This document shows, one piece after another, positions 1-64,000 of a stretch of 64,000 bases of DNA. Location: positions 1 to 64,000 of the forward strand of contig JAOUFJ010000003.1 of NCBI GenBank assembly GCA_029858255.1. The letters are read 5' to 3'. This DNA comes from a candidate division WOR-3 bacterium. Lineage in GTDB: Bacteria > Hydrothermota > Tepidihabitantia > SM23-42. The translations under genes and the position numbers were made by a program. Every line of letters begins with the position of its first letter. Position 1 is the stretch's first letter. Below the pieces are notes generated by a model. That model was not told the DNA's origin. It saw only the letters and a program-made list of their open reading frames with translations, and made no database searches.

Positions 1-2844
1 CAGACGGCAGAAATAGACGCCGCTACTCACGCTCCGGTTATGCTCGTCAAGTCCGGTCCAGACAATACTGTATGAACCGGGGCTTTGATGGGAATCAACG
101 AGGGTCTTTACCAATTGTCCGGCAATGTTATATATTCGCAAACGCGCGCGGCCAGCTGCATTGAGCTGGTAACTGATCACTGTCTGTTCACTGAAAGGAT
201 TGGGAATATTCTGCTCGAGAAGAACATCAAGATACACAACACCTTCCTTGGGTGTCTCAGCAATTCCCACTTCGCCAAAATCATTCATCACCTTCTCTGC
301 TGCTGTCCGTGCCTGGTCCTGATCCATGAAATACAGAGGAAAGGCGAAGAGTACGATATTGTAGTCATTACCCAGAGATCGCACTGCACACACAGCACCT
401 TCATATGAACTGCCATTATTACGCATGTCCATAGTGTAGACCGCCTCGCCAGGTGCAGCCGCCGTTAGTGATTCTATATACCGCAATACTCCGTTCCATG
501 TGCTGAAAGGTACTTTTGCAGTATCAACCTCAAGTCTCGGATAGCCCAGCAGACCATCGGCCGCCTGGAACGAATCAACTGGCATGGTTATCTCCACGTG
601 TGATATCCTCATATAATCATACATGAACGACCCGGGATTGAAGTTGAAGGGATATGCGGTAATACCTTCCAGGTTAGTCGTGGGCCGCCAGCCTACGAAC
701 CAAACATTACCACCGGCCTCGAGGTACTGAATGAAATCCTCGACATGCTCATCCGCATACTGCTGAGTGTAATCATCGGCATGCCATAACATCGATGAAT
801 ATGGTACAAAATCGGCAAGCACAGGTGCCTCTGCTGGACTTCCGTATTCGTACTCGGTGTGAGTGTAGTTAGACATTATGTAATTATAAAAAGCATCCTG
901 CAGACTATCAGGGGGATTCGTACCGTTGCTCGTTTCGTCGACAACCAGGATGCCTTGATCCAGCGTGATAGGCCGGCCGTAAGCCTCGACACTATATTCG
1001 CTGTAATTGCCGGCAAGGTCAAAAGCCCTAAGCGCATAGTAGTAACGGTTCGCACCGGAGAGCGGATAATCGGTGAATGTCGTATCGGTCAAGAGCGCTG
1101 TGTTCAGACTGTCGTATGTCGGGCTCTCATTGAGCCGGCAATAGAGCCTGTAGCCTGCCAGGTCGAGTTCGTCGTTCGGCAGCCAGTCGATCCTCACCCC
1201 TGATGAGACCGGTGTGGCAATGATCCCGGCCGGCGCGAAAGGAACCAGCCGCGGCGTGCATGTTACCTCATAGGATGCATAGCTCGGGTTACCATCAGAA
1301 TCCAGTGCCCTGACCGTCATGTAGTATGTAGAATCGTTCAACAACCCGGTGATTGTATCGATGTGACTCGATGCGCCCGATAAAAAGAGGCTGTCAATGT
1401 ATACCTCGCTCTGAAGACCCCAGCAAATCCTGTACCCGACCACATCATTCTCCGGACTGCTCGTCCAGCTCAGCTGCACATCGCTACCAGTCCCCAGGTC
1501 AAGAGCCAGTAAGTCCTCGACCGGGCCGGGGTACAACGACAGAACCGCTAGTGCTGCGACACCCGTCTTTATGATATCGGTGTAAAGAGTGGGAGACATC
1601 GTCGACAGTACATCTGTAGTATCATGATAATGTGGGTTGAAAAAGCTGCCAGCCCGCTCGGCCGCACCCACAGCTGGAAACCCATGGACCGCGAAAGGAT
1701 ACCAATCCGAGCCCCCTCCGGAAGTGACCCTGTATATCTCGAGGGGTGCTACGTAGGTCTGACCGACCTCATAAAACAAGTTGGAGAGCCAGAGCGGGGA
1801 TGAAGAACGACGCTGGATAATGCAATCGAGATTCGAGTCGTCCATATATCCGATCATATCGAAATTCAAAACCGCGCCGATATCAAGATCGAGGCTATCG
1901 GCATGCTCGGCATAATGATAACTGCCAATAAGACCAAGTTCTTCGGCTCCCCAGGTGATGAACTGCACCGTAGGGTCCCACGAATAATTGCGGAATATGC
2001 GCGCTGCTTCCATCGCCGCGACTGTACCCGATGCATTATCATCAGCACCGGGCGCATTCCAGCTAGCCAGCGTCGTATCCCACCAGACTATCGCATCATG
2101 ATGACCACCGATGACAACGATCCTGGATGGGATCACCGAGCCGGGCATCGTCGCGATCACGTTGCGCTCGTAACCGGACCCGGGCCAGTTAGTCGTCATG
2201 TAAAAACTGTCAAACGCGGTCGACAATCCCCAGGCGTTGAATTTCTGTGCCAGCCATTCAGAGGCCGCGAACGAACTGTCATGCAGGGCAAGCCTCGTTT
2301 TGAAATCCTGAAGCCGTTGGATATATGCGGTGATCGAATCCGTATTCACCTGGTCAACGATATTCTGGATGAATGGATCCCATCGAACTTCGTGTAATGG
2401 AACCATCTTGCTCAATACCTGGCGCCAGAATCTCTCTGGTAGTTGCTTTTTCCTCAGTGGTTGGAATCGGAGTGGCAGTTTATGCAACTCCACGTTTTGA
2501 TCCTCCGATATTTTGATGAGCGAAATATTGGTGCCCTGCCATAATATGTCACCGGGGATCGCTGATTCCAGATCGACAGGAACCTCACTCAAGTAGTAAA
2601 TCCCCGACCATGGTGAGTAGTCAATGACCTCAACGACATACCCATCTGCCCGCAGTGCAACCATATCCGTCTCGATGATTTCGGCAACTGCCTTATTATC
2701 GATGAACTCATACGTGGGATATTTCTTTTCCAGCCAATTCTCGATGCGGGTGTTATCACCAAGTTCGACCGTAACAAGCACCGGCTGTGCCTGCATAGAT
2801 CCTACAGCGAGACAAAAAATAAAAAAACCAAATGCCTTCTTCAC
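1..2844 (-). CDS. Secreted M28-family zinc aminopeptidase with fibronectin III-like and FlgD-like domains (3' end outside window)
   Basis: A reading frame of 948 codons is open from a GTG at 2844 to base 1 with no stop, so the C-terminus is cut off by the window edge. The GTG follows a strong GAGGAGGT ribosome site. Residues 1-20 look like a signal peptide. An M28 peptidase domain shows the expected metal-ligand series: HHD near residue 246, GADDNASGT near 266, a Glu-Glu pair near 300, NFDMIGY near 330 and a late His near 405. Two fibronectin III-like segments follow, then a long region, then a FlgD-like tail (PNPFSEQTVISYQL, later SSGVYFCRL) typical of exported proteins in this kind of genome. 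It is a paralogue of the M28 protein at 5549-7141. Probably extracellular or surface-bound peptide degradation; the substrate is unknown. Confidence 0.9.
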   Translation of the reverse strand, partial: MKKAFGFFIFCLAVGSMQAQPVLVTVELGDNTRIENWLEKKYPTYEFIDNKAVAEIIETDMVALRADGYVVEVIDYSPWSGIYYLSEVPVDLESAIPGDILWQGTNISLIKISEDQNVELHKLPLRFQPLRKKQLPERFWRQVLSKMVPLHEVRWDPFIQNIVDQVNTDSITAYIQRLQDFKTRLALHDSSFAASEWLAQKFNAWGLSTAFDSFYMTTNWPGSGYERNVIATMPGSVIPSRIVVIGGHHDAIVWWDTTLASWNAPGADDNASGTVAAMEAARIFRNYSWDPTVQFITWGAEELGLIGSYHYAEHADSLDLDIGAVLNFDMIGYMDDSNLDCIIQRRSSSPLWLSNLFYEVGQTYVAPLEIYRVTSGGGSDWYPFAVHGFPAVGAAERAGSFFNPHYHDTTDVLSTMSPTLYTDIIKTGVAALAVLSLYPGPVEDLLALDLGTGSDVQLSWTSSPENDVVGYRICWGLQSEVYIDSLFLSGASSHIDTITGLLNDSTYYMTVRALDSDGNPSYASYEVTCTPRLVPFAPAGIIATPVSSGVRIDWLPNDELDLAGYRLYCRLNESPTYDSLNTALLTDTTFTDYPLSGANRYYYALRAFDLAGNYSEYSVEAYGRPITLDQGILVVDETSNGTNPPDSLQDAFYNYIMSNYTHTEYEYGSPAEAPVLADFVPYSSMLWHADDYTQQYADEHVEDFIQYLEAGGNVWFVGWRPTTNLEGITAYPFNFNPGSFMYDYMRISHVEITMPVDSFQAADGLLGYPRLEVDTAKVPFSTWNGVLRYIESLTAAAPGEAVYTMDMRNNGSSYEGAVCAVRSLGNDYNIVLFAFPLYFMDQDQARTAAEKVMNDFGEVGIAETPKEGVVYLDVLLEQNIPNPFSEQTVISYQLNAAGRARLRIYNIAGQLVKTLVDSHQSPGSYSIVWTGLDEHNRSVSSGVYFCRL

Positions 2845-3015
2845 TGATACCTCCTCAAGTATTGTGAATAATATAGAAAAAATACGTCGATTGTTGGCAA
2901 GAGAATATACAAAATTTCCATATTATATTGACTAATGAAGCAGAGTCAAGAGACGATCAGCAGCCAATAGCTCTCACCCTGCTGAAACAATACTCACGGA
3001 ACGCTCCTCCCGTGC

Positions 3016-3882
3016 TCATTTAAAAATCTCTGCCGCGTGATAGGATGAGCGTACCAGCGGTCCGCTGATAACGTGTTTTATTCCGATGCTCTGTCCAATA
3101 TGCACGAACTTGCCGAACTCATCAGGCGAGTAATACCTCTGCACTGGAACATGTTTTATGGTAGGCTGCAAGTATTGACCGATCGTTACGATATCGACAC
3201 CGGCATCTTTCAGATCGCCCAGGGTTTCGGTTATTTCATGGTCCTCTTCACTCAGACCCACCATGACCCCGCTTTTTGTGATCATTTGCCGGTTCAATTC
3301 CTTACATTTTCTGAGCACACTCAAAGACGTCTCATAACCGCAACGTCGATCCCTGACAAATGGTGTAAGCCGTCTTACCGTCTCCACATTATGCCCTACC
3401 ACAAAGGGCCTCGCATCCAAGATTTTCTTAAGACATTCTGCGTTGTCACTGAAATCCGGGATGAGAGCTTCAACTTTCACATCGGGATTTTTCTCTGCAA
3501 TCTTCTCTATCGTATTTGCATAATGTTGACTGCCAAAATCATCGAGGTCATCACGGTCGACCGATGTGATGACAACGTATTTCAATCCAAGGGATCTTAT
3601 GACCTCGGCAACATGATCTGCTTCTTGAGGGTCCAGTAGCCCCTTCGGGTCTCCGGTTCTCACGGCACAGAACCGGCAAGAACGTGTGCAAACCTTACCG
3701 AGTATCATAACGGTCGCGCTCTTTTGCTTCCAGCACTCCGAGATATTGGGACAACGTGCTTCCTGACAGACCGTTGAAAGATTGTTTTTCTGGAGGATGC
3801 GATATATGGATTTATACTCGTCCCCGGACGGGATCTTTATCTTTAACCAGTCCGGCTTTTTCAAATAATCTCTTCTAAACAT
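3016..3882 (-). CDS. lipA: Lipoyl synthase LipA
   Basis: This radical SAM enzyme inserts two sulfurs into protein-bound octanoyl groups to make lipoate. All cluster ligands are visible: the auxiliary-cluster cysteines C39, C44 and C50 (CQEARCPNISEC), the radical SAM motif CTRSCRFC at 65-72, and the C-terminal RSSYHA whose serine binds the auxiliary cluster. At 288 residues it is normal length. It overlaps the 3' end of lipB by 22 nt, so the two are translationally coupled. ATG 3882 has a poor ribosome site. A TTG at 3864, overlapping the lipB stop and preceded by AGAAGAG, is an alternative start. Confidence 0.95.
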   Translation of the reverse strand: MFRRDYLKKPDWLKIKIPSGDEYKSIYRILQKNNLSTVCQEARCPNISECWKQKSATVMILGKVCTRSCRFCAVRTGDPKGLLDPQEADHVAEVIRSLGLKYVVITSVDRDDLDDFGSQHYANTIEKIAEKNPDVKVEALIPDFSDNAECLKKILDARPFVVGHNVETVRRLTPFVRDRRCGYETSLSVLRKCKELNRQMITKSGVMVGLSEEDHEITETLGDLKDAGVDIVTIGQYLQPTIKHVPVQRYYSPDEFGKFVHIGQSIGIKHVISGPLVRSSYHAAEIFK

Positions 3883-4520
3883 ACTTGCTTAACGTCCTGA
3901 TCGAAGGTCAAACCAAAACTTCTGATGATGCTCTTCTTGACTTCGTTCATCGGAATTTTCTTTCCCAATATCCTTTGCATAGAAGTCATTTCGACGTTCT
4001 TCAATCCGCAAGGCACGATCAGATCAAAGTAACTCAAATCTGTATTGACGTTCAAGGCAAAACCATGAAAACTAACCCACTTCTTGACCGCGATGCCGAT
4101 CGAACAGACCTTGCCCCAATCGGTCCAGACCCCTATCATATCTTCCTTCTTGTATCCCTCTATGCCAAAACCGTGCAGGGTTGCGATTATTGCCTCTTCC
4201 ATTCCAGTGATAAATGGCTTGATGCCGGCAAGCCCGTCGTGCACATTGAATATCGGATAACCTACTAATTGACCCGGGCCATGATAAGTCGCGTCTCCTC
4301 CACGCTCAATATGATAGAAATCGACGTCCTTCTCCTTCAAGAATTCTTCCGGGAAAAGCACATTGCTCTCTTGCCCGCTCTTTCCCATGGTGATTACTGG
4401 ATTGTGTTCAACGAGGAGCAGGGTATTGGGTAATTCTTCATTGACCCGTTTCTCGTGGATGGTTTTCTGGAGTTCCCAAACCTCTTTGTAATCTCTATCG
4501 CCTAAATCCAATACATACAC
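3861..4520 (-). CDS. lipB: Octanoyl-ACP:protein N-octanoyltransferase LipB
   Basis: LipB transfers octanoate from acyl carrier protein to lipoyl domains, the step before LipA. The protein has the family signature GGDATYHGPGQLVGYP, the lysine-bearing GKVCSIGIAVKKW segment and the catalytic cysteine in VPCGLKN. Length (219 aa) is typical. The GTG start at 4520 has an AGAAGGTG ribosome site 5 nt upstream. The gene lies 40 nt after the BFD-like gene and overlaps lipA, so the three probably share one transcript. With lipA it gives a complete de novo lipoylation route. Confidence 0.94.
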   Translation of the reverse strand: MYVLDLGDRDYKEVWELQKTIHEKRVNEELPNTLLLVEHNPVITMGKSGQESNVLFPEEFLKEKDVDFYHIERGGDATYHGPGQLVGYPIFNVHDGLAGIKPFITGMEEAIIATLHGFGIEGYKKEDMIGVWTDWGKVCSIGIAVKKWVSFHGFALNVNTDLSYFDLIVPCGLKNVEMTSMQRILGKKIPMNEVKKSIIRSFGLTFDQDVKQVCLEEII

Positions 4521-4560
4521 TAAAACACCTTCTTTGCTTCAGTTCTGCCTGATCGAATCG

Positions 4561-4818
4561 TTACTCTTTTTCAGCCGTGGCGCTGATCGGAATGGGTTTG
4601 ACCGGCGGCCGAAAGGTCGGCTGCGCGATCTTCTCAACAGGCATATTGAGTTCCCGCGAAAGGATCTTGGCGATATGCCTGCGGCAGCCTTTGCCCTGGC
4701 ACAGCCCCATCGTTACCCGAAGAATTCTCTTCAGGTCATCCATGGTTTGATACCCTTCTTTAATTTTCTGAACTATCTCTTCCTCGGTAATGTCCTCACA
4801 ACGACAGATTATTTTCAT
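4561..4818 (-). CDS. BFD-like [2Fe-2S]-binding protein
   Basis: A small protein (85 aa) made almost entirely of a bacterioferritin-associated-ferredoxin-type domain. Ligand candidates C5 and C7 (CRC) and C40 and C45 (CQGKGC) match the C-x-C ... C-x4-C pattern. In many genomes this domain is a subunit or fused part of FAD-dependent amino-acid, glycerol-3-phosphate or opine dehydrogenases, but no such oxidoreductase is nearby. ATG 4818 was chosen because a TTGACT-N16-TAGAAT promoter ends 5 nt before it, giving a leaderless message. Upstream in-frame ATGs at 4860 and 4890 would add residues lying over that promoter. Its divergent neighbour at 5062 encodes another iron-sulfur protein. Confidence 0.8.
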   Translation of the reverse strand: MKIICRCEDITEEEIVQKIKEGYQTMDDLKRILRVTMGLCQGKGCRRHIAKILSRELNMPVEKIAQPTFRPPVKPIPISATAEKE

Positions 4819-4823
4819 GGAGT

Positions 4824-4851
4824 ATTCTAACCGAAATTTCGTCTGAGTCAA
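4824..4851 (-). promoter_or_regulatory. Promoter of the BFD-lipB-lipA unit (leaderless)
   Basis: On the minus strand, TTGACT (4851-4846), a 16-nt spacer and TAGAAT (4829-4824) lie 5 nt before ATG 4818. No ribosome-binding site separates them. Confidence 0.65.
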
Positions 4852-5025
4852 GCCGGTCATAATCTCTTCCCGCTTTGGATTTTCCACCATAGAGTATATA
4901 GTTGTTGTTTTTTTACCTGTGCTCTATCCAACTCGCTGCTCAGAACCAACACAAACTGGATTTCTTGTCTGAACGTTCTCATCAACCACAGAATCAGACA
5001 ACTGGATCTCACCATACCGTCAATG

Positions 5026-5053
5026 TTGACGCCGAGCGTTTTTTGTGTATCAT
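5026..5053 (+). promoter_or_regulatory. Promoter of the 4Fe-4S protein gene
   Basis: TTGACG (5026-5031), a 16-nt spacer and TATCAT (5048-5053) lie 8 nt before ATG 5062. The leader would be at most a few nucleotides, with no Shine-Dalgarno sequence. It is back to back with the divergent promoter at 4824-4851. Confidence 0.55.
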
Positions 5054-5061
5054 TTAAAATC

Positions 5062-5508
5062 ATGGAAACCCAGGCGTCGACGGAGCGTAGAAATTCCGGC
5101 CCATACGTCGTTATCGAATGTCCAGAAAAAATACCGTGCGATCCTTGTGTTGATGCGTGTCCGAATAATGCCATATCCATGCCCGGCTCAATAATCGAAC
5201 TGCCACAGATCGATTATGAAAAATGCACCGGGTGCCTGGTGTGCATTCCCAGATGTCCCGGCCTGGCGATATTCGTCGTCGATGAAACACCAGAAGACCA
5301 TTCAATTGTCTACATACCGTATGAATTTCTGCCCAGGCCTAAGAAAGGCGATACTGCCAAGGGCCTTGACCGTGAAGGAAAAGAACGGTGTGAAGTGAAA
5401 ATCACCAGGGTCATCGATGCTAAGAAATTCGACCGTTGCGCGATCGTCGGGTTTTCAGCACCAAAAGAATTGGCTCACGAAATCAGGGGAATTCGACTTT
5501 GTGAGTAA
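5062..5508 (+). CDS. Two-cluster 4Fe-4S ferredoxin-like protein
   Basis: The N-terminal half carries two [4Fe-4S] sites: C-x5-C-x2-C-x3-CP in ECPEKIPCDPCVDACP, then the classic CTGCLVCIPRCP. The remaining ~75 residues are a family-specific tail without further cysteine clusters. Proteins of this layout are known as electron-transfer subunits of multi-subunit FAD dehydrogenases, commonly beside a BFD-domain partner. Here the BFD-like gene is divergent and the catalytic subunit is absent. ATG 5062 is favoured over ATG 5023 because the promoter -35 and spacer sit between them. The M28 peptidase gene follows 40 nt downstream. Confidence 0.82.
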   Translation: METQASTERRNSGPYVVIECPEKIPCDPCVDACPNNAISMPGSIIELPQIDYEKCTGCLVCIPRCPGLAIFVVDETPEDHSIVYIPYEFLPRPKKGDTAKGLDREGKERCEVKITRVIDAKKFDRCAIVGFSAPKELAHEIRGIRLCE

Positions 5509-5548
5509 CTTATTCGATCAATTATTGTCTAAATAAATGAGGTGAAAA

Positions 5549-7141
5549 ATGATGAAAAAAGTCTTATCTTTATTGGCAGTAACCCTCGTCTTTGCGATAG
5601 CGGACGAGTATCTTATCAGGGTCGATCTTGACCAAACAGGATTTGCTCCCCTCGCAGAGCAGGAGTTGAAGATCCTGGCAGAATTCGAAAACTCGGCGAT
5701 CGTCTTGCATGAGGCGACTGAACTCGAAGATATCTCGTCGCTTAATTATTATATACTCGACACTGGACTACAAGAGGGCCAGTATTACATTGCACGTCCG
5801 ATGGAGAAAAACACGGACCTGACACAATTCGCAGATATCCTGACCCGGGACGGTGATGACTACCTGCTAAAGGTACATCCTGGCATGCTGGAATCGCTCC
5901 TTGACCACAAGGTAATGGTCAAACGTCTAACTTTCACGCCGATGGTCCTCAGGAGTGAGGCAGATTTTCCATCGGTACGCTACGACCAAACTGTTCAAGA
6001 CATCGTGGACCTTGTCGATGCCGACAGCATAATAGCGAAAGTGCAGAGAATGCAGGATTTCCAGACGAGACTGTCGACACATGATTCTTGCATGGCCGCG
6101 GCTAACTGGATCTTCAGTAAGTTTGACTCGATCGGATGCGACTCGATCTATTTTCAGAATCATACCAGCGGTCACGCGCCGAATGTCATTGCCGTCAAAC
6201 ACGGCACCGTCTACCCTGATTCGATATATGCAGTGATATGCGGACACTTTGACTCTTATGCCTTCTACTCGCCCAACTTAGCACCGGGCGCGGATGACAA
6301 TGCAAGCGGCACGTCGGCAGTACTGGAGGCGGCGCGGGTGATGAGCAATTATGATTTTGAGTATTCGATCCGCTACATAGCATTTTCCGGCGAAGAAATG
6401 GGAATGTATGGAAGCGAATATTACGCTGCGATCGCTCGAATTGCGGGTGACAGCATTCTTGGAGTGATCAACGGCGACATGCTCGCGTATGTCGATATGC
6501 AGCCCGAGTCGCTCGAGGTAATTGCAAAACCGACCAACCCGCCGTGCGAACCCTTTGCTGACTTCTTCATCGCCGCAGCAGACACCTATACTACGCTCAC
6601 GACACACAAACAGCTCTCTTCAACCATGGTCTATTCAGACCACGCGTCATTCTGGGATCAGGGCTATGTTGCGCTGTGCAACATCGAAGACTGGGATTAT
6701 GGAACGAACAATCCATTCGTTCACACACCAGGCGATAGTATCGGCGCCGGATTCAATGACCTCGCATTTTGTACCGAAGCGACCAAGGCGGAAATCGCGG
6801 CACTGGCATTACTCGCAGTCCCCACCGGTACAGGAATCGAGGAGCTGACAAAGGACCAGTCGGGAAGCACAGGAATGGTTATACGACCGACCATCGGTAA
6901 TGCGCTCTTCACGATCTCGTTTACGGTACAGGCAGCAAGTCTAGAAGGTCTAACGATCCATGATGTGGCCGGACGTGTGGTGAAAAATATCCCCACACAA
7001 TCATCTGAAATCGGCAATCTCTTATCGGTAAAATGGGATGGTACGGACAATTCCGGGAAGAAACTCCCCGGCGGCATTTACTTCGTCAGAATTGCGGATG
7101 GATTATCGACGCAGACCGCCAAATTGATTTTGATGCACTAA
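5549..7141 (+). CDS. Secreted M28-family zinc aminopeptidase with FlgD-like tail
   Basis: The 530-aa protein has a signal peptide (about residues 1-18), an N-terminal propeptide-like region and an M28 domain. The metal-ligand series is complete: GHFDSY near 231, GADDNASGT near 247, a Glu-Glu pair near 281, NGDML near 309 and FVHTPGDS near 391. The last ~85 residues form a FlgD-like Ig tail (LTIHDVAGRVVKN ... PGGIYFVRI). It shares the region just before the catalytic domain (QDF-TRL-THDS) with the peptidase at 1-2844, so the two are paralogues. A GAGGTG ribosome site serves tandem ATGs at 5549 and 5552; 5552 has the better spacing. Probably exported peptide scavenging. Confidence 0.9.
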   Translation: MMKKVLSLLAVTLVFAIADEYLIRVDLDQTGFAPLAEQELKILAEFENSAIVLHEATELEDISSLNYYILDTGLQEGQYYIARPMEKNTDLTQFADILTRDGDDYLLKVHPGMLESLLDHKVMVKRLTFTPMVLRSEADFPSVRYDQTVQDIVDLVDADSIIAKVQRMQDFQTRLSTHDSCMAAANWIFSKFDSIGCDSIYFQNHTSGHAPNVIAVKHGTVYPDSIYAVICGHFDSYAFYSPNLAPGADDNASGTSAVLEAARVMSNYDFEYSIRYIAFSGEEMGMYGSEYYAAIARIAGDSILGVINGDMLAYVDMQPESLEVIAKPTNPPCEPFADFFIAAADTYTTLTTHKQLSSTMVYSDHASFWDQGYVALCNIEDWDYGTNNPFVHTPGDSIGAGFNDLAFCTEATKAEIAALALLAVPTGTGIEELTKDQSGSTGMVIRPTIGNALFTISFTVQAASLEGLTIHDVAGRVVKNIPTQSSEIGNLLSVKWDGTDNSGKKLPGGIYFVRIADGLSTQTAKLILMH

Positions 7142-7180
7142 AAAGAAACTGACAGGATACAAACAAGGTGGAGTGGTCGA

Positions 7181-7423
7181 TTAGGGGTTCTCTTCCTCTA
7201 TCCAGTTTTTTATTTCTTCCTTACTCGGTATTCTCCCGGAACACTTGATCTTGCCGTTAATGACGAGTCCGGGCGTCGCCATGATCTTGTATTCCATTAT
7301 CTTCTTGATGTCCGTGACTTTCTGAACATCAGCCGCGATGTTCAGACCGGCGAGAACATCGATCGTTCTCTTTTCCACCTCATTGCATCTTGGACAACCA
7401 GGACCTAAAATTCTTATCTCCAT
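7181..7423 (-). CDS. Small thioredoxin-like protein (redox-active disulfide protein 2 family)
   Basis: An 80-aa thioredoxin-fold protein with a CPRC active site at residues 10-13 and the cis-proline loop MATPGLVING. It has no signal peptide and should be cytoplasmic. The family is often found next to arsR and ArsP-type permeases, and it is the last gene of such a cluster here. A perfect AAGGAGGT ribosome site precedes the ATG. With CcdA and the thioredoxin fusion upstream, a role in passing reducing power across the membrane is a reasonable inference. Confidence 0.85.
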   Translation of the reverse strand: MEIRILGPGCPRCNEVEKRTIDVLAGLNIAADVQKVTDIKKIMEYKIMATPGLVINGKIKCSGRIPSKEEIKNWIEEENP

Positions 7424-7440
7424 AATACCTCCTTCGTAGA

Positions 7441-7490
7441 AATGCCTAAGTACCTAAACACCTAAATGCCGGAATACCTGAATGCCTAAA
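7441..7490. repeat. Short degenerate tandem repeat, unit about TGCCTAAA/TACCTAAA
   Basis: About six imperfect copies of an 8-nt unit (TGCCTAAG, TACCTAAA, CACCTAAA, TGCCGGAA, TACCTGAA, TGCCTAAA) fill most of the gap between ccdA and the small thioredoxin gene. On the minus strand the unit reads TTTAGGCA. No gene or hairpin was found in it. Confidence 0.6.
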
Positions 7491-7495
7491 GAACA

Positions 7496-8194
7496 TTAGG
7501 ATGTGATTATTAGATAAATACCGCCGAGGATAACCAGAATGCCACATATCTTTCTCACAATGAGAGCACCCCTTGACCGCTCAGTCCAGTTTAAATAATG
7601 AGTAACGGTTTCGGTCAATGAACCGGCAAGGACGATTATTGAGCAATGCCCGATACCATAGGCGAGCAACAACCCGATCGCAAAAAACGATCTCTCGGCG
7701 GCGACCTTGAAAACAACACCAAGCATCGGTGCCATGTACGCAAAGGTGCAAGGCCCAAGGGCAAGACCAAAAATCAATCCGATAATAAACGCTCCAATCA
7801 GACCCTTGCGTTTCATCTGCCTGCCCCCTGATCCTGACCAAGGTAACCGAAAGACATCCAGCAGATGCAAGCCAATGACAAAAAATATCACCGCGACAAA
7901 ATAATTGCCGATCGCACCAATATCGCCGAGCATACGTCCAGCAAAGGCGGTAATCAAACCTACCAATGCTATGGTCACCAGGATGCCGGTGGCGAAGAGT
8001 ACTGAAATCCAAAAAGCCCTTTTAACTGATATCCGTCCCTGCTCATCGACGTAGCCAACGATCAAGGGAATGCTAGCAAGGTGGCAAGGGCTTAAAACAA
8101 TGCTGAGGATACCCCAGATAAAGGATGCGCTTACGGCAATAACAGGATTGCCCTCAATTGCCTTTGTTAACCACGTAAGAAGCTCAATGATCAT
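7496..8194 (-). CDS. ccdA: CcdA/DsbD-type transmembrane thiol-disulfide carrier
   Basis: A six-helix membrane protein (232 aa) of the CcdA family, which carries electrons from cytoplasmic thioredoxin to extracytoplasmic thioredoxins. The paired conserved cysteines are seen in LSPCHLASIP in helix 1 and LGPCTFAYMAP in helix 4. It starts 3 nt after the stop of the SurA-like/thioredoxin fusion, and GTGGAG serves as ribosome site. Position inside the arsenic cluster suggests it reduces the CIPC thioredoxin domain of its neighbour. A general cytochrome c role is possible, but no cytochrome genes are nearby. Confidence 0.88.
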   Translation of the reverse strand: MIIELLTWLTKAIEGNPVIAVSASFIWGILSIVLSPCHLASIPLIVGYVDEQGRISVKRAFWISVLFATGILVTIALVGLITAFAGRMLGDIGAIGNYFVAVIFFVIGLHLLDVFRLPWSGSGGRQMKRKGLIGAFIIGLIFGLALGPCTFAYMAPMLGVVFKVAAERSFFAIGLLLAYGIGHCSIIVLAGSLTETVTHYLNWTERSRGALIVRKICGILVILGGIYLIITS

Positions 8195-8197
8195 CAA

Positions 8198-9262
8198 TCA
8201 CTCCACCCCCATTTTCTTCAACTGGGCAACGATGTCTTCTTCAGCCATGAAACCTTGATGCCGGTTGACCTCTCTCCCGCTTGAATCGAAGAATATCTGG
8301 GTTGGGATCATCATAACCCCGTACTTTCTGGACAAGGAAGCGTATTCTCCGACGTCCAGGATAAGTATCTCAGCTCGCCCAGCGTATTCTTTCTGCAATT
8401 TCTCAAGAATCGGCAGCATCATCTTGCAGGGAATACAGGTACCACGGCCAAAATCGGCAACGACCGGTCTCCCTGATCTTAAGGCTCTGGATAGAGGATT
8501 ATCGGCAATGGCGGCCTCTTGCTCCTTAATCCACTCTCCATTACGCACTATCGCCGCATTTGCCTGTAATTCGTTGATATAACCTTCTATGACCAACCTC
8601 TGCTTTTCTTCCAATGCATTGGGTCTAACCTGTTCCTTGAGCGACTCATAGTCCCTATGTGGAAACTGATCTTTGTTTCTGTCGAAGAATTCCCTCAGCT
8701 CTGATTCGGTGATCGACACATTAGCAACAAGTTCCCGGAGCAAGATATTGATCATGAGTTGCTCTTTTTGTGCTGAATTTTGTGCAGATGCTGTTTTGTA
8801 TTCTGACCGTTCAGATATCTTCTTGCGCCGGGCATCTTGCAGCAACAGCCGTTTGACGATGAGTTCTTCCAGAAACCCTGCTTTGTCATCCTTGAAATAT
8901 TCTTTTGCCTGTGGTGGCAATGCATTGAATTCTTTATTCAGCGCGGTGAGGGTCAATTCCTCGCCATTAACAGTCGCCAGCACATTCCTGGCTGGAGTAG
9001 GAGATTCGCCTTCTGGCTCACCCTGTTTCTTCTGAAGGCTGTCGACGTCTGTCACTGCTTCACTCCGATTGTCGCTCAGGCTGGTGTCCAATTGCGAATG
9101 ATACATTGCAGTCGAATCCATCCCCACTTCACTGTCTCCAATATGTTCAACCTCTCTTTGTCTGTCTGAAGTCACAGACTTCAAAATGATCACAAACACT
9201 ACGATGATAATCACCGTTATCACTATACCGATTTTGTAGTAAGTATTGATGGCTTTCTTCAT
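8198..9262 (-). CDS. Membrane-anchored fusion of a SurA-like chaperone domain and a thioredoxin domain
   Basis: The 354-aa protein starts with one membrane helix (about 11-30). A variable linker follows, then a SurA/PrsA-type N-terminal domain (about 90-225, beginning VLATVNGEELTL) without a parvulin rotamase domain. The C-terminal thioredoxin domain (about 255-354) has the active site CIPC at 276-279 and the cis-proline in MMIPTQIFF. The anchor implies that both domains face the periplasm. A GAGGAG site precedes the ATG. Directly upstream of ccdA, it is a likely receiver of CcdA electrons. Whether it folds exported proteins or reduces arsenic-damaged thiols cannot be told from sequence. Confidence 0.82.
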   Translation of the reverse strand: MKKAINTYYKIGIVITVIIIVVFVIILKSVTSDRQREVEHIGDSEVGMDSTAMYHSQLDTSLSDNRSEAVTDVDSLQKKQGEPEGESPTPARNVLATVNGEELTLTALNKEFNALPPQAKEYFKDDKAGFLEELIVKRLLLQDARRKKISERSEYKTASAQNSAQKEQLMINILLRELVANVSITESELREFFDRNKDQFPHRDYESLKEQVRPNALEEKQRLVIEGYINELQANAAIVRNGEWIKEQEAAIADNPLSRALRSGRPVVADFGRGTCIPCKMMLPILEKLQKEYAGRAEILILDVGEYASLSRKYGVMMIPTQIFFDSSGREVNRHQGFMAEEDIVAQLKKMGVE

Positions 9263-9385
9263 CGCTCCTCGACAGTATGCTTTTTTTGCCGTCTGCCAAA
9301 CATTGATTTTATCTTTTTTCCCAATGGCTCCAGCATGTTCCTCTCAACACGAATTCTGCAAACCAAGGCACAACTAAAATCCTAG

Positions 9386-10435
9386 CTATGATTTGAAAAA
9401 CCATTTTGTCTTCTTACACAGCCACACAATAAAAAGCATCATGGGAACCTCAGTCAACACACCGACAACTGTAGCCAGCGCAGCACCCGACCTCACCCCG
9501 AAGAGCGTCGTTGCGACCGCGATGGCAACCTCAAAATGATTACTACCCGCAATGATCGCACTGGGCGCCGCATCCTCATAGCCAATTCCAATGATCTTGG
9601 CAACGATATAGGTCAATGCGAAAACCACAATGATATTCGCGAAAATGCCAACCGTTATCATGCCGATGGCGCCTGGTAGACTAATTATAACATACCCCTG
9701 GAGTGCGAAAAGAAGGATGAGCGTCACCAGGAGGGCGATCACCGAGACTGTCTTGAGGGGAGCGATGACGTGGCCGTTGAACCAGCCGAGCCCTTTCTTT
9801 TTTATACTGATGTACCGGGTTAAGTACCCGGCACCCAATGGAACACATATGTAAATCAAAACGGATAATGCGATCGTCGCCCAGGGTATGGGTATACCAG
9901 AAACACCTAGCAGGAGTCCGGCAAGCGGCGCGTACAGGATAACCATCGAAAGAGAGTTTACCGCACACATTACCAGCGTGTGCGCCATATTGCCTTTGGC
10001 CAAGTAACTCCACATCAAAACCATCGCAGTGCATGGAGCGACACCCAGTAATATCATACCCGCCCGGTACTCGAGTGCTGTTTCGTGCGGAATGAAATTC
10101 TTGAAAACAACACCAAGAAACAACCACGCAAAGAATGCCATGGTAAAAGGTTTTATACCCCAGTTTGCGATCAGGGTGGTCGCGATAGGTTTCGGTGTTT
10201 TACCGGCAACCACAACACGGCGAAAATCGATCTGAACCATAATGGGATATATCATCCAGAACAGACATATCGCAATAGGAATGGAAACCCTGGCAACCTC
10301 AAAGCGACTCAGGATTTCACTCAATTGCGGAAATAGCCGACCGAGCGCTATTCCCGCAATTATGCATAAAAACACCCACAGCGTGAGGTACTTCTCCCAG
10401 ATACCAAGATGTCTGGGATCCTCAATTTTGGTCAT
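9386..10435 (-). CDS. acr3: ACR3-family arsenite efflux transporter
   Basis: A ten-helix bile acid:sodium symporter-superfamily protein (349 aa) of the ACR3 clade, which exports arsenite. The conserved cysteine segment GVAPCTAMVLMWSYLAKG and the following NSLSMVILYAPL helix are present. AAGGAGA precedes the ATG. It follows the ArsP-type permease by 36 nt in an arsR-led operon, so induction by arsenite through ArsR is expected. A 123-nt non-coding stretch separates it from the thioredoxin fusion, and I see no terminator there. Confidence 0.92.
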   Translation of the reverse strand: MTKIEDPRHLGIWEKYLTLWVFLCIIAGIALGRLFPQLSEILSRFEVARVSIPIAICLFWMIYPIMVQIDFRRVVVAGKTPKPIATTLIANWGIKPFTMAFFAWLFLGVVFKNFIPHETALEYRAGMILLGVAPCTAMVLMWSYLAKGNMAHTLVMCAVNSLSMVILYAPLAGLLLGVSGIPIPWATIALSVLIYICVPLGAGYLTRYISIKKKGLGWFNGHVIAPLKTVSVIALLVTLILLFALQGYVIISLPGAIGMITVGIFANIIVVFALTYIVAKIIGIGYEDAAPSAIIAGSNHFEVAIAVATTLFGVRSGAALATVVGVLTEVPMMLFIVWLCKKTKWFFKS

Positions 10436-10471
10436 AATTTCTCCTTACATTCCTCCGCCTGAATCCAATTC

Positions 10472-11638
10472 TTAGAATAAGAATCCGTAGAACCAGCCCA
10501 CGATCGTCGACAACAACACAACCAACGTCACGAAAACCAATGTCTTTTTCGTTCCCATGATGCTACGGATCACCAGCATATTGGGCAGACTCAATGCCGG
10601 GCCGGCCAGGAGCAAGGCCAGCGCAGGCCCTTTGCCCATCCCGCTGCCCAATAGTCCCTGGAGTATCGGCACTTCGGTGAGCGTGGCAAAGTACATGAAA
10701 GCGCCGGCCACCGAAGCAAAGAAGTTCGCGAATAGTGTATTGCCACCAACTGATATCGCCACGAATCGCGAAGGAATGATCCCGGCATCGGTACCAGGTC
10801 TACCTAACAGGAACCCGGCGATGAGAACACCGGCAAAAAGCAGGGGTAAGATCTGCTTGGCAAAGGTCCAGGTAGAAAAGATCCATTCATTGAGTTCGTC
10901 CCTTCTGAACCAGGAAAACAACATTACGAAGAGTGTGATCAATGCGGCACCTGTCAAATACCAGTGAATGCCGTGAATTGTGTTCCAGAACCCGACAGTC
11001 TCTTCTGGCTTTGCCCAAGCCGCAAAGATCAATATCAAAACAAGCACCAGAAAATACAGGGCGTTTTGACAGAGAGAGCGCGACTTCAATCCAGATGTTT
11101 CGGCAGTTGTGAGTTCCTCATCCACGCCCTGCTTATCTTTGAAAAAAAATGACATTAGAAGACCAATGATTACAGAAAACACCACCGCTCCTATTGCGCG
11201 CGCAAGACCCAATTGAGGACCAAGTACACGCGCCGTTAGGATGATCGCCAGTACGTTTATTGCTGGACCGGCATAGAGAAAGGCAGTTGCCGGACCAATA
11301 CCAGCGCCGCGGGTGTATATCCCTGCGAACATCGGCAATACGGTGCATGAACATACTGCCAGTACGCTGCCAGATACCGACGCTATGCTGTAGGCAAGGA
11401 CCTTATTTGCCCTGGCCCCAAAATATTTAAAGATCGCATCTTTGGATAAGAAAACACTGATCGCACCAGCAATAAAAAATGCTGGGATCAGGCAAAAAAG
11501 GACATGCTCACGCGCATATTCCTGAACCATGAGAAAGGCTTCGATGATCGCACGCTGCAGGTTCAGCCCATTAAATGGCAGGAAATAGATACAGAGGAAA
11601 ACAACAACAAATAAGAGTAACTTCTGCCAATCCTTCAC
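10472..11638 (-). CDS. ArsP-type permease (DUF318/COG0701)
   Basis: A 388-aa membrane protein with two repeats of about four helices and the family core AVCSCTVLPMFAGIYTRG followed by GPATAFLYAGPAINVLA. Members called ArsP export trivalent organoarsenicals; others are uncharacterised. The GTG start overlaps the arsR stop (GTGA), so translation is coupled to arsR. Between the halves is a loop (about residues 165-190) rich in charged residues. Its place between arsR and acr3 supports an arsenical substrate. Confidence 0.87.
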   Translation of the reverse strand: MKDWQKLLLFVVVFLCIYFLPFNGLNLQRAIIEAFLMVQEYAREHVLFCLIPAFFIAGAISVFLSKDAIFKYFGARANKVLAYSIASVSGSVLAVCSCTVLPMFAGIYTRGAGIGPATAFLYAGPAINVLAIILTARVLGPQLGLARAIGAVVFSVIIGLLMSFFFKDKQGVDEELTTAETSGLKSRSLCQNALYFLVLVLILIFAAWAKPEETVGFWNTIHGIHWYLTGAALITLFVMLFSWFRRDELNEWIFSTWTFAKQILPLLFAGVLIAGFLLGRPGTDAGIIPSRFVAISVGGNTLFANFFASVAGAFMYFATLTEVPILQGLLGSGMGKGPALALLLAGPALSLPNMLVIRSIMGTKKTLVFVTLVVLLSTIVGWFYGFLF

Positions 11639-11967
11639 TCAACGCCCCGCGTTGCTGATTGCAGAATATCTCGGGTTTTCTTCAAGTTAGCGAAAACACA
11701 ATCGCCCACCAGATCTACGATATCAAAGATCGTTGAATCGGTCACTTCATACCAGACTTCGACTCCTCGCTTCTCACTCCGAACTATGTTTGCTTTCCTC
11801 AAAATGGACAGGTGATGCGAGACATTTGACTGTTCACCTCCAACAAATGGTATGATCTTACAGACGCAACAAGGACCTTCACGAAGCTTTTCGAGTATCT
11901 TAAGGCGGAGCGGATGCGCTAACGCATTGAAAACGGCTGCTTTCATCTTCAATATATCTTCCCGCAT
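11635..11967 (-). CDS. arsR: ArsR-family metalloid-responsive repressor
   Basis: A 110-aa winged-helix protein. The helix 3 region reads EGPCCVCKIIPFVGGEQSNVSHHL: a cysteine cluster beside the recognition helix (SNVSHHLSILRKANIV), as in ArsR proteins that bind As(III) through helix-3 cysteines. It heads the arsenic operon. The start ATG lies 5 nt after the -10 element with no ribosome site, and the promoter lies inside a palindrome, so the repressor probably controls its own leaderless transcript. Confidence 0.93.
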   Translation of the reverse strand: MREDILKMKAAVFNALAHPLRLKILEKLREGPCCVCKIIPFVGGEQSNVSHHLSILRKANIVRSEKRGVEVWYEVTDSTIFDIVDLVGDCVFANLKKTRDILQSATRGVE

Positions 11968-12000
11968 ATATGAATATATTTAAATATTTACATATGTCAA
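11968..12000 (-). promoter_or_regulatory. arsR promoter with overlapping ArsR operator palindrome
   Basis: On the minus strand, TTGACA (12000-11995), a 16-nt spacer and TATATT (11978-11973) lie 5 nt before ATG 11967. The bases 11968-11995 form a 28-bp inverted repeat centred on TTTAAA, with 12 of 14 positions matching between half-sites (ATATGAATATATTT and ATATGTAAATATTT). A bound dimer would cover the spacer and -10 element and block both transcription and the message 5' end. Confidence 0.75.
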
Positions 12001-12036
12001 GCATATTCTTTGAATGTCCTGTATTTTTGGGGGATA

Positions 12037-12387
12037 TCAGCGTACGTGGTCTGGGCAGGATACTAGCCCCGACCCGACATCGTACTCATACGGGCTACTC
12101 GTAACCGGGCAGCGCAGATCGATGGCTGACAAACCTTCTAACAACTCCAAACTCTCAGGGTATCGGTCGTTCTCATACCGATAAAGCTGCAGCTGTATTT
12201 TGACCTTCCTGATCTGTGCCTCGCACTCAATGCTCCGCGCCCGCTCAACGGGGGTGGTGATATTTTCTGACCCGACACTTCCCTGTCCTGTATACAAAGA
12301 TACTGCAATGATAACGGCGGCAGCAACGATCAGCAGAGACAAGACCAGCGCGATAATCCCAAAACCCCCATGGAGCGCCTCTTTCAT
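12037..12387 (-). CDS. Single-span pseudopilin-like protein
   Basis: A 116-aa protein with one hydrophobic helix (about 9-32) after a short Lys/Glu-containing N-terminus. It continues as an amphipathic helix (ARSIECEAQIRKVKIQLQLY), then RYPESLELL, then CPVTSSPYEYD and SCPDH. The helix, RYP and CP-tail order resembles type II secretion or type IV pseudopilins. However, no clear prepilin peptidase site (GFTLIE type) is present and no pilus genes are near. ATG 12387 was chosen because a perfect TTGACA-N16-TATATT promoter ends 5 nt before it; a longer frame from 12420 would begin at the outer end of that promoter. Confidence 0.65.
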   Translation of the reverse strand: MKEALHGGFGIIALVLSLLIVAAAVIIAVSLYTGQGSVGSENITTPVERARSIECEAQIRKVKIQLQLYRYENDRYPESLELLEGLSAIDLRCPVTSSPYEYDVGSGLVSCPDHVR

Positions 12388-12392
12388 CGGTA

Positions 12393-12420
12393 AATATAGA
12401 CCTCCACGAACCAATGTCAA
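12393..12420 (-). promoter_or_regulatory. Promoter of the pseudopilin-like gene (leaderless)
   Basis: Minus-strand TTGACA (12420-12415), 16-nt spacer, TATATT (12398-12393), then 5 nt to ATG 12387. Confidence 0.7.
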
Positions 12421-12447
12421 TAACCATGAAATTGTGCTATTTACCTA

Positions 12448-12475
12448 TTGACTTTTCCCTGGAATTAGCTATTAT
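12448..12475 (+). promoter_or_regulatory. Promoter of the rpsH-led ribosomal operon
   Basis: TTGACT (12448-12453), a 16-nt spacer and TATTAT (12470-12475) lie 54 nt before the rpsH start. The resulting leader is roughly 45 nt and contains the AGGAGG ribosome site. Its presence shows that rpsH begins a transcript here rather than following rplN, rplX, rplE and rpsN. Confidence 0.7.
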
Positions 12476-12529
12476 TAACGTCTATGGTTAAAATCATGAG
12501 TCGAAATTCAAACAATTGCAGGAGGATAG

Positions 12530-12913
12530 ATGGACCCAATTGCTGACATGCTAACCATTATTAGGAACGGTTGCCGTGGCAAAAAGCAAGAGGTTACTGT
12601 TCCCTACTCGCGTCTGAAGACCGAAGTACTCAGGGTCATCCTCGAAGAAGGTTATATTAACAATTTCACCCTTGATGCCAAAAAGAGAAAAATCACCATC
12701 ATGCTAAAATATGCTAAAAGCGGTGAATCCGTTATCAGAGATCTCGAAAGAATTTCCAAATGTTCGCGTCGCCTCTATGTTTCCAAGAAGGAAATACCGC
12801 AAGTCCTGGGCGGCCTGGGCACGGCAATACTCACAACACCAGTTGGTGTGCTGAGTGACCGCGAAGCCCGGCGCAAAGGCGTAGGTGGCGAGATCATCGC
12901 CTACGTTTACTAA
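12530..12913 (+). CDS. rpsH: 30S ribosomal protein S8
   Basis: A 127-aa S8, which binds the central domain of 16S rRNA. It has the normal MDPIADMLTIIRNG start and the C-terminal motif GGLGTAILTTPVGVLSDREAR. An AGGAGGATAG site precedes ATG. It is the first gene of the cluster; the genes that usually precede it (rplN, rplX, rplE, rpsN) are not upstream, where the pseudopilin-like gene is divergent instead. Confidence 0.97.
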   Translation: MDPIADMLTIIRNGCRGKKQEVTVPYSRLKTEVLRVILEEGYINNFTLDAKKRKITIMLKYAKSGESVIRDLERISKCSRRLYVSKKEIPQVLGGLGTAILTTPVGVLSDREARRKGVGGEIIAYVY

Positions 12914-12925
12914 CGGAGGGCGCAA

Positions 12926-13495
12926 ATGTCAAAGAATCGTTTTCGTCCGATAGTGATTCCGGAGAAGGTGAAGATCGAGGTTGCCGGCGGAAAGGTCAAG
13001 GTCACGGGACCGCTCGGTAGTTTGGCACAGAGTATCTGTCCTAAGGTGCAGGTTGTCATCGAGGACGGCAAAGTACTGGCACAGGCGCTCGAGAACACTA
13101 AACAATCAGCGGCGCAGCAAGGTACTATGAGATCTTTGATCATAAATATGGTGGACGGCGTGCTCAAGGAATTCGAGAAAACATTAATCATCGAGGGGAC
13201 CGGGTACCGAGCGCAGATGAGCGGTACGGGATTACAGCTTTTCCTCGGCTACGTGAAGCCGAAAACAGTGGCCATACCCAAAGATGTAAAATGCGAACTG
13301 AAGGTCGTGAAGAGCGCGGAAAAAGGCGATCTTACCTACATTACTCTAAAGGGAATCGACAAACAAAAAGTGGGCGATACCGCGGCACTGGTAAAAAAGA
13401 CGAAGAAACCTGATCCCTACAAACACAAAGGCGTTCGCTACGAAGACGAAGTACTGAAGAAGAAGATTGGCAAGCGTGCGGTAGTACAGGCATAA
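12926..13495 (+). CDS. rplF: 50S ribosomal protein L6
   Basis: L6 (189 aa) with two repeated domains. The first opens with [13 protein letters not shown]. The second contains [14 protein letters not shown], and the C-terminal rRNA-binding segment is [26 protein letters not shown] site precedes ATG, 12 nt after rpsH. Confidence 0.97.
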
Positions 13496-13505
13496 GGAGG
13501 AACGA

Positions 13506-13850
13506 GTGGCACTTCGCGGCAGAAAGAAACGGCACCTGAGCATCCGAAAGAAGATGACCGGCACTAACGATCGTCCTCGGTTGTGTGTTTTTCGTAGCAA
13601 CCGGGCAATATACGCGCAGGTTATTGATGACACAAAACAGAAGGTTTTGTTCTCATGCTCCTCAGCAAATTTGAAAGATATCAAAGGCAAGAAGAAAACA
13701 GAAGTTGCGGCAGAAGTTGGCAAGATGATCGGCAAACTCGCCATCGATAAAGGCATAAAACAAATAGCATTCGACCGCGCCGGCTACAGATACCACGGCC
13801 GGGTCAAGGCGCTTGCTGATGGCGCCCGTGCTGCAGGATTGAAATTTTAG
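13506..13850 (+). CDS. rplR: 50S ribosomal protein L18
   Basis: L18 (114 aa), which binds 5S rRNA. Visible features are the basic N-terminus ([15 protein letters not shown]), [19 protein letters not shown] and the C-terminal [20 protein letters not shown]. The GTG start follows AAGGAGGAACGA, 10 nt after rplF. Confidence 0.97.
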
Positions 13851-13861
13851 AAGGAGGTTTG

Positions 13862-14395
13862 GTGTTAGAGACTTCGCCATTCATTGAGAAACTTATCGAA
13901 TTGAAGAGAGTCTCCAAGGTAGTAAAAGGAGGAAAGAGATTAAAGCTCTACGCATGCGTCGTCGTGGGTGACGGAACTGGAAGCGTTGGTGTCGGCCATG
14001 CAAAATCATCTGAAGTAGCTCCAGCGATCAGAAAGGCAACCGAAAGCGCTAAGAAGAATATGATGAAAGTCGATGTCACAGAGGGTACTATCTTGCATAC
14101 GGTAACCGGGAAGTTCTGCGCCAGTCATGTCATGCTCAAACCTGCGCTCACCGGTACGGGTATCATCGCCTCGAGCGCGGTTCGCGCCGTCTGTGATGCC
14201 GCGGGCATCAAAAACATTCTCACCAAGTCCCTGGGTTCACACAACCCGACGAATCTCGCTCGTGCCACCATAAACGGACTGAAATCCATACGTTCTGTTG
14301 CCGAAGTGGCAGATATGCGTAATAAACCAATCGAGTATTTCATGAGGAAAAAGCATGAAAAAGTTGAAAATAACATTGAAGAAAAGCCTGATTGA
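13862..14395 (+). CDS. rpsE: 30S ribosomal protein S5
   Basis: S5 (177 aa) with the N-terminal double-stranded-RNA-binding fold (VSKVVKGGKRLKL, GVGHAKSSEV) and the C-terminal domain (KSLGSHNPTNLARATINGL). GTG 13862 has AAGGAGG at 4-nt spacing; the TTG one codon upstream is too close to that site. Its final 41 nt also encode the start of L30 in another frame, so the charged tail [15 protein letters not shown] is read twice. Confidence 0.96.
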   Translation: MLETSPFIEKLIELKRVSKVVKGGKRLKLYACVVVGDGTGSVGVGHAKSSEVAPAIRKATESAKKNMMKVDVTEGTILHTVTGKFCASHVMLKPALTGTGIIASSAVRAVCDAAGIKNILTKSLGSHNPTNLARATINGLKSIRSVAEVADMRNKPIEYFMRKKHEKVENNIEEKPD

Positions 14396-14549
14396 CAAAC
14401 AGAAAAAACACAAATTGACATTGAAGGCCCTTGGCTTGACGACGATCGGCAAAACAAGAATATTCCCGGATAACAAGGCAATACGCGGTATGGTAAATCA
14501 AGTGTCTTACATGGTGGAAGTAGAGGAAGTCAAACATGAAACTGAATGA
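14355..14549 (+). CDS. rpmD: 50S ribosomal protein L30
   Basis: L30 (64 aa): [18 protein letters not shown], then [13 protein letters not shown] and [17 protein letters not shown] match the family from end to end. It starts 41 nt inside rpsE with GAGG at good spacing, so the overlap is real rather than a misplaced start. It overlaps rplO by 14 nt. Confidence 0.94.
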
Positions 14550-14976
14550 AATCGGCCCGGCAAAGGGAGCTACGAAGAAACCGAAAAGAATCGGTCGCGG
14601 TCCAGGTTCCGGACACGGGAAAACTTCCACGCGCGGACACAAGGGGCACAAAGCGCGTTCCGGATTTCGCAACAAACTCGGGTTCGAGGGTGGGCAGATG
14701 CCTCTGGCAAGGAGAATACCAAAGCGCGGTTTTACGAATATATTCAAAGCGGAATATGAGATAGTGAATCTAGATGTGTTGAGCAAGTTTGAACCCAATA
14801 CTGAGATCACACCGGAATTCCTCAAAGAAAAGGGCATAGTAAAAGGCAAACACAAGTTAAAGGTACTCGGCGATGGAGAACTTTCTGCCCCACTCACGGT
14901 CAAGGCTCATAAATTCTCAAAATCGGCACGTGAAAAGATCTTAAAAGCTAAGGGCAACGTAGAGCAGATATCATGA
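14536..14976 (+). CDS. rplO: 50S ribosomal protein L15
   Basis: L15 (146 aa) with the glycine/arginine-rich N-terminal extension ([20 protein letters not shown]) that threads into 23S rRNA, followed by [17 protein letters not shown] and a globular C-terminus. The start overlaps rpmD by 14 nt and its stop overlaps secY by 4 nt (ATGA). Confidence 0.97.
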
Positions 14977-16286
14977 TTTCAACATTCGGTAATATTTTCA
15001 AAGTACCCGAGCTAAAGAAAAAACTTCTCTTCACCCTGTTTGCGGTCGCCGTATACAGACTTGGAGCCCACCTGCCGCTGCCTGGAATAAATGCCCAGGC
15101 ACTTGGTATGTTGATGCAGCAGCTGAAGCAGCAAGGGTCGATCTTCGGCATGTACGATATCTTCGTCGGGGGAGCGCTGTCGCGTGCGGCAATACTGTTT
15201 TTGGGGGTCATGCCTTATATCTCCGCATCGATCATATTCCAGCTGCTGGGTTCTGTTTTTCCACAAATAGAAAGGCTACAGCGTGACCAGGCGGGCCGCA
15301 GAAAAATAACGCAATATACAAGATATCTCACGGTAGGTCTAGCTGCTTTTCAAGCGATCAGCATATCCATATTCCTGGAGAGCCAGAAGTTCTCGGGCCC
15401 GACCGGAGTCATACCGATTGTCTTCGACCCGGGCTGGGGATTCAGACTTACCGCCATGCTGACGCTGACGTGTGGTGCAATCTTCGCCATGTGGATCGGC
15501 GAGCAGATCACTGAAAAAGGAATCGGTAACGGCATCTCTTTTCTCATCTTCATCGGATGCCTCGAAGAATACCCAGGCTACTTCCTGCGGACCGTACAAC
15601 TCGTCATGACCGAAGGCCTTTCCATCATAAACCTTATCCTGGTTATTCTGATCATGGTCCTGATCGTAGCCGCGGTGGTCATCATGACCCAGGCCACACG
15701 CCGCATCCCGGTTCAGTATCCAAAGCGGATCGTCGGCCGCAAAATGTACGGTGGGCAGTCGACGTTTTTGCCTTTGAGGGTTAACACAGCGGGTGTAATA
15801 CCGATCATTTTTGCGCAAGCACTCGTGGTATTCCCGGGTACGGTTGCCGCCTACGTCCCTGCATTTAAAGGGCTCACCGAAGTCTTCAGACCAGGATATT
15901 TCCTGTATGATATTGTATTCTTTTCGCTGATCGTTTTCTTTACATACTTCTATACTTCGGTTGTCTTTAATCCTGTTGAACTATCTGACAACATGAAGAG
16001 GTACGGCGGATTCATTCCGGGTATACGTCCCGGTCCGAAAACGGCGTATTACGTCGATAGTGTTCTATCGAAAATAACCTTGCCGGGTGCGTTGTTTCTT
16101 GGTTTCATCGCGCTGGTACCATGGTATTTGATAAACTTTCTCAACGTACCTTTCTACTTTGGCGGAACGACGCTGTTGATTATCGTCGGCGTTGCCCTGG
16201 ATACGTTACAGCAGATCGAATCGCAGTTGATGATGTACCACTATGAAGGATTCATGAAACGCGGCAAAATCCGGGGCAGACGATGA
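14973..16286 (+). CDS. secY: Preprotein translocase channel SecY
   Basis: The ten-helix SecYEG channel protein (437 aa). Seen features: the plug-region segment [34 protein letters not shown], the cytoplasmic-loop arginine region [14 protein letters not shown], and the C-terminal [31 protein letters not shown]. It is coupled to rplO and adk by 4-nt overlaps. It works with SecD and SecF, encoded at 45722-48138. Confidence 0.97.
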
Positions 16287-16951
16287 GAATCATCCTGTTC
16301 GGTCCTCCAGGTGTCGGCAAAGGAACCCAGGCGCAGGCGCTCGCGGAGAAGTTCAATCTAGTCAGGCTCTCCACCGGAGATCTGTTGCGTGAGGAAATAT
16401 CACTGAGCAGCCCCATCGGCAGAAAAGTCGAGCAGTTCCTCAGGAAAGGCCATCTGGTCCCCGATGATATCATGCTTGAGATCATCGATAATATCCTTAT
16501 CGAAAACAAGGATAGAGACCTACTCTTCGACGGATTTCCAAGGAATCTAAATCAGGCACACAGCCTGGAGAGAAGCCTGGCTCAAATGGAACAGGGAATC
16601 AGTATCGCATTCGAAATGCATCTTGAAGAAGATGAACTCGTGAAGCGACTGATGAACCGGAGGTATTGTCCGAGGTGCGAACGAATATATAACTTGATTA
16701 CAAACCCTCCAAAGAAGGATGGGGTATGCGATGACGACGGTGTGAAACTGGTAACGAGAGAAGATGACACGGCAGAGGTTATTAAGAAAAGACTGAAGAT
16801 TTACGAAGATGAAACACGCCCACTGGTGAATTATTATAAATTACTCAATGTCTACAAACAGATCGACGCCCGGGGAAATCAGGATGAAGTGTTAAACAGA
16901 ATAACTGAAATAGTCAATGCCTATCTCAATAGCAAATGCACAAGCAATTGA
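16283..16951 (+). CDS. adk: Adenylate kinase
   Basis: AMP + ATP to 2 ADP. The P-loop GPPGVGKGTQ is at residues 7-16, followed by STGDLLREE and DGFPRNLNQA. The long LID holds a structural zinc site CPRC ... C-x2-D, found in many bacterial enzymes. It is 222 aa. Its 3' end overlaps map by 35 nt. Confidence 0.97.
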   Translation: MRIILFGPPGVGKGTQAQALAEKFNLVRLSTGDLLREEISLSSPIGRKVEQFLRKGHLVPDDIMLEIIDNILIENKDRDLLFDGFPRNLNQAHSLERSLAQMEQGISIAFEMHLEEDELVKRLMNRRYCPRCERIYNLITNPPKKDGVCDDDGVKLVTREDDTAEVIKKRLKIYEDETRPLVNYYKLLNVYKQIDARGNQDEVLNRITEIVNAYLNSKCTSN

Positions 16952-17675
16952 AAGCATCAGGGCCGCCGGTCGCATCATTGATGAAATATTCAAACGGATC
17001 GACAAAATGGATCTAAGGCGAATGAAAACTCTGAATCTCAATGACCGGATCGACACCCTCATCAGGGAGAACGATGCTTCACCGGCTTTTCTCAATTACC
17101 GTGGCTTTCCAAAGAGCTGTTGTATTTCTCTGAACAACGAAGTCGTGCACGGAATTCCTGACAGCCGGAGAATCGAAGACGGTGATATTGTCAAGATCGA
17201 CGTTGGTGTCAATTACCACGGGTACATTGCCGATGCCGCCCGCACTTTTCCGGCCGGCAGTATATCGCCTGAAGTCCAGCAAATGCTGGAGGTCACGAAG
17301 CAGGCTCTGAGAAATGGTATAGCTGCCGCAAAACCCGAAAACAAGATTTCGGATATTTCACGCGCCATTCAGACTACCGTCGAAGAAAAGGGCTACAGCG
17401 TAGTGCGCGAACTTACCGGTCATGGGATTGGCAAGAATCTTCACGAAGAACCGGCCATCCCCAACTTCGTAAACAGCGGCCCTGAGTTCTTTATCAAACC
17501 AGGCATGGCCCTTGCCATAGAGCCGATGGTTAATATGGGAAAACATGACGTTTTCACTGCACCGAACCGCTGGACCATAATGACCCGCGACAATTCACTT
17601 TCATGTCACTATGAAGACACGATCCTGATACTCGAAGACGGCAATCTGAACCTGACCAAAATCGTGGAGAACTAA
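16917..17675 (+). CDS. map: Methionine aminopeptidase type I
   Basis: Removes N-terminal methionine. The dinuclear metal ligands of type I enzymes are in place: DVGVNYHGYIADAAR (Asp, Asp), GHGIGKNLHEEP (His), AIEPMVN (Glu) and the final HYEDTILI (Glu). At 252 aa it is normal. ATG 16917 lies inside adk without a clear ribosome site; the alignment of ISIANAQAIESIRAAGRII to family N-termini supports it. Confidence 0.95.
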   Translation: MPISIANAQAIESIRAAGRIIDEIFKRIDKMDLRRMKTLNLNDRIDTLIRENDASPAFLNYRGFPKSCCISLNNEVVHGIPDSRRIEDGDIVKIDVGVNYHGYIADAARTFPAGSISPEVQQMLEVTKQALRNGIAAAKPENKISDISRAIQTTVEEKGYSVVRELTGHGIGKNLHEEPAIPNFVNSGPEFFIKPGMALAIEPMVNMGKHDVFTAPNRWTIMTRDNSLSCHYEDTILILEDGNLNLTKIVEN

Positions 17676-17678
17676 GAA

Positions 17679-17897
17679 ATGGCACGAAAAGACCTGATTC
17701 AAACCGAAGGCACAATAATCGAGACACTGCCCAATGCCATGTTTCGCGTTGAATTGGACAACGGACACAAAGTCCTCGCCCACGTATCAGGCAAAATGAG
17801 GATGAGCTACATCAAGATTCTGCCCGGTGACCGCGTGCTGCTTGAACTGACCCCATACGACCTGTCTCGCGGCAGAATCGTCTGGCGTTATAAATGA
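17679..17897 (+). CDS. infA: Translation initiation factor IF-1
   Basis: A 72-aa S1-fold protein that fills the ribosomal A site during initiation: [32 protein letters not shown] and [11 protein letters not shown] are diagnostic. It lies 3 nt after map. In a genome with many leaderless genes, IF-1 and the other initiation factors matter for start selection, but this copy looks ordinary. Confidence 0.97.
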
Positions 17898-17909
17898 TTA
17901 CAAAAAGGG

Positions 17910-17937
17910 TTGATTTTTTGGGCAAAATGGTTATAAT
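17910..17937 (+). promoter_or_regulatory. Internal promoter before rpmJ
   Basis: TTGATT (17910-17915), a 16-nt spacer and TATAAT (17932-17937) lie 20 nt upstream of the rpmJ start and can drive the rpmJ-rpsM-rpsK-rpsD-rpoA-rplQ part separately from rpsH-infA. Confidence 0.65.
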
Positions 17938-17957
17938 AAGAGTTTGTAGGAGGAATA

Positions 17958-18071
17958 TTGAAGGTTAAGGCATCAATCAAGAAAAGATGCGCATCTTGTC
18001 GAGTCATAAAGAGAAAAGGTGTCGTGATGATAATTTGCAGGAATCCCCGACACAAACAACGTCAGGGATGA
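17958..18071 (+). CDS. rpmJ: 50S ribosomal protein L36
   Basis: A 37-codon gene starting with TTG after GTAGGAGGAAT. The product has the zinc-ribbon ligands of the C+ form (CASC, a later C and the H of NPRHKQRQG). Translation reads [20 protein letters not shown] then [17 protein letters not shown] 104-nt non-coding gap follows before rpsM; I see no gene in it. Confidence 0.93.
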
Positions 18072-18175
18072 TGGCAGGCGCCGGGGTAAGATTTGAGATG
18101 CAGAGAAATATCACCGCATGAGATTCACTGACCATCTACTCCCGACTGCTAACCGCTGTTATTCTAAGGAGGTTT

Positions 18176-18562
18176 ATGGCAAGAATTGCTGGTGTTGACC
18201 TGCCGCCGAACAAAAAGGTGGAATACGGGTTGACTGCGATTTTTGGAATAGGTCTGAGCACAGCTCAAAGAATCGTCGGTCAAATTGGCATTGATCGCAC
18301 TAAACGCATCAAGGACCTGACCGACGACGAGGTGACAAAAATAAGAAAATTGCTCGAAGCCGAATACCGGGTGGAAGGTGCATTGCGCGCCGAAATAGCG
18401 GCTGACATTAAACGATTGATTGACATCGGCTGCTACCGCGGAACAAGACACAAGGTTGGATTACCTGCACGTGGACAACGGACAAGGACAAATGCTCGTA
18501 CGCGAAAAGGGAGAAAGAAGACCGTTTCTGTTTACAGGGGACCACGAGGAGAACGTAAGTGA
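18176..18562 (+). CDS. rpsM: 30S ribosomal protein S13
   Basis: S13 (128 aa): [30 protein letters not shown], and the basic tail [18 protein letters not shown] that contacts tRNA. A strong AAGGAGG site precedes ATG. Its stop overlaps the GTG of rpsK. Confidence 0.97.
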
Positions 18563-18951
18563 AAAAGCCAATCAGAACACCGAGACGCAAGAAAGGCACG
18601 CGAGCTGAGTCAACCGGCATTGCTAGCATCTTCGCTACATTTAACAATACAATTGTGTCAATTACTGACACTAAAGGCAACGTGCTTTGCTGGTCCTCGG
18701 CGGGGCGAATCGGATTCAAGGGTACCAAAAAGGGTACCGCCTACGCCGCCGCAAAGTGTGCTGACGCCGCGGCTCGGGAAGCCCAGGCATTAGGCGTGAG
18801 GAAGGTTGAAGTGCGCATCAAGGGCCCAGGACCCGGCCGGGAGGCCGCAATCCGAACCCTGCAAACGGTTGGCTTAACGATAACCGCCATAAAGGACGTG
18901 ACTCCACTTCCGCATAACGGCTGTAAACCACCGCGCAGAAGGAGGATATGA
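18559..18951 (+). CDS. rpsK: 30S ribosomal protein S11
   Basis: S11 (130 aa) with [38 protein letters not shown] and the C-terminal [17 protein letters not shown]. The GTG start overlaps the rpsM stop by 4 nt. Confidence 0.97.
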
Positions 18952-19580
18952 TGGCACGCTACATTGGTCCGAAATGTAAGATATGCCGGCGCGAGGGTGA
19001 AAAACTCTTTCTACGAGGCAGCCGTTGCTACACCGACAAGTGTGCTTTCACACGCAGGGGTTATCCTCCAGGTACACACGGACGCGTGGGAAGGAGGAAA
19101 CTCACTTCGTATGCAACGCAACTTCGCGAGAAGCAGAAGGTCAAGGCGGTCTACGGTATACTTGAACAGCAGTTCCGAAAAACATTCGCCATGGCGGCAA
19201 GAATTTCCGGAAACACCGGTGAGAACCTGCTGTCATTGCTGGAAAGGCGTTTAGATAATGTGGTCTACCAACTGGGTATTGCTGCTTCACGCACCCAGGC
19301 ACGCCAACTTGTCAGGCATGGACATATAATGGTCAACGGGAAGAAAGTAGATATTCCTTCGTATGTCGTTAAAACCGGGCAAGAAATCAAACTGGTCGAC
19401 AAACAGAAAAAGAATCCCGAGGTGCTCAAATCACTCGAGGAGCGTGATCTTGAAAGGATCGTCGGCTGGCTGAAGATCGACAGAGATACATTCACCGGTA
19501 CAGTGCTGAGATATCCCAAACGCGACGACATAACCTTGCCGATCCAGGAAAGTTTAATCATTGAATTCTATTCAAAGTAG
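18951..19580 (+). CDS. rpsD: 30S ribosomal protein S4, zinc-binding form
   Basis: S4 (209 aa) begins [19 protein letters not shown], with four cysteines (CKIC ... C ... C) forming the C+ zinc knuckle. The S4 RNA-binding domain follows (RLDNVVYQLGIAASRTQARQLV ... HIMVNGKKVDIPSY). ATG 18951 is preferred because the preceding ATG at 18948 overlaps the rpsK stop and sits closer to the GGAGG site. S4 is a known translational repressor of the alpha operon in enteric bacteria; I did not find that pseudoknot here. Confidence 0.96.
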   Translation: MARYIGPKCKICRREGEKLFLRGSRCYTDKCAFTRRGYPPGTHGRVGRRKLTSYATQLREKQKVKAVYGILEQQFRKTFAMAARISGNTGENLLSLLERRLDNVVYQLGIAASRTQARQLVRHGHIMVNGKKVDIPSYVVKTGQEIKLVDKQKKNPEVLKSLEERDLERIVGWLKIDRDTFTGTVLRYPKRDDITLPIQESLIIEFYSK

Positions 19581-19589
19581 AGGGGAACT

Positions 19590-20573
19590 ATGACACTAAA
19601 ACCGCTGGTCATGCCGAAAAGTGTCGAAATCGACAAGGAAGCGACCAACGACATTTTTGGCCGTTTCATGCTCTCACCGCTTGAGCGTGGCTTTGGCGTT
19701 ACTCTAGGAAATTCGCTACGCAGAGTGCTCATGTCATCGATACAAGGAGCAGCTATTACCCGGATAAGAATCGAAGATATTCTCCAGGAATTCTCTGCCA
19801 TCCCAGGCGTCTATGAAGATGTCATACAGATTATCCTGAACCTCAAGAAGGTACGGGTCAAACTACTTTCTGATGAACCAAGCAATCTCTACCTGAAGGT
19901 CAAAGCAAGGAAAGAGTATCTGGCTGAAAACATAGAAAAGAATCCAAACGTGATCATCGCCAATCCTGATCAGAAGATCCTGACCGTCACGGATACCAAA
20001 GTCAATTTCACGTTGGAAATGTTTGTGGAGGCCGGTCGCGGCTACGCACCATCCGAAATGCTCAAGCATGGCGAAGTACCGGTTGGTACTATCTTTCTCG
20101 ACGCCATCTTCTCACCCGTGCTCGCCGTCAACTTCGACGTCACTACAACACGAGTGGGTACCAGAACAGACTACGACCATTTGATTCTCGATGTGAAGAC
20201 CGATGGCACGATTACTCCGGTCGAAGCGTTGGTGGAAGCATCGGGGCTCATGAAACACCATCTCTCTTTCTTTACAAGTCTCGGTGTGGAACCGCAATTC
20301 TCTTCCAAGGAACAGCTCGATGCCGAGCACCGGAGGATCAGAGAAATTCTGAAACGCAGCATCGACGAGCTCGAAATATCAGTAAGAGCCTCCAACTGCC
20401 TCAAAGAAAAAGACATCAAGACAATAGGTGAATTGGTCAAGAAAAGCAGCAAGGAATTGCTGAGCTACGAGAATTTCGGGCGAAAGTCGCTTAAAGAATT
20501 AGAGAAGAACCTCGCCAAAGTCGGACTCCACCTGGAGATGGATGTCAACAAATATCTGAAAGAGGACATATAA
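19590..20573 (+). CDS. rpoA: RNA polymerase alpha subunit
   Basis: RpoA (327 aa) with the dimerising N-terminal domain (GFGVTLGNSLRRVLMSSIQGAAI, EFSAIPGVYEDVI) and the C-terminal domain that contacts activators and UP elements (ELEISVRASNCLKEKDI, ELLSYENFGRKSLKELE). A GAGGGG site precedes ATG. Confidence 0.97.
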   Translation: MTLKPLVMPKSVEIDKEATNDIFGRFMLSPLERGFGVTLGNSLRRVLMSSIQGAAITRIRIEDILQEFSAIPGVYEDVIQIILNLKKVRVKLLSDEPSNLYLKVKARKEYLAENIEKNPNVIIANPDQKILTVTDTKVNFTLEMFVEAGRGYAPSEMLKHGEVPVGTIFLDAIFSPVLAVNFDVTTTRVGTRTDYDHLILDVKTDGTITPVEALVEASGLMKHHLSFFTSLGVEPQFSSKEQLDAEHRRIREILKRSIDELEISVRASNCLKEKDIKTIGELVKKSSKELLSYENFGRKSLKELEKNLAKVGLHLEMDVNKYLKEDI

Positions 20574-20577
20574 CACC

Positions 20578-21132
20578 ATGAGACACGGAAACCGCGTAAA
20601 GAAGCTCGGCAGGACAAGGGAGCACCGCCGTGCGCTTATGAAGAATCTCTGCCGCTCATTGTTTATCTTCGAGAAGATAAAGACGACACTGCCCAAAGCA
20701 AAAGCAACGAGGCAGGTGGCCGAGCGCCTCATCGAATTCGCCAAGAGAAACGATCTTTCGGCAAAAAGGCATATCTACCGCTATATTCCGGACCACAAGC
20801 TCGTAAAAATAATCTGCGAGGAAATCGGACCCAAGTTCACTGAGCGCGCCGGTGGTTATACGAGGATATACCGGATAGGGCCACGCCTCGGCGATGGCGC
20901 GGAAATGGCGCTGTTGGAACTTGTAGAACAAAGCGATGCAGCCGTGATTTCGCAAAGAAGAAAATTGATCGAAAGACGACAATTGGCTGAGACCAAGAAA
21001 GAGAAGAAACCAAAGGAAAAGAAGGTCAAAGAAAAAAAATCAAAAACCAAACCAGAGGAAAAGAAAGAAGAAAAGAATATAAAACCCAGAAAATCAACAA
21101 AAACAAAGAAAACAAAGAAAAAATCCAAGTAG
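20578..21132 (+). CDS. rplQ: 50S ribosomal protein L17 with lysine-rich tail
   Basis: The first ~120 residues are standard L17 (MRHGNRVKKLGRTREHRRAL; YTRIYRIGPRLGDGAEMALLEL). A further ~55 residues are almost pure Lys/Glu/Thr/Pro and end in KKTKKKSK. Such tails occur in several phyla. It is the last gene of the block. No terminator-like hairpin with a T-run was seen after it. Confidence 0.95.
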   Translation: MRHGNRVKKLGRTREHRRALMKNLCRSLFIFEKIKTTLPKAKATRQVAERLIEFAKRNDLSAKRHIYRYIPDHKLVKIICEEIGPKFTERAGGYTRIYRIGPRLGDGAEMALLELVEQSDAAVISQRRKLIERRQLAETKKEKKPKEKKVKEKKSKTKPEEKKEEKNIKPRKSTKTKKTKKKSK

Positions 21133-21195
21133 CGGCCCGGTGCTCATTCGGTCATGGGATATCCCCGGCACATTAGTTAACTACATCCCTCTATC

Positions 21196-23028
21196 ATGAA
21201 CGCACCCGTGAGAGCGTTGTCGTTACTCTGTACTCTTTTGATTTGTGTAACCTGCACACGCCACGCGGCTATGGAGAGAGAACCTGTCTTTACCACGCAG
21301 AAACCACAACATGAATTCCGGAGGGGCATGTGGGTACGGGCCGCCTCGACCGCGTCGCCCGACTCGATATCTCGTATCATGCAGATCGCAGGACAAATGA
21401 AGATCACCGACATCTTTGTACAAGTGGTCGTAGGCGGCTATGCATATTATAATTCGGACTTACTCCCGCGCAGCCAATATCTTTCGAAAATATCAGATCC
21501 GGATTATGACCCGCTCGATTCGCTGATCAGGGCGTGCGCGAGCACGCACATACGGGTTCACGCATGGGTGAATACGCTTTTGTACTGGTCGTTGTCCGAA
21601 CCACCGGATTCACTCAGCCATGTGCTTTACCAACACCCGGAATGGCTCATTCGCGATGTCAATAATCGCTCCATGGCTGATTATCCTTACCGCAAATGGA
21701 AGAATCTACGCCTGGAAGGCCTGTACCTCGACCCTGAAAACCCGCAGGTTGTCACGTTTGTTCAAAGTGTATGTACAGAGATTGCATCGCGTTATCCGGT
21801 TGATGGTATTCATCTTGATTTCATCAGATACCCTGGTGTGCTATGGGGGTTGCCCGCCATCGACGAAACGGCAGTGCTCGCTGGTATCGAGGCGGAGACT
21901 GCATCGTGGTGTAACCTAGTACAATATGGACGCATGAGGTTGTATCAACGCTGGCAGTTCTGGAACGCCTGGCGCCTTACGCAAGGCCGTCAATACACGA
22001 TAGCACGGATCGTCAGCGGCATAAATAATGCACTGAAGGAAAAAGCGATCAATGAGGATTGTCGCCTATCAGCAGCGGCCTTTGCCAATCCGGCCCTCTA
22101 TAAGTATTCATTCGCGCAAAACTGGGCCGAATGGCCAGCCGAAATGTTCATGCCCGTGATAATGTCATACACACCTGACACCTCGCTGTTCCGTGATTAT
22201 GTTGACTATGCTCTCTTCCACCGTCCCGACGCCCTCATTGGCATCGGGTTCCTGTGGCCTGGCATGGCATATATATCACAGATGCAGGAGCAGATAGTGA
22301 TAGAGGCAGGTGGCCGTGGAGTTTGTTATTTCGATTTTGCCGCCATTGACACAACGGTCGATCTCCTTGCCGGCCAAACCGGTTCCGTCTCTGAAGTGAA
22401 CGAAAATCTGCTGAATCAAAGTTCAAGAAACGACCCGGTGCCTGATGCTTACGAAGATGAACCACCCGCCGTCCTCGTCACCGGGGGCACCAATTCCTAC
22501 ACCTGGAACAGAGCCCTCTATTTCGCTGCGTTCCTCCTATCTCTTTCCATGAACCCTGACCGCGACCTCGGTCGAATGGGTATCGGAAGGGATCAGTTCC
22601 TCCACCTCGTCTTTAACGACGTTGCCGCGTTCGAATACCTGAACAGTAAGATCTTCCCGTTGGGCGATGAATTGATCCGACCACCCACAAGATCGATCAG
22701 TTACAGTTTCATACCGTGGAGCGACGGAGATTCGCTTTCGTTGATTCAGAGGGCGAGCGAAATGAGCGCTTATCTGAACGATACCATTCTTTATCCGTTT
22801 GCTGCCGATGTCCTGGCCAGAGCAGCGTTTACGGCTCTACCCCACACCAATGAGGTGATCCGCACACTGACCGGGATCTATGCTTTTACGGTCGACACGG
22901 TATATGATGGTGGAGAGAAGATCAGCAGATTCGGATTATCACCTGATCTCCAGCCGGTTTATCTCAACTGGACGATAAAAAGCAGGTTCGGAGAAATCAT
23001 TGAAAATGCTCAGCAGTTTGGCGAATAG
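21196..23028 (+). CDS. GHL10-type glycoside-hydrolase-like lipoprotein
   Basis: A 610-aa exported protein. The N-terminus has a lipobox (LLICVTC), so it is probably lipidated. Residues ~35-400 match the GHL10/DUF187 beta-alpha barrel: RRGMWVRAAS, DIFVQVVVGGYAYY, RVHAWVNTLLYW, VDGIHLDFIRYPG and MPVIMSYTPD. This family is predicted to act on glycans, often cell-wall related; activity is unproven for most members. The C-terminal ~200 residues have no recognised domain. No clear ribosome site precedes ATG 21196; a GTG at 21208 is possible. The first TldD gene follows 15 nt downstream. Confidence 0.8.
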   Translation: MNAPVRALSLLCTLLICVTCTRHAAMEREPVFTTQKPQHEFRRGMWVRAASTASPDSISRIMQIAGQMKITDIFVQVVVGGYAYYNSDLLPRSQYLSKISDPDYDPLDSLIRACASTHIRVHAWVNTLLYWSLSEPPDSLSHVLYQHPEWLIRDVNNRSMADYPYRKWKNLRLEGLYLDPENPQVVTFVQSVCTEIASRYPVDGIHLDFIRYPGVLWGLPAIDETAVLAGIEAETASWCNLVQYGRMRLYQRWQFWNAWRLTQGRQYTIARIVSGINNALKEKAINEDCRLSAAAFANPALYKYSFAQNWAEWPAEMFMPVIMSYTPDTSLFRDYVDYALFHRPDALIGIGFLWPGMAYISQMQEQIVIEAGGRGVCYFDFAAIDTTVDLLAGQTGSVSEVNENLLNQSSRNDPVPDAYEDEPPAVLVTGGTNSYTWNRALYFAAFLLSLSMNPDRDLGRMGIGRDQFLHLVFNDVAAFEYLNSKIFPLGDELIRPPTRSISYSFIPWSDGDSLSLIQRASEMSAYLNDTILYPFAADVLARAAFTALPHTNEVIRTLTGIYAFTVDTVYDGGEKISRFGLSPDLQPVYLNWTIKSRFGEIIENAQQFGE

Positions 23029-23043
23029 CAAACGGGAGAATAT

Positions 23044-24408
23044 ATGTTTGAAAAACTGAAATCAATACTGACGAAAGTCGATGCCGAGTACGCCGACATA
23101 CGTCATGAAGTCAAGAATGTAATAAAGATCGCCTTCAATGGCAGAGAGTTGACCGAAATTGGGAACAATACGACAGATGGTTATGTTTTGCGGATCCTGA
23201 ACAAGGGAGGCTACGCGTCTATCTCTTTCACCAGCCCTGAGCAGCATGAGAAAGCCCTGGCAACCGTGTCGGAAAACGCACATCTGATGTCCAGGTCCGC
23301 TAAGAAACCAGTGGTTTTCAAGAAGACCCCGGTCGTCAAAGATTATTACTCACCAAAACTCGAGGAAGACCCGCGCAAGGTCGCAATCGACGAGAAACTT
23401 CAGCTGACCAAAAAGTACAACGATATCATCCTGGCTACCGATAAAATCACCACGACCAGTGTTGCATACGCCGAACTATACCGGGATAAACATTTCCTGA
23501 GTACTGAAGGCAGCGAAATAAGGGAAGAATTGATAACAACACGTATCAGCGGGCTGATCACCAGCCGTGACGGGAAACTCATTCAGAACGTGCGCGTGGC
23601 GGCTGGCGGAAGCAATGGTTTCGCGGTTCTTCGGGACCGTGAGGATGAATTCGAAAAACGCGCCGGCATCGCCGTGGACCTTCTCAAGGCGCAGCCCATG
23701 CAGGGTGGTTGCTACAACGCTATCGTTAATCAGAGTCTGGGCGGCGTGTTCACGCACGAGGCCTTCGGTCACTTCTCAGAAGCCGACATTATCGAAAACA
23801 ATCGTTCCGTGAGGGAAAGAATGAAGATCGGTGCGAAGCTCGGCAATGAAACAGTTAATATCGTCGACGACCCGACGATGCTCAGCCAACTGGGGCATTA
23901 CCGCTATGACGACGAGGGTGTTGCTGCCTGCCGGACTTCTTTGCTCAAGAATGGCGTCCTCGTCGGCCGATTGCACTCGCGAAGGACCGCCGCAGCTTTC
24001 GAGGAACCGGCGAATGGCCATTGTGTCGCTGAGGACTACCGTTACGCCCCAATAATCAGGATGGGCACGATCTTCATTGAACCAGGCAAGAACACGCTCG
24101 AGGAACTACTCGCCCAATTAGGCAATGGCTACTATCTACTCGACGCAAAAGGCGGCCAGACAAGCGGCGAGAACTTCACCTTTGGTGCCCAGTACGGTTA
24201 TATCGTGAAGAACGGGAAAATAGGTGCAATGGTGCGTGACATCAACATCTCCGGCAATCTTTACCAGACACTGAATAGCATTACGGCAATCGGGGGTGAC
24301 TTGAAACTGAGCGAGGTTGGTGGCTGTGGCAAAGGGCAGAAAAACATTCGTTCCTGCCACGGCACTCCGCATATGCTGATAAACAATTTGATCATTGGGG
24401 GATCGTGA
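23044..24408 (+). CDS. tldD: TldD-type metalloprotease subunit (first locus)
   Basis: A 454-aa TldD with the zinc motif HEAFGH near residue 237 (GGVFTHEAFGHFSEAD), as in the catalytic subunit of the TldD/TldE complex that degrades unfolded or leader peptides. The conserved C-terminal regions KGGQTSGENFTFGAQYGYIV and EVGGCGKGQKNIRSCHG are present. GGGAGAATAT precedes ATG. TldE follows after 1 nt, and a second, divergent pair lies at 34710-37348. Confidence 0.92.
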   Translation: MFEKLKSILTKVDAEYADIRHEVKNVIKIAFNGRELTEIGNNTTDGYVLRILNKGGYASISFTSPEQHEKALATVSENAHLMSRSAKKPVVFKKTPVVKDYYSPKLEEDPRKVAIDEKLQLTKKYNDIILATDKITTTSVAYAELYRDKHFLSTEGSEIREELITTRISGLITSRDGKLIQNVRVAAGGSNGFAVLRDREDEFEKRAGIAVDLLKAQPMQGGCYNAIVNQSLGGVFTHEAFGHFSEADIIENNRSVRERMKIGAKLGNETVNIVDDPTMLSQLGHYRYDDEGVAACRTSLLKNGVLVGRLHSRRTAAAFEEPANGHCVAEDYRYAPIIRMGTIFIEPGKNTLEELLAQLGNGYYLLDAKGGQTSGENFTFGAQYGYIVKNGKIGAMVRDINISGNLYQTLNSITAIGGDLKLSEVGGCGKGQKNIRSCHGTPHMLINNLIIGGS

Positions 24409-24409
24409 A

Positions 24410-25720
24410 ATGGAAGAATTAATAAAAAAAGCAGAATCACAGAGCGACCAGGCCGAAGTATATTCTCTGGAACACCAACAGAATGATGTCGAATTTGAAG
24501 ACGGCATACTGAAGGATATCAAGAGCGCAATGCAGGCCGGCATCACCTTACGAATGATACAGAACAAAAAGTTGGGTTTTGCCTACACGCGCAACATCAA
24601 AGATAAAGAAACCCTGATCCAGAACGCAAAGCGAGCTCTCGCCGGCGGCGTCGATGCGAGCTATGATTTCCCTTTTACAAAAAAGGTATCATCGCTGGAC
24701 AGCTACGATCCTGCTATCGACCGGACAACAAGCACGATACTTGCCGATGAATGCAGCCGGATACATGATTACCTGAAGAACAAAACAGAAGGGCAGGTCA
24801 ATGTTGATACCGGAACGGCAGTAACCAGGATACACATCGTGAATTCAGCGGGCACGGATCTTAAAACACAGAGTTCTCATTACTACATCACAGTTGCGAT
24901 AATGTACCCTGGTTCAGCAACTAGTGTACATCGTTCGTTGGAATTCAAGAGTTTTAAGAAGGTAGAGTATTCATTCTTGGACAATCTGGTCAAACTCTAC
25001 AGCAAGAGTGAGAGAGAGATCGATAAGGCTCATGGCCGCATGAAGATCCTTTTCATGCCGGAGGCCATGTACACCCTTACGTGGCGTTTGCAGAGTGCGA
25101 CCAGTGGCGAGTCTCTTTATCACAAGCAATCACCGCTTGCCGACAGCCTTGAAAGCAAGATATTTGACGAAAAAATCTCCATCATCAACAATCCACTCGA
25201 CGACGAATATCCTGGTGCCCGGGCCTTTGATGATGAAGGTGTCGAATCCCGGGAAATGGTGATCATTGACAAAGGAACGCTCCGGAATTATTACAATGAC
25301 CTTTATTACGCGGCAAAATTGCAGGCTGAACCAACAGGTAACGGCTACAAGACCTCACGCTGGGGCAGTGACACGCTTTCAACAAAACCGGCGCCTGCAC
25401 TGAGTCACATCATGATTAAACCAGGCAATACTGAATTCTGGCAACTCGTCGAGAAAATTGACCGGGGCATCGTTGTCTGCGGGGCGCTGGGAGCTGACAG
25501 CGGTAACATATCAAACGGAGATTTCTCGATCGGGCCGTCACCCGGTCTCTATGTCGAGAAGGGTGAGATCGTTGGCAGGATCAAAGATGCAATGATTGCC
25601 GGCAATCTATATTCGGTCATGAAGCGTGTGGTAGATATCGAGAACCAACTCCATCCGGCATATACTGGTTACTACCCGGCCGTTCTCTTCGACGAGATGC
25701 ATATAGCCACGAAAACCTGA
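24410..25720 (+). CDS. TldE/PmbA-type subunit (first locus)
   Basis: A 436-aa partner of TldD. It has the TldE architecture (EVYSLEHQQNDVEFEDG; FDDEGVESREMVIIDKGTL; FSIGPSPGLYVEKGEIVG) and no HExxxH motif, as expected for the non-catalytic half of the heterodimer. ATG 24410 follows GGGGGAT and is 1 nt after the tldD stop; a TTG at 24395 would overlap it. The 235 nt after it hold only the eamA promoter. Confidence 0.9.
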   Translation: MEELIKKAESQSDQAEVYSLEHQQNDVEFEDGILKDIKSAMQAGITLRMIQNKKLGFAYTRNIKDKETLIQNAKRALAGGVDASYDFPFTKKVSSLDSYDPAIDRTTSTILADECSRIHDYLKNKTEGQVNVDTGTAVTRIHIVNSAGTDLKTQSSHYYITVAIMYPGSATSVHRSLEFKSFKKVEYSFLDNLVKLYSKSEREIDKAHGRMKILFMPEAMYTLTWRLQSATSGESLYHKQSPLADSLESKIFDEKISIINNPLDDEYPGARAFDDEGVESREMVIIDKGTLRNYYNDLYYAAKLQAEPTGNGYKTSRWGSDTLSTKPAPALSHIMIKPGNTEFWQLVEKIDRGIVVCGALGADSGNISNGDFSIGPSPGLYVEKGEIVGRIKDAMIAGNLYSVMKRVVDIENQLHPAYTGYYPAVLFDEMHIATKT

Positions 25721-25921
25721 CGATCTACTATAACCGGCCCTCAGTCAACCTGCAGACCGCAAGAATCAGAGGCAGAATTTCTATCTTGTATATGTTGACC
25801 GTCATCGTATAACATTCCTCATCTGATCATGGCTGATGTGCTACATTTGTGAACATTCCATTTGATTTGCAGGTGCATAACAGGTCAAGCGTTGAACGAT
25901 AACAAGGGAGTGAAAAAGGAC

Positions 25922-25950
25922 TTGTGTTGCGGCATTTTTTACAATATAAT
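25922..25950 (+). promoter_or_regulatory. Promoter of the EamA transporter gene (leaderless)
   Basis: A consensus TATAAT (25945-25950) ends 5 nt before ATG 25956. The -35 is weak (TTGTGT, 25922-25927, 17-nt spacer). No ribosome site fits between. Confidence 0.55.
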
Positions 25951-25955
25951 GCCGG

Positions 25956-26855
25956 ATGCAATCGATGTTTCCGTTTGTTGGTGAAGCTTTATCCCTGTTA
26001 ACAGCAGTCGTCTGGGCGCTGGCGGTTACATTATTCAGAAAGAGCGGTGAAACCGTTCATCCCCTCGCCCTCAACGTGTTTAAAAATATACTGGCGCTCG
26101 TGCTGCTCATACCGACGATCTGGCTCTTTGGTCAGACCCTCTGGCTTCAAGCATCGACCAGGACATATGTTATCTTGTTTCTCAGCGGCGCGGTAGGCAT
26201 AGGTATTGGCGACACGCTCTTTTTCCAGAGTCTGAACAGGCTGGGTGCGGGGTTGACAGGGATCGTGGTCTGCATGTACAGCCCGTTCATCATTGCATTT
26301 TCACATATCTGGCTGCACGAGAGCCTTGCCCAACTGCAGCTCTTCGGCGTGCTACTCATCATCTTCGCTGTCTTGTTCACGACCGTACACAAGACATCAC
26401 GGAGCGACATGCCGGCGCGGCCGTTCTTGGCCATTATTTATGGTGTTCTCGCATCCGCGGCAATGGCCGCCGGCGTAGTTTTGATGAAACCGCTACTCGG
26501 TAAGTATCCGGTTGTATGGGTAGCGGAAATTCGGCTTTTGGGAGGCATGGCTGCGTTAGCCATTATATTATTAATACATTCTGGCAGAAAACGAATATTG
26601 GCATCTCTTATGAGAACGAGTAACTGGCGCTACACTTTGAGCGGTTCACTTCTGGGGGCATACGTTTCAATGGTCTTATGGATCGCCGGGATGAAATACA
26701 CGCAGGCATCAACCGCCTCGGCGCTGAATCAAACTAGCACAATATTCATCTTCATATTCGCCGGGTTACTCTTGAAGGAACCAGTAACAGCACGCCGGGC
26801 TGTGGGGATCGCCATCGCTTTCGTCGGCGCTTTTCTTGTGTCAATCTTCAAGTAG
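25956..26855 (+). CDS. EamA/DMT-family transporter
   Basis: A ten-helix drug/metabolite-transporter protein (299 aa) built of two EamA repeats of five helices. The first is SLLTAVVWALAVTLFRKSG to AVLFTTVH, the second IIYGVLASAAMAAGVVLMK to IAIAFVGAFLVSIF. Each repeat shows its signature near the end (GIGIGDTLFFQSLNRLGAG; ASALNQTSTIFIFIFAGLL). Substrate unknown. It is a monocistronic gene facing ftsY. Confidence 0.88.
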   Translation: MQSMFPFVGEALSLLTAVVWALAVTLFRKSGETVHPLALNVFKNILALVLLIPTIWLFGQTLWLQASTRTYVILFLSGAVGIGIGDTLFFQSLNRLGAGLTGIVVCMYSPFIIAFSHIWLHESLAQLQLFGVLLIIFAVLFTTVHKTSRSDMPARPFLAIIYGVLASAAMAAGVVLMKPLLGKYPVVWVAEIRLLGGMAALAIILLIHSGRKRILASLMRTSNWRYTLSGSLLGAYVSMVLWIAGMKYTQASTASALNQTSTIFIFIFAGLLLKEPVTARRAVGIAIAFVGAFLVSIFK

Positions 26856-26881
26856 GCACGAGCGTTATTCTGACCCGCGCG

Positions 26882-27721
26882 TCATTCGAAAAGTGCGTGA
26901 ACGAAATCCGCGGGTTCGAACTCAACGATATCCTCAATACCCTCTCCAATGCCGAGGTATAATACCGGTAAATGCAGCTCGTTGGAGATAGGTATGATCG
27001 CACCGCCCTTTGCCGTGCCATCGAATTTTGTCAGTATCAAACCATTCAGACTGATACCCTCGGTAAAGATCCTTGCCTGTTGGATTGAATTCTGTCCCAG
27101 CGTCGCGTCTACAGTCAGAAGATTATAGTCGGGCCCACCGGCTTTGAATTTTCTGATCACACGCAGAATTTTTTTCAACTCTTCCATCAGATCTGTCCTT
27201 GTATGCAATCTGCCCGCAGTATCGACGATCACATAGTCGATCTTTTTCGAGCTGGCTTTGGCAACCGCGTCAAAAACGACCGAAGCCGCATCCTGGCCCT
27301 TTTGCGAACCGACCATCTCCACGCCTATCCTCCGTGCCCATATTCCGAGCTGCTCGTGTGCAGCGTCCCGATATGTATCACCACTCGCCATGAGCACCGA
27401 TCCTCGCCGAACGTAGAGATTGGCTAATTTCGCTACGGTAGTAGTCTTGCCTGAACCATTCACACCACTCACCATTATGATATACGGCGGCGACCCTGCG
27501 ATCTCAGGTTTCGGAAGACTCAACAACCTGATCATTTCTTCCTTCAACGCCGTCAGCGCATCGCCCTTTTTCTTCTGTATTCTCTGGAGGATGACCGATG
27601 TATACTGAATGCCAACATCGGCCTGGATCAAAGTATCCTCAATGACATCTGGTGAAGCGTCTCTTGTAGCCGAGAACGCTTGCCTTATTTTCGCAAGTTT
27701 ACCAACTAACGTGCTGAACAT
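26882..27721 (-). CDS. ftsY: Signal recognition particle receptor FtsY
   Basis: The SRP GTPase receptor, reduced to its N and G domains (279 aa, no long acidic A domain). Motifs: GVNGSGKTTTVAKLA (G1), DTYRDAAHEQL, DTAGRLHTRTDLMEEL (G3), TKFDGTAKGG (G4) and GIGEGIEDIVEFEPADFV. ATG 27721 or the GTG just before it may start translation. It follows smc by about 37 nt and forms an operon with it. Confidence 0.95.
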   Translation of the reverse strand: MFSTLVGKLAKIRQAFSATRDASPDVIEDTLIQADVGIQYTSVILQRIQKKKGDALTALKEEMIRLLSLPKPEIAGSPPYIIMVSGVNGSGKTTTVAKLANLYVRRGSVLMASGDTYRDAAHEQLGIWARRIGVEMVGSQKGQDAASVVFDAVAKASSKKIDYVIVDTAGRLHTRTDLMEELKKILRVIRKFKAGGPDYNLLTVDATLGQNSIQQARIFTEGISLNGLILTKFDGTAKGGAIIPISNELHLPVLYLGIGEGIEDIVEFEPADFVHALFE

Positions 27722-27758
27722 CACCTTATATCAGTATTACGGTGGATATTCCCCGGTG

Positions 27759-30700
27759 CTATTCTTCCAGCGCGGTTATCTTCTCCAGGTCCGCAAGTCG
27801 TGCTGAGATCACCTTGCTTTCCCTCGGTTTCTCCATGGTCAACCCGTAAAGATAATCCGCATATTCCATTGTCGCGCGATTGTGTGTGATGATCACTACT
27901 TGTGTTCTCTGCGAGAGATCACGCAGGAACTTATTGAACCTCACCACATTGATGTCATCGAGTGGTGCATCGATCTCGTCCAGGATGCAGAATGGAGCGG
28001 GTTTGACTAAATAGAACGCCAGGAGAAGACTGATCGCAAGCAGCGTTTTCTGACCACCTGATAGCTGGTTAATGGTCTTCAGTTTTCTACCCATCATGCG
28101 TACTACTATTTCCACCTTGCTTGCCAGCGGATTTTCCGGATCGGTCAATATCAAATCCGCCTGCCCATCCTCAAAGAAATTCGCAAAAACGTAATTGAAT
28201 TCTTTCCTGACATGCGCAAAGACTTCATTGAAGCGATCACGCGCCCGCTGATCTAACTCCTCAATCGACCGCAGGAGATTCTTCTTAGCGGCAATAATAT
28301 CATCCCTCTGCCCGAGAAATTCGTCCAATCTTTTCTTCTCTTCTTCATAAGCCTGCAAGCTCAAGGGATTGACTTCTCCAAGTTTTTCTATTCTCCCCCT
28401 TACTTCCGAGAGCCTGCTTCCGGCATCGGGCATCTCCTCCTCAGGAACATGGTCGTCGAGGACGATGCCGAATTCCTCATCAGCCTTATGCTTCAAATCA
28501 TCACGGCGGTGGTTCTTCTCGAACAGCTGATATTTCAATTGCATTATCTGATCCTGCAAGATTTCATGGTCCTTCTGTTTTTGAGCCAATTGGTCATAAA
28601 CGAGACCCTGTCTTTTGCTGTATTCGGCAAGTAGCTGGTCAGGTAATTGTGCTTCTTGCGTCAACCTCTCCTGCCTTTTTCGATTGAGCTCTTCTTTCAG
28701 GTTATTGATAGCTTCATTCAATTCACTGATATTGACAGGTAGCGTCTGTTCTCGTAATGCGTTGATATCAGATTCCGCAGCATTTATTTCACTCTCGATC
28801 TGCGCTATAGAGCTGGCAATACTTTCATTCTTTCCCTCCAGGACCGCCTTTTCAGTTGCAATTTTATTCATTTCAGAAACCGCCGTGTCGATCTGAATTT
28901 TCTTCTGCTTCATGCTTTCAAAGAGCTGCAGATTCCCCTTTATCAGGTCAGCCTTTTCGGCTTGAAGCTGTTCAATATTACGTTCCGCCGCCTCTATATT
29001 CCTGCTAATCGAATCGATCTCCCGCACCAGCGTTTCGCGATCCTCTTTTATATTGACCAGTTCTGATTCCCGCTTACCGAACTCCTTCGTTGTATCTTGC
29101 AGTTTTAAAGAACATTCTGATTTTCTGACATTGATCGTAAACAGCGCATTACGGGTATCATCGATATGCTGTTTTATCTCCTCAAGCTCAGCGTTCATGC
29201 GTTTTTTCTCTTCGGTCATGAACAGGACTTCATTGCGAAGTGCTTCGATTTTACCCTTGTATTCTTCCAGACTCTGGGTGATTTTGAAATATCCAACCTC
29301 GCCCCTCTCCACAACGATCGTGCCGCCTCTGAAAAGAACGCCATTTCCAGTTACAAAACCAAATTCAGGATATTGTTTAGAAAAATCGACTGCCTTGGTG
29401 TAATCTTCGACGAAAAAGTAATTCTTCACATAACGCACCAGCGAATCCGGCGCCGATCTAAATTCTACAAAATCGCCTATCGGTATTGCCCCCGGCATAT
29501 CCAGGTCGGTCGACTTCTCTGAAGATAACCTCATATCGATGAAACCGAAGCGTCCTTCCGGGCAGTTCATTAGATCGTCTACACTATAATCCTTGAGCAG
29601 ATAGAAACTCAGAAGATCGCCGAGACAGAGGTCTATCACCGACTCTTTTCCCTCGGCAACCTCAATATTGTCTTTGAACATCCCGACCACCCTGCCACCA
29701 AACCTCTGCTCTATTTCCCTCTTGCCTTCAACGTGGAGCCGTCGATTGAACATATCGATCATAACCCGGCAGTCATTAATTGCATCACTGCGCGCTTTCA
29801 AATTATCATCGATTTCATTCAACGTTTTTTCTAATGCGGCCATGTTGTCGTGCAAAACCTTCAATTCATTATCAGCCTCATCCTGCTGTTTAACGATTAT
29901 GGCTAACTCACGATCGAGCTCCTTCCGGCTGTGCCGGTACTTCTCGAGTTCATCATTCTGCTGCGAAAGCTCGTCGGCCATTCGTGATAACACGCCTTCT
30001 TTGTTATCTTTGTCATATTTCAGTGTTGATATATTACTCTGTGCAACAATGATGCTATTTGCGGCATCCGAAATCTTCTTCTCGCTTTCTCTATAGGATT
30101 TCTCCAAAGAAAAGTATTCCTCATTCTCGGCATCGAGTTTTTCACGTATACCGCTCATTCCCGACCGGACATCACCGAGTCTCGCGTCGATCTTCTTGCG
30201 TTCTTCTTCTGCTTCAGTCAACCGCTTGCGATTGTTGTTTACAACTTCTTCCTTTTCCTTAATGCTGGTGAGTATTCTTTCGGAGAGAATCGTCTTGGTC
30301 CTGACCTCTTTCTCTTTCTCATCGATCTGATTCTGCAAAGCGTCGATAGTGTTTATCAACTGGGACATTTGTGAAAGGTTTTCCTTCTTTTCGCTCTCGA
30401 CATTCTCGATCTCTTTTTTCAGCTTCTCACGCTCCTCTTCCAGTTGCTTTATTGTATGCAGCAAAGTCTGCCGGGCAGATTCCTGCGCATCTATTTTGCC
30501 CTGAATTGTTTTGATGTCTCCGAGCGCCTCCTTGAGTTCATTGACCATGATATAGAGCTTAAGAGTCTTGTACTCTGCCCTCAATTCGTTATACAAACGG
30601 GCCTGACGCACCTGCCTTTTCAAACCTCTCAAACCCCGCTGCATCTCGCCGATGATATCCTCAAGCCTCAGTAGATCCTGCTCCGTGGCCACAAGACGGC

Positions 30701-31217
30701 GCCTGGTTTGCTCTTTCCTCTCCTGGTATTTAAGGATACCGGCGACATCATCGAACATCTCCTTGGTATTACCGTGTACGATCCGCTCAACCTCTGCCAG
30801 TTCGAGAAAAGAATAGGTCAAGGCACCTGAATTGAGAAACAAGGCCTGTATATCCTGTAGACGGCATTTGACCCTATTGAGAAAGAACTCACTTTCGCCG
30901 GTTTTGTAGAAACGCCGCTTGATCTCGAACTCGCTGCCGAATTGCGGGAAATAATCTTCATTATCTATTGTCACCGCGACCTCGGTGAAGTTCGCGTCCT
31001 CGTTGGTATCGGCAGACACATATATCAAATCCTCGATCCTCTCACAACGCAGAGCCTTCATGCTCTGCTCGCCGAAAACCCAGCGTAACGCATCGAATAT
31101 GTTCGATTTACCACTGCCGTTAGGACCGACGAACGCAGTCACACCGGTGTTCAATAATACTTTTGTTTCCTCACGAAAAGATTTGAAACCGTAGAGCTTT
31201 ATTTCTTTAATTTTCAT
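27759..31217 (-). CDS. smc: Chromosome segregation ATPase SMC
   Basis: A full-length 1152-aa SMC. Walker A GPNGSGKSN is near residue 33 in an N-terminal head that starts MKIKEIKLYGFKSF. A long coiled coil follows, then a hinge around residues 500-650 (GRVVGMFKDNIEVAEGKE ... GNGVLFRGG), a second coiled coil, and a C-terminal head with LSGGQKTLLAISLLLAF and Walker B ILDEIDAPLDD. AAGGAATC precedes ATG. It should organise and segregate the chromosome, normally with ScpA/ScpB, which are not in this window. Confidence 0.97.
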   Translation of the reverse strand: MKIKEIKLYGFKSFREETKVLLNTGVTAFVGPNGSGKSNIFDALRWVFGEQSMKALRCERIEDLIYVSADTNEDANFTEVAVTIDNEDYFPQFGSEFEIKRRFYKTGESEFFLNRVKCRLQDIQALFLNSGALTYSFLELAEVERIVHGNTKEMFDDVAGILKYQERKEQTRRRLVATEQDLLRLEDIIGEMQRGLRGLKRQVRQARLYNELRAEYKTLKLYIMVNELKEALGDIKTIQGKIDAQESARQTLLHTIKQLEEEREKLKKEIENVESEKKENLSQMSQLINTIDALQNQIDEKEKEVRTKTILSERILTSIKEKEEVVNNNRKRLTEAEEERKKIDARLGDVRSGMSGIREKLDAENEEYFSLEKSYRESEKKISDAANSIIVAQSNISTLKYDKDNKEGVLSRMADELSQQNDELEKYRHSRKELDRELAIIVKQQDEADNELKVLHDNMAALEKTLNEIDDNLKARSDAINDCRVMIDMFNRRLHVEGKREIEQRFGGRVVGMFKDNIEVAEGKESVIDLCLGDLLSFYLLKDYSVDDLMNCPEGRFGFIDMRLSSEKSTDLDMPGAIPIGDFVEFRSAPDSLVRYVKNYFFVEDYTKAVDFSKQYPEFGFVTGNGVLFRGGTIVVERGEVGYFKITQSLEEYKGKIEALRNEVLFMTEEKKRMNAELEEIKQHIDDTRNALFTINVRKSECSLKLQDTTKEFGKRESELVNIKEDRETLVREIDSISRNIEAAERNIEQLQAEKADLIKGNLQLFESMKQKKIQIDTAVSEMNKIATEKAVLEGKNESIASSIAQIESEINAAESDINALREQTLPVNISELNEAINNLKEELNRKRQERLTQEAQLPDQLLAEYSKRQGLVYDQLAQKQKDHEILQDQIMQLKYQLFEKNHRRDDLKHKADEEFGIVLDDHVPEEEMPDAGSRLSEVRGRIEKLGEVNPLSLQAYEEEKKRLDEFLGQRDDIIAAKKNLLRSIEELDQRARDRFNEVFAHVRKEFNYVFANFFEDGQADLILTDPENPLASKVEIVVRMMGRKLKTINQLSGGQKTLLAISLLLAFYLVKPAPFCILDEIDAPLDDINVVRFNKFLRDLSQRTQVVIITHNRATMEYADYLYGLTMEKPRESKVISARLADLEKITALEE

Positions 31218-31241
31218 CTGATTCCTTCATCACGATCCTGG

Positions 31242-32189
31242 CTAAGATTCCTCGCCGAGATAAATTTCCCGTTCCAGAAAAGGATGGTAATCGCTCCACT
31301 GTTTGTTCTGACCACGATGTCTTGAGTAAATCTGCCTCATCATTTCTATTTTTGAATCAAGGTTATCCGCATAATGTAACACCAGGGCTTCAGGAAACAA
31401 AGGTTGTTTCGGAGATCCCCATTCCTTTTCACCGTGGTGAGATAAGATCATATGCAGTATCTTCAACCTGAGATCGCCGGGAAAACCGGGAATGTGCCTG
31501 AGGCGCTCAGCAACCATCTCGCTACCAATCACGATGTGGCCGAGCAATCTTCCGCGGTCTGAAATGTTGATACTTCTTTTGTAGGTGTATTCTTCGATCT
31601 TACCGATATCATGCAAAATACCGCCGGTGATCAGCAAATCTACATTCAGGAAGTCATAAACCGATTGTATTTTCTTAAGCACCCTGAGTACACTCAGGGT
31701 GTGAACGGCAAGACCACCGAGATAGGCATGATGAACTCTCTTGGCAGCAGGTGCCAGGCGAAACAGTATCATGAATTCATTATCGTCAAAGAAAGAATCC
31801 AGGAGCTTGCGTAAGCTCGCATCCCGCACATTTGCCCTGAAATCCTGCAGTGCTTTCATCACTTCATTGATATCACCGGAATAGCTTGGCAGGAAATCAC
31901 CCGCGTCAACCTCACTTTCCTCTACCAAGCTCATCGAATTAACGACAACCTGCAATCGTCCGCTATATTCAGTAACATTACCGGTTATGAACACGAAGTC
32001 GCCAGCCGAAACCTCACCAAGGCTATCACCATCCCACGAGATGCCGTCTATTGTACCGGTACGGTCAGAAAATTCCAGGATAGCGTAGAAACCGCCGTCC
32101 TTCTTGTCTTTGACTATCTTCTTGCCGAGCGCAAAAATCTCCTTGACGGATTGACCTGCCTTGAGTTCATCGACATACTGACTTTTCAT
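31242..32189 (-). CDS. YhaM-type 3'-5' exoribonuclease (OB-fold plus HD domain)
   Basis: A 315-aa protein with an N-terminal OB-fold (GGFYAILEFSDRTGTIDGISW; GDFVFITGNVTEYSGRLQVVV) and an HD metal-dependent phosphohydrolase domain (GGLAVHTLSVLRV; GGILHDIGKIEEY; HMILSHHGEKEWGSP; HYADNLDSKI). The combination is that of YhaM/Cbf1-like nucleases, which trim RNA or DNA 3' ends. GCGAGGATC precedes ATG. It lies 24 nt before smc. Confidence 0.88.
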   Translation of the reverse strand: MKSQYVDELKAGQSVKEIFALGKKIVKDKKDGGFYAILEFSDRTGTIDGISWDGDSLGEVSAGDFVFITGNVTEYSGRLQVVVNSMSLVEESEVDAGDFLPSYSGDINEVMKALQDFRANVRDASLRKLLDSFFDDNEFMILFRLAPAAKRVHHAYLGGLAVHTLSVLRVLKKIQSVYDFLNVDLLITGGILHDIGKIEEYTYKRSINISDRGRLLGHIVIGSEMVAERLRHIPGFPGDLRLKILHMILSHHGEKEWGSPKQPLFPEALVLHYADNLDSKIEMMRQIYSRHRGQNKQWSDYHPFLEREIYLGEES

Positions 32190-32281
32190 GATCCTCGCTA
32201 ATTTCTCAGGAAAATACTACTACCACATAGAATGCACCGATAGTCGGCATATTAACTGTCGGGATAGTAGCCAAGTTATGG

Positions 32282-33277
32282 TTATTTGCCTGGTGTTTCT
32301 AAATGGAGTATTTTCTTCTTAATCAAGTCCAATTTTTCGTGCAGTGTTCTCTCTTCTTTTTTCTCCACTTCCAGTGCACTGAGGACTTCTTCTCGCTTCT
32401 GTGAGAGCAAGCTTATCTCAGTATTAAGCTGCCCTTCTTCTTCCTTCAGTCCCTCTATATGTTTAATCAGATCGCTCTCCGAAGCCTTCAATTTCTCAAT
32501 CGATTGCACAATTGGATTGTTCTCGGCTTCCTTTTTCTTTACCTCGTACTCCTCGGTGAATTTCTGTAGCTCCTGTTCTGTAGATTCAAGTTTCTCGTTC
32601 ATATCTCGGAGCTTGTTCTGTGCTTCATTCTGCGCATTCTTCAAGGCTTCGATCTTCGGTGAAAATATCTCCGACTGACGTTTATTCATTTCATCAATCA
32701 GTTTTGCTTTGATGTTCCGCTTCGACAGCAGGGTCAAAAGAAAAGCAATGAACGCGACAACGACTCCAACGACTACAGTTATTGGATTACCCGAAACAGA
32801 AAATGTCCCGGATGTAACACGGGGGTTTGCGCCGAAGTATAGAAAACCTACTTTGGTCTTACCTATCTCGATCGAAAATCCACCTTCATATGAACCGTTC
32901 CGTTCTGACACGGCAGAGGAACCTCCCGCTAATACATTAGAGGTGTACGTCTTGCTTACCATCGCGGCGTCGGTGGAGACAAGTACTTTGTTATCGCCGT
33001 CAGTAATGTGGACATATGTTATTTCCGGTTCGTCGTTCTTCAAACGTGTAACGATTTCGGTGAGTTTCGCCTCTTCGCCCATGATGAGTGCATCCTCAAC
33101 AAAGGCAGCGTGAGCAATAGAATTGCCAAGGCTCGTGAACCTCATGACGAGCAGTTCTCTCACGATATTCGAATCAAGTACATCATCCCGAGAGAAGAGA
33201 TTCGGACTGAAGAAGAAAAACCCGGTAAGAGCAAGTACCAGGAATAGTATTACGATCGAAGCCGCGCCTTTTGACAT
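32282..33277 (-). CDS. Two-span membrane protein with sensor-like periplasmic domain and cytoplasmic coiled coil
   Basis: A 331-aa protein not assigned to a named family. The first helix is at about 7-25. An extracytoplasmic domain of ~140 residues has sensor-like wording (VKNDEPEITYVHITDGDNKVL, reminiscent of single-Cache folds). The second helix is at about 165-185 (VVVGVVVAFIAFLLTLL), followed by a ~140-residue heptad-rich coiled coil. It has no kinase, cyclase or methyl-accepting output domain. GGAGGATAG precedes ATG and overlaps the stop of the PorV-like gene, so the two are co-translated. It may be a scaffold or a sensor whose partner is elsewhere. Confidence 0.7.
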   Translation of the reverse strand: MSKGAASIVILFLVLALTGFFFFSPNLFSRDDVLDSNIVRELLVMRFTSLGNSIAHAAFVEDALIMGEEAKLTEIVTRLKNDEPEITYVHITDGDNKVLVSTDAAMVSKTYTSNVLAGGSSAVSERNGSYEGGFSIEIGKTKVGFLYFGANPRVTSGTFSVSGNPITVVVGVVVAFIAFLLTLLSKRNIKAKLIDEMNKRQSEIFSPKIEALKNAQNEAQNKLRDMNEKLESTEQELQKFTEEYEVKKKEAENNPIVQSIEKLKASESDLIKHIEGLKEEEGQLNTEISLLSQKREEVLSALEVEKKEERTLHEKLDLIKKKILHLETPGK

Positions 33278-34126
33278 CTATCCTCCGAAGCTGATCGAAA
33301 TACGGTGCCCACCACCGAGGTCAAAATATGGTGAATAGGTATAGTCGATAAGGAGTCTATCCTTTCTGACGCCCAGACCGAGGGTCACACCGGCGAGAAA
33401 ACCAAGTCCCTCAGAACCTATCGCGGACAACATCGTGTTGTACGAAGCCTTCAAATGGAGCAGAGAGTTGACATAATAGGCACCACCAATCCGGAGGCCA
33501 AAATCCGTCAGAGCAGGTTTGACAAGATCGACACAAAGCCAGCCCGCATCGAAAAGTTTGGCAGCACTGAGCGTGATCTCATAAGGAAACATTTCCTTGT
33601 CATCTATGTATGCTTTCAGCCCCAATCCGACGTTCTTTACGGACAAACCAACCTGTACACCCGGGTTCTTTATCGTGTAGATCGCCCCGGCGTCCACGCC
33701 GACACCAACTGCATTTAAGGTATCAATGCTTGCATACACACCCTTCAGCGAAATGCCCAGGCCGACATCCTTGTATATGAATCCCTTACCCACGTTCAGA
33801 TCGATATGGTGGACACCAAAAGTGCCCAGCTCCGCTACGCCGTATTCGTCCACCTTTTTCATACTACCGCTATAGAAATACCGAACACCCACACCGAGCT
33901 GCTTGCGCTCATACCCAAGGTACCCAAAATGAGTGCCGGCAAAGTAATTCAGATAAGAAATCGAGTAATATGTATTATTGGCAAAGGCAAGACCGCCGGG
34001 ATTGTAGTGCACATCATACCCGTCGTTATACAATGCATAACCCATACCGGTCCTGTGAGCAACCGGATCAACGGATAAAAACTCGAAGCCAATGGATGTT
34101 ATTAATGAAAGGGTAATTACCAGCAT
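33278..34126 (-). CDS. PorV/PorQ-like outer-membrane beta-barrel protein
   Basis: A 282-aa exported barrel of the PorV/PorQ (UPF0164) type: an N-terminal signal (LVITLSLITSIGFEF), the family motif DGYDVHYNPGGLAFANNTYYS, and repeated amphipathic glycine-containing strands to the end. In Bacteroidota, PorV shuttles type IX secretion cargo; in other phyla the role of relatives is unknown. ATGGAGGCT precedes ATG, downstream of its own promoter. A second paralogue is at 37501-38508. Confidence 0.82.
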   Translation of the reverse strand: MLVITLSLITSIGFEFLSVDPVAHRTGMGYALYNDGYDVHYNPGGLAFANNTYYSISYLNYFAGTHFGYLGYERKQLGVGVRYFYSGSMKKVDEYGVAELGTFGVHHIDLNVGKGFIYKDVGLGISLKGVYASIDTLNAVGVGVDAGAIYTIKNPGVQVGLSVKNVGLGLKAYIDDKEMFPYEITLSAAKLFDAGWLCVDLVKPALTDFGLRIGGAYYVNSLLHLKASYNTMLSAIGSEGLGFLAGVTLGLGVRKDRLLIDYTYSPYFDLGGGHRISISFGG

Positions 34127-34143
34127 TTAGCCTCCATATTGCT

Positions 34144-34171
34144 ATTATAACATCGATATTCAAAAAGTCAA
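34144..34171 (-). promoter_or_regulatory. Promoter of the PorV-like / coiled-coil gene pair
   Basis: Minus-strand TTGACT (34171-34166), 16-nt spacer, TATAAT (34149-34144), then a short leader with a GGAGG ribosome site. It overlaps the last codons of rseC. Confidence 0.7.
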
Positions 34172-34581
34172 GAACCTTCTCGCCCTATTATTTCTGTTAT
34201 TCTTGGCAAGAAAGCAGACCTGCGGGCGATGATATTGTTGAGCAATTTTGCGATGATCAATCCGAGCCCGAAACAGATCACGGCTACTAACAGTGCTCCG
34301 ATCTCGTTCCAGCGCGAGCCCACTATCATACCAATCAGAGCAAGAACGACCGGCAGGCCGAACAGCATAGAAGCAGCGGCAAGACCTACACCAGGAGTCT
34401 GCTCTACATGTACTTCGTCACCGACCACTGCACCGATGCTATTATCGACAACTACCGACTGAGCTGACCCTGCGGTCTGACAATATTCATGTGCCTCGCA
34501 TTTTGCGCATGCTTCACCTGTCTCAAAACATATTGTCGCCTTCGAACCATCAACCGCTATTACCCGTCCCTTTCTTCGCAT
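34168..34581 (-). CDS. rseC: RseC/MucC-family membrane protein
   Basis: A 137-aa protein with an N-terminal cytoplasmic segment carrying a cysteine cluster (GEACAKCEAHEYCQ), followed by VGDEVHVEQ and two membrane helices (about 72-92 and 100-120). RseC homologues assist SoxR reduction or Rnf complexes and sigma-E control in proteobacteria; neither partner is seen here. The ATG has no ribosome site and lies 5 nt after a perfect TTGACA-N16-TATAAT promoter. Confidence 0.82.
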   Translation of the reverse strand: MRRKGRVIAVDGSKATICFETGEACAKCEAHEYCQTAGSAQSVVVDNSIGAVVGDEVHVEQTPGVGLAAASMLFGLPVVLALIGMIVGSRWNEIGALLVAVICFGLGLIIAKLLNNIIARRSAFLPRITEIIGREGS

Positions 34582-34586
34582 AAGAG

Positions 34587-34614
34587 ATTATAGATACACA
34601 GACATGCCTGTCAA
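34587..34614 (-). promoter_or_regulatory. rseC promoter (leaderless)
   Basis: Minus-strand TTGACA (34614-34609), 16-nt spacer, TATAAT (34592-34587), 5 nt to ATG 34581. Both hexamers match consensus exactly. Confidence 0.75.
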
Positions 34615-34676
34615 TTGAATCAATGATAGACAGGATAACTGATATCCACATCCAGCACAATGCCTCACAATCCCAG

Positions 34677-34704
34677 TTGACCCACAAGTGAATATGTCTA
34701 TAAT
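34677..34704 (+). promoter_or_regulatory. Promoter of the second tldD-tldE pair (leaderless)
   Basis: TTGACC (34677-34682), 16-nt spacer, TATAAT (34699-34704), then 5 nt to ATG 34710. Confidence 0.72.
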
Positions 34705-34709
34705 TCTTG

Positions 34710-36080
34710 ATGGATCAATCTCTGATCGACGCCATCAGGACTATTCTCGGTGATGTCAAAGCCAGAGTGCCATACGTAGTAGGCACTCTCTTCAGCAACC
34801 GGGGTCTCAATATCGACCTTGATAGAAAAGACGAACGGCTATCATCGGCTCCAAGCAATATGGGCTTTGTGTTATCGATTTTCAATGGCGAGCACTTTGA
34901 GGAATTTGCATCCGACATTATCGACAAGGACCACCTTGTGGGATTCTGCCGTGCAGCACTCAACACTGTAGAAGTCAAAGAGCCGAGACACGTCCTTTCG
35001 CCTCCAGCAGGAGGAGATCAATCATTCAAAACAGTTGAGAAGATCGACCCCGCCTCGGTATCCCTGCAGGAAAAGATGGATGTATTAAGGGAAAGGCGTT
35101 CGCGTATAATCAATGGCAAGAATGTAGTCAATTGCGCGATCAGCTATTCTGAAGAATCATCGACCAAAACCTTCATCAGCCATGATGGAGTAATAAACGA
35201 AGAAATACGGCGGATTTCTCACTACCTGGTTGCGTATGTATCTAAAGGCAACGGGGTGAAATACGACTATTTTTCAACAGGAGGAACAGGAGGCTTGGAA
35301 CTGATTGAACTGCCAGATGGTGCAATCGACGAAATCATCACCACCGGCAATCAGCTGTTGGAGTCAGAGCACATCGAAGCCGGTTTCTACGATGTCGTTG
35401 GCACCCCCGAGATTGCCGGGCTGATAGCTCATGAAGCTTTTGGTCATGGAGTCGAGACAGATATGTATCTGCAGGACCGGGCCCGTTCAAGGGATTATCT
35501 CGGAAAGAATATTGCATCGCCGCTGGTAAGCATTATCGATGATCCATCATTGCCTGGTGGCTACGGTTCCTACTTCGTTGATGATGAAGGTAACATTGCG
35601 CAAGCTACATACATCATCAAGAACGGCAAGTTCATACGCGGGCTGACGCACAAATATGCGAGCGCAGTGCTCGGTCTGCCATCGACCGCAAACGGCCGAC
35701 GGGAATCGTTCGCGCGGAAAATCTACACCAGGATGTCCAATACTTTTTTCAAACCAGGAACGGACGAACCTGATGATATCATTGCGTCAGTAGACAATGG
35801 TGTCTACCTGATCAAAGGATTGAGCGGTATGGAAGATCCCAAGGGGTGGGGAATACAGGTCCTGGTTTTGTACGGCAAAGAGATAAAGAATGGACGGATC
35901 ACCGGACGGCTCTTCTCACCCCTCGGAATAACCGGATATGTGCCCGATCTCTTGAAGAGCGTCTCACTGGTCGGAAAAGACTTTAAGGTTGACGTAGGCA
36001 TCTGCGGGAAAGGTCACAAAGAGTATGTACCAGTCTCAAGTGGAGGACCGCATATCAAAACCAGGGTACGCTTAGGATGA
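34710..36080 (+). CDS. TldD-type metalloprotease subunit (second locus)
   Basis: A 456-aa TldD homologue with HEAFGH near residue 239 (GLIAHEAFGHGVETDM), KGWGIQVLVLYGKEIKNG and DVGICGKGHKEYVPVSSGG. It differs clearly from the copy at 23044, so it is an old paralogue rather than a recent duplicate. ATG 34710 sits 5 nt after the -10 element and has no ribosome site. The next gene overlaps its stop. Confidence 0.9.
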   Translation: MDQSLIDAIRTILGDVKARVPYVVGTLFSNRGLNIDLDRKDERLSSAPSNMGFVLSIFNGEHFEEFASDIIDKDHLVGFCRAALNTVEVKEPRHVLSPPAGGDQSFKTVEKIDPASVSLQEKMDVLRERRSRIINGKNVVNCAISYSEESSTKTFISHDGVINEEIRRISHYLVAYVSKGNGVKYDYFSTGGTGGLELIELPDGAIDEIITTGNQLLESEHIEAGFYDVVGTPEIAGLIAHEAFGHGVETDMYLQDRARSRDYLGKNIASPLVSIIDDPSLPGGYGSYFVDDEGNIAQATYIIKNGKFIRGLTHKYASAVLGLPSTANGRRESFARKIYTRMSNTFFKPGTDEPDDIIASVDNGVYLIKGLSGMEDPKGWGIQVLVLYGKEIKNGRITGRLFSPLGITGYVPDLLKSVSLVGKDFKVDVGICGKGHKEYVPVSSGGPHIKTRVRLG

Positions 36081-37348
36081 TGAAGAACCTTGCCGATAAA
36101 ATCGCCGCACACGGATTTGCCGATTTCAAGGTCATTGAAGTCAAATCGAACGAGAATCAGCTGTATCTACTTAAGGACCGGATCGAATCAAAACGCACCA
36201 TTGAAAGTCAATACTATGACATAACAGTCTACGCAGACCATAAAAGCAACGATGAAATGCTGCGCGGTGAATACAACTTCATTTACAAACCGAGCACCGA
36301 CCTGAAGTTCTACCTTGAACAAGCCAAGTTCGCATGTTCGCTGATAAAGAATCGATATTATGGCCTGGTAAGAACTGCGAATTTCTCAAAAGTAGAATTG
36401 TTGGATCCACGACTGGAAAACGCAGAAGCAATCGGTATCGACCTGACCGATACGATCTATCAAAGCGTGAGAGATGCCAATGTTCGTCTTTCGAGCGCCG
36501 AGATATACCTGAAACGGTCCGAGGTTACGCTGATGACTTCAACAGGGATCGAGCTCAGCAAGCTAAAAGATCTGATCGAAGTCGAAATTACGCTCATCGG
36601 CAAGAAAGGGAAAAAAGAGCAGGAGATGAATTTCCATCTCAAGCGGAGACGCATTGAAGATTTGAGGCTGCAGGACCGTATCGAAGAACATATGAGACAC
36701 ACGGTCAACATGTTAAACGTCAAGGTACCCAGTAGCGGCAAGGCGGATGTAGTATTCAACGCATCTGATGTCTATGGATTAATGTCCCCGATTATTTTTC
36801 ATAGTTCGGGCAAAGCCAAGGATCAAGGCATGAGCCGTTTCAGTCCTAACGATCGAATTGTCGGTCAATCTAAGAATGATTTCACCCTCAAAACAAGTGG
36901 TATCATACCGTTCGGGCTCTACAGCGATCCTTTCGACGATGATGGTATCCCCGGCCAGGAACATACTATAATCGATCACGGCATATTCAAGAAACATTGG
37001 ACAACAAAACGTTACGCGGACTACCTTGGCGTCGAACCGACCGGCGCCTTCAAAAATCTGATCATTGAACCCCCGCCCAATTCCGTTTTCGCCAACGACA
37101 ACTACTACGAAATCGTACAGTTCTCTGATTTGTCTCCGGATCCGATCACCGGCGATCTGGTTGCGGAAATCAGATTCGGTTACCGTGTGCAGAAAAACAA
37201 GAAAACACCGGTAAAAGGCGGTTCTGTCGGCTGCAATATCTTCGAGGCACTGCAGAATGCGTATTTTTCGAGCGATAATACCTTCGAGGGGCACTATCTG
37301 GGCCCCAAAACCGTCGTCTTGAAGGACCTGTCCATCAGCGGACAATAA
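36077..37348 (+). CDS. TldE/PmbA-type subunit (second locus)
   Basis: A 423-aa non-catalytic partner (no HExxxH) of the TldD encoded just upstream. Conserved stretches include YSDPFDDDGIPGQEHTIIDHG and VKGGSVGCNIFEALQNA. Its ATG overlaps the tldD stop (ATGA). The tandem arrangement implies an independent TldD2/TldE2 complex. A 152-nt gap follows, holding the promoter of the next gene. Confidence 0.87.
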   Translation: MMKNLADKIAAHGFADFKVIEVKSNENQLYLLKDRIESKRTIESQYYDITVYADHKSNDEMLRGEYNFIYKPSTDLKFYLEQAKFACSLIKNRYYGLVRTANFSKVELLDPRLENAEAIGIDLTDTIYQSVRDANVRLSSAEIYLKRSEVTLMTSTGIELSKLKDLIEVEITLIGKKGKKEQEMNFHLKRRRIEDLRLQDRIEEHMRHTVNMLNVKVPSSGKADVVFNASDVYGLMSPIIFHSSGKAKDQGMSRFSPNDRIVGQSKNDFTLKTSGIIPFGLYSDPFDDDGIPGQEHTIIDHGIFKKHWTTKRYADYLGVEPTGAFKNLIIEPPPNSVFANDNYYEIVQFSDLSPDPITGDLVAEIRFGYRVQKNKKTPVKGGSVGCNIFEALQNAYFSSDNTFEGHYLGPKTVVLKDLSISGQ

Positions 37349-37442
37349 CTGTATAAATTGATTTTCTCCCAATTCCTGCACCCTGAATGTACTATGAGTA
37401 TCTAAGACAAATCTATATTTGATTTGCTGGAAGCCACATATC

Positions 37443-37470
37443 TTGACATTATGCATCATATCAATATAAT
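37443..37470 (+). promoter_or_regulatory. Promoter of the second PorV-like gene
   Basis: A fully consensus TTGACA (37443-37448), 16-nt spacer, TATAAT (37465-37470). A leader of about 24 nt carries TTGGAGG before ATG 37501. Confidence 0.8.
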
Positions 37471-37500
37471 GATATGTTAAACAAAGTTTGGAGGTTTTGT

Positions 37501-38508
37501 ATGCGTAAGGTTTTTTTCATCTTTATTCTGTTCTCGGCACTGTTGGTTGGTGCCACTCGTCCCGGTGCGGTATTCTTGCTCATCTGGCCCGGAGCAAGAG
37601 CAACTGCATTGAGCGGCGCATTTTCAGCCGTAGCCGATGATGCTACTGCCTGTTACTATAACCAAGCAGGGCTCGCCTTCCTTGATGGCACAATAGTATC
37701 CCTGCAGCATGCACCCTGGCTACCTGGTCTTCAAGGTGACATGTACTACGAATATGCCGGTGTCACGAAATCCTATAATGTCGGCACGTTCGGTTTGAGC
37801 ATTGTATATCTTACGACGGGCCCAACAGAAGTACGCAATATCGAAGGTATATATCTTGGCACTTACACAACATTTGACATATCAGTTGGCTTGAACTACG
37901 GAGCAAAGATCAAAGAAAATCTGGGTATCGGGATAGGCTGGAAGTTCATATACTCATACCTCGTCCCCCCCTGGGTATGGGGTAGAATGCCCGAGTTGGG
38001 GATCAACAATGGCGGAATCGGCATAACCTACGCGTTCGATGTAGGCACTATCTACAAGCCCTTCTCTTTTCTCACCGTGGCGGGTGCATTGCAGAATATC
38101 GGTCCCGATATTAGCTACACAGAAAGCGGTGCCTCGGATCCGTTACCGTATACCTTGAGGCTTGGTCTTCGATTCCAGCCAATCAACAGCAAAATAATCC
38201 GTATTGCACTAACCACGGATATCACAAAGATCCTGGTCGGCATGTTCGCCGATGAAACACAGACTTTCTTTGAGAATTTGAGATACGAATTCAACGAAGC
38301 CTGGAAAGGCATCGGGCTGGAAATCGACTACTATAACTTCGTGAAACTGCGAGCAGGATATTTCATTGACGACGAAGGAGAGCGAGTCGGGTTCACCTAC
38401 GGTGGTGGCATAAAGGCCGGTGGTTTTTCGCTCGATGTCGGGGTTGACCAGGACATCTATGATTTTCCGACATCTAACCGCAAATTTTCGCTTTCCTACC
38501 AGTTTTAG
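37501..38508 (+). CDS. PorV/PorQ-like outer-membrane protein
   Basis: A 335-aa exported barrel. The signal peptide (RKVFFIFILFSALLVGATRP) leads into the family motif GARATALSGAFSAVADDATA then CYYNQAGLAFLDG, followed by many amphipathic strands and a terminal aromatic residue (SLSYQF), the usual BAM signal. Start 37501 is fixed by the ribosome site GGAGG; an in-frame codon at 37474 lies at the transcription start. Probably a surface-protein shuttle or channel. It is a distant paralogue of 33278-34126. Confidence 0.85.
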   Translation: MRKVFFIFILFSALLVGATRPGAVFLLIWPGARATALSGAFSAVADDATACYYNQAGLAFLDGTIVSLQHAPWLPGLQGDMYYEYAGVTKSYNVGTFGLSIVYLTTGPTEVRNIEGIYLGTYTTFDISVGLNYGAKIKENLGIGIGWKFIYSYLVPPWVWGRMPELGINNGGIGITYAFDVGTIYKPFSFLTVAGALQNIGPDISYTESGASDPLPYTLRLGLRFQPINSKIIRIALTTDITKILVGMFADETQTFFENLRYEFNEAWKGIGLEIDYYNFVKLRAGYFIDDEGERVGFTYGGGIKAGGFSLDVGVDQDIYDFPTSNRKFSLSYQF

Positions 38509-38583
38509 AGGCATCTTTTCTGAAAATACGGGAGCCATGACGTAGGAAGTGACATTACGGCGCGCCCTTATTTAGAAATCAAA

Positions 38584-38621
38584 AGCACGGCTATGTCTAA
38601 CCAGGACATAGCCGTTGTGCT
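38584..38621. other. Strong intergenic hairpin
   Basis: ACGGCTATGTC pairs perfectly with GACATAGCCGT across a 7-nt loop (TAACCAG), and AGC/GCT extend it with a bulge. There is no T-run, so it is not a classic intrinsic terminator on either strand. It ends about 18 nt before the epimerase start and could stabilise the 3' end of the upstream message or shape the downstream leader. Confidence 0.6.
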
Positions 38622-38639
38622 ATTCCAAGGGATGATCAA

Positions 38640-39614
38640 TTGGAGAATGAACGGATACTGGTGATCGGGGCAAGCGGTTTTGTTGGCAAGAACCTCGTAC
38701 CTGAACTTGCGGCGAGAAACCGCGTGACTATCCTCGTTCGACCGACCTCAAATATTGATTCATTCAAAAATAACACCAGGATTTGCATACGTTACGGGGA
38801 CCTGGAAACGGGTCGCGGAATAGTACAGGCGCTCCAGGACATTGACGTTGTGGTTCACTGCGCCGCCCGGACCATGGGACGGACCTACTGGGAATTCCAC
38901 AGAACAAATGTCGTCGGCACCGCGAACCTCTTACAAATAATGGAGGAGCGCAACGCAGCAAAATTACTGTACTTGAGCTCCCACGCAGCCTGTGGGCCAA
39001 GCGCTGGCAGCGCTCCAATGAACGAGCAGCAGGAACAAACGCCAATTTCATTCTATGGCCGCACGAAGAAGCTGGCTGAAGATATGATTCGGAACAGCAG
39101 TTTATCATATGTGATCGTTCGACCCGTTTCCGTATACGGTCCTCACGACAAGGAGATACTCACCTATATCAAACTGTTGAACAAGGGATTCTGTCCAGTC
39201 ATAGGGTACGGTCATAAGTACCTCAATCTTATCTTCGTCAAAGATCTGGTTACCCTTATCATCAAAATCATCGAGCGCGATTTGTTTGCAAACCGAACTT
39301 ATTTTGCAAATGATGGACGATGTTATTCACTATACTCGGTGCTGGCCTCAATCGCCAGCGCTCTGGGGAAAAAGAGCTTCCGAATACATATCCCCGAATC
39401 CTTCGCCATGTTTGTAGGATTGCTTAATGATGCTCTATTACCGCCACATAAGAAACTGGTGACCCGCGATAAGATAAGAGAACTCGCCTGCCAAGCCTGG
39501 GTGTGCAGCAATGTAAGGGTTACCAAGGAAGTAAACTTCCAACCCAGGTATTCATTCGAGCAGGGTATCGTCGAGACGATCGATTGGTACAAAAAACACG
39601 GTTATCTTTCCTGA
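38640..39614 (+). CDS. NAD-dependent epimerase/dehydratase (extended SDR)
   Basis: A 324-aa Rossmann enzyme: NAD-binding GASGFVGKN at about residues 8-16, VVHCAARTMG, YLSSHAACG, and the catalytic YGRTKKLAE (Tyr-x3-Lys). The C-terminal half resembles sugar-nucleotide or 3-beta-HSD-like SDRs; the exact substrate cannot be assigned. The start is a TTG with AAGGGA upstream. The NusG paralogue follows. Confidence 0.85.
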   Translation: MENERILVIGASGFVGKNLVPELAARNRVTILVRPTSNIDSFKNNTRICIRYGDLETGRGIVQALQDIDVVVHCAARTMGRTYWEFHRTNVVGTANLLQIMEERNAAKLLYLSSHAACGPSAGSAPMNEQQEQTPISFYGRTKKLAEDMIRNSSLSYVIVRPVSVYGPHDKEILTYIKLLNKGFCPVIGYGHKYLNLIFVKDLVTLIIKIIERDLFANRTYFANDGRCYSLYSVLASIASALGKKSFRIHIPESFAMFVGLLNDALLPPHKKLVTRDKIRELACQAWVCSNVRVTKEVNFQPRYSFEQGIVETIDWYKKHGYLS

Positions 39615-39633
39615 CAGAAAAACCAGGCCAGCC

Positions 39634-39661
39634 TTGACAAGTATCCCGACACAAATATAAT
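39634..39661 (+). promoter_or_regulatory. Promoter of the NusG paralogue (leaderless)
   Basis: TTGACA (39634-39639), 16-nt spacer, TATAAT (39656-39661), 5 nt to GTG 39667. Consensus in both hexamers. Confidence 0.75.
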
Positions 39662-39666
39662 AACAA

Positions 39667-40170
39667 GTGAATAATTCTATGAACTGGTATGCGGGATATA
39701 CAAAATGCAACCACGAGCGCATCGTCAAGAAAATACTTCAGGAAAAAGGTGTTAATACTTTTCTTCCCGAAATTATCGTTCCAGGACGTCGTAAGAATCG
39801 CCGGATTTTGGTCAAACGTCCATTATTCAGAAACTACCTTTTCATTCAAATAGATGCATTGCAGGAAAACTGGATCAAAGTATTTCGAACCCCCGGGCTT
39901 GCCCGGATATGCGGTAACGGCAGGCCCATGCCCATTCCCGATGAAGACATCGATTCCATAAAGATCTTTGTCAGAAGCGACCGGAATATCTTCCCGCTAC
40001 CTTATCTGCAAGTCGGTACGAGAGTCCAGGTCACTTCGGGTCCCCTATCCGGAGCGATTGGAATACTCGTTCGAGAAGATCATAGGAAGCGGAGGCTGTC
40101 GGTTTCGCTTGAATTGATGGGACAGTCAGTCGTCGTTTCGCTATTCGATGACGAAGTCAGACCTTTCTAA
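39667..40170 (+). CDS. NusG-family transcription elongation factor (specialised paralogue)
   Basis: A 167-aa protein with an NGN domain (WYAGYTKCNHERIVKKIL; RPLFRNYLFIQID) and a C-terminal KOW motif (GTRVQVTSGPLSGAIGILV). Divergence and solitary location point to a RfaH/UpxY/LoaP-type paralogue rather than housekeeping NusG, which normally sits with secE and rplK. Such factors act as antiterminators on polysaccharide or secondary-metabolite operons; no such operon is downstream, since trpS is convergent. The GTG at 39667 lies 5 nt after the -10; ATG 39679 would give a 12-nt shorter gene. Confidence 0.85.
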   Translation: MNNSMNWYAGYTKCNHERIVKKILQEKGVNTFLPEIIVPGRRKNRRILVKRPLFRNYLFIQIDALQENWIKVFRTPGLARICGNGRPMPIPDEDIDSIKIFVRSDRNIFPLPYLQVGTRVQVTSGPLSGAIGILVREDHRKRRLSVSLELMGQSVVVSLFDDEVRPF

Positions 40171-40235
40171 TCTGAACCCCAACTGTCAGAAATCAGAGAA
40201 ATAAACGGATCAGGTTGAACCGTATGTTGTATTAT

Positions 40236-41225
40236 CTAATGGTACAGCTTGATACCTAACTTCGTGTAGATTTCGTCCATTGTTTGAACTGCGATTTCCT
40301 TTGCTTTTTTTCTACCATTACGGAGCGTTTCCAAAACGTATTCACGGTTTTTACGTAACTGAAACTGCTTCTCCTGTATAGGTTCTAACTCCTTGTACAT
40401 ATTGTCCAAAAGGATTTTCTTACAATCGAGACAGCCAATGCCTGCTGCTCGGCATTCACGAGCGCAATAGTCGATATCTTCTTTCTTTGAGAAACCCTTG
40501 TGCATGGTGAAAATATTACACTCCTCCGGGTTACCCGGATCGGTGCGTCTCTTCCTTCTCACATCCGTCACCGCGGTCGACAATTTCTTCCACATCTCTT
40601 CTTTGGTGTCGTCGAGATATATACAATTATCGAGCGACTTGCTCATCTTGTTTACGCCGTCAAGACCAAGAATCCTTCGCACCTCATCCAGTTGCGCCTT
40701 TGGTTCGGGAAAAAGCTGGCCGAAAAGAGTGTTGAACCGTCTGACGATCTCGCGGGTCAATTCTAAATGCGGCAACTGGTCATCTCCAACCGGCACAACT
40801 TCGGCTTTGTACAACAGTATATCTGCTGCCATTAAGACCGGATAATCAAGTAAACCCATGTTCACGTAGTCTGGATTCTGCTGTCTCTTCTCCTTGAAGG
40901 TAGGGACCCTTAACAGCCAGGAAATTGGCGTTATTGTGTTCAGAATCCACGCCAATTCTGTATGCTCGGAGACGGTTGATTGAACCATCAGAACACTCAT
41001 CTCGGGATCAATACCCGCAGCCAGATAGTCTATCGCACAGTCAAGGATACTCTGCTCCATGCCCTTCGTGTCAAAATGCACGGTCATTGCGTGATAGTCA
41101 ACGATGCCGTAGATACAGAAATATTCCTTCTGCAGTGCGATCATGTTGCGCATCGCACCAACGTAGTTGCCAATATGCAACCGCCCTGATGGTTGGATAC
41201 CGCTGAAAACCCTCTTCTCTGTCAT
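40236..41225 (-). CDS. trpS: Tryptophanyl-tRNA synthetase with cysteine-rich insert
   Basis: A class I synthetase (329 aa) charging tRNA-Trp. It has the HIGH-type HIGN (GRLHIGNYVGA), VPVGDDQLPHLELTREI and the KMSKS loop (GVNKMSKSLDN). After KMSKS it carries C-x21-C-x6-C-x2-C, with an additional cysteine between the first two. This closely resembles the iron-sulfur-binding motif described for Thermotoga maritima TrpRS. A TTGACT-N16-TATCAT promoter ends 6 nt before ATG, so the message is nearly leaderless. Confidence 0.95.
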   Translation of the reverse strand: MTEKRVFSGIQPSGRLHIGNYVGAMRNMIALQKEYFCIYGIVDYHAMTVHFDTKGMEQSILDCAIDYLAAGIDPEMSVLMVQSTVSEHTELAWILNTITPISWLLRVPTFKEKRQQNPDYVNMGLLDYPVLMAADILLYKAEVVPVGDDQLPHLELTREIVRRFNTLFGQLFPEPKAQLDEVRRILGLDGVNKMSKSLDNCIYLDDTKEEMWKKLSTAVTDVRRKRRTDPGNPEECNIFTMHKGFSKKEDIDYCARECRAAGIGCLDCKKILLDNMYKELEPIQEKQFQLRKNREYVLETLRNGRKKAKEIAVQTMDEIYTKLGIKLYH

Positions 41226-41231
41226 GGTTCT

Positions 41232-41259
41232 ATGATATCCGAATAATAATTCAAGTCAA
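41232..41259 (-). promoter_or_regulatory. trpS promoter (near-leaderless)
   Basis: Minus-strand TTGACT (41259-41254), 16-nt spacer, TATCAT (41237-41232), then 6 nt to ATG 41225. No T-box elements are possible in so short a leader. Confidence 0.65.
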
Positions 41260-41288
41260 CCCTTCACTTGCCCGGTCAATTTCAACTA

Positions 41289-41316
41289 TTGACAATATTT
41301 CAATAGCGCATATAAT
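41289..41316 (+). promoter_or_regulatory. Promoter of the secreted FlgD-tail protein gene
   Basis: TTGACA (41289-41294), 16-nt spacer, TATAAT (41311-41316). A ~33-nt leader contains AAGGAGGTCC before ATG 41356. Confidence 0.78.
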
Positions 41317-41355
41317 TATTTGTGAGGTCGGAACTATTCAATAACAAGGAGGTCC

Positions 41356-42453
41356 ATGAGACGATTAAGCGTCTTGTTGTTTCTTTTATGCCTCTCTTCG
41401 GGGGCGTGGCAATCAAGCGAGGAATTCGCTCTCACGAAAATCAGTCAGATCAATGATCTGACAATAAGCGATAACGGGGAGACCTGGGTACTCTCCCCAT
41501 CTATAATCTCAAAGATCGACGAAAACAACGGCGATCTACTAATACCCATACAAATCCAGAATGCCCGCGCGCTCGCTGTGCTTGGCCAGGGTATTTACTA
41601 CGTAGACAACAATAATAGACTCGTCATGCAATCATCCGACGACCGAGACAATTCAGTGACGACCGAGTTGAACTTCATAAACCCTACGCAGATGACCGCA
41701 CTATCAGTATCTGGAAGTCCGGGGCTGATCGTGCTTGAACCAACCAGGATTGTTTTCGCCACTCCATTTGAAACCATGAGTACGCTGAGCACTAATGCGG
41801 AACGCTTCTCGGTAATACCGCTCGCCGATTACTCGAATCGACGCACACCTTTTTTCACATTGTCCGGTAACAGGATCTACACCTGGTCGGGCGGTAGATT
41901 CCAGAATGCGGAAAATTACACCGGCCGGCTTCTTTACAGCGCATCAAACAAAATACTTGACTTCTGTGCTGATAAAAGAGGCAATCTGTACGTGCTGTTT
42001 ACTGACTCGATTGCTGTCCTGGACATCAGCGGCCAACATAAGGGTAAAATCGGTATTGGCACCATATCTCGTGGATCGAGGATCCTATCGAATCCAGTAA
42101 ATAACAATCTGGTTATATTTGATCGTTCAACAAAAAGTGTACAAATCATTTCGGAATCCGGACATGTAAACGAAGAACTCATCGTGTTGGAAAAGAACCG
42201 GCCCAATCCAGTAGACAATTACACAGAGATCTCCTTTACCTTAAGTGAACCACTCTATCTCACGATAACTATATACAATTTGATCGGCGAACCGGTCAAA
42301 CTAATTGCCAAGGACCGTTTTCTGCAAGGCACACACCATGTAACATGGAAGGCAAATGACGAAAAGGGAAATCTGGTACCCAATGGCGTCTATTTCTATC
42401 GGCTTGAGTCCAGCCGGGGTGTAGCCATAAGGCAACTGATTGTGCTCAGATAA
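41356..42453 (+). CDS. Secreted beta-rich protein with FlgD-like C-terminal tail
   Basis: A 365-aa exported protein. The signal peptide RRLSVLLFLLCLSSGAW is followed by ~250 residues of short beta repeats of propeller style (ADKRGNLYVLFTDSIAVLDI). It ends in a FlgD-like Ig module (EKNRPNPVDNYTEISFTLSE ... VPNGVYFYRLES) resembling type IX sorting domains. No enzyme motif was seen. It has its own promoter and a strong ribosome site. The TtcA-like gene begins inside its last codons. Confidence 0.75.
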   Translation: MRRLSVLLFLLCLSSGAWQSSEEFALTKISQINDLTISDNGETWVLSPSIISKIDENNGDLLIPIQIQNARALAVLGQGIYYVDNNNRLVMQSSDDRDNSVTTELNFINPTQMTALSVSGSPGLIVLEPTRIVFATPFETMSTLSTNAERFSVIPLADYSNRRTPFFTLSGNRIYTWSGGRFQNAENYTGRLLYSASNKILDFCADKRGNLYVLFTDSIAVLDISGQHKGKIGIGTISRGSRILSNPVNNNLVIFDRSTKSVQIISESGHVNEELIVLEKNRPNPVDNYTEISFTLSEPLYLTITIYNLIGEPVKLIAKDRFLQGTHHVTWKANDEKGNLVPNGVYFYRLESSRGVAIRQLIVLR

Positions 42454-43186
42454 ACCTCGCCCGCAAAACCCGATTTCAAAGGCGGCAATAAAATCAGGAC
42501 TCTCTTCAGTTAAATACACGTTAGGACATCACTCTTTGCTTGAAAAACACGCGAGCGTCCTGGTCGGCGTTTCAGGTGGAATTGACAGCATGGTGCTTTT
42601 GTTTCTGCTCCTGAAATACAATGAAAAATACGCACAAAAATGGAGCATCAAAGCCGCCCACATCAACGAAGGATTTCCTGACTGGGATCCAGATCTTCTC
42701 GAAGAATACCTCTTGGCCCAAAACGTTCAGTTTGTCATTGCCGGTGGCAAAATTAATGACAGAATTAGGAAGGTTGAGGATAAGTGTTTCTTCTGTTCCC
42801 GTGCAAGGCGTAAGAAGCTCATGGAGATCGCCGAAGGATTCGATATTTTCAACATCGCGCTGGCACATCATCAGGAAGATGTTGTCGAAACGTTGCTCCT
42901 CAACATGCTTTTCACAGGCCGGATGGGCACTCTTTTACCCATGCAACCAATCGTCCGCGGTCGCTTCACCGTTGTGCGCCCGCTGTATTATATGGATAAG
43001 AAAATCATTGTAGAAATCGCTCAGGCCATGGGTTTGAAGAGTTTTGGCAATCCGTGTCCTTATTATGCAGATTCAAGGCGTGAAATGATACGTCAGTTGC
43101 TGAACCAAATCGAAAAGAAAAACCCCGACATCTACACCAATATTTTCCACAGTATTTTTGACATAAACAAGCCGTACATGCCGTAA
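42440..43186 (+). CDS. TtcA-like tRNA thiolation ATP pyrophosphatase
   Basis: A 248-aa PP-loop protein: VGVSGGIDSMVLL binds ATP, CFFC and a later Cys (NPCPYYADSRREM) match the cluster ligands of TtcA, and ALAHHQEDVVETLLLNMLF is the family's downstream motif. It probably makes 2-thiocytidine at position 32 of tRNA. It lacks the terminal zinc fingers of TtuA. The only initiation codon that keeps the full N-terminal helix is TTG 42440, with AAGG 8 nt upstream, overlapping the preceding gene by 14 nt. Confidence 0.8.
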   Translation: MCSDKPRPQNPISKAAIKSGLSSVKYTLGHHSLLEKHASVLVGVSGGIDSMVLLFLLLKYNEKYAQKWSIKAAHINEGFPDWDPDLLEEYLLAQNVQFVIAGGKINDRIRKVEDKCFFCSRARRKKLMEIAEGFDIFNIALAHHQEDVVETLLLNMLFTGRMGTLLPMQPIVRGRFTVVRPLYYMDKKIIVEIAQAMGLKSFGNPCPYYADSRREMIRQLLNQIEKKNPDIYTNIFHSIFDINKPYMP

Positions 43187-43270
43187 TCCGAATAGACAAT
43201 CGACGGGTTAGACCCTGACCCACAATTGCGTGCCCCTTTGACAGGAAACATTATAGCCATATCGGGCATG

Positions 43271-43810
43271 TCACTGTAGCGTAAAACTGCACAACTGATC
43301 ATATACCGGTCCCTCGGGCTTCAGCGTGGATTTGAAGAGAACGACAGCGGCAACTTCGAAGGACTCCGTGTAGATATTCTTGGCAACAATATCATCCACT
43401 TTGCAGTTTTTCTTTATCCGTCCAATAGTCAGATGCGCGTGGAATCTCTTTTCCTCCTTGAATCCGAATTGCGCGAGTTCCTTTTCCAGCGCATCAGCAA
43501 TCGCACAGAGCTCGTTGCCGCCCTGCGTCACGCCGACCCATAGCACCCGGGGATTTCTCGGATGCGGAAAACATCCCAGTCCTTCTAATTTGACTTTGAA
43601 AGAACTATGTTCACGGCAAATCGTCTCAATCACCGGTGTAATATCCGTCTTTTTCTTTTCATCTATTTCCCCAAGGAATTTGAGTGTTATGTGCAGGTTT
43701 TCAAATTTAACCCATTTGATCGGCAATTCGCTCTTCGCCTCGGTCAGGATAAAATCATCAATGATCTTCCTCTCTTGCTGCGGTACTTCGACCGCCAGGA
43801 ATGTCCTCAT
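43271..43810 (-). CDS. thpR: RNA 2',3'-cyclic phosphodiesterase ThpR
   Basis: A 179-aa 2H phosphoesterase with both HxT motifs, HITLKFLG near residue 45 and HLTIGRIK near 126, plus RTFLAVEVPQ at the N-terminus. The family opens 2',3'-cyclic phosphates on RNA ends; the ligase activity seen in vitro is weak. GGAAGGCGG precedes ATG. It is convergent with the TtcA-like gene across 84 nt. Confidence 0.9.
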   Translation of the reverse strand: MRTFLAVEVPQQERKIIDDFILTEAKSELPIKWVKFENLHITLKFLGEIDEKKKTDITPVIETICREHSSFKVKLEGLGCFPHPRNPRVLWVGVTQGGNELCAIADALEKELAQFGFKEEKRFHAHLTIGRIKKNCKVDDIVAKNIYTESFEVAAVVLFKSTLKPEGPVYDQLCSFTLQ

Positions 43811-43945
43811 GTTACCGCCTTCCTGCTATGTTTATTTCTTCTCGTACATCCGCATCGATCCCTACATTTTCCCGGCCACGTCCGGTCAATCCGGCAATTA
43901 ACGGAATGACGGATTGAGGGTTTTTCATATGCCAATAAAAATCAT

Positions 43946-44725
43946 TCATAGAGTGACATCAATACCAATGGGACAATGGTCTGAACCCATCACGTCCTTC
44001 AAAATAAAGGCAGCATCCAGACGGCCGCGCAGATTTTCTGTTATGAAAAAATAATCGATCCGCCATCCGATATTCCGCTCACGTGCGCGTGTCTTGAGGT
44101 CCCACCAGGTATATTGCCCAGCTTGTCTGTTGAAAACACGGAAAGTATCAATCAAGCCGCAACCAATAAATTTGTCGATCCAGGCACGTTCCTCGGGCAA
44201 GAACCCGGAAACCTTGGAGTTCGCTTTCGGCCTGGCTAGATCGATTTCGCGATGAGCGGTGTTGACATCGCCGCATATTATCAGCCGCTTGCCCGTGCGC
44301 TGTAAAGACGTGATGAGAGCAAGAAATGCATCGTAGAAAGACATCTTGTATTTGAGTCTATCCCTTGATATTTTACCATTGGGAAAGTAGATGTTGAACA
44401 AGACGAATTTTCCGTAATCGACGGTTAATACCCGGCCCTCAACATCAAACTTTTTGATGCCAAAACCCCGTTCGACGCTTTCCGGTTTCAGCTTACTGAA
44501 TACACCTACCCCGCTGTAGCCTTTCTTCTCGGCCGAAGCATAGTAGACATGATATCCGGGAATGTCTCTTAACTCATCAGGGAGCTGTTCAACAGATGCC
44601 TTCGTCTCCTGAACACAGAGAATGTTTGGCTGTTCGTCACCTAGCCAGCCCAAAAAACCCTTCCTGTACACCGCCCTCAGACCATTGACATTCCAGGAAA
44701 CCATCCTTACCTTACCACCCTTCAT
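43946..44725 (-). CDS. xth: Exodeoxyribonuclease III
   Basis: An AP endonuclease/3' exonuclease of 259 aa in the EEP fold: [19 protein letters not shown] (Glu metal ligand), [28 protein letters not shown] (Asp, Asn) and the C-terminal [10 protein letters not shown] (Asp-His). ATG 44725 has GGAG 8 nt upstream; ATG 44704 is an alternative. It repairs abasic sites in DNA. Confidence 0.94.
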
Positions 44726-44782
44726 ACCCGGTCTCCATCGATCAGATATATTTACTGTCGTTCTATGGTATTGATCAACTCT

Positions 44783-45262
44783 TCAGAGAACACGGAGCAT
44801 CTCTCTGATCATGTCGAAGGCCTTTTTTACTGATGATTTGCGAACGGTCTGCCGCCCGCCGATGAACATGAATCGCTTAACCTTGCATCTCTTACCGGCA
44901 GCCACCGCTATGTACACCAGGCCGACCGGCTTCTTTGCCGTACCGCCGTTTGGCCCCGCTATACCGGTGATGGCGACGCCAACATCTGACCTCATTCTAT
45001 TCCTGACACCACGAGCCATCTCCCGCGCGGTTTGCGCACTGACCGCGCCAAACCGTTCGAGCGTGCTGCGTTTGACTCCGACAACATTCTTCTTCACCGC
45101 GTCCGAATAAGCAATGACGCCACCGGCAAAATATCTTGAACTACCCGGTGCACTCGTGATCGCGGCGCCCAACATGCCACCCGTACAGGACTCACACACG
45201 CTTATCCTCAGCTTCCTCTCCAGCAGCATGCCGCCGATGTCCCGCGCAGTTGATTTAGCCAT
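44783..45262 (-). CDS. CinA C-terminal-domain protein (nicotinamide-nucleotide amidase, PncC type)
   Basis: A 159-aa stand-alone CinA-C domain: SVCESCTGGMLGAAIT, GVIAYSDAVKKNVVGV and GITGIAGPNGGTAKKPVGLVYI-type sequence at 100-125. Members deamidate NMN to nicotinate mononucleotide, a pyridine-nucleotide salvage step. The gene lies 10 nt after pgpA, as in many bacteria where the pair precedes recA; recA is not present here. Confidence 0.9.
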   Translation of the reverse strand: MAKSTARDIGGMLLERKLRISVCESCTGGMLGAAITSAPGSSRYFAGGVIAYSDAVKKNVVGVKRSTLERFGAVSAQTAREMARGVRNRMRSDVGVAITGIAGPNGGTAKKPVGLVYIAVAAGKRCKVKRFMFIGGRQTVRKSSVKKAFDMIREMLRVL

Positions 45263-45272
45263 CAGCCAATGC

Positions 45273-45725
45273 TCAGTAGATAATACTGGCAGATCTGAGA
45301 ACCAGAATTATTATCGTTGTGTACACTGCGGCCATGAGGTCATCGAGCATGATCCCCCAACCTCCCCCGAGTTTCTCAATGTATTTCAAAGGCGGCGGCT
45401 TCAAGATATCAAAAACCCTGAATAGCACAAAAGTAATTGCGAGTGGCACTATTCGCAGCGGCGTGAAGTAAAGAGGAAGAAGAATGCAGGTGTACTCATC
45501 AATGACTACACGACGCGGATCCTTACCCCAATTTTTTTCGAGGTCGCCAGAGACAATCACCCCGATGATAAAGAGCGCCGATGCAACGATAATGTAGCCA
45601 ATCTCACTGATATGGAGAAGATACCATATGAGAACGCCAAGAAAACAGGAAAGCGTTCCAGGGGCAACTGGAGAGTATCCCAGTAAGAATCCGGTTGCGA
45701 ATAATGTCTTTAGATACTTCGTTAT
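45273..45725 (-). CDS. pgpA: Phosphatidylglycerophosphatase A with no standard start codon
   Basis: PgpA (about 150 aa) dephosphorylates phosphatidylglycerol phosphate at the inner membrane. Its N-terminal motif TGFLLGYSPVAPGTLSC, DEYTCILLPL and FRVFDILKPPPLKYIE are family hallmarks. The frame is closed upstream by a stop, and between that stop and the conserved motif there is no ATG, GTG or TTG. The best candidate is ATA 45725, which overlaps the secF stop and follows AGAAGAAGAA. A first standard codon appears only at 45560 and would delete the conserved N-terminus. Confidence 0.85.
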   Translation of the reverse strand: MTKYLKTLFATGFLLGYSPVAPGTLSCFLGVLIWYLLHISEIGYIIVASALFIIGVIVSGDLEKNWGKDPRRVVIDEYTCILLPLYFTPLRIVPLAITFVLFRVFDILKPPPLKYIEKLGGGWGIMLDDLMAAVYTTIIILVLRSASIIY

Positions 45726-46621
45726 TTCTTCTTCTTAGGAAACTTTTCTTCCCAAACGGATACAATGTTAGCCAGGATGAATATCGATGAGTACGTTCCG
45801 ATCAGGAAGCCGACCAATAGCGTGAAAGCAAAGTCAGCGATGACAGACCCTCCAAATAGCAGCAGGGCGATGACCGCCAGCAGTGTCGTTCCTACGGTCA
45901 GAATCGTACGAGAGAGAGTCTCATTCAACCCCGTGTTCAAGACCACATTATAGGGTTCGCGTCGCATCTTGCTGTATTTCTCTCTTATCCGGTCTGAGAT
46001 GACTATCGAGTCGTTTATCGAATATCCGATTATCGTAAGCAGCGCACCTACCACGACAATTGAGAACTCACGCTGGGTGAGCACGAGCACGCCGACAGTG
46101 AAAACTGCATCATGGAACAGAGCGATAACCGCCGCCGCGCCAAATCGGTAGTCAAATCTGAACGAAACATAGATGAGGATCAACACCAGTGCAATCACGA
46201 CAGCCCAGATTGTTTTTGTGAGCAACTCTTTGCCGATCTTTGGTTCCACGGTCTCTTCGCGCAGAAATTCCTTCTTTATATCGGGGAAATCCTCGACGAG
46301 CGCGTCCTTGACAGTACTGGCGAATTCTTCTGGATTTTCACCCGCGGCCCTGATAATGTATTCCGTGTCCTGCACACCGAGTGCCTGGATCTGTGCATTT
46401 CCCCTGCCGATTCTGGCAAGTGCATCTCTCAGTTCGGCAGTGGATACAGGACTTTCGAATCTGACCTGCAGTAAAGCACCGCCCGTGAAGTCAATGCCGA
46501 AGTTAGGCCCCTTGATGAAAATCAGGAGGAACGAAATTGCAATGACAACCGCCGAAAAAATAAAACCGAATTTTCTCTTACCGATGAAATCGATATTGGA
46601 GTTTCGTACTATTTCAATCAT
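45722..46621 (-). CDS. secF: Protein translocase subunit SecF
   Basis: A 299-aa, six-helix RND-type subunit: the N-terminal helix is followed by KGPNFGIDFTGGALLQVRF, then a periplasmic domain, then GYSINDSIVISDRIREKY and NETLSRTILTVGTTLLAV. With SecD it uses proton motive force to pull exported proteins through SecYEG. It lies 2 nt after secD and is coupled to pgpA. Confidence 0.97.
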   Translation of the reverse strand: MIEIVRNSNIDFIGKRKFGFIFSAVVIAISFLLIFIKGPNFGIDFTGGALLQVRFESPVSTAELRDALARIGRGNAQIQALGVQDTEYIIRAAGENPEEFASTVKDALVEDFPDIKKEFLREETVEPKIGKELLTKTIWAVVIALVLILIYVSFRFDYRFGAAAVIALFHDAVFTVGVLVLTQREFSIVVVGALLTIIGYSINDSIVISDRIREKYSKMRREPYNVVLNTGLNETLSRTILTVGTTLLAVIALLLFGGSVIADFAFTLLVGFLIGTYSSIFILANIVSVWEEKFPKKKK

Positions 46622-46623
46622 TG

Positions 46624-48138
46624 TTAGATCCTCAGTTTATGTACATCAAATTTGTAGGTGAAATAGTTGAAGATGACTTTACCCACGAATACCGCAGTGA
46701 ACAGATTACTTATCAGTCCTATTGTAAGGGTGAGTGCAAAACCTCTGATCGAACCGCTTCCGAATATGAATAGAATAACTCCGATTATTATCGTCGTTAT
46801 ATTCGAGTCGAAGATAGTGATCCACGCCCTGGCAAAACCTTGATCTATTGCGGTCCTCGTCGTCTTGCCGATTTTCAGCTCTTCTCTGATGCGTTCAAAA
46901 ATGAGCACGTTTGCATCGACGGCCATGCCGATCGTCAGCGCGATGCCAGCAATGCCCGGCATGGTCAAGCTACCTCGGAACGTGCTGAGAATTGCCAGCA
47001 GAAAAAACATATTAAGAAGCAAGGCAAAATCGGCCACGAATCCTGACAGTGAGTAGTATATGAGCATGAAAAGAACTACCAGCGCGCTGGCAATCAATAC
47101 CGCCCGCACTCCGCTCTCGATCGAATCACGGCCAAGACTTGGTCCTACGGTCCTCTCCTCCACGATCTTCAGGGGCGCTGGCAGCGCACCGGCTCTCAAT
47201 ATGATAGCAAGGTCCCGGGCATCTTCGGCAGTGAAACGGCCGGTGATGCTGGCTCGGCCCTGCGGTATGCGTTCGGTTATCACGGGCGCCGATTGTACCA
47301 CGCCATCGAGTACGATAGCCAACCTCTTATTGATGTTCCTGCCTGTGATCGCAGCAAACTGCCGTGCCGCCTCGCGCTTGAATTCTAGATCGATCTCCCA
47401 GGTGCCGACATACTGCAGATTACCGCTCTGATTGGGACCGTGGCGGGCATCGCGAATCGCTTCGCCGGTCAGCTCGGCCGTGGTCCTGAGCAGGTAAAAC
47501 CGCTTCACCTCACGACCGGTGTATTCCTCGCGGGGACCAAATATAAATTCAACATCATCTGGAATGACTTCGTCGGCACGGGTGAGAAGCGCCAAGACCG
47601 AATCTTCATCGCGAAAGTCGATACCGGGATCGCGATCAACGGTCACTATGTAAGAGCTGAACGGCTGTTCAAATGCCAGGGAATCTCCTCCCTGCAGATA
47701 CTGATCAATCCGATCAATGACTTCTGCAACCCGTTCATCTTCGCATACCCTGAATTCAAGATGGGCAACCTTCTTGATCAGTTCTACTGCCCTTTCCCTG
47801 TCCACTCCAGGTAATTGTATCATTATTCTGCCGCCGGACTGCTTTTCGATGACTGGTTCATACACCCCGAACTCATCAACTCGATTGCGGATGATCTCGA
47901 ATGCGCGGTCTCTCAGGTCATCCGATTTTTCCTGAACACCTGCAGTATCGACCTCAAGAACAAGATGCATCCCACCCCGAAGATCAAGGCCCAAATGTAT
48001 CGCCCTTTTTGACAGAGCGATCTTTTCTGCCTCCGACAGATTGCTTTCGGTGTAGAGCCTGATCGTAGGAATAATCGCATAAACTCCAAGGATAATGGCG
48101 ACTATTACTATCCCGAGCCTCAAACCAATATGTCTCAT
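46624..48138 (-). CDS. secD: Protein translocase subunit SecD
   Basis: A 504-aa, six-helix RND subunit. Conserved: LGLDLRGGMHLVLEVD after helix 1, a large periplasmic P1 domain, VQSAPVITERIPQGRASITG, GMAVDANVLIFERIREEL and TIFDSNITTIIIGVILF. Its ATG overlaps the pdxJ stop (ATGA). Confidence 0.97.
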   Translation of the reverse strand: MRHIGLRLGIVIVAIILGVYAIIPTIRLYTESNLSEAEKIALSKRAIHLGLDLRGGMHLVLEVDTAGVQEKSDDLRDRAFEIIRNRVDEFGVYEPVIEKQSGGRIMIQLPGVDRERAVELIKKVAHLEFRVCEDERVAEVIDRIDQYLQGGDSLAFEQPFSSYIVTVDRDPGIDFRDEDSVLALLTRADEVIPDDVEFIFGPREEYTGREVKRFYLLRTTAELTGEAIRDARHGPNQSGNLQYVGTWEIDLEFKREAARQFAAITGRNINKRLAIVLDGVVQSAPVITERIPQGRASITGRFTAEDARDLAIILRAGALPAPLKIVEERTVGPSLGRDSIESGVRAVLIASALVVLFMLIYYSLSGFVADFALLLNMFFLLAILSTFRGSLTMPGIAGIALTIGMAVDANVLIFERIREELKIGKTTRTAIDQGFARAWITIFDSNITTIIIGVILFIFGSGSIRGFALTLTIGLISNLFTAVFVGKVIFNYFTYKFDVHKLRI

Positions 48139-48845
48139 CGTGCTCCTTTTATGATTTCGTTCATTTCACTGACGGCCTGCCGTAATCCAACGAAAAGAGC
48201 ACGGGCAACAATCGCGAAACCGATCGAGTAGCCCGTGATCTCAGGAATTCTCAGCAGCGGCAAGATGTTTTTATAGTCAATGCCATGGCCTGCATGGACT
48301 ACCAGACCATCGCGCCGCGCAGCCTTGGCCACGTGTGCAATCCTCAATGTTTCTCCTTTCTTATCCTTTGCCTGCGTATATTCATTGGTATTGATTTCAA
48401 TACTCTCGGCGCCAAGTCGCAATGCTTCCTCCATCTGCGCCATATCAGGATCAATGAATATGCCCACCCGGATACCCTTGCCCTTCAAATCCAATATATA
48501 AGACTTGAGGTCGCCCTTCAAATTCAAGAGATTCAGACCGCCCTGGGTAGTCACCTCCCCAGGCGCCTCAGGTACCAGGGTAACACGATCTGGCATTGCA
48601 TCAGCCGCAACACATGCCATTCCCTCGGTAGCCGCCATTTCCAAATTCAGTTCAGTCTTAATGATCTGCTTTAGCACAGTAAGGTCACGTTCTTTTATAT
48701 GACGTCTGTCACCACGCAGATGTACGGTGATCCCATCCGCTCCGCCAAGTTCGGCTTCTACCGCAGCGTGCGCCGGATCCGGGAATCTCTCTTTGCGTGC
48801 TTCTCTTACCGTTGCTACGTGGTCAATATTTACTGACAGTTCCAT
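48135..48845 (-). CDS. pdxJ: Pyridoxine 5'-phosphate synthase PdxJ
   Basis: The last enzyme of the DXP-dependent vitamin B6 pathway (236 aa), joining 1-deoxyxylulose 5-phosphate with 3-amino-2-oxopropyl phosphate. LSVNIDHVATVREAR, GADGITVHLRGDRRHI, VTLVPEAPGEVTTQGGL and VHAGHGIDYKN are diagnostic. It is the first gene of pdxJ-secD-secF-pgpA-cinA. The ATG lies 5 nt after a consensus promoter and has no ribosome site. Confidence 0.96.
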   Translation of the reverse strand: MELSVNIDHVATVREARKERFPDPAHAAVEAELGGADGITVHLRGDRRHIKERDLTVLKQIIKTELNLEMAATEGMACVAADAMPDRVTLVPEAPGEVTTQGGLNLLNLKGDLKSYILDLKGKGIRVGIFIDPDMAQMEEALRLGAESIEINTNEYTQAKDKKGETLRIAHVAKAARRDGLVVHAGHGIDYKNILPLLRIPEITGYSIGFAIVARALFVGLRQAVSEMNEIIKGAR

Positions 48846-48850
48846 GGGCT

Positions 48851-48878
48851 ATTATATTCATATAATGTGCGCTGTCAA
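48851..48878 (-). promoter_or_regulatory. pdxJ operon promoter (leaderless)
   Basis: Minus-strand TTGACA (48878-48873), 16-nt spacer, TATAAT (48856-48851), 5 nt to ATG 48845. Consensus in both hexamers. Confidence 0.75.
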
Positions 48879-48961
48879 CTAGCCAAACCCTGCAAATTAC
48901 GGTCTATTTACAAGGAATTTCTCCTGACTTTGGTTGTATAATACATTACAAGGAGGTATGG

Positions 48962-49978
48962 ATGAAGTTGATCGCATTAATAATATTGGGTTTAGCAATA
49001 CCCCTAATAACATGCAGCGAATCTGAAGCGGTTGTGACGCATCTCAAGACAGTAAAGGTTGCCAACCCCATTAAATACAAGAATCTGACGATCTTCCCGC
49101 TCACAATGAGAACGATGAGCAGTACTGACTATGTGCCACTTGATAAGGCAATGAAATCCAACTGGCTGAAAATCAGGGAAATCGGCGATGGTGAGGTTAA
49201 TTCAGTTGAATTAAGGAATACCGGCAACAAGATCGTCTTCATCATGACCGGCGAGATGCTGTCAGGAGCCAAGCAGGACCGGATGCTGCGCGAAGATGTT
49301 CTGGTTCCGCCAAACAGCGGGTGGCTCAGAGTCCCGGTTTATTGCGTTGAACACGGACGGTGGGTATCGGTATCCTCCAATTTCAAGCCAGCAAAGGAAG
49401 TCGCCCCCAACCAGCTCCGGCAACGTGCGAGAATAACTGAAAATCAATCCGAAGTATGGGATGCTATCGCATCAAGCCAGGACAGACTTGGCATTGCTTC
49501 AGGTACGAGCACGGTACAGGCGAACTATGAAGATGAGCGCATCAAGAACGAACTCGCCGAGTATACGCTCCACCTCGGAAAAATTCCGCGACTGACCAAG
49601 AATACGGTAGGCGTAGTAGTGGCAACGGGCGAACGGGTAATCTGTGTCGATATATTCGCTAATAACAAACTGTTAATGGAATTCTGGAACAAATTGCTGA
49701 GATCATATATCATGGATGCAATATTGGAAAGCGAAGCTGTCGTCACGAAAAAAGAAGTCGAGGGATTACTTAACGAACTGAGCACTGCGCGATATACATC
49801 GATTGGTACCCCTGGCCTGGGCGATCTCTATAAGATCGAAACCGATTTTGGAAAAGGCAATGCTCTATTCGACAAAGGCATGGCTGTACACCTGGATTTT
49901 TTCTTAGATGAATCGCAAGACGCCGACGATGATGAATGGCGGTTGGATATCAGGCGCGATCAGAGGCTGAACGACTGA
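48962..49978 (+). CDS. ARPP-1/DUF6569-like lipoprotein
   Basis: A 338-aa exported protein with a probable lipobox (GLAIPLITC). Its core resembles the ARPP-1 domain: YKNLTIFPL, VNSVELRNTGNKIVFIMTGE followed by MLSGAKQDRMLREDVLVPP, and VPVYCVEHGRWV. That domain has no established activity. The last ~30 residues are acidic. TATAAT (48937-48942) lies upstream with a poor -35, and ACAAGGAGG serves ATG 48962. Function unknown. Confidence 0.72.
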   Translation: MKLIALIILGLAIPLITCSESEAVVTHLKTVKVANPIKYKNLTIFPLTMRTMSSTDYVPLDKAMKSNWLKIREIGDGEVNSVELRNTGNKIVFIMTGEMLSGAKQDRMLREDVLVPPNSGWLRVPVYCVEHGRWVSVSSNFKPAKEVAPNQLRQRARITENQSEVWDAIASSQDRLGIASGTSTVQANYEDERIKNELAEYTLHLGKIPRLTKNTVGVVVATGERVICVDIFANNKLLMEFWNKLLRSYIMDAILESEAVVTKKEVEGLLNELSTARYTSIGTPGLGDLYKIETDFGKGNALFDKGMAVHLDFFLDESQDADDDEWRLDIRRDQRLND

Positions 49979-50000
49979 GTGTTCATCGTCCACGAGCGAA

Positions 50001-50058
50001 TGTAGGGCGACCTTCAGGTTTGCGACATCTCCATGCAGAGCTGAAGCTCTGCCCTACA
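50001..50058. repeat. REP-like nested palindrome
   Basis: TGTAGGGC (50001-50008) and GCCCTACA (50051-50058) are exact inverted ends. Inside lie a perfect hairpin GCAGAGCT-GA-AGCTCTGC (50035-50052) and a decayed one, GCGACCT-TC-AGGT (50007-50019). This two-hairpin plan is that of REP/REPIN elements, which are moved by RAYT transposases; none is visible here. It could also end transcription of the ARPP-1-like gene. Confidence 0.6.
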
Positions 50059-50121
50059 CTACCTGGATTTCTGCTGCTTTCCTCGTTCAGATCAAGTGAC
50101 ATGGCAGAATGTCAATAAAGG

Positions 50122-50149
50122 TTGACAAATCATTTCAAGAGTGTATAAT
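50122..50149 (+). promoter_or_regulatory. Promoter of the initiator tRNA gene
   Basis: TTGACA (50122-50127), 16-nt spacer, TATAAT (50144-50149), both consensus. Transcription should begin within a few bases of the mature tRNA 5' end at 50158. Confidence 0.8.
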
Positions 50150-50157
50150 ATAAAGAC

Positions 50158-50229
50158 CGCGGGGTGGAGCAGCGGTAGCTCATTGGGCTCATAACCCAAA
50201 GGTCGCTGGTTCGAATCCAGCCCCCGCTA
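50158..50229 (+). tRNA. Initiator tRNA-fMet (anticodon CAT)
   Basis: The cloverleaf folds cleanly: acceptor CGCGGGG/CCCCGCT, D arm GAGC/GCTC, anticodon stem TTGGG/CCCAA with loop CTCATAA, T arm GCTGG/CCAGC with TTCGAAT. Initiator marks are all present: an unpaired first position (C1 opposite T72), A11:T24 in the D stem, and three G:C pairs at the base of the anticodon stem. CCA is not encoded. A perfect promoter ends 8 nt upstream. Confidence 0.95.
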
Positions 50230-50260
50230 TTATGGGCGGAAAGCAAATAACTTTCCGCCC
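50219..50260. repeat. tRNA tail plus hairpin, copy 1
   Basis: The last bases of the tRNA (AGCCCCCGCTA) continue through TTAT into a 10-bp hairpin GGGCGGAAAG / CTTTCCGCCC with a 7-nt loop (50234-50260). A second copy lies exactly 160 bp downstream. No T-run follows, but it is the likeliest 3' end of the tRNA transcript. Confidence 0.7.
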
Positions 50261-50619
50261 AAATTCTAAACAAACTCTAATTACCAAAACCCAAATCAGA
50301 AGAATTGTTTTGAAGATTCGAATTTAATGTTTCAGTATTGTTTAGGGTTTCGAAATTAGAATTTCGGATTTCAATAAGAGCCCCCGCTATTATAGGCGGA
50401 AAGTCTCTCACTTTCCGCCTAAATTCTACACAAATTCCAATTACATAAATTCAAAACAACAAACTGGCGATTGCACCTAAAGCAAAAACACAAACGTGCC
50501 TATGTTTAGGGCATTTGAATTTGTGATTTTGACATTGTTTAGAGTTCAGGATTTCGAAATTAATGAATATTGTATCACGATTACGGGGTACGAATACGAG
50601 TAACGATCGATGAATACGA
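50230..50619. other. Gene-free A+T-rich spacer with two related ~160-bp units
   Basis: No open frame or RNA gene was recognised. Beyond the two tail-hairpin copies, each unit continues with AAATTCTANACAAA-type sequence and ends with GTTTAGGG/GTTTAGAG near a TTTCGAAATTA motif. Sequence at 50588-50605 (GGTACGAATACGAGTAAC) recurs in inverted, shortened form at 62770-62780. The stretch looks like decayed intergenic repeats. Confidence 0.5.
50379..50420. repeat. tRNA tail plus hairpin, copy 2
   Basis: A repeat of AGCCCCCGCTATTAT followed by a hairpin AGGCGGAAAG / CTTTCCGCCT (50394-50420). Against copy 1 the closing pair changes from G:C to A:T on both sides, so pairing is kept while the loop has diverged. 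The rest of the tRNA is absent. Confidence 0.7.
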
Positions 50620-51333
50620 TTAAATTTCGCCGTACGCTGCCAGTATCTTGGTCATACCCACGATCGCCGCAGTCTCGCTCCGCAGTCGGGTATGACCAAG
50701 ACTCAACAAAGAAGCCCCCTGGTCTACAACGTCATCTCTCTCCGAATCGCTGAACCCGCCCTCGGGACCGATCAGCAGAAGCAATTTGCTGGCACCGAGC
50801 GGCACCTCCTTGCTGCCATACGGGTCGGCAACAATGATTTTGTCGTGGTTGTCGATCTGCAGCATATCTGAGATACTCGTTGCATAAATCATCTCAGGCA
50901 TGTAGTATTGTTGAGACTGTATCATTGCACTCTGTACTATCTTCCGGAGACGGCTGATTTTCTGCGCACCAACTTTTCTGAACACCGAATGTTCAGAGAC
51001 GAACACAATGAATCGTGCTACGCCAAGTTCCATCCCCTTCTCAACGATCGCATCGTTCCGCATACCTTTAATGGGAACGAAGCCAAGCGTCACGTGCAGT
51101 GATGATCTTCTGGGTATGAATTCCCTGTGTATGATTCTCGCCCGCATCCCTGATCTGGTCACATCCCCCAATTCCGCATCATATCTGTAACCACACCCGT
51201 CGGTCAAAGATATTCTCTCCCCTCTCTTTCTTCTCAGCACTTTTACGATATGCTGAAGCTGTGAACCCGGGATGACAACTTCTTTGCCCTTGAAAAAATC
51301 AGTAGGGACGTAAAAAATATTATGGTCTTTCAT
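50620..51333 (-). CDS. rsmE: 16S rRNA m3U1498 methyltransferase RsmE
   Basis: A SPOUT-fold methyltransferase (237 aa): N-terminal PUA-like region (GSQLQHIVKVLRRKRGERI), FVPIKGMRNDAIVEKGMELG, and the SAM-binding knot LLLIGPEGGFSDSERD ... LGHTRLRSETAAI. It methylates U1498 of 16S rRNA. It follows dnaJ by 55 nt, as in many bacteria. The ATG has no obvious ribosome site. Confidence 0.95.
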   Translation of the reverse strand: MKDHNIFYVPTDFFKGKEVVIPGSQLQHIVKVLRRKRGERISLTDGCGYRYDAELGDVTRSGMRARIIHREFIPRRSSLHVTLGFVPIKGMRNDAIVEKGMELGVARFIVFVSEHSVFRKVGAQKISRLRKIVQSAMIQSQQYYMPEMIYATSISDMLQIDNHDKIIVADPYGSKEVPLGASKLLLLIGPEGGFSDSERDDVVDQGASLLSLGHTRLRSETAAIVGMTKILAAYGEI

Positions 51334-51388
51334 GAAATGGAAACGAGCACCAGGGACTTTCTATCTCTACCGCAACCTTTATGGAATT

Positions 51389-52495
51389 TCAGTTGCCTCT
51401 GCGCCTTGGTCTGGGCTCCCCTTCGTAACGCTTCAGTTCATCAATAATCTTTCCCAGATTTCGATCGGTCGACTCCAAAGGCTTCAAATCCAACTCAACA
51501 TACATATCACCATATCCGCCATCGGGTCTGGGCATGCCTTTGCCTTTGATCCGAATCACCTCCGGCGCAGTGCTGCCTTTTTTTATCTTCACACGTTCAC
51601 GCTGACCGTTGAAACCAGGGACTTCGATCGAACCACCGCTTATCAATTTCGAATAGGGTGTCAGCATTCGTATGTAAAGGTCATAACCCCGGCGATCAAA
51701 ATACTCATGTGCCTTCTCTTCAAATTGTACAATGATATTACCGCTGCCGCCCTGCCCGTGATGACCTTCACCGCGCAAGACAATATATTGACCGCTTGAC
51801 ACACCGCGTGGCGTCTTTATCTCAATTGTCCTGGCAATCCTTGTCCTTCCTGAGCCGCTACATTTGGAGCAAGGTGTCTTTATTATCTGCCCTGACCCCT
51901 TGCATGCAGGGCATGGGGTTACAGTCGTGAACGTACCGAAGAAACTCCGCGTCTGCGTCTTCACTTGACCCCGGCCACCACACTGAGAGCACGTGATCAA
52001 ATCTTTTCCACCTTTGCCCTGACATGCTTTGCACGCCTCGAAACGATTGATCTTAAACTGTTTCTTCGTTGAATTGACAATGTCCTCAAGCGAGACCTTC
52101 AGGATCACATGGATATCGCCACCTTTACGCACACGCTGCTGGCCCCTTCGGCCACCGAATCCAAAAATGTCTTCAAACGGCGAACCACCGAACAAATTAC
52201 CCAGAATATCCTGCAGATCATCAAAATGAGTGAAGTCGTCCCAGCTGAACCCACCGCCCTTGAACGTCTGTGAAACCCCGTCATGCCCGTATTGATCATA
52301 GAGCTGGCGCTTCTGCGGGTCCATCAAGACCTCGTAGGCTTCGGAAACTTCTTTGAACTTTTCCTCAGCTTCTTTCTTGTTGGTCGGATTCATGTCGGGG
52401 TGGTATTCTTTCGCCTTTTTCAAATACGCTTTTTTGACGTCCTCGGGACTGGCGCCTTTCGCCACGTCCAGCACTTCGTAATAGTCTTTTTTCAT
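51389..52495 (-). CDS. dnaJ: Chaperone DnaJ
   Basis: A type I J-protein (368 aa). The J domain is residues 1-70 with the HPD triad in EYHPDMN; then comes a short Gly/Phe region (GGSPFEDIFGFGG). Four CxxCxGxG zinc motifs follow (CKACQGKG, CSQCGGRG, CPACKGSG, CSKCSGSG), then the C-terminal substrate domains. It stimulates the DnaK ATPase. It is 68 nt downstream of dnaK. Confidence 0.96.
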   Translation of the reverse strand: MKKDYYEVLDVAKGASPEDVKKAYLKKAKEYHPDMNPTNKKEAEEKFKEVSEAYEVLMDPQKRQLYDQYGHDGVSQTFKGGGFSWDDFTHFDDLQDILGNLFGGSPFEDIFGFGGRRGQQRVRKGGDIHVILKVSLEDIVNSTKKQFKINRFEACKACQGKGGKDLITCSQCGGRGQVKTQTRSFFGTFTTVTPCPACKGSGQIIKTPCSKCSGSGRTRIARTIEIKTPRGVSSGQYIVLRGEGHHGQGGSGNIIVQFEEKAHEYFDRRGYDLYIRMLTPYSKLISGGSIEVPGFNGQRERVKIKKGSTAPEVIRIKGKGMPRPDGGYGDMYVELDLKPLESTDRNLGKIIDELKRYEGEPRPRRRGN

Positions 52496-52563
52496 TTTCC
52501 TGTTTACTACTTCACTCCCCTAAAGTAACCCGCTGTTGGTAAGAAATCACCGGTAGTCACATA

Positions 52564-54513
52564 TCATCCGCTCTTGTCGGGTTCATCATCGACTACCCGG
52601 TAATCGGCATCACCCTGACCTTCGGTATCCTGCGCACCACCCGCTGATTCATCCTGGGGCGGTGGCTGGCCAGGGCCTTGCTGTTCAGCACCCTGCTGCT
52701 GAGCCTGTGCCGCTTCCTTGTACACGGCTTCCGAAAGCTTGTACACAGACTGCTGAAGGTCATCCAGAGACTGTTTTATTGCTGCTACATCGTTGCCGTC
52801 TTTTTTCGCCTTGAGATCCTCGATTTTCTTTCCGATCTCACCGCGATCCTCAAACGATATTTTCTCTCCGTAATCCTTCAGCGTTCTCTCGACAGAGTGT
52901 ATCACACTATCCGCCTGATTTCGCACATCGATCAATTCTTTCTGAACACGGTCCTCTCCAGCATGTTCCTCCGCGTCCTTTATCATCTTATCGACTTCAT
53001 CTTTGGACAACCCGCTCGAGGCAGTAATCCTGATCTTCTGTTCCTTGCCCGTTCCCATATCCTTCGCAGAAACATGCATGATACCATCGGCATCGATATC
53101 AAACGTCACTTCGATCTGTGGTATGCCTCTCGCTGCCGGTGGGATTCCGTAGAGATCGAATCGACCAAGCGTCCGGTTCTGATTTGCCATCGGTCGCTCA
53201 CCTTGCAGAACATGCACAGTGACCGCGGTCTGATTATCCTCAGCGGTCGTGAATATCTGAGACTTTTTAGTAGGGATCGTAGTATTACGCGGTATGATCG
53301 GTGTCATTACCTGACCGAGGGTCTCGATACCAAGGGTCAACGGTGTAACATCGAGCAGCAGAATATCCTTTGTCTCATGCCCTATGATTGCCGCCTGGAG
53401 GGCTGCTCCAAGCGCGACAACCTCGTCCGGATTTATGCCCTTATGCGGCTCCCTGTTGAAGAAATTCTTAACCGCCTGCTGGATCTTGGGCATTCGCGTC
53501 TGCCCACCGACCAGGATTACCTCATTGATATCACTCGGTGTTAGTTTGGCATCGGCGAGCGCTTGCTTGCACGGTGGAATCGAACGCTGGACCAAATCCT
53601 CAACGAGCGTTTCGAGTTTTGCCCTTGTTAAACGCATCTCAAGGTGCAGCGGTGTCTTGTCCTTGTCTGACGCGATAAACGGAAGGCTTATCGTGCTCTC
53701 CATAACGCTCGAGAGCTCGGTCTTCACCTTCTCGGCTGCTTCCTTTAGACGCTGCAAGGCAGTAAGATCGTTTCTCACGTCGATCCCATGCTTTTTCATG
53801 AATTCTTCTGCGATATAGTTGATTATTCTTTCGTCCAGATCATCACCACCCAGATGCGTATCGCCATTTGTCGATAATACCCTGAAGACACCGTCTTCCG
53901 AAATTTCGAGAATAGAGATATCAAATGTACCTCCGCCGAAATCATAAACGGCTATTTTTTCGCTTTTCTTTTTGTCCGCCCCATACGCAAGTGAAGAGGC
54001 GGTTGGTTCGTTCACGATACGTTTCACATCGAGCCCAGCGATGCGGCCCGCGTCCTTTGTTGCCTGACGCTGCGAATCATTGAAGTATGCCGGCACCGTG
54101 ATCACTGCCTCGGTAACCTTTTCACCCAGGTGTGATTCAGCTGCCTGCCTCAAATACTGCAAGATCATTGCAGATATCTCCGGCGGCGAATACTTTTTAC
54201 CGGATACCTCAACCCACGCATCACCGTTATCATGCTCCACTACCTTGAACGGAAAACGTGCAGTCTCATTCTTTATCTCACTATATCTACGTCCCATGAA
54301 TCGTTTTATCGAATAAACCGTGTTCTCTGGGTTCATTATCGCCTGTCGCTTGGCAAGCGGACCAACCAACCGTTCTCCGGATTTAGTAAAGGCGACGACT
54401 GAAGGCGTTGTCCGTCCACCCTCCGGATTTGGTATGACGACTGGCTGTCCCCCTTCCATGACCGAGACGGCTGAATTTGTAGTTCCTAAATCAATCCCGA
54501 TTATTTTCGACAT
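52564..54513 (-). CDS. dnaK: Chaperone DnaK (Hsp70)
   Basis: A 649-aa Hsp70: [18 protein letters not shown], the nucleotide-binding [35 protein letters not shown], and [14 protein letters not shown], then the linker [16 protein letters not shown] and the substrate domain. The tail is Gln/Gly/Pro-rich with an acidic end. ATG 54513 has GAGGTAAC upstream and overlaps grpE by 23 nt. Confidence 0.97.
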
Positions 54514-55012
54514 CTTCGTTACCTCCTTTATTCTGTTTGGAGACCAGGACTTTCGCCGGTTTTATCACGCGCTCCTGTACAACATATCCCTTGCTTATTT
54601 CTTCGACGATTGTGTTCTCGGGCTTATCATTGTTCACAACCGTCGCAACTGCTTCATGCCGCGCCGGGTCAAAAAACTCACCAAGGCTGGAGAATTCCTC
54701 AAGACCCATCGACCTCAGCGCTTCCTGCAGCTGCCGATAGATCATCTCGACCCCTTGAGTGTATTTTTGATGATCGTTCTCTATACTCGCTCCATCCATG
54801 GCCCGGTCAAAACTGTCCAGGACAGGGATGATCTTATTGAAGAACTCGACCTGTGCGTATTTACGGTAACTATCGAGCTCCTTATCCATACGCTTGCGGT
54901 AGTTATCCATATCAGCCAACGCGCGCAGATATTTGTCCCTAAATTCCTCGATCTCTTTATCTTTGTTTTTCAGCTCTTCTCTTAATTTTGTGACTGGACC
55001 TTTCTTCTCCAT
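54491..55012 (-). CDS. grpE: Nucleotide exchange factor GrpE
   Basis: GrpE (173 aa) with an N-terminal coiled coil ([20 protein letters not shown]), the dimer helix [17 protein letters not shown], and the beta domain ending [19 protein letters not shown] 55012 has GAGGAG at 8-nt spacing; an in-frame TTG at 55030 lies over that site. No CIRCE operator and no hrcA gene were seen upstream. Confidence 0.94.
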
Positions 55013-55124
55013 TAACGGTCTCCTCAACAAAACACGCTTAATGCTCGAAATTTAGACAATATGACAGCTTGCCAGGTTTACCCGATCCATCTTCAAATGA
55101 ATAAATACTCGGATCTTGAACCGA

Positions 55125-55853
55125 TCACCTGCCGGCCAGGAGCCGGTCGGCCAGGACATCGGGTAAACCACCCATTATTATCTTCTGCTGGGCCAACGGA
55201 ATATTGTAGTCGAGTCTTATGATCTCTATACTATTGTTATTGCCATCGTAGATCACGTAGCTGGCTCGCGGATCCAAATCCCTGGGCTGTCCAACACTGC
55301 CCACATTCACAATATATCGCCTTTTTGCCACGATCGGGAACGGATTGTCCCGGACCAGATCACAGTAGCCGTTATCATCCCGATATATGGCTGCCGGTAT
55401 GTGCGAATGCCCGATAAAGCAAATCTGCTCACTAAACTGAGAGAACTCCTTCTCGTATTCCTCCAAACTGAACAGGTATCGCCATCTTTCTGGCTCGGCT
55501 GGTGTTGCGTGAACCAGATAAAGATCGCCCACTCTGTGACTCAATTCAAGACCCTTGAGTTTGTTGATTCCTTCCTTGCTAATATTTCCCTTAGTCCATC
55601 TAATTGCCTCGGCAGCCACGGGATTGAAAGTTGATACATCAGTCTTGTCGATCGCGGCCCAGTCATGATTACCGGCCACAACAACTTTGGATTCTTTCAT
55701 GCAAAGATCGACACACTCATTTGGATTCGCCCCATACCCTATTAGATCGCCCAAGCAGAATATACTCTTGAGGCGCCGTTTCTTTATGTCTTTTAGAACA
55801 ACCAACAGTGCTTCAAGATTCGAATGAATATCACTAATTACTGCCGCTTTCAT
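55125..55853 (-). CDS. Calcineurin-like metallophosphoesterase (YfcE/MJ0936 type)
   Basis: A 242-aa binuclear metal phosphoesterase with all family blocks: SDIHSN, CLGDLIGYG, VAGNHDWA, LVHATPAEPERW and FIGHSHIP. Relatives hydrolyse phosphodiesters or dinucleotides; the substrate cannot be assigned. Its start overlaps nusB by 20 nt. Confidence 0.88.
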   Translation of the reverse strand: MKAAVISDIHSNLEALLVVLKDIKKRRLKSIFCLGDLIGYGANPNECVDLCMKESKVVVAGNHDWAAIDKTDVSTFNPVAAEAIRWTKGNISKEGINKLKGLELSHRVGDLYLVHATPAEPERWRYLFSLEEYEKEFSQFSEQICFIGHSHIPAAIYRDDNGYCDLVRDNPFPIVAKRRYIVNVGSVGQPRDLDPRASYVIYDGNNNSIEIIRLDYNIPLAQQKIIMGGLPDVLADRLLAGR

Positions 55854-56247
55854 GACTCTTTCTTACTGCATCAAGAACACCATTTATGAATCTCCCCGAT
55901 TCGTTTCCTCCGTATTTCTTGCCGATCTCAATCGCCTCATTAATAGAAATCTGAGACGGAATATCATCAAAATAGATCAGCTCACAAGTACCCATGCGCA
56001 AAATTGTTTTGTCGACAACTGAGATACGATCATACTCCCAATTCTGGAGCACCCTGATTATTTCCTTATCGATCTGCTCGATGTTCTTAACTGTTCGCTC
56101 GATGAGTGCCTTTGAAAAATCCTTGTCATTCTTCTCGTATATCTTGACGTCAAGAACGCTCTTCATCGCACCCTGCAAATCGGTATCTCCTTCTTCGTAA
56201 CGATACAACACCCTGAGAGCAAGCTCACGTGCCAATCTCCTGCCCAT
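55834..56247 (-). CDS. nusB: Transcription antitermination factor NusB
   Basis: An all-helical RNA-binding protein (137 aa) of the rRNA antitermination complex: RRLARELALRVLYRYEEG at the N-terminus, VDKTILRMGTCELIYFDDIP and SINEAIEIGKKYGGNESGRF then INGVLDAVRK. The ATG abuts the ribH stop. Confidence 0.95.
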   Translation of the reverse strand: MGRRLARELALRVLYRYEEGDTDLQGAMKSVLDVKIYEKNDKDFSKALIERTVKNIEQIDKEIIRVLQNWEYDRISVVDKTILRMGTCELIYFDDIPSQISINEAIEIGKKYGGNESGRFINGVLDAVRKSHESGSN

Positions 56248-56709
56248 TTATTTGACTTGTGAATAGAGATCGGCCAGTTCGAGTGCCGTCAGTGCAGCAT
56301 CCCAGCCTTTGTTTCCTTTCTTTGTCCCTGCTCGCTCGATCGCCTGATCGGTACTATCTGCCGTGATTATGCCATAGACAACGGCTGGACCGGGCTGCAA
56401 ATTCAGCGAGGCAATACCTTTCGTCACCTCACTCGCAATGTAATCGAAATGAGGCGTGTCTCCTCTGATTACCGTTCCCAGACAGATCACGCCGTCGAAT
56501 TTGTCCTTGCGTACCCGCCCGGCAACGCCCGGTATCTCAAAGCTGCCCGGCGTCCAATAGACACTTATGTCTTCAGGGCGTACTGCATGCCTGACCAGAC
56601 AATCCATCGCGCCATCGAGCAAACGTTTCGAAATGAAATCATTGAAGCGCGAGACCACAATCGCAAACTTCTTACCCTGACCAATAAGATTTCCCTTAAT
56701 TTCCTTCAT
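56248..56709 (-). CDS. ribH: 6,7-dimethyl-8-ribityllumazine synthase
   Basis: Penultimate enzyme of riboflavin synthesis (153 aa). VVSRFNDFISKRLLDGAMDC, WTPGSFEIPGVAGRV, VICLGTVIRGDTPHFDYIA (catalytic His), and GIITADSTDQAIERAGTK are family motifs. ATG 56709 is fixed by GAGGAGGAAG just upstream. Co-transcribed with ribBA. Confidence 0.96.
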   Translation of the reverse strand: MKEIKGNLIGQGKKFAIVVSRFNDFISKRLLDGAMDCLVRHAVRPEDISVYWTPGSFEIPGVAGRVRKDKFDGVICLGTVIRGDTPHFDYIASEVTKGIASLNLQPGPAVVYGIITADSTDQAIERAGTKKGNKGWDAALTALELADLYSQVK

Positions 56710-56723
56710 TCTTCCTCCTCGGC

Positions 56724-57959
56724 TCATTTTTTCTTGCGTCCGGCGATTTTTTCCTTTTCGAAGATTGAATCCGGTATCAAGTGCCCGAGCTTATATCTCT
56801 TTGCTCTCAGATAATCAACATTGCGGCTATGCACTGCAAAGATTGGCACCTGCTTTGCTACGGTGAGACCATAGCCCTCCAAACCGATGATCTTCTTCGG
56901 GTTATTAGTCAGCAGAACGATAGATGACAACCCTAAATCGACAAGAATTTGTGCTCCGATACCGTAATCGCGCAAATCGGCGGGAAAGCCAAGAGCCAGA
57001 TTCGCTTCAACAGTATCGAGTCCTTTGTCTTGCAGATTATAAGCCCTGAGCTTGTTCAGCAATCCGATCCCCCTGCCTTCCTGACGCATATATAGAAAGA
57101 CACCGCGCCTGTGTTTGGCAATCAATTTGAGCGCCTGCTCCATCTGATCACCGCAGTCACATCTCAATGATCGAAAGACATCGCCGGTCAGGCACTGAGA
57201 GTGAACGCGAACATACAAGTTCTCCTTACCCTTTATGTCTCCGAGCACCAACGCAATATGATGATCGTGGTTTATTTTATCTTCATACAGAATCAGACAG
57301 AAATCACCGTATTTAGTAGGCAGATTCGTCTCGAGAATGCGCTCAACGAGCCTCTCCTTTTTCTGCCGGTATTGGATTAAGTCTTTGATGCTGATGATCT
57401 TAAGATTGAATCTCCGGCCTATTTTTCTTAAAGCAGGCATCCTGGCCATCCTGCCGTCGTCATCCATAATCTCGCATAGCACGCCAGCCGGATAGAAACC
57501 AGCGATGCGGGCAAGGTCAACACTCGCCTCGGTGTGACCCGCCCTTCTCAATACCCCGCCTTCAACGGCTCGCAACGGGAAAATGTGTCCTGGTCTTGCC
57601 AGGTCATCGGGTTTTGTCTTCTTGTCAACCAGGACCTTGATAGTCCTGGCACGGTCAAATGCAGAACTCCCTGTTGTTGTGCCCTTCTTTGCATCCACGC
57701 TCACCGTGAACTGAGTGCCATGGAGGGCGGTTATTTCATCAACCATGATAGGGATATTCAGCTCTTTCAACCTATCGGGTAACAATGTCGCACATATCAA
57801 ACCGCGTCCGTGCTGCGCCATGAAATTGATCAAATGGGATGTAATCTTGCTGGCGGCAATGATGAAATCGCCCTCATTTTCACGACTTTCATCATCAACG
57901 ACGATTACAGTCTTGCCTTTTTTGATGTCTTTTATTGCATCTTCGATACGGGCTAACAT
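56724..57959 (-). CDS. ribBA: Bifunctional DHBP synthase / GTP cyclohydrolase II
   Basis: A 411-aa fusion for both entry steps of riboflavin synthesis. RibB half (1-200): VVDDESRENEGDF, GRGLICA, GTTTGSSAFDR, RPGHIFPLRA, RAGHTEASVDLARIAG. RibA half (205-411): RVHSQCLTGDVFRSLRCDCG with the zinc cysteines, YMRQEGRGIGLLNKLRAYNL and LTNNPKKIIGLEGYGL. ATG 57959 is chosen because a TTGACT-N16-TAGAAT promoter ends 7 nt before it; a frame extending to 58061 would run through the promoter. The short leader leaves no room for an FMN riboswitch. Confidence 0.95.
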   Translation of the reverse strand: MLARIEDAIKDIKKGKTVIVVDDESRENEGDFIIAASKITSHLINFMAQHGRGLICATLLPDRLKELNIPIMVDEITALHGTQFTVSVDAKKGTTTGSSAFDRARTIKVLVDKKTKPDDLARPGHIFPLRAVEGGVLRRAGHTEASVDLARIAGFYPAGVLCEIMDDDGRMARMPALRKIGRRFNLKIISIKDLIQYRQKKERLVERILETNLPTKYGDFCLILYEDKINHDHHIALVLGDIKGKENLYVRVHSQCLTGDVFRSLRCDCGDQMEQALKLIAKHRRGVFLYMRQEGRGIGLLNKLRAYNLQDKGLDTVEANLALGFPADLRDYGIGAQILVDLGLSSIVLLTNNPKKIIGLEGYGLTVAKQVPIFAVHSRNVDYLRAKRYKLGHLIPDSIFEKEKIAGRKKK

Positions 57960-57966
57960 AGACAAT

Positions 57967-57994
57967 ATTCTACCGAAATTGCAAATAAAGTCAA
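57967..57994 (-). promoter_or_regulatory. ribBA-ribH-nusB promoter (near-leaderless)
   Basis: Minus-strand TTGACT (57994-57989), 16-nt spacer, TAGAAT (57972-57967), then 7 nt to ATG 57959. Confidence 0.65.
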
Positions 57995-58074
57995 GAAAAA
58001 AATGAAAAAATGTGGTGCGCCTATGAAGAATTTCTACATCAGCAGTTAAATTTGCGGCCAAACGCTACGAAATT

Positions 58075-58743
58075 TCATGCTTTTTCATTCTCGGCGTGAT
58101 GCTTGATGACACGAGCCTGGGCAATGTATACGACGTCTTCACATATATTCGTCGAAAGGTCTGCAATACGCTCGAGGTTCTTCGCGACGAGCATATACTG
58201 TATCGCTGATTCTATTTTTTTCGGCTCTTGAAGCATATGTGTAACCAAAATGCGGATTGTTTCATTGCGCATAGCATCGACCACGCTATCCCTCTCGCAT
58301 ACTTTCTGTGCCTTTGCAGCATCGTTATCTATGAAGCTCTGGACACTATCACGCAGCATTTCCTTGACGATCTTGGCCATTGTCCAGATATTCGTAATCT
58401 GGTCAATGGCAGGAGCTTCAATTACGTATTTTATGCAATCCGCGATGTTCACAGAATGATCGCCCATTCGCTCCAGATCATTGTTCATCTTGATCGCGCC
58501 GATCAGAAACCGCAGGTCTCTACCCACTGGCTGGTGGCGGGCGATCAACTCAATGCACATATCCTCTACCAGAATCTCCAATTTGTCGATCCTATGGTCG
58601 AGATCACGAATTTCGCCGGCCATCTTTAAATCCTTATTCTTCAACGCGTCCAATGATTCGGTAATTGACTCTTCCACCGATGCTGCCATTTCCACGAGTT
58701 TCTTCTTAACGTTCTGCAGTTCTTCATCAAAGTGTCGATCCAT
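58075..58743 (-). CDS. phoU: Phosphate-transport regulator PhoU
   Basis: A 222-aa protein of two three-helix PhoU repeats: FDEELQNVKKKLVEMAASVE, DLRFLIGAIKMNNDLERMGDHSVNIAD, and in the second repeat QYMLVAKNLERIADLSTNICED. The E/DxxxD metal-binding patterns are kept. PhoU restrains Pst uptake and PhoR signalling. ATG 58743 has AGAAGGAGG upstream. It ends the pst operon; no phoB or phoR is in the window. Confidence 0.93.
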   Translation of the reverse strand: MDRHFDEELQNVKKKLVEMAASVEESITESLDALKNKDLKMAGEIRDLDHRIDKLEILVEDMCIELIARHQPVGRDLRFLIGAIKMNNDLERMGDHSVNIADCIKYVIEAPAIDQITNIWTMAKIVKEMLRDSVQSFIDNDAAKAQKVCERDSVVDAMRNETIRILVTHMLQEPKKIESAIQYMLVAKNLERIADLSTNICEDVVYIAQARVIKHHAENEKA

Positions 58744-58760
58744 TTGTACCTCCTTCTGAC

Positions 58761-59510
58761 TCAACCAAATCGGCCACTGATGTAATCGAATGTCCGCTTG
58801 TCCCGCGGATCAGTAAATATCCTCTTGGCCGTGTCAAACTCTACCAACTCACCCAGCAACATGAAACCAACGTCATCGGCAATGCGTGCCGCCTGCTGCA
58901 TGTTGTGAGTTACGATTATGATAGTATATTTCTTCTTCAATCCGATCATCAGTTCTTCGATCTTACCAGTGGCTATCGGGTCAAGCGCAGAACATGGTTC
59001 GTCCATCAACAAAATCTCCGGCTCAACCGCAAGTAGGCGTGCGATACAGAGCCGCTGCTGTTTTTCGGCCGAGAGAACCAATGCCGAGTCAGTCAGCCTG
59101 TCCTTCAGATCATCGAACAGATCAACCGCACGCAATGAACGCTCGACTATCTCCCGTAGTGTTTTCTTATCGCTGATGTTCCAGACACGAGGCCCATATG
59201 CAATATTATCGAAGATCGACAGCGGAAAAGCATTTGGCCTCTGAAATACCATGCCAACCCTTTTTCTAAGAAGGATAAGGTCGTGCATGGGTGAATAGAT
59301 ATCTTCCTCGTCAATCAAAACGCTGCCGGTGATCCGGACGCCTTCGATCAATTCGTTCATGCGATTGAAGACACGCAGCAAAGTCGATTTCCCACAGCCG
59401 GATGGTCCAATGATCCCGGTTATCAAATTCCGCTTGATACGCACACTCACGTTCTTAAGTGCCTGAAATTTTTGATAGTAAAGACTCAGATTGGCAGTGC
59501 GGATGCTCAT
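58761..59510 (-). CDS. Phosphate ABC transporter ATPase PstB, copy with degenerate signature motif
   Basis: A 249-aa PstB-type ATPase. Walker A (GPSGCGKST, 35-43), Q-loop (VFQRP, Gln90), Walker B with catalytic Glu (LLMDEP, 170-171), D-loop (SALDP) and H-loop (VTHNM, His202) are all intact. The ABC signature LSGGQ is replaced by LSAEK at 146-150, while the residues after it (QQRLCIAR) are normal. It should bind and hydrolyse ATP only opposite a partner that supplies LSGGQ; the adjacent PstB does. It overlaps that gene by 4 nt. Confidence 0.92.
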   Translation of the reverse strand: MSIRTANLSLYYQKFQALKNVSVRIKRNLITGIIGPSGCGKSTLLRVFNRMNELIEGVRITGSVLIDEEDIYSPMHDLILLRKRVGMVFQRPNAFPLSIFDNIAYGPRVWNISDKKTLREIVERSLRAVDLFDDLKDRLTDSALVLSAEKQQRLCIARLLAVEPEILLMDEPCSALDPIATGKIEELMIGLKKKYTIIIVTHNMQQAARIADDVGFMLLGELVEFDTAKRIFTDPRDKRTFDYISGRFG

Positions 59511-60250
59511 CCGAATCTCCCCCGTATGTAATCATCGGTCCTCGTATCAGCAGGGCTAGTAAAGATTTTTTGCGTTTTTCCAATCTCAATCAATTCACCC
59601 AATAAGAAAAATGCCGTCCGGTCTGATACCCTTGCGGCCTGTTTGGTATTATTCGTAACCAAAATAAAAGTATAATCTTTTTTGAGTTCAAGCATTGTAG
59701 CTTCAATCTTCGCGGTCGAGATCGGATCGAGACCTGAGCATGGCTCATCCATCAAGATTATCTCAGGCTGCATGGCTAGTGCGCGGGCAATACACAACCT
59801 TTGCTGCTGCCCACCGGACAGGCGGGCAGCAGAATCATCGAGACGGTCCTTCACCTCATCCCAGAGATTTGCCGATGTCAGGGCATTGAAGACCAATTCT
59901 TCAACTTCCGCCTTCCCGATTCTACGGTGCAATTTTGGCCCGTATGACAAATTCTTGCGGATCGAGCCGGGCAAGACCACCGGTGTTGCGAACACAATAC
60001 CGATCCTCCTCCTCAACTCATTAATCGGAATGTCGAATATGTCTGTTCCATCCAGCAATATTTTTCCCGTGATCCGCGCGTAATCGATCTCATATAAACG
60101 ATTCAAAGCCCGCAGAAGAGAACTCTTCCCCGAGTTCGCGGGGCCGATGACCGCCATGATCTCCTTGCTCTCCACGTCAAGATTTATTGATTTTAATGCC
60201 TGGTGATTATTGTAGTAGAGACAAAGGGCTCGAATACTTATTTTTGCCAT
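59507..60250 (-). CDS. Phosphate ABC transporter ATPase PstB, copy with substituted Q- and H-loops
   Basis: A 247-aa PstB-type ATPase. Walker A (GPANSGKSS, 36-44), signature LSGGQ (144-148) and Walker B (ILMDEP, 168-169) are intact. The Q-loop glutamine is Ala88 (VFATP, codon GCA) and the switch histidine is Asn200 (VTNNT, codon AAT). These losses mirror those of the next gene, suggesting a heterodimer in which this subunit lends its signature to the other's ATP site. Its ATG directly follows the pstA stop. Confidence 0.92.
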   Translation of the reverse strand: MAKISIRALCLYYNNHQALKSINLDVESKEIMAVIGPANSGKSSLLRALNRLYEIDYARITGKILLDGTDIFDIPINELRRRIGIVFATPVVLPGSIRKNLSYGPKLHRRIGKAEVEELVFNALTSANLWDEVKDRLDDSAARLSGGQQQRLCIARALAMQPEIILMDEPCSGLDPISTAKIEATMLELKKDYTFILVTNNTKQAARVSDRTAFFLLGELIEIGKTQKIFTSPADTRTDDYIRGRFG

Positions 60251-61093
60251 TTAATAATACCGAGCTATGAAACGATGCATTAAACGGTAAGCAATGAAAT
60301 TTATTGCCAGTATGAAGATGATCAAAACGGCGGCCGTACCGTAAGCCTTTGGCATCGATATACCCTCACGTGCCAGAATATAGAAATGCACGGCAAGGGT
60401 ACGGGTCGACGAGAAGATCGAAGTTGGCAAACCTAACGATGAACCTGCGGTGAAGATAACGGCTGCGGTCTCACCGACGGCCCGGCCGATTCCGAGGATG
60501 ACGCCGGTCAGTATGCCGGGCAATGCTGTTGGCAGCACGACCCGGACAATGGTATCGAGTTTGCCGCCTCCCAGTGAATAACTGATCTCACGATAGTTAT
60601 GTGGCACTGCCTTGATGGCCTCCTCCGAGGTTCTAATGATCGTCGGCATTATCATCACGGCGAGGGTCAGTCCCCCAGACAGAATGCTCCAACCAAGGTT
60701 TATAGTGATGACGAAGAAGATGAAACCAAAAAGACCGAAGATTATCGAAGGCACACCGGCAAGACAATCTGCTCCGAAGCTGATAATCCGACGGATCACA
60801 CCGCCGCGCGTGTACTCGACAAGATAAACCGCACTGCCGACCCCGAGCGGTGTGGCGATCAGAATCGCAAACACGGTTATGAAAATCGTACCGAGAATTG
60901 AGGGTAAGATACCACCTTCCCTACCCATTTCCCTCGTCTTATCAGTGAGGAATTCAAGGGTCAACTGCCCTACGCCGTTCCTCAGTACGTAGAAAATTAT
61001 GAAAAAGAGAACGATGACCACAATTACTGTCATCAACAACAGAATTGAATAGGCGATTATCTGACTCGTGCGCGGTCCAATACGGAACGTCAT
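60251..61093 (-). CDS. pstA: Phosphate ABC transporter permease PstA
   Basis: A 280-aa, six-helix permease: IATPLGVGSAVYLVEYT, ADCLAGVPSIIFGLFGF and the cytoplasmic EAA loop SEEAIKAVPHNYREISYSLG followed by GGGKLDTIVRVVLPTALPGI, which contacts the ATPases. It pairs with PstC. The ATG overlaps the pstC stop. Confidence 0.95.
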   Translation of the reverse strand: MTFRIGPRTSQIIAYSILLLMTVIVVIVLFFIIFYVLRNGVGQLTLEFLTDKTREMGREGGILPSILGTIFITVFAILIATPLGVGSAVYLVEYTRGGVIRRIISFGADCLAGVPSIIFGLFGFIFFVITINLGWSILSGGLTLAVMIMPTIIRTSEEAIKAVPHNYREISYSLGGGKLDTIVRVVLPTALPGILTGVILGIGRAVGETAAVIFTAGSSLGLPTSIFSSTRTLAVHFYILAREGISMPKAYGTAAVLIIFILAINFIAYRLMHRFIARYY

Positions 61094-61923
61094 TTTCTAC
61101 CTGTAATCCTGATTGCGACAATATTGAGGACTATGATGATCAGGAACAAAATGGAACCGCAGGCAAATAGCGCCGCCCTGTGATCACCGGCCGCGTATCC
61201 TAATTCAAGTGCAATCGTTGACGTAAGTGTCCGTACCGAATCGAATATCGAACCCGGGATCTTCAGCGCATTTCCGGCGATCATGATCACTGCCATCGTT
61301 TCACCGATTGCCCGGCCCATACCAAGTATGATGCCTGCGACAATGCCGGAACGTGCCGCCGGTATCAAAAGCATGACCACGGTTTGCCACTTTGTTGCAC
61401 CAACTGCATATGAACCCTCACGGTAGGTTGTGGGCACGGCAAGTAGCGCATCATAGGATATGCTCACAATAGTTGGCAGGATCATAATACCTAATATAAT
61501 ACTGGCAGCCAGGACCGAAAATCCCGGACCGCCAAAAGTATTCCTGATGAATGGTACCAGTATGACTATACCAATGAATCCATAGACCACAGATGGAATA
61601 CCGGCAAGCAACTCAATTACCGGTTTTAGCGTTTTCTGGATCGTCTTTGATGAAAACTCAGCCAGAAAGATAGCCCCGGCCAGACCAAAAGGCACACCAA
61701 CTGCCAGGGCGCCAATTGTGACCATGAGCGAACCGATGATCATCGACAGGATCCCAAAACCAGCCCTGGTCGGCGCCCACTTTGCAGAAAAGAAATTCGC
61801 CAGACCAGCTCTGAATATCAGTGGAATACCCTGCTGGAATATGAAAAAAGTGATGAGAGCAAGCGACAATATTGCCGAGAGTGCAACGAATAGCAATACT
61901 TTCTCGGCGATCTTGTCTTTCAT
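61090..61923 (-). CDS. pstC: Phosphate ABC transporter permease PstC
   Basis: A 277-aa, six-helix permease: GSLMVTIGALAVGVPFGLAG, IELLAGIPSVVYGFIGI and the EAA loop ISYDALLAVPTTYREGSYAV followed by GATKWQTVVMLLIPAARSGI. ATG 61923 shares one base with the pstS stop (TGATG). Confidence 0.95.
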   Translation of the reverse strand: MKDKIAEKVLLFVALSAILSLALITFFIFQQGIPLIFRAGLANFFSAKWAPTRAGFGILSMIIGSLMVTIGALAVGVPFGLAGAIFLAEFSSKTIQKTLKPVIELLAGIPSVVYGFIGIVILVPFIRNTFGGPGFSVLAASIILGIMILPTIVSISYDALLAVPTTYREGSYAVGATKWQTVVMLLIPAARSGIVAGIILGMGRAIGETMAVIMIAGNALKIPGSIFDSVRTLTSTIALELGYAAGDHRAALFACGSILFLIIIVLNIVAIRITGRK

Positions 61924-62714
61924 CAATCAGAAGCCACTTTGTTGACAGAGATCAATCCACTGCTGCCCAGTATTTCCTGGCCTTCTGGTGACAGCGTATA
62001 GTCGATGAATTTCTTGACATCACCCTTTGGCTCATCTCGCAGCAGTAGCAAGAAGGGACGTGCGAAACGGTATTGTTCGGTTGTGAGATTGGCGAGAGTA
62101 GGCTTCACCCCATCGAGCGCAATCGCTTTTTCCCGGTCATCAACCAGGCCCACCGAAATATAACCTACTCCCTGAGTAGTAGTGGCGATGATTTCACGAA
62201 CCGCGCCATTTGAATCCTGGACAAGACATGCGTCGCTGATAACATCCTCGCCCATTATCATATCTTCAAATGAAGCCCTCGTACCAGACCCTTCCTCTCT
62301 GGTCACAGGTATTATTATGCTGTTCAAACCACCGAGCTCCTGCCAGTTGGTCGTCTTGCCGGCAAAGATATCCCGCACTTGTTCGACAGTGAGGTTCTCA
62401 ATAGGGTTATCTTTATGAACGATCACCGCGATACCATCAAGAGCAATGAGAACGACTTCCAACCCCCGTTCACTCGGCTTGAGATTACGCGAGCTCGCAC
62501 CGACATCGCATGTTCCGTTGATCGTCGCCTGGACACCAGCCGTTGAACCACCACCCTGTACGTTCACCGCAATGCCGGGATTCTTTTCCATAAAGTGTTC
62601 AGCGACTTTTTCTATGAAAGGCTGGACTGAGGTCGAACCGGCGATAATAACACCGCATTTGTTGGGTGCACAACTCAGCATTAAAAACAAGAAGATAAAG
62701 AAGAAGAGCCGCAC
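61923..62714 (-). CDS. pstS: Phosphate-binding protein PstS
   Basis: A 263-aa periplasmic binding protein with a lipoprotein signal (FIFLFLMLSCAPN, lipid Cys near 15). Phosphate-binding segments: IAGSTSVQPFIEKVAEHF, GGGSTAGVQATINGTCDVGA-type residues 55-75, SSRNL, and TREEGSGTRASFEDM. The GTG start lies 5 nt after a consensus -10 and has no ribosome site, so the whole pst-phoU operon begins with a leaderless gene. Confidence 0.93.
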   Translation of the reverse strand: MRLFFFIFLFLMLSCAPNKCGVIIAGSTSVQPFIEKVAEHFMEKNPGIAVNVQGGGSTAGVQATINGTCDVGASSRNLKPSERGLEVVLIALDGIAVIVHKDNPIENLTVEQVRDIFAGKTTNWQELGGLNSIIIPVTREEGSGTRASFEDMIMGEDVISDACLVQDSNGAVREIIATTTQGVGYISVGLVDDREKAIALDGVKPTLANLTTEQYRFARPFLLLLRDEPKGDVKKFIDYTLSPEGQEILGSSGLISVNKVASD

Positions 62715-62719
62715 GTTCT

Positions 62720-62747
62720 ATTATATTCAAAAAGCACAGCGAGTCAA
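62720..62747 (-). promoter_or_regulatory. pst operon promoter (leaderless)
   Basis: Minus-strand TTGACT (62747-62742), 16-nt spacer, TATAAT (62725-62720), 5 nt to GTG 62714. No obvious PhoB box is seen, and the near-consensus -35 argues against the usual activator-dependent pst promoter. Confidence 0.72.
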
Positions 62748-62759
62748 CATTACTTCGTG

Positions 62760-62935
62760 GAAATCTTGATTCGTACTCGTAAATCAATCCTGGCCGTTCG
62801 GATCATTACGATCGCTATTGCCGTTTATATCGTTATTACCGTTTTGGTCATTCGGATTTTGATGTTTTGAATTTGTTTCGATATTCGGATTTCGGATTTT
62901 GTCTTTGGCTATTGGGCATCGTTACCGACCAACGT
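62760..62935. repeat. A+T-rich intergenic stretch with recurring TTCGGAT words
   Basis: The gap between the divergent pst and uvrA promoters contains repeated short words: ATTCGGATTT twice, TTTCGGATTTTG, CGTTATTACCGTTT, and GATTCGTACTCGTAA. They resemble the spacer at 50230-50619. No gene was recognised. Confidence 0.45.
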
Positions 62936-62956
62936 TTAACATTACCAATGCCTTGC

Positions 62957-62984
62957 TTGACTTAGATGTTTCTGCGGATAATAT
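62957..62984 (+). promoter_or_regulatory. uvrA promoter (leaderless)
   Basis: TTGACT (62957-62962), 16-nt spacer, TAATAT (62979-62984), 5 nt to ATG 62990. No LexA-like operator was recognised. Confidence 0.68.
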
Positions 62985-62989
62985 ATGAA

Positions 62990-64000
62990 ATGCCCAGAGG
63001 AAATAACGAAAGCATTAAAGTCAGGGGAGCCAGGGTGCACAACCTGAAAAACATAGACGTTTCCATACCAAGAAACAAATTTGTCGTTATAACCGGACTC
63101 TCCGGTTCGGGCAAATCATCTTTGGCATTTGACACGCTTTATGCCGAGGGCCAGCGCCGTTACGTCGAATCACTATCTGCTTACGCACGGCAGTTCCTCG
63201 GCATGATGGACAAACCCGATGTCGACGAGATCAGCGGCCTCTCGCCGGCCATTGCTATCCAGCAGCGCAGCGCCGCACGTAACCCCAGGTCAACAGTTGG
63301 CACGGTGACCGAAATCTATGACTACCTGCGCGTGCTCTTCGCCCGCATCGGCACACCCTACTGCTATAATTGTGGCAGAAGGATCCAATCACAAACGACC
63401 GATCAAATTGTCGATACGATACTTGACCTCCCAGCAGAAACCAGGGTAGAGATCCTCGCGCCTGTAGTCCGCGGCCGGAAGGGCGAGTATAAAGATCTCC
63501 TTAATAGTCTCAAGCGCCGCGGCTACGTGCGTGCAAGGGTCGACGAAAAAATATTTGAAATCGAAAATGTCCCCGGTCTTGAGCGTTACAAAAAACATAA
63601 TATCGAGATCGTGATCGACCGGCTCATCATCAAGGATGATATCCGTAAGAGGCTTGCCGACTCCGTCGAAATAGGATTGAAAGAAGGCGATGGCATACTG
63701 ATAATTTCAACCGATGGTAAGGAAGAGCGCATGTTCAGCCAGAAACTCGCCTGTGTCCACTGCGGCATCAGCTATCCGGAGATCACACCGAGAATGTTCA
63801 GCTTCAACTCACCGTACGGTGCATGCGAGCACTGTGACGGGCTTGGCTTCAAAATGGAAATCGATCCGGCAAAAGTCATCGGTGATGAAAATCTCTCTGT
63901 GCTCGACGGCGCGATCGAACCCTACGGAACACCCGGTCGCTGGCGTTCATCACTCTTGAGAGCATTATCAAGGAAAATGAAATTCAGCCTCGAAACACCG
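62990..64000 (+). CDS. uvrA: Excinuclease ABC subunit UvrA (5' part)
   Basis: The first 337 codons of UvrA, the damage-recognition ATPase of nucleotide excision repair; the gene runs off the window. Walker [21 protein letters not shown] starts near residue 34. [20 protein letters not shown], the UvrB-binding region and the first zinc module (CVHC ... CEHC) follow. ATG 62990 is set by a promoter whose -10 ends 5 nt upstream and by the absence of a ribosome site. An out-of-frame ATG at 62985 lies within those 5 nt. Confidence 0.95.

Follow-up and report, generated by a model that had tools for sequence, protein, structure and literature searches.

In the candidate division WOR-3 genome examined here, and in the family to which it belongs, the gene pgpA very probably begins at a conserved AUH start codon, AUA at positions 45725-45723, most likely by way of ribosomes that finish translating secF at its overlapping UAA stop. 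The window, which is the whole 64,000-nucleotide stretch of DNA that was analysed, lies in a 2.7 Mb assembly (G000 in the comparisons below), and the features on which the argument depends are as follows.

45273..45725, minus strand: pgpA reading frame, opening at the proposed ATA and closing with TGA, with a match to PF04608.
45723..45725, minus strand: proposed pgpA start codon ATA, overlapping the secF stop (ATAA).
45722..45724, minus strand: secF stop codon TAA, with two bases in common with the ATA.
45722..46621, minus strand: secF, the gene upstream of pgpA (TIGR00966, E 1e-89; PF02355).
45726..45737, minus strand: A-rich lysine tail of secF, read as TAA GAA GAA GAA in the pgpA frame.
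45737-45735, minus strand: in-frame stop TAA upstream of the pgpA ATA, evident in sequence and translation.
45753..45755, minus strand: TTG in the pgpA frame at a conserved secF Trp codon (NTG GGA), blocked by the TAA at 45737.
45558..45560, minus strand: first canonical in-frame start, GTG, inside pgpA and after the conserved motif TGFLLGYSPVAPGT.

The secF gene ends AAG AAG AAG AAA TAA, and pgpA is in the -1 frame relative to it, where the junction reads TCC TAA GAA GAA GAA ATA ACG AAG TAT CTA AAG ACA TTA TTC GCA ACC GGA. From the TAA at 45737-45735 to the motif TGFLLGYSPVAPGT, the pgpA frame contains neither ATG nor GTG nor TTG. The protein read from the ATA matches PF04608 (PgpA) over residues 9-143 with E 4e-37; the score of 127.7 bits stands against a cut-off of 28, and profile positions 2-140 of 141 are covered. 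Against the NCBIfam equivalog PRK11068 the product scores 72.5 bits, short of the 226-bit cut-off. A first-pass annotation had held that pgpA lacks a standard start before an intact conserved N-terminus, which is borne out, the first such codon being the GTG at 45560. The same annotation had pointed to a AGAAGAAGAA tract ahead of the ATA. The tract is present, but it is a poor Shine-Dalgarno sequence; since it directly abuts the ATA, it is not usable as one. No strong Shine-Dalgarno sequence precedes the pgpA ATA, and the A-rich AAGAAGAAGAA runs right up to it. A well-spaced Shine-Dalgarno sequence is customary at AUH starts, though not a defining feature of those that are translationally coupled.

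Homologues of pgpA were found in 61/61 genomes searched. The closer comparison covers the 23 genomes of the family (f1), within an order of 27 genomes and including a genus of eight members. In all 23 family genomes secF and pgpA adjoin one another with pgpA in the -1 frame, so that comparison of the junction among relatives returns the same arrangement throughout; it is likewise present in the two nearest relatives among the contigs searched, the candidate division WOR-3 bacterium GenBank records CP070686.1 and CP070802.1, whose junction sequences are those of G003 and G007, their apparent counterparts. The overlap codon is ATA in 22/23 and GTA in the remaining genome, G012, giving 4-nt stop/start overlaps of ATAA or ATAG in 22 cases and GTAA in one. 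In every family member except G009, which has a TTG two codons ahead of the motif, the stretch from the secF stop to the motif is free of canonical starts. ATA and motif lie 8, 9 or 12 codons apart, owing to small in-frame insertions or deletions, and the overlap has thus been kept despite them. At the aligned position in the sister family, ATG occurs in G023 and G024 and ATA in G026, and a GTG is present upstream in frame; for pgpA, a possible AUA/AUG interchange is thus confined to comparisons between the families and within the sister family. A GGGAA/TTTCC inverted repeat is also found in the secF tail (window 45738-45753, minus strand), paired in 14/14 aligned junctions. As a conserved GGGAA/UUUCC hairpin element it was rejected, there being no compensatory changes and the pattern being accounted for by the protein.

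Starts of this type are not confined to pgpA. Among 166 genes on contig C3 conserved between G000 and its relative G003, 21 were flagged and judged by eye, and three (pgpA, yceD and larE) have no canonical start before a conserved N-terminus that looks coding. Differences between the two genomes upstream of the first canonical start are biased towards the third codon position, falling at positions 1/2/3 as 10/6/25 in pgpA, 7/4/14 in yceD and 2/4/9 in larE. The two further G000 genes lie outside the window.

C3:122499-121969, minus strand: yceD, with an ATA start 8 nt after AAGGAG.
C3:68950-69726, plus strand: larE, with no canonical start and an AUH codon instead.

The strongest of the further AUH cases is yceD. 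In 25 copies from 23 of the 27 genomes of the order, a Shine-Dalgarno sequence is properly spaced in every copy, and AAGGAG is followed after 8 nt by ATA in 24, with ATG at the identical position in G007. In every copy the next base is A or G, giving an overlap of ATAA or ATAG, or ATGA in G007; G000 and G003 are the genomes in which the upstream stop itself was checked for this overlap. The earlier view of ATA 45725 as the likely initiator of pgpA gains support from this AUA/AUG interchange in yceD, as it does from the presence of ATA in 22/23 family members. Beyond the order, 32/33 yceD loci have ATG, GTG or TTG in the homologous stretch. Within family f5, yceD has ATA in G052 where two relatives have ATG, and an ATT lies two codons upstream in all three. 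The single-contig genome G004 carries a second yceD copy beside a run of N (G004:C1:258364), which may be an assembly join.

The aspS case emerged from its Shine-Dalgarno sequence in G003 rather than from the gene census. Across the 27 genomes of the order the aspS start is ATC in 14, ATT in nine, ATA in three and ATG in one (G025), and it is ATG at 7/7 loci in family f4; family f6 was left out, its best match being a different and shorter aspartyl-tRNA synthetase. For yceD and aspS together, nearly every relative examined outside the order has a canonical start at the homologous place. The aspS matches in G004, G002 and G020 contain an in-frame TGA. infC, located in 24/27 genomes of the order, starts with ATT in 22 and ATC in two; a Shine-Dalgarno sequence is visible in most, and in most the start follows AAGGAGGTG. 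The AUH start of larE is the least certain: its Shine-Dalgarno sequence is weak, and the codon is ATA in five, ATT in two and ATC in one of the eight members of the genus.

Several other accounts of the junction were weighed. It is unlikely that pgpA starts instead at the NTG ten codons upstream, which is mostly CTG and coincides with the secF Trp codon. In other families of the class this is an ATG or GTG site (ATG in G027; ATG or GTG before GGA, in frame, in several f6 genomes), and on that sequence comparison it was likely the ancestral pgpA start site of the class. The frame from this site is open in 17/23 family genomes (CTG in 14, TTG in three), which may therefore use it, and its use would account for the GTA of G012. 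Relatives with a clear start elsewhere would speak for such a site, and the case they make is weak: G007, G015 and G019 do have TTG there, but in six others, this genome included, a TAA blocks the frame. The codon is CTG in 15/23, no Shine-Dalgarno sequence is apparent, and the blocking CCT codon, found in 1/15 genomes outside the genus against a use of 22%, shows no significant avoidance.

A programmed -1 frameshift in the secF lysine tail, by which pgpA would be made as a SecF-PgpA fusion with no start of its own, had been offered by the first-pass annotation as an alternative, and is improbable. The constant -1 frame (23/23) and the A-rich tail speak for such a mechanism, as does an AAA AAA TAR ending of the tail in most genomes beyond the genus, which could let the tRNA of the final Lys codon shift back one base. 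There is no common slippery site, however: this genome has AAG AAG AAG AAA TAA, G001 and G005 have AAG AAG AGA AAA before TAR, and G008 has AAA AGG AAA AGA before TAA. When 14 of the 23 family junctions were folded to a consensus, no notable stem was predicted downstream, and in six genomes the in-frame stop leaves only four codons in which a slip could occur. With neither a conserved slippery site nor a stimulator, read-through fits the junction badly, and it leaves yceD, aspS, infC and larE unexplained. A base error, the other alternative put forward earlier, is excluded because the same junction without a canonical start occurs in 23/23 family genomes, as it does in CP070686.1 and CP070802.1. 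Although an ordinary ATGA overlap is only one base away, the chance that sequencing or assembly error, or decay of pgpA, lies behind the ATA is negligible, the protein being under constraint and matching PgpA over its length. A-to-I editing of the AUA was also considered and dropped, because it would destroy the secF stop in the eight genomes that use TAG.

Initiation at the overlapping AUA thus remains the favoured reading, and a mechanism can be proposed for it. AUH codons (AUU, AUC and AUA) are discriminated against by IF3. From the 4-nt overlap, we infer that ribosomes finishing secF would reinitiate at the AUA with the fMet initiator tRNA. The third-base mismatch would make initiation inefficient, and IF3 would be expected to lower it further. 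With AUA among the codons that IF3 disfavours, each secF termination would therefore yield little pgpA product. By analogy with other such starts, the pgpA start may be both low in output and sensitive to IF3. AUG is one base change away and yet absent from the family, so the low output may be one that the bacteria maintain. Its retention in nearly all the related genomes examined, together with the similar starts of other genes, makes the pgpA AUA look like deliberate low-level control.

The choice of AUA among AUH codons follows a pattern. Starts with no need to overlap a stop use AUU, AUC or AUA (infC, aspS and larE), whereas the stop-overlapping starts of pgpA and yceD use only AUA. A start that overlaps TAA or TAG is limited to AUA because AUU and AUC would turn TAR into TTR and TCR, so that the pgpA AUA looks like the sole AUH codon the overlap permits rather than a quirk of AUA itself. 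Part of the reason for an ATA at this place is simply that secF ends in AAA TAR, which counts against the AUA reading. The GTA of G012 falls outside the AUH rule; it may be a relative of the GTC/GTT starts of sigR type, or G012 may use the CTG ten codons upstream.

The secF stop codon bears on whether AUG has been avoided. In the family it is TAA in 15 genomes and TAG in eight, and TGA in none (n=23). On a SecF plus PgpA protein tree, seven TAA/TAG changes were counted (6-8 on bootstrap), of which the starred branches force at least five. A single base change would give ATGA, with a valid TGA stop for secF, and this is seen in 0/23. In the G000 sample 78 of 173 stop codons (45%) are TGA, and stops in conserved genes exchange between TAA and TGA at least as often as between TAA and TAG (28 vs 19 for G000-G003; 27 vs 27 for G003-G004). 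These stop codons modestly suggest that AUG is avoided at the pgpA junction in the family, the argument being modest because the changes are few (5-8).

Comparable starts are known elsewhere. infC has an AUH-type start in E. coli and Streptomyces, according to one study (PMC5472188). The infC of E. coli, Streptomyces and S. aureus, with AUU, AUC or AUA and autoregulation by IF3, has in common with pgpA a conserved AUH start; it differs in its strong Shine-Dalgarno sequence and in a product that acts on its own start, neither of which applies to pgpA, and the pgpA start, for its part, overlaps a stop codon. The AUA starts of S. aureus ccpN and citZ use the same codon as pgpA, and that of ccpN is conserved and lowers expression; in poor medium, expression from AUA and AUU starts was about 10% of that from AUG, and the ccpN start reached up to 30% in rich medium (PMC13009471). 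As described there, ccpN has extended Shine-Dalgarno pairing, which pgpA lacks, and the genes are different ones; in its strong Shine-Dalgarno sequence it is yceD that resembles ccpN (PMC13009471). The sigR gene of Streptomyces is similar to pgpA in that a non-canonical start is conserved across relatives, in that case a genus: GTC in 32/34 species and GTT in the other two (PMC5472188). Its GTC start is reported to be repressed by IF3, with over-production of the protein when a canonical start is substituted; GUC and GUU are not AUA, and make only a loose precedent for the GTA of G012 (PMC5472188). Termination-reinitiation pairs have the -4 geometry seen at pgpA, with ATGA and GTGA as the usual overlaps and the only two named in the passages concerned (PMC10666635), in place of which ATAA or ATAG is found here.

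The kind of control proposed here is already known; the genes involved and the ATAR overlap appear to be new. The literature searched on pgpA and aspS yielded no report of a non-canonical start codon for either, and a search for work on WOR-3 start codons found nothing on the subject; for AUA starts in bacteria, the relevant study is the S. aureus one (PMC13009471). To our knowledge, starts other than AUG, GUG and UUG have mostly been isolated cases so far; in this bacterial order a number of housekeeping genes retain them over long divergence, and overlap with TAA or TAG explains the AUA in two of these (pgpA and yceD). Tentatively, and with more doubt than confidence, it might be suggested that the order has a small IF3-gated set of AUH starts (infC, aspS and yceD, with pgpA in one family and larE in one genus) through which tRNA charging, rRNA maturation and phospholipid synthesis are linked to how much IF3 is present or to its state, the AUAR overlap being a new form of AUGA coupling. 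If so, the genes with AUH starts would respond jointly to IF3. Gene callers limited to ATG, GTG and TTG would miss or shorten such genes.

AUH starts are rare, at about 1-2% of compared genes, as there is no general excess of ATA and a census extended to 381 G003 genes with homologues in the sampled stretches gave only pgpA, larE and yceD. In stretches of four genomes, ATA after Shine-Dalgarno motifs showed no excess over ordinary codons (12/534 in G003 and 14/494 in G004), and AUA as a general start codon was rejected on that basis. A single-genome scan of coding potential for more such genes added nothing certain, and two further genes flagged in the census were set aside, an ATG lying shortly downstream. 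Among -4 overlaps in the G000 sample, 25 are canonical (16 ATGA, four GTGA and five TTGA), and the non-canonical ones belong to pgpA (ATAA) and yceD (ATAG). One open reading frame in G004 (G004:C1:968882) lacks a canonical start around its N-terminal part; it resembles release factor 2, and is presumably the well-known programmed frameshift gene.
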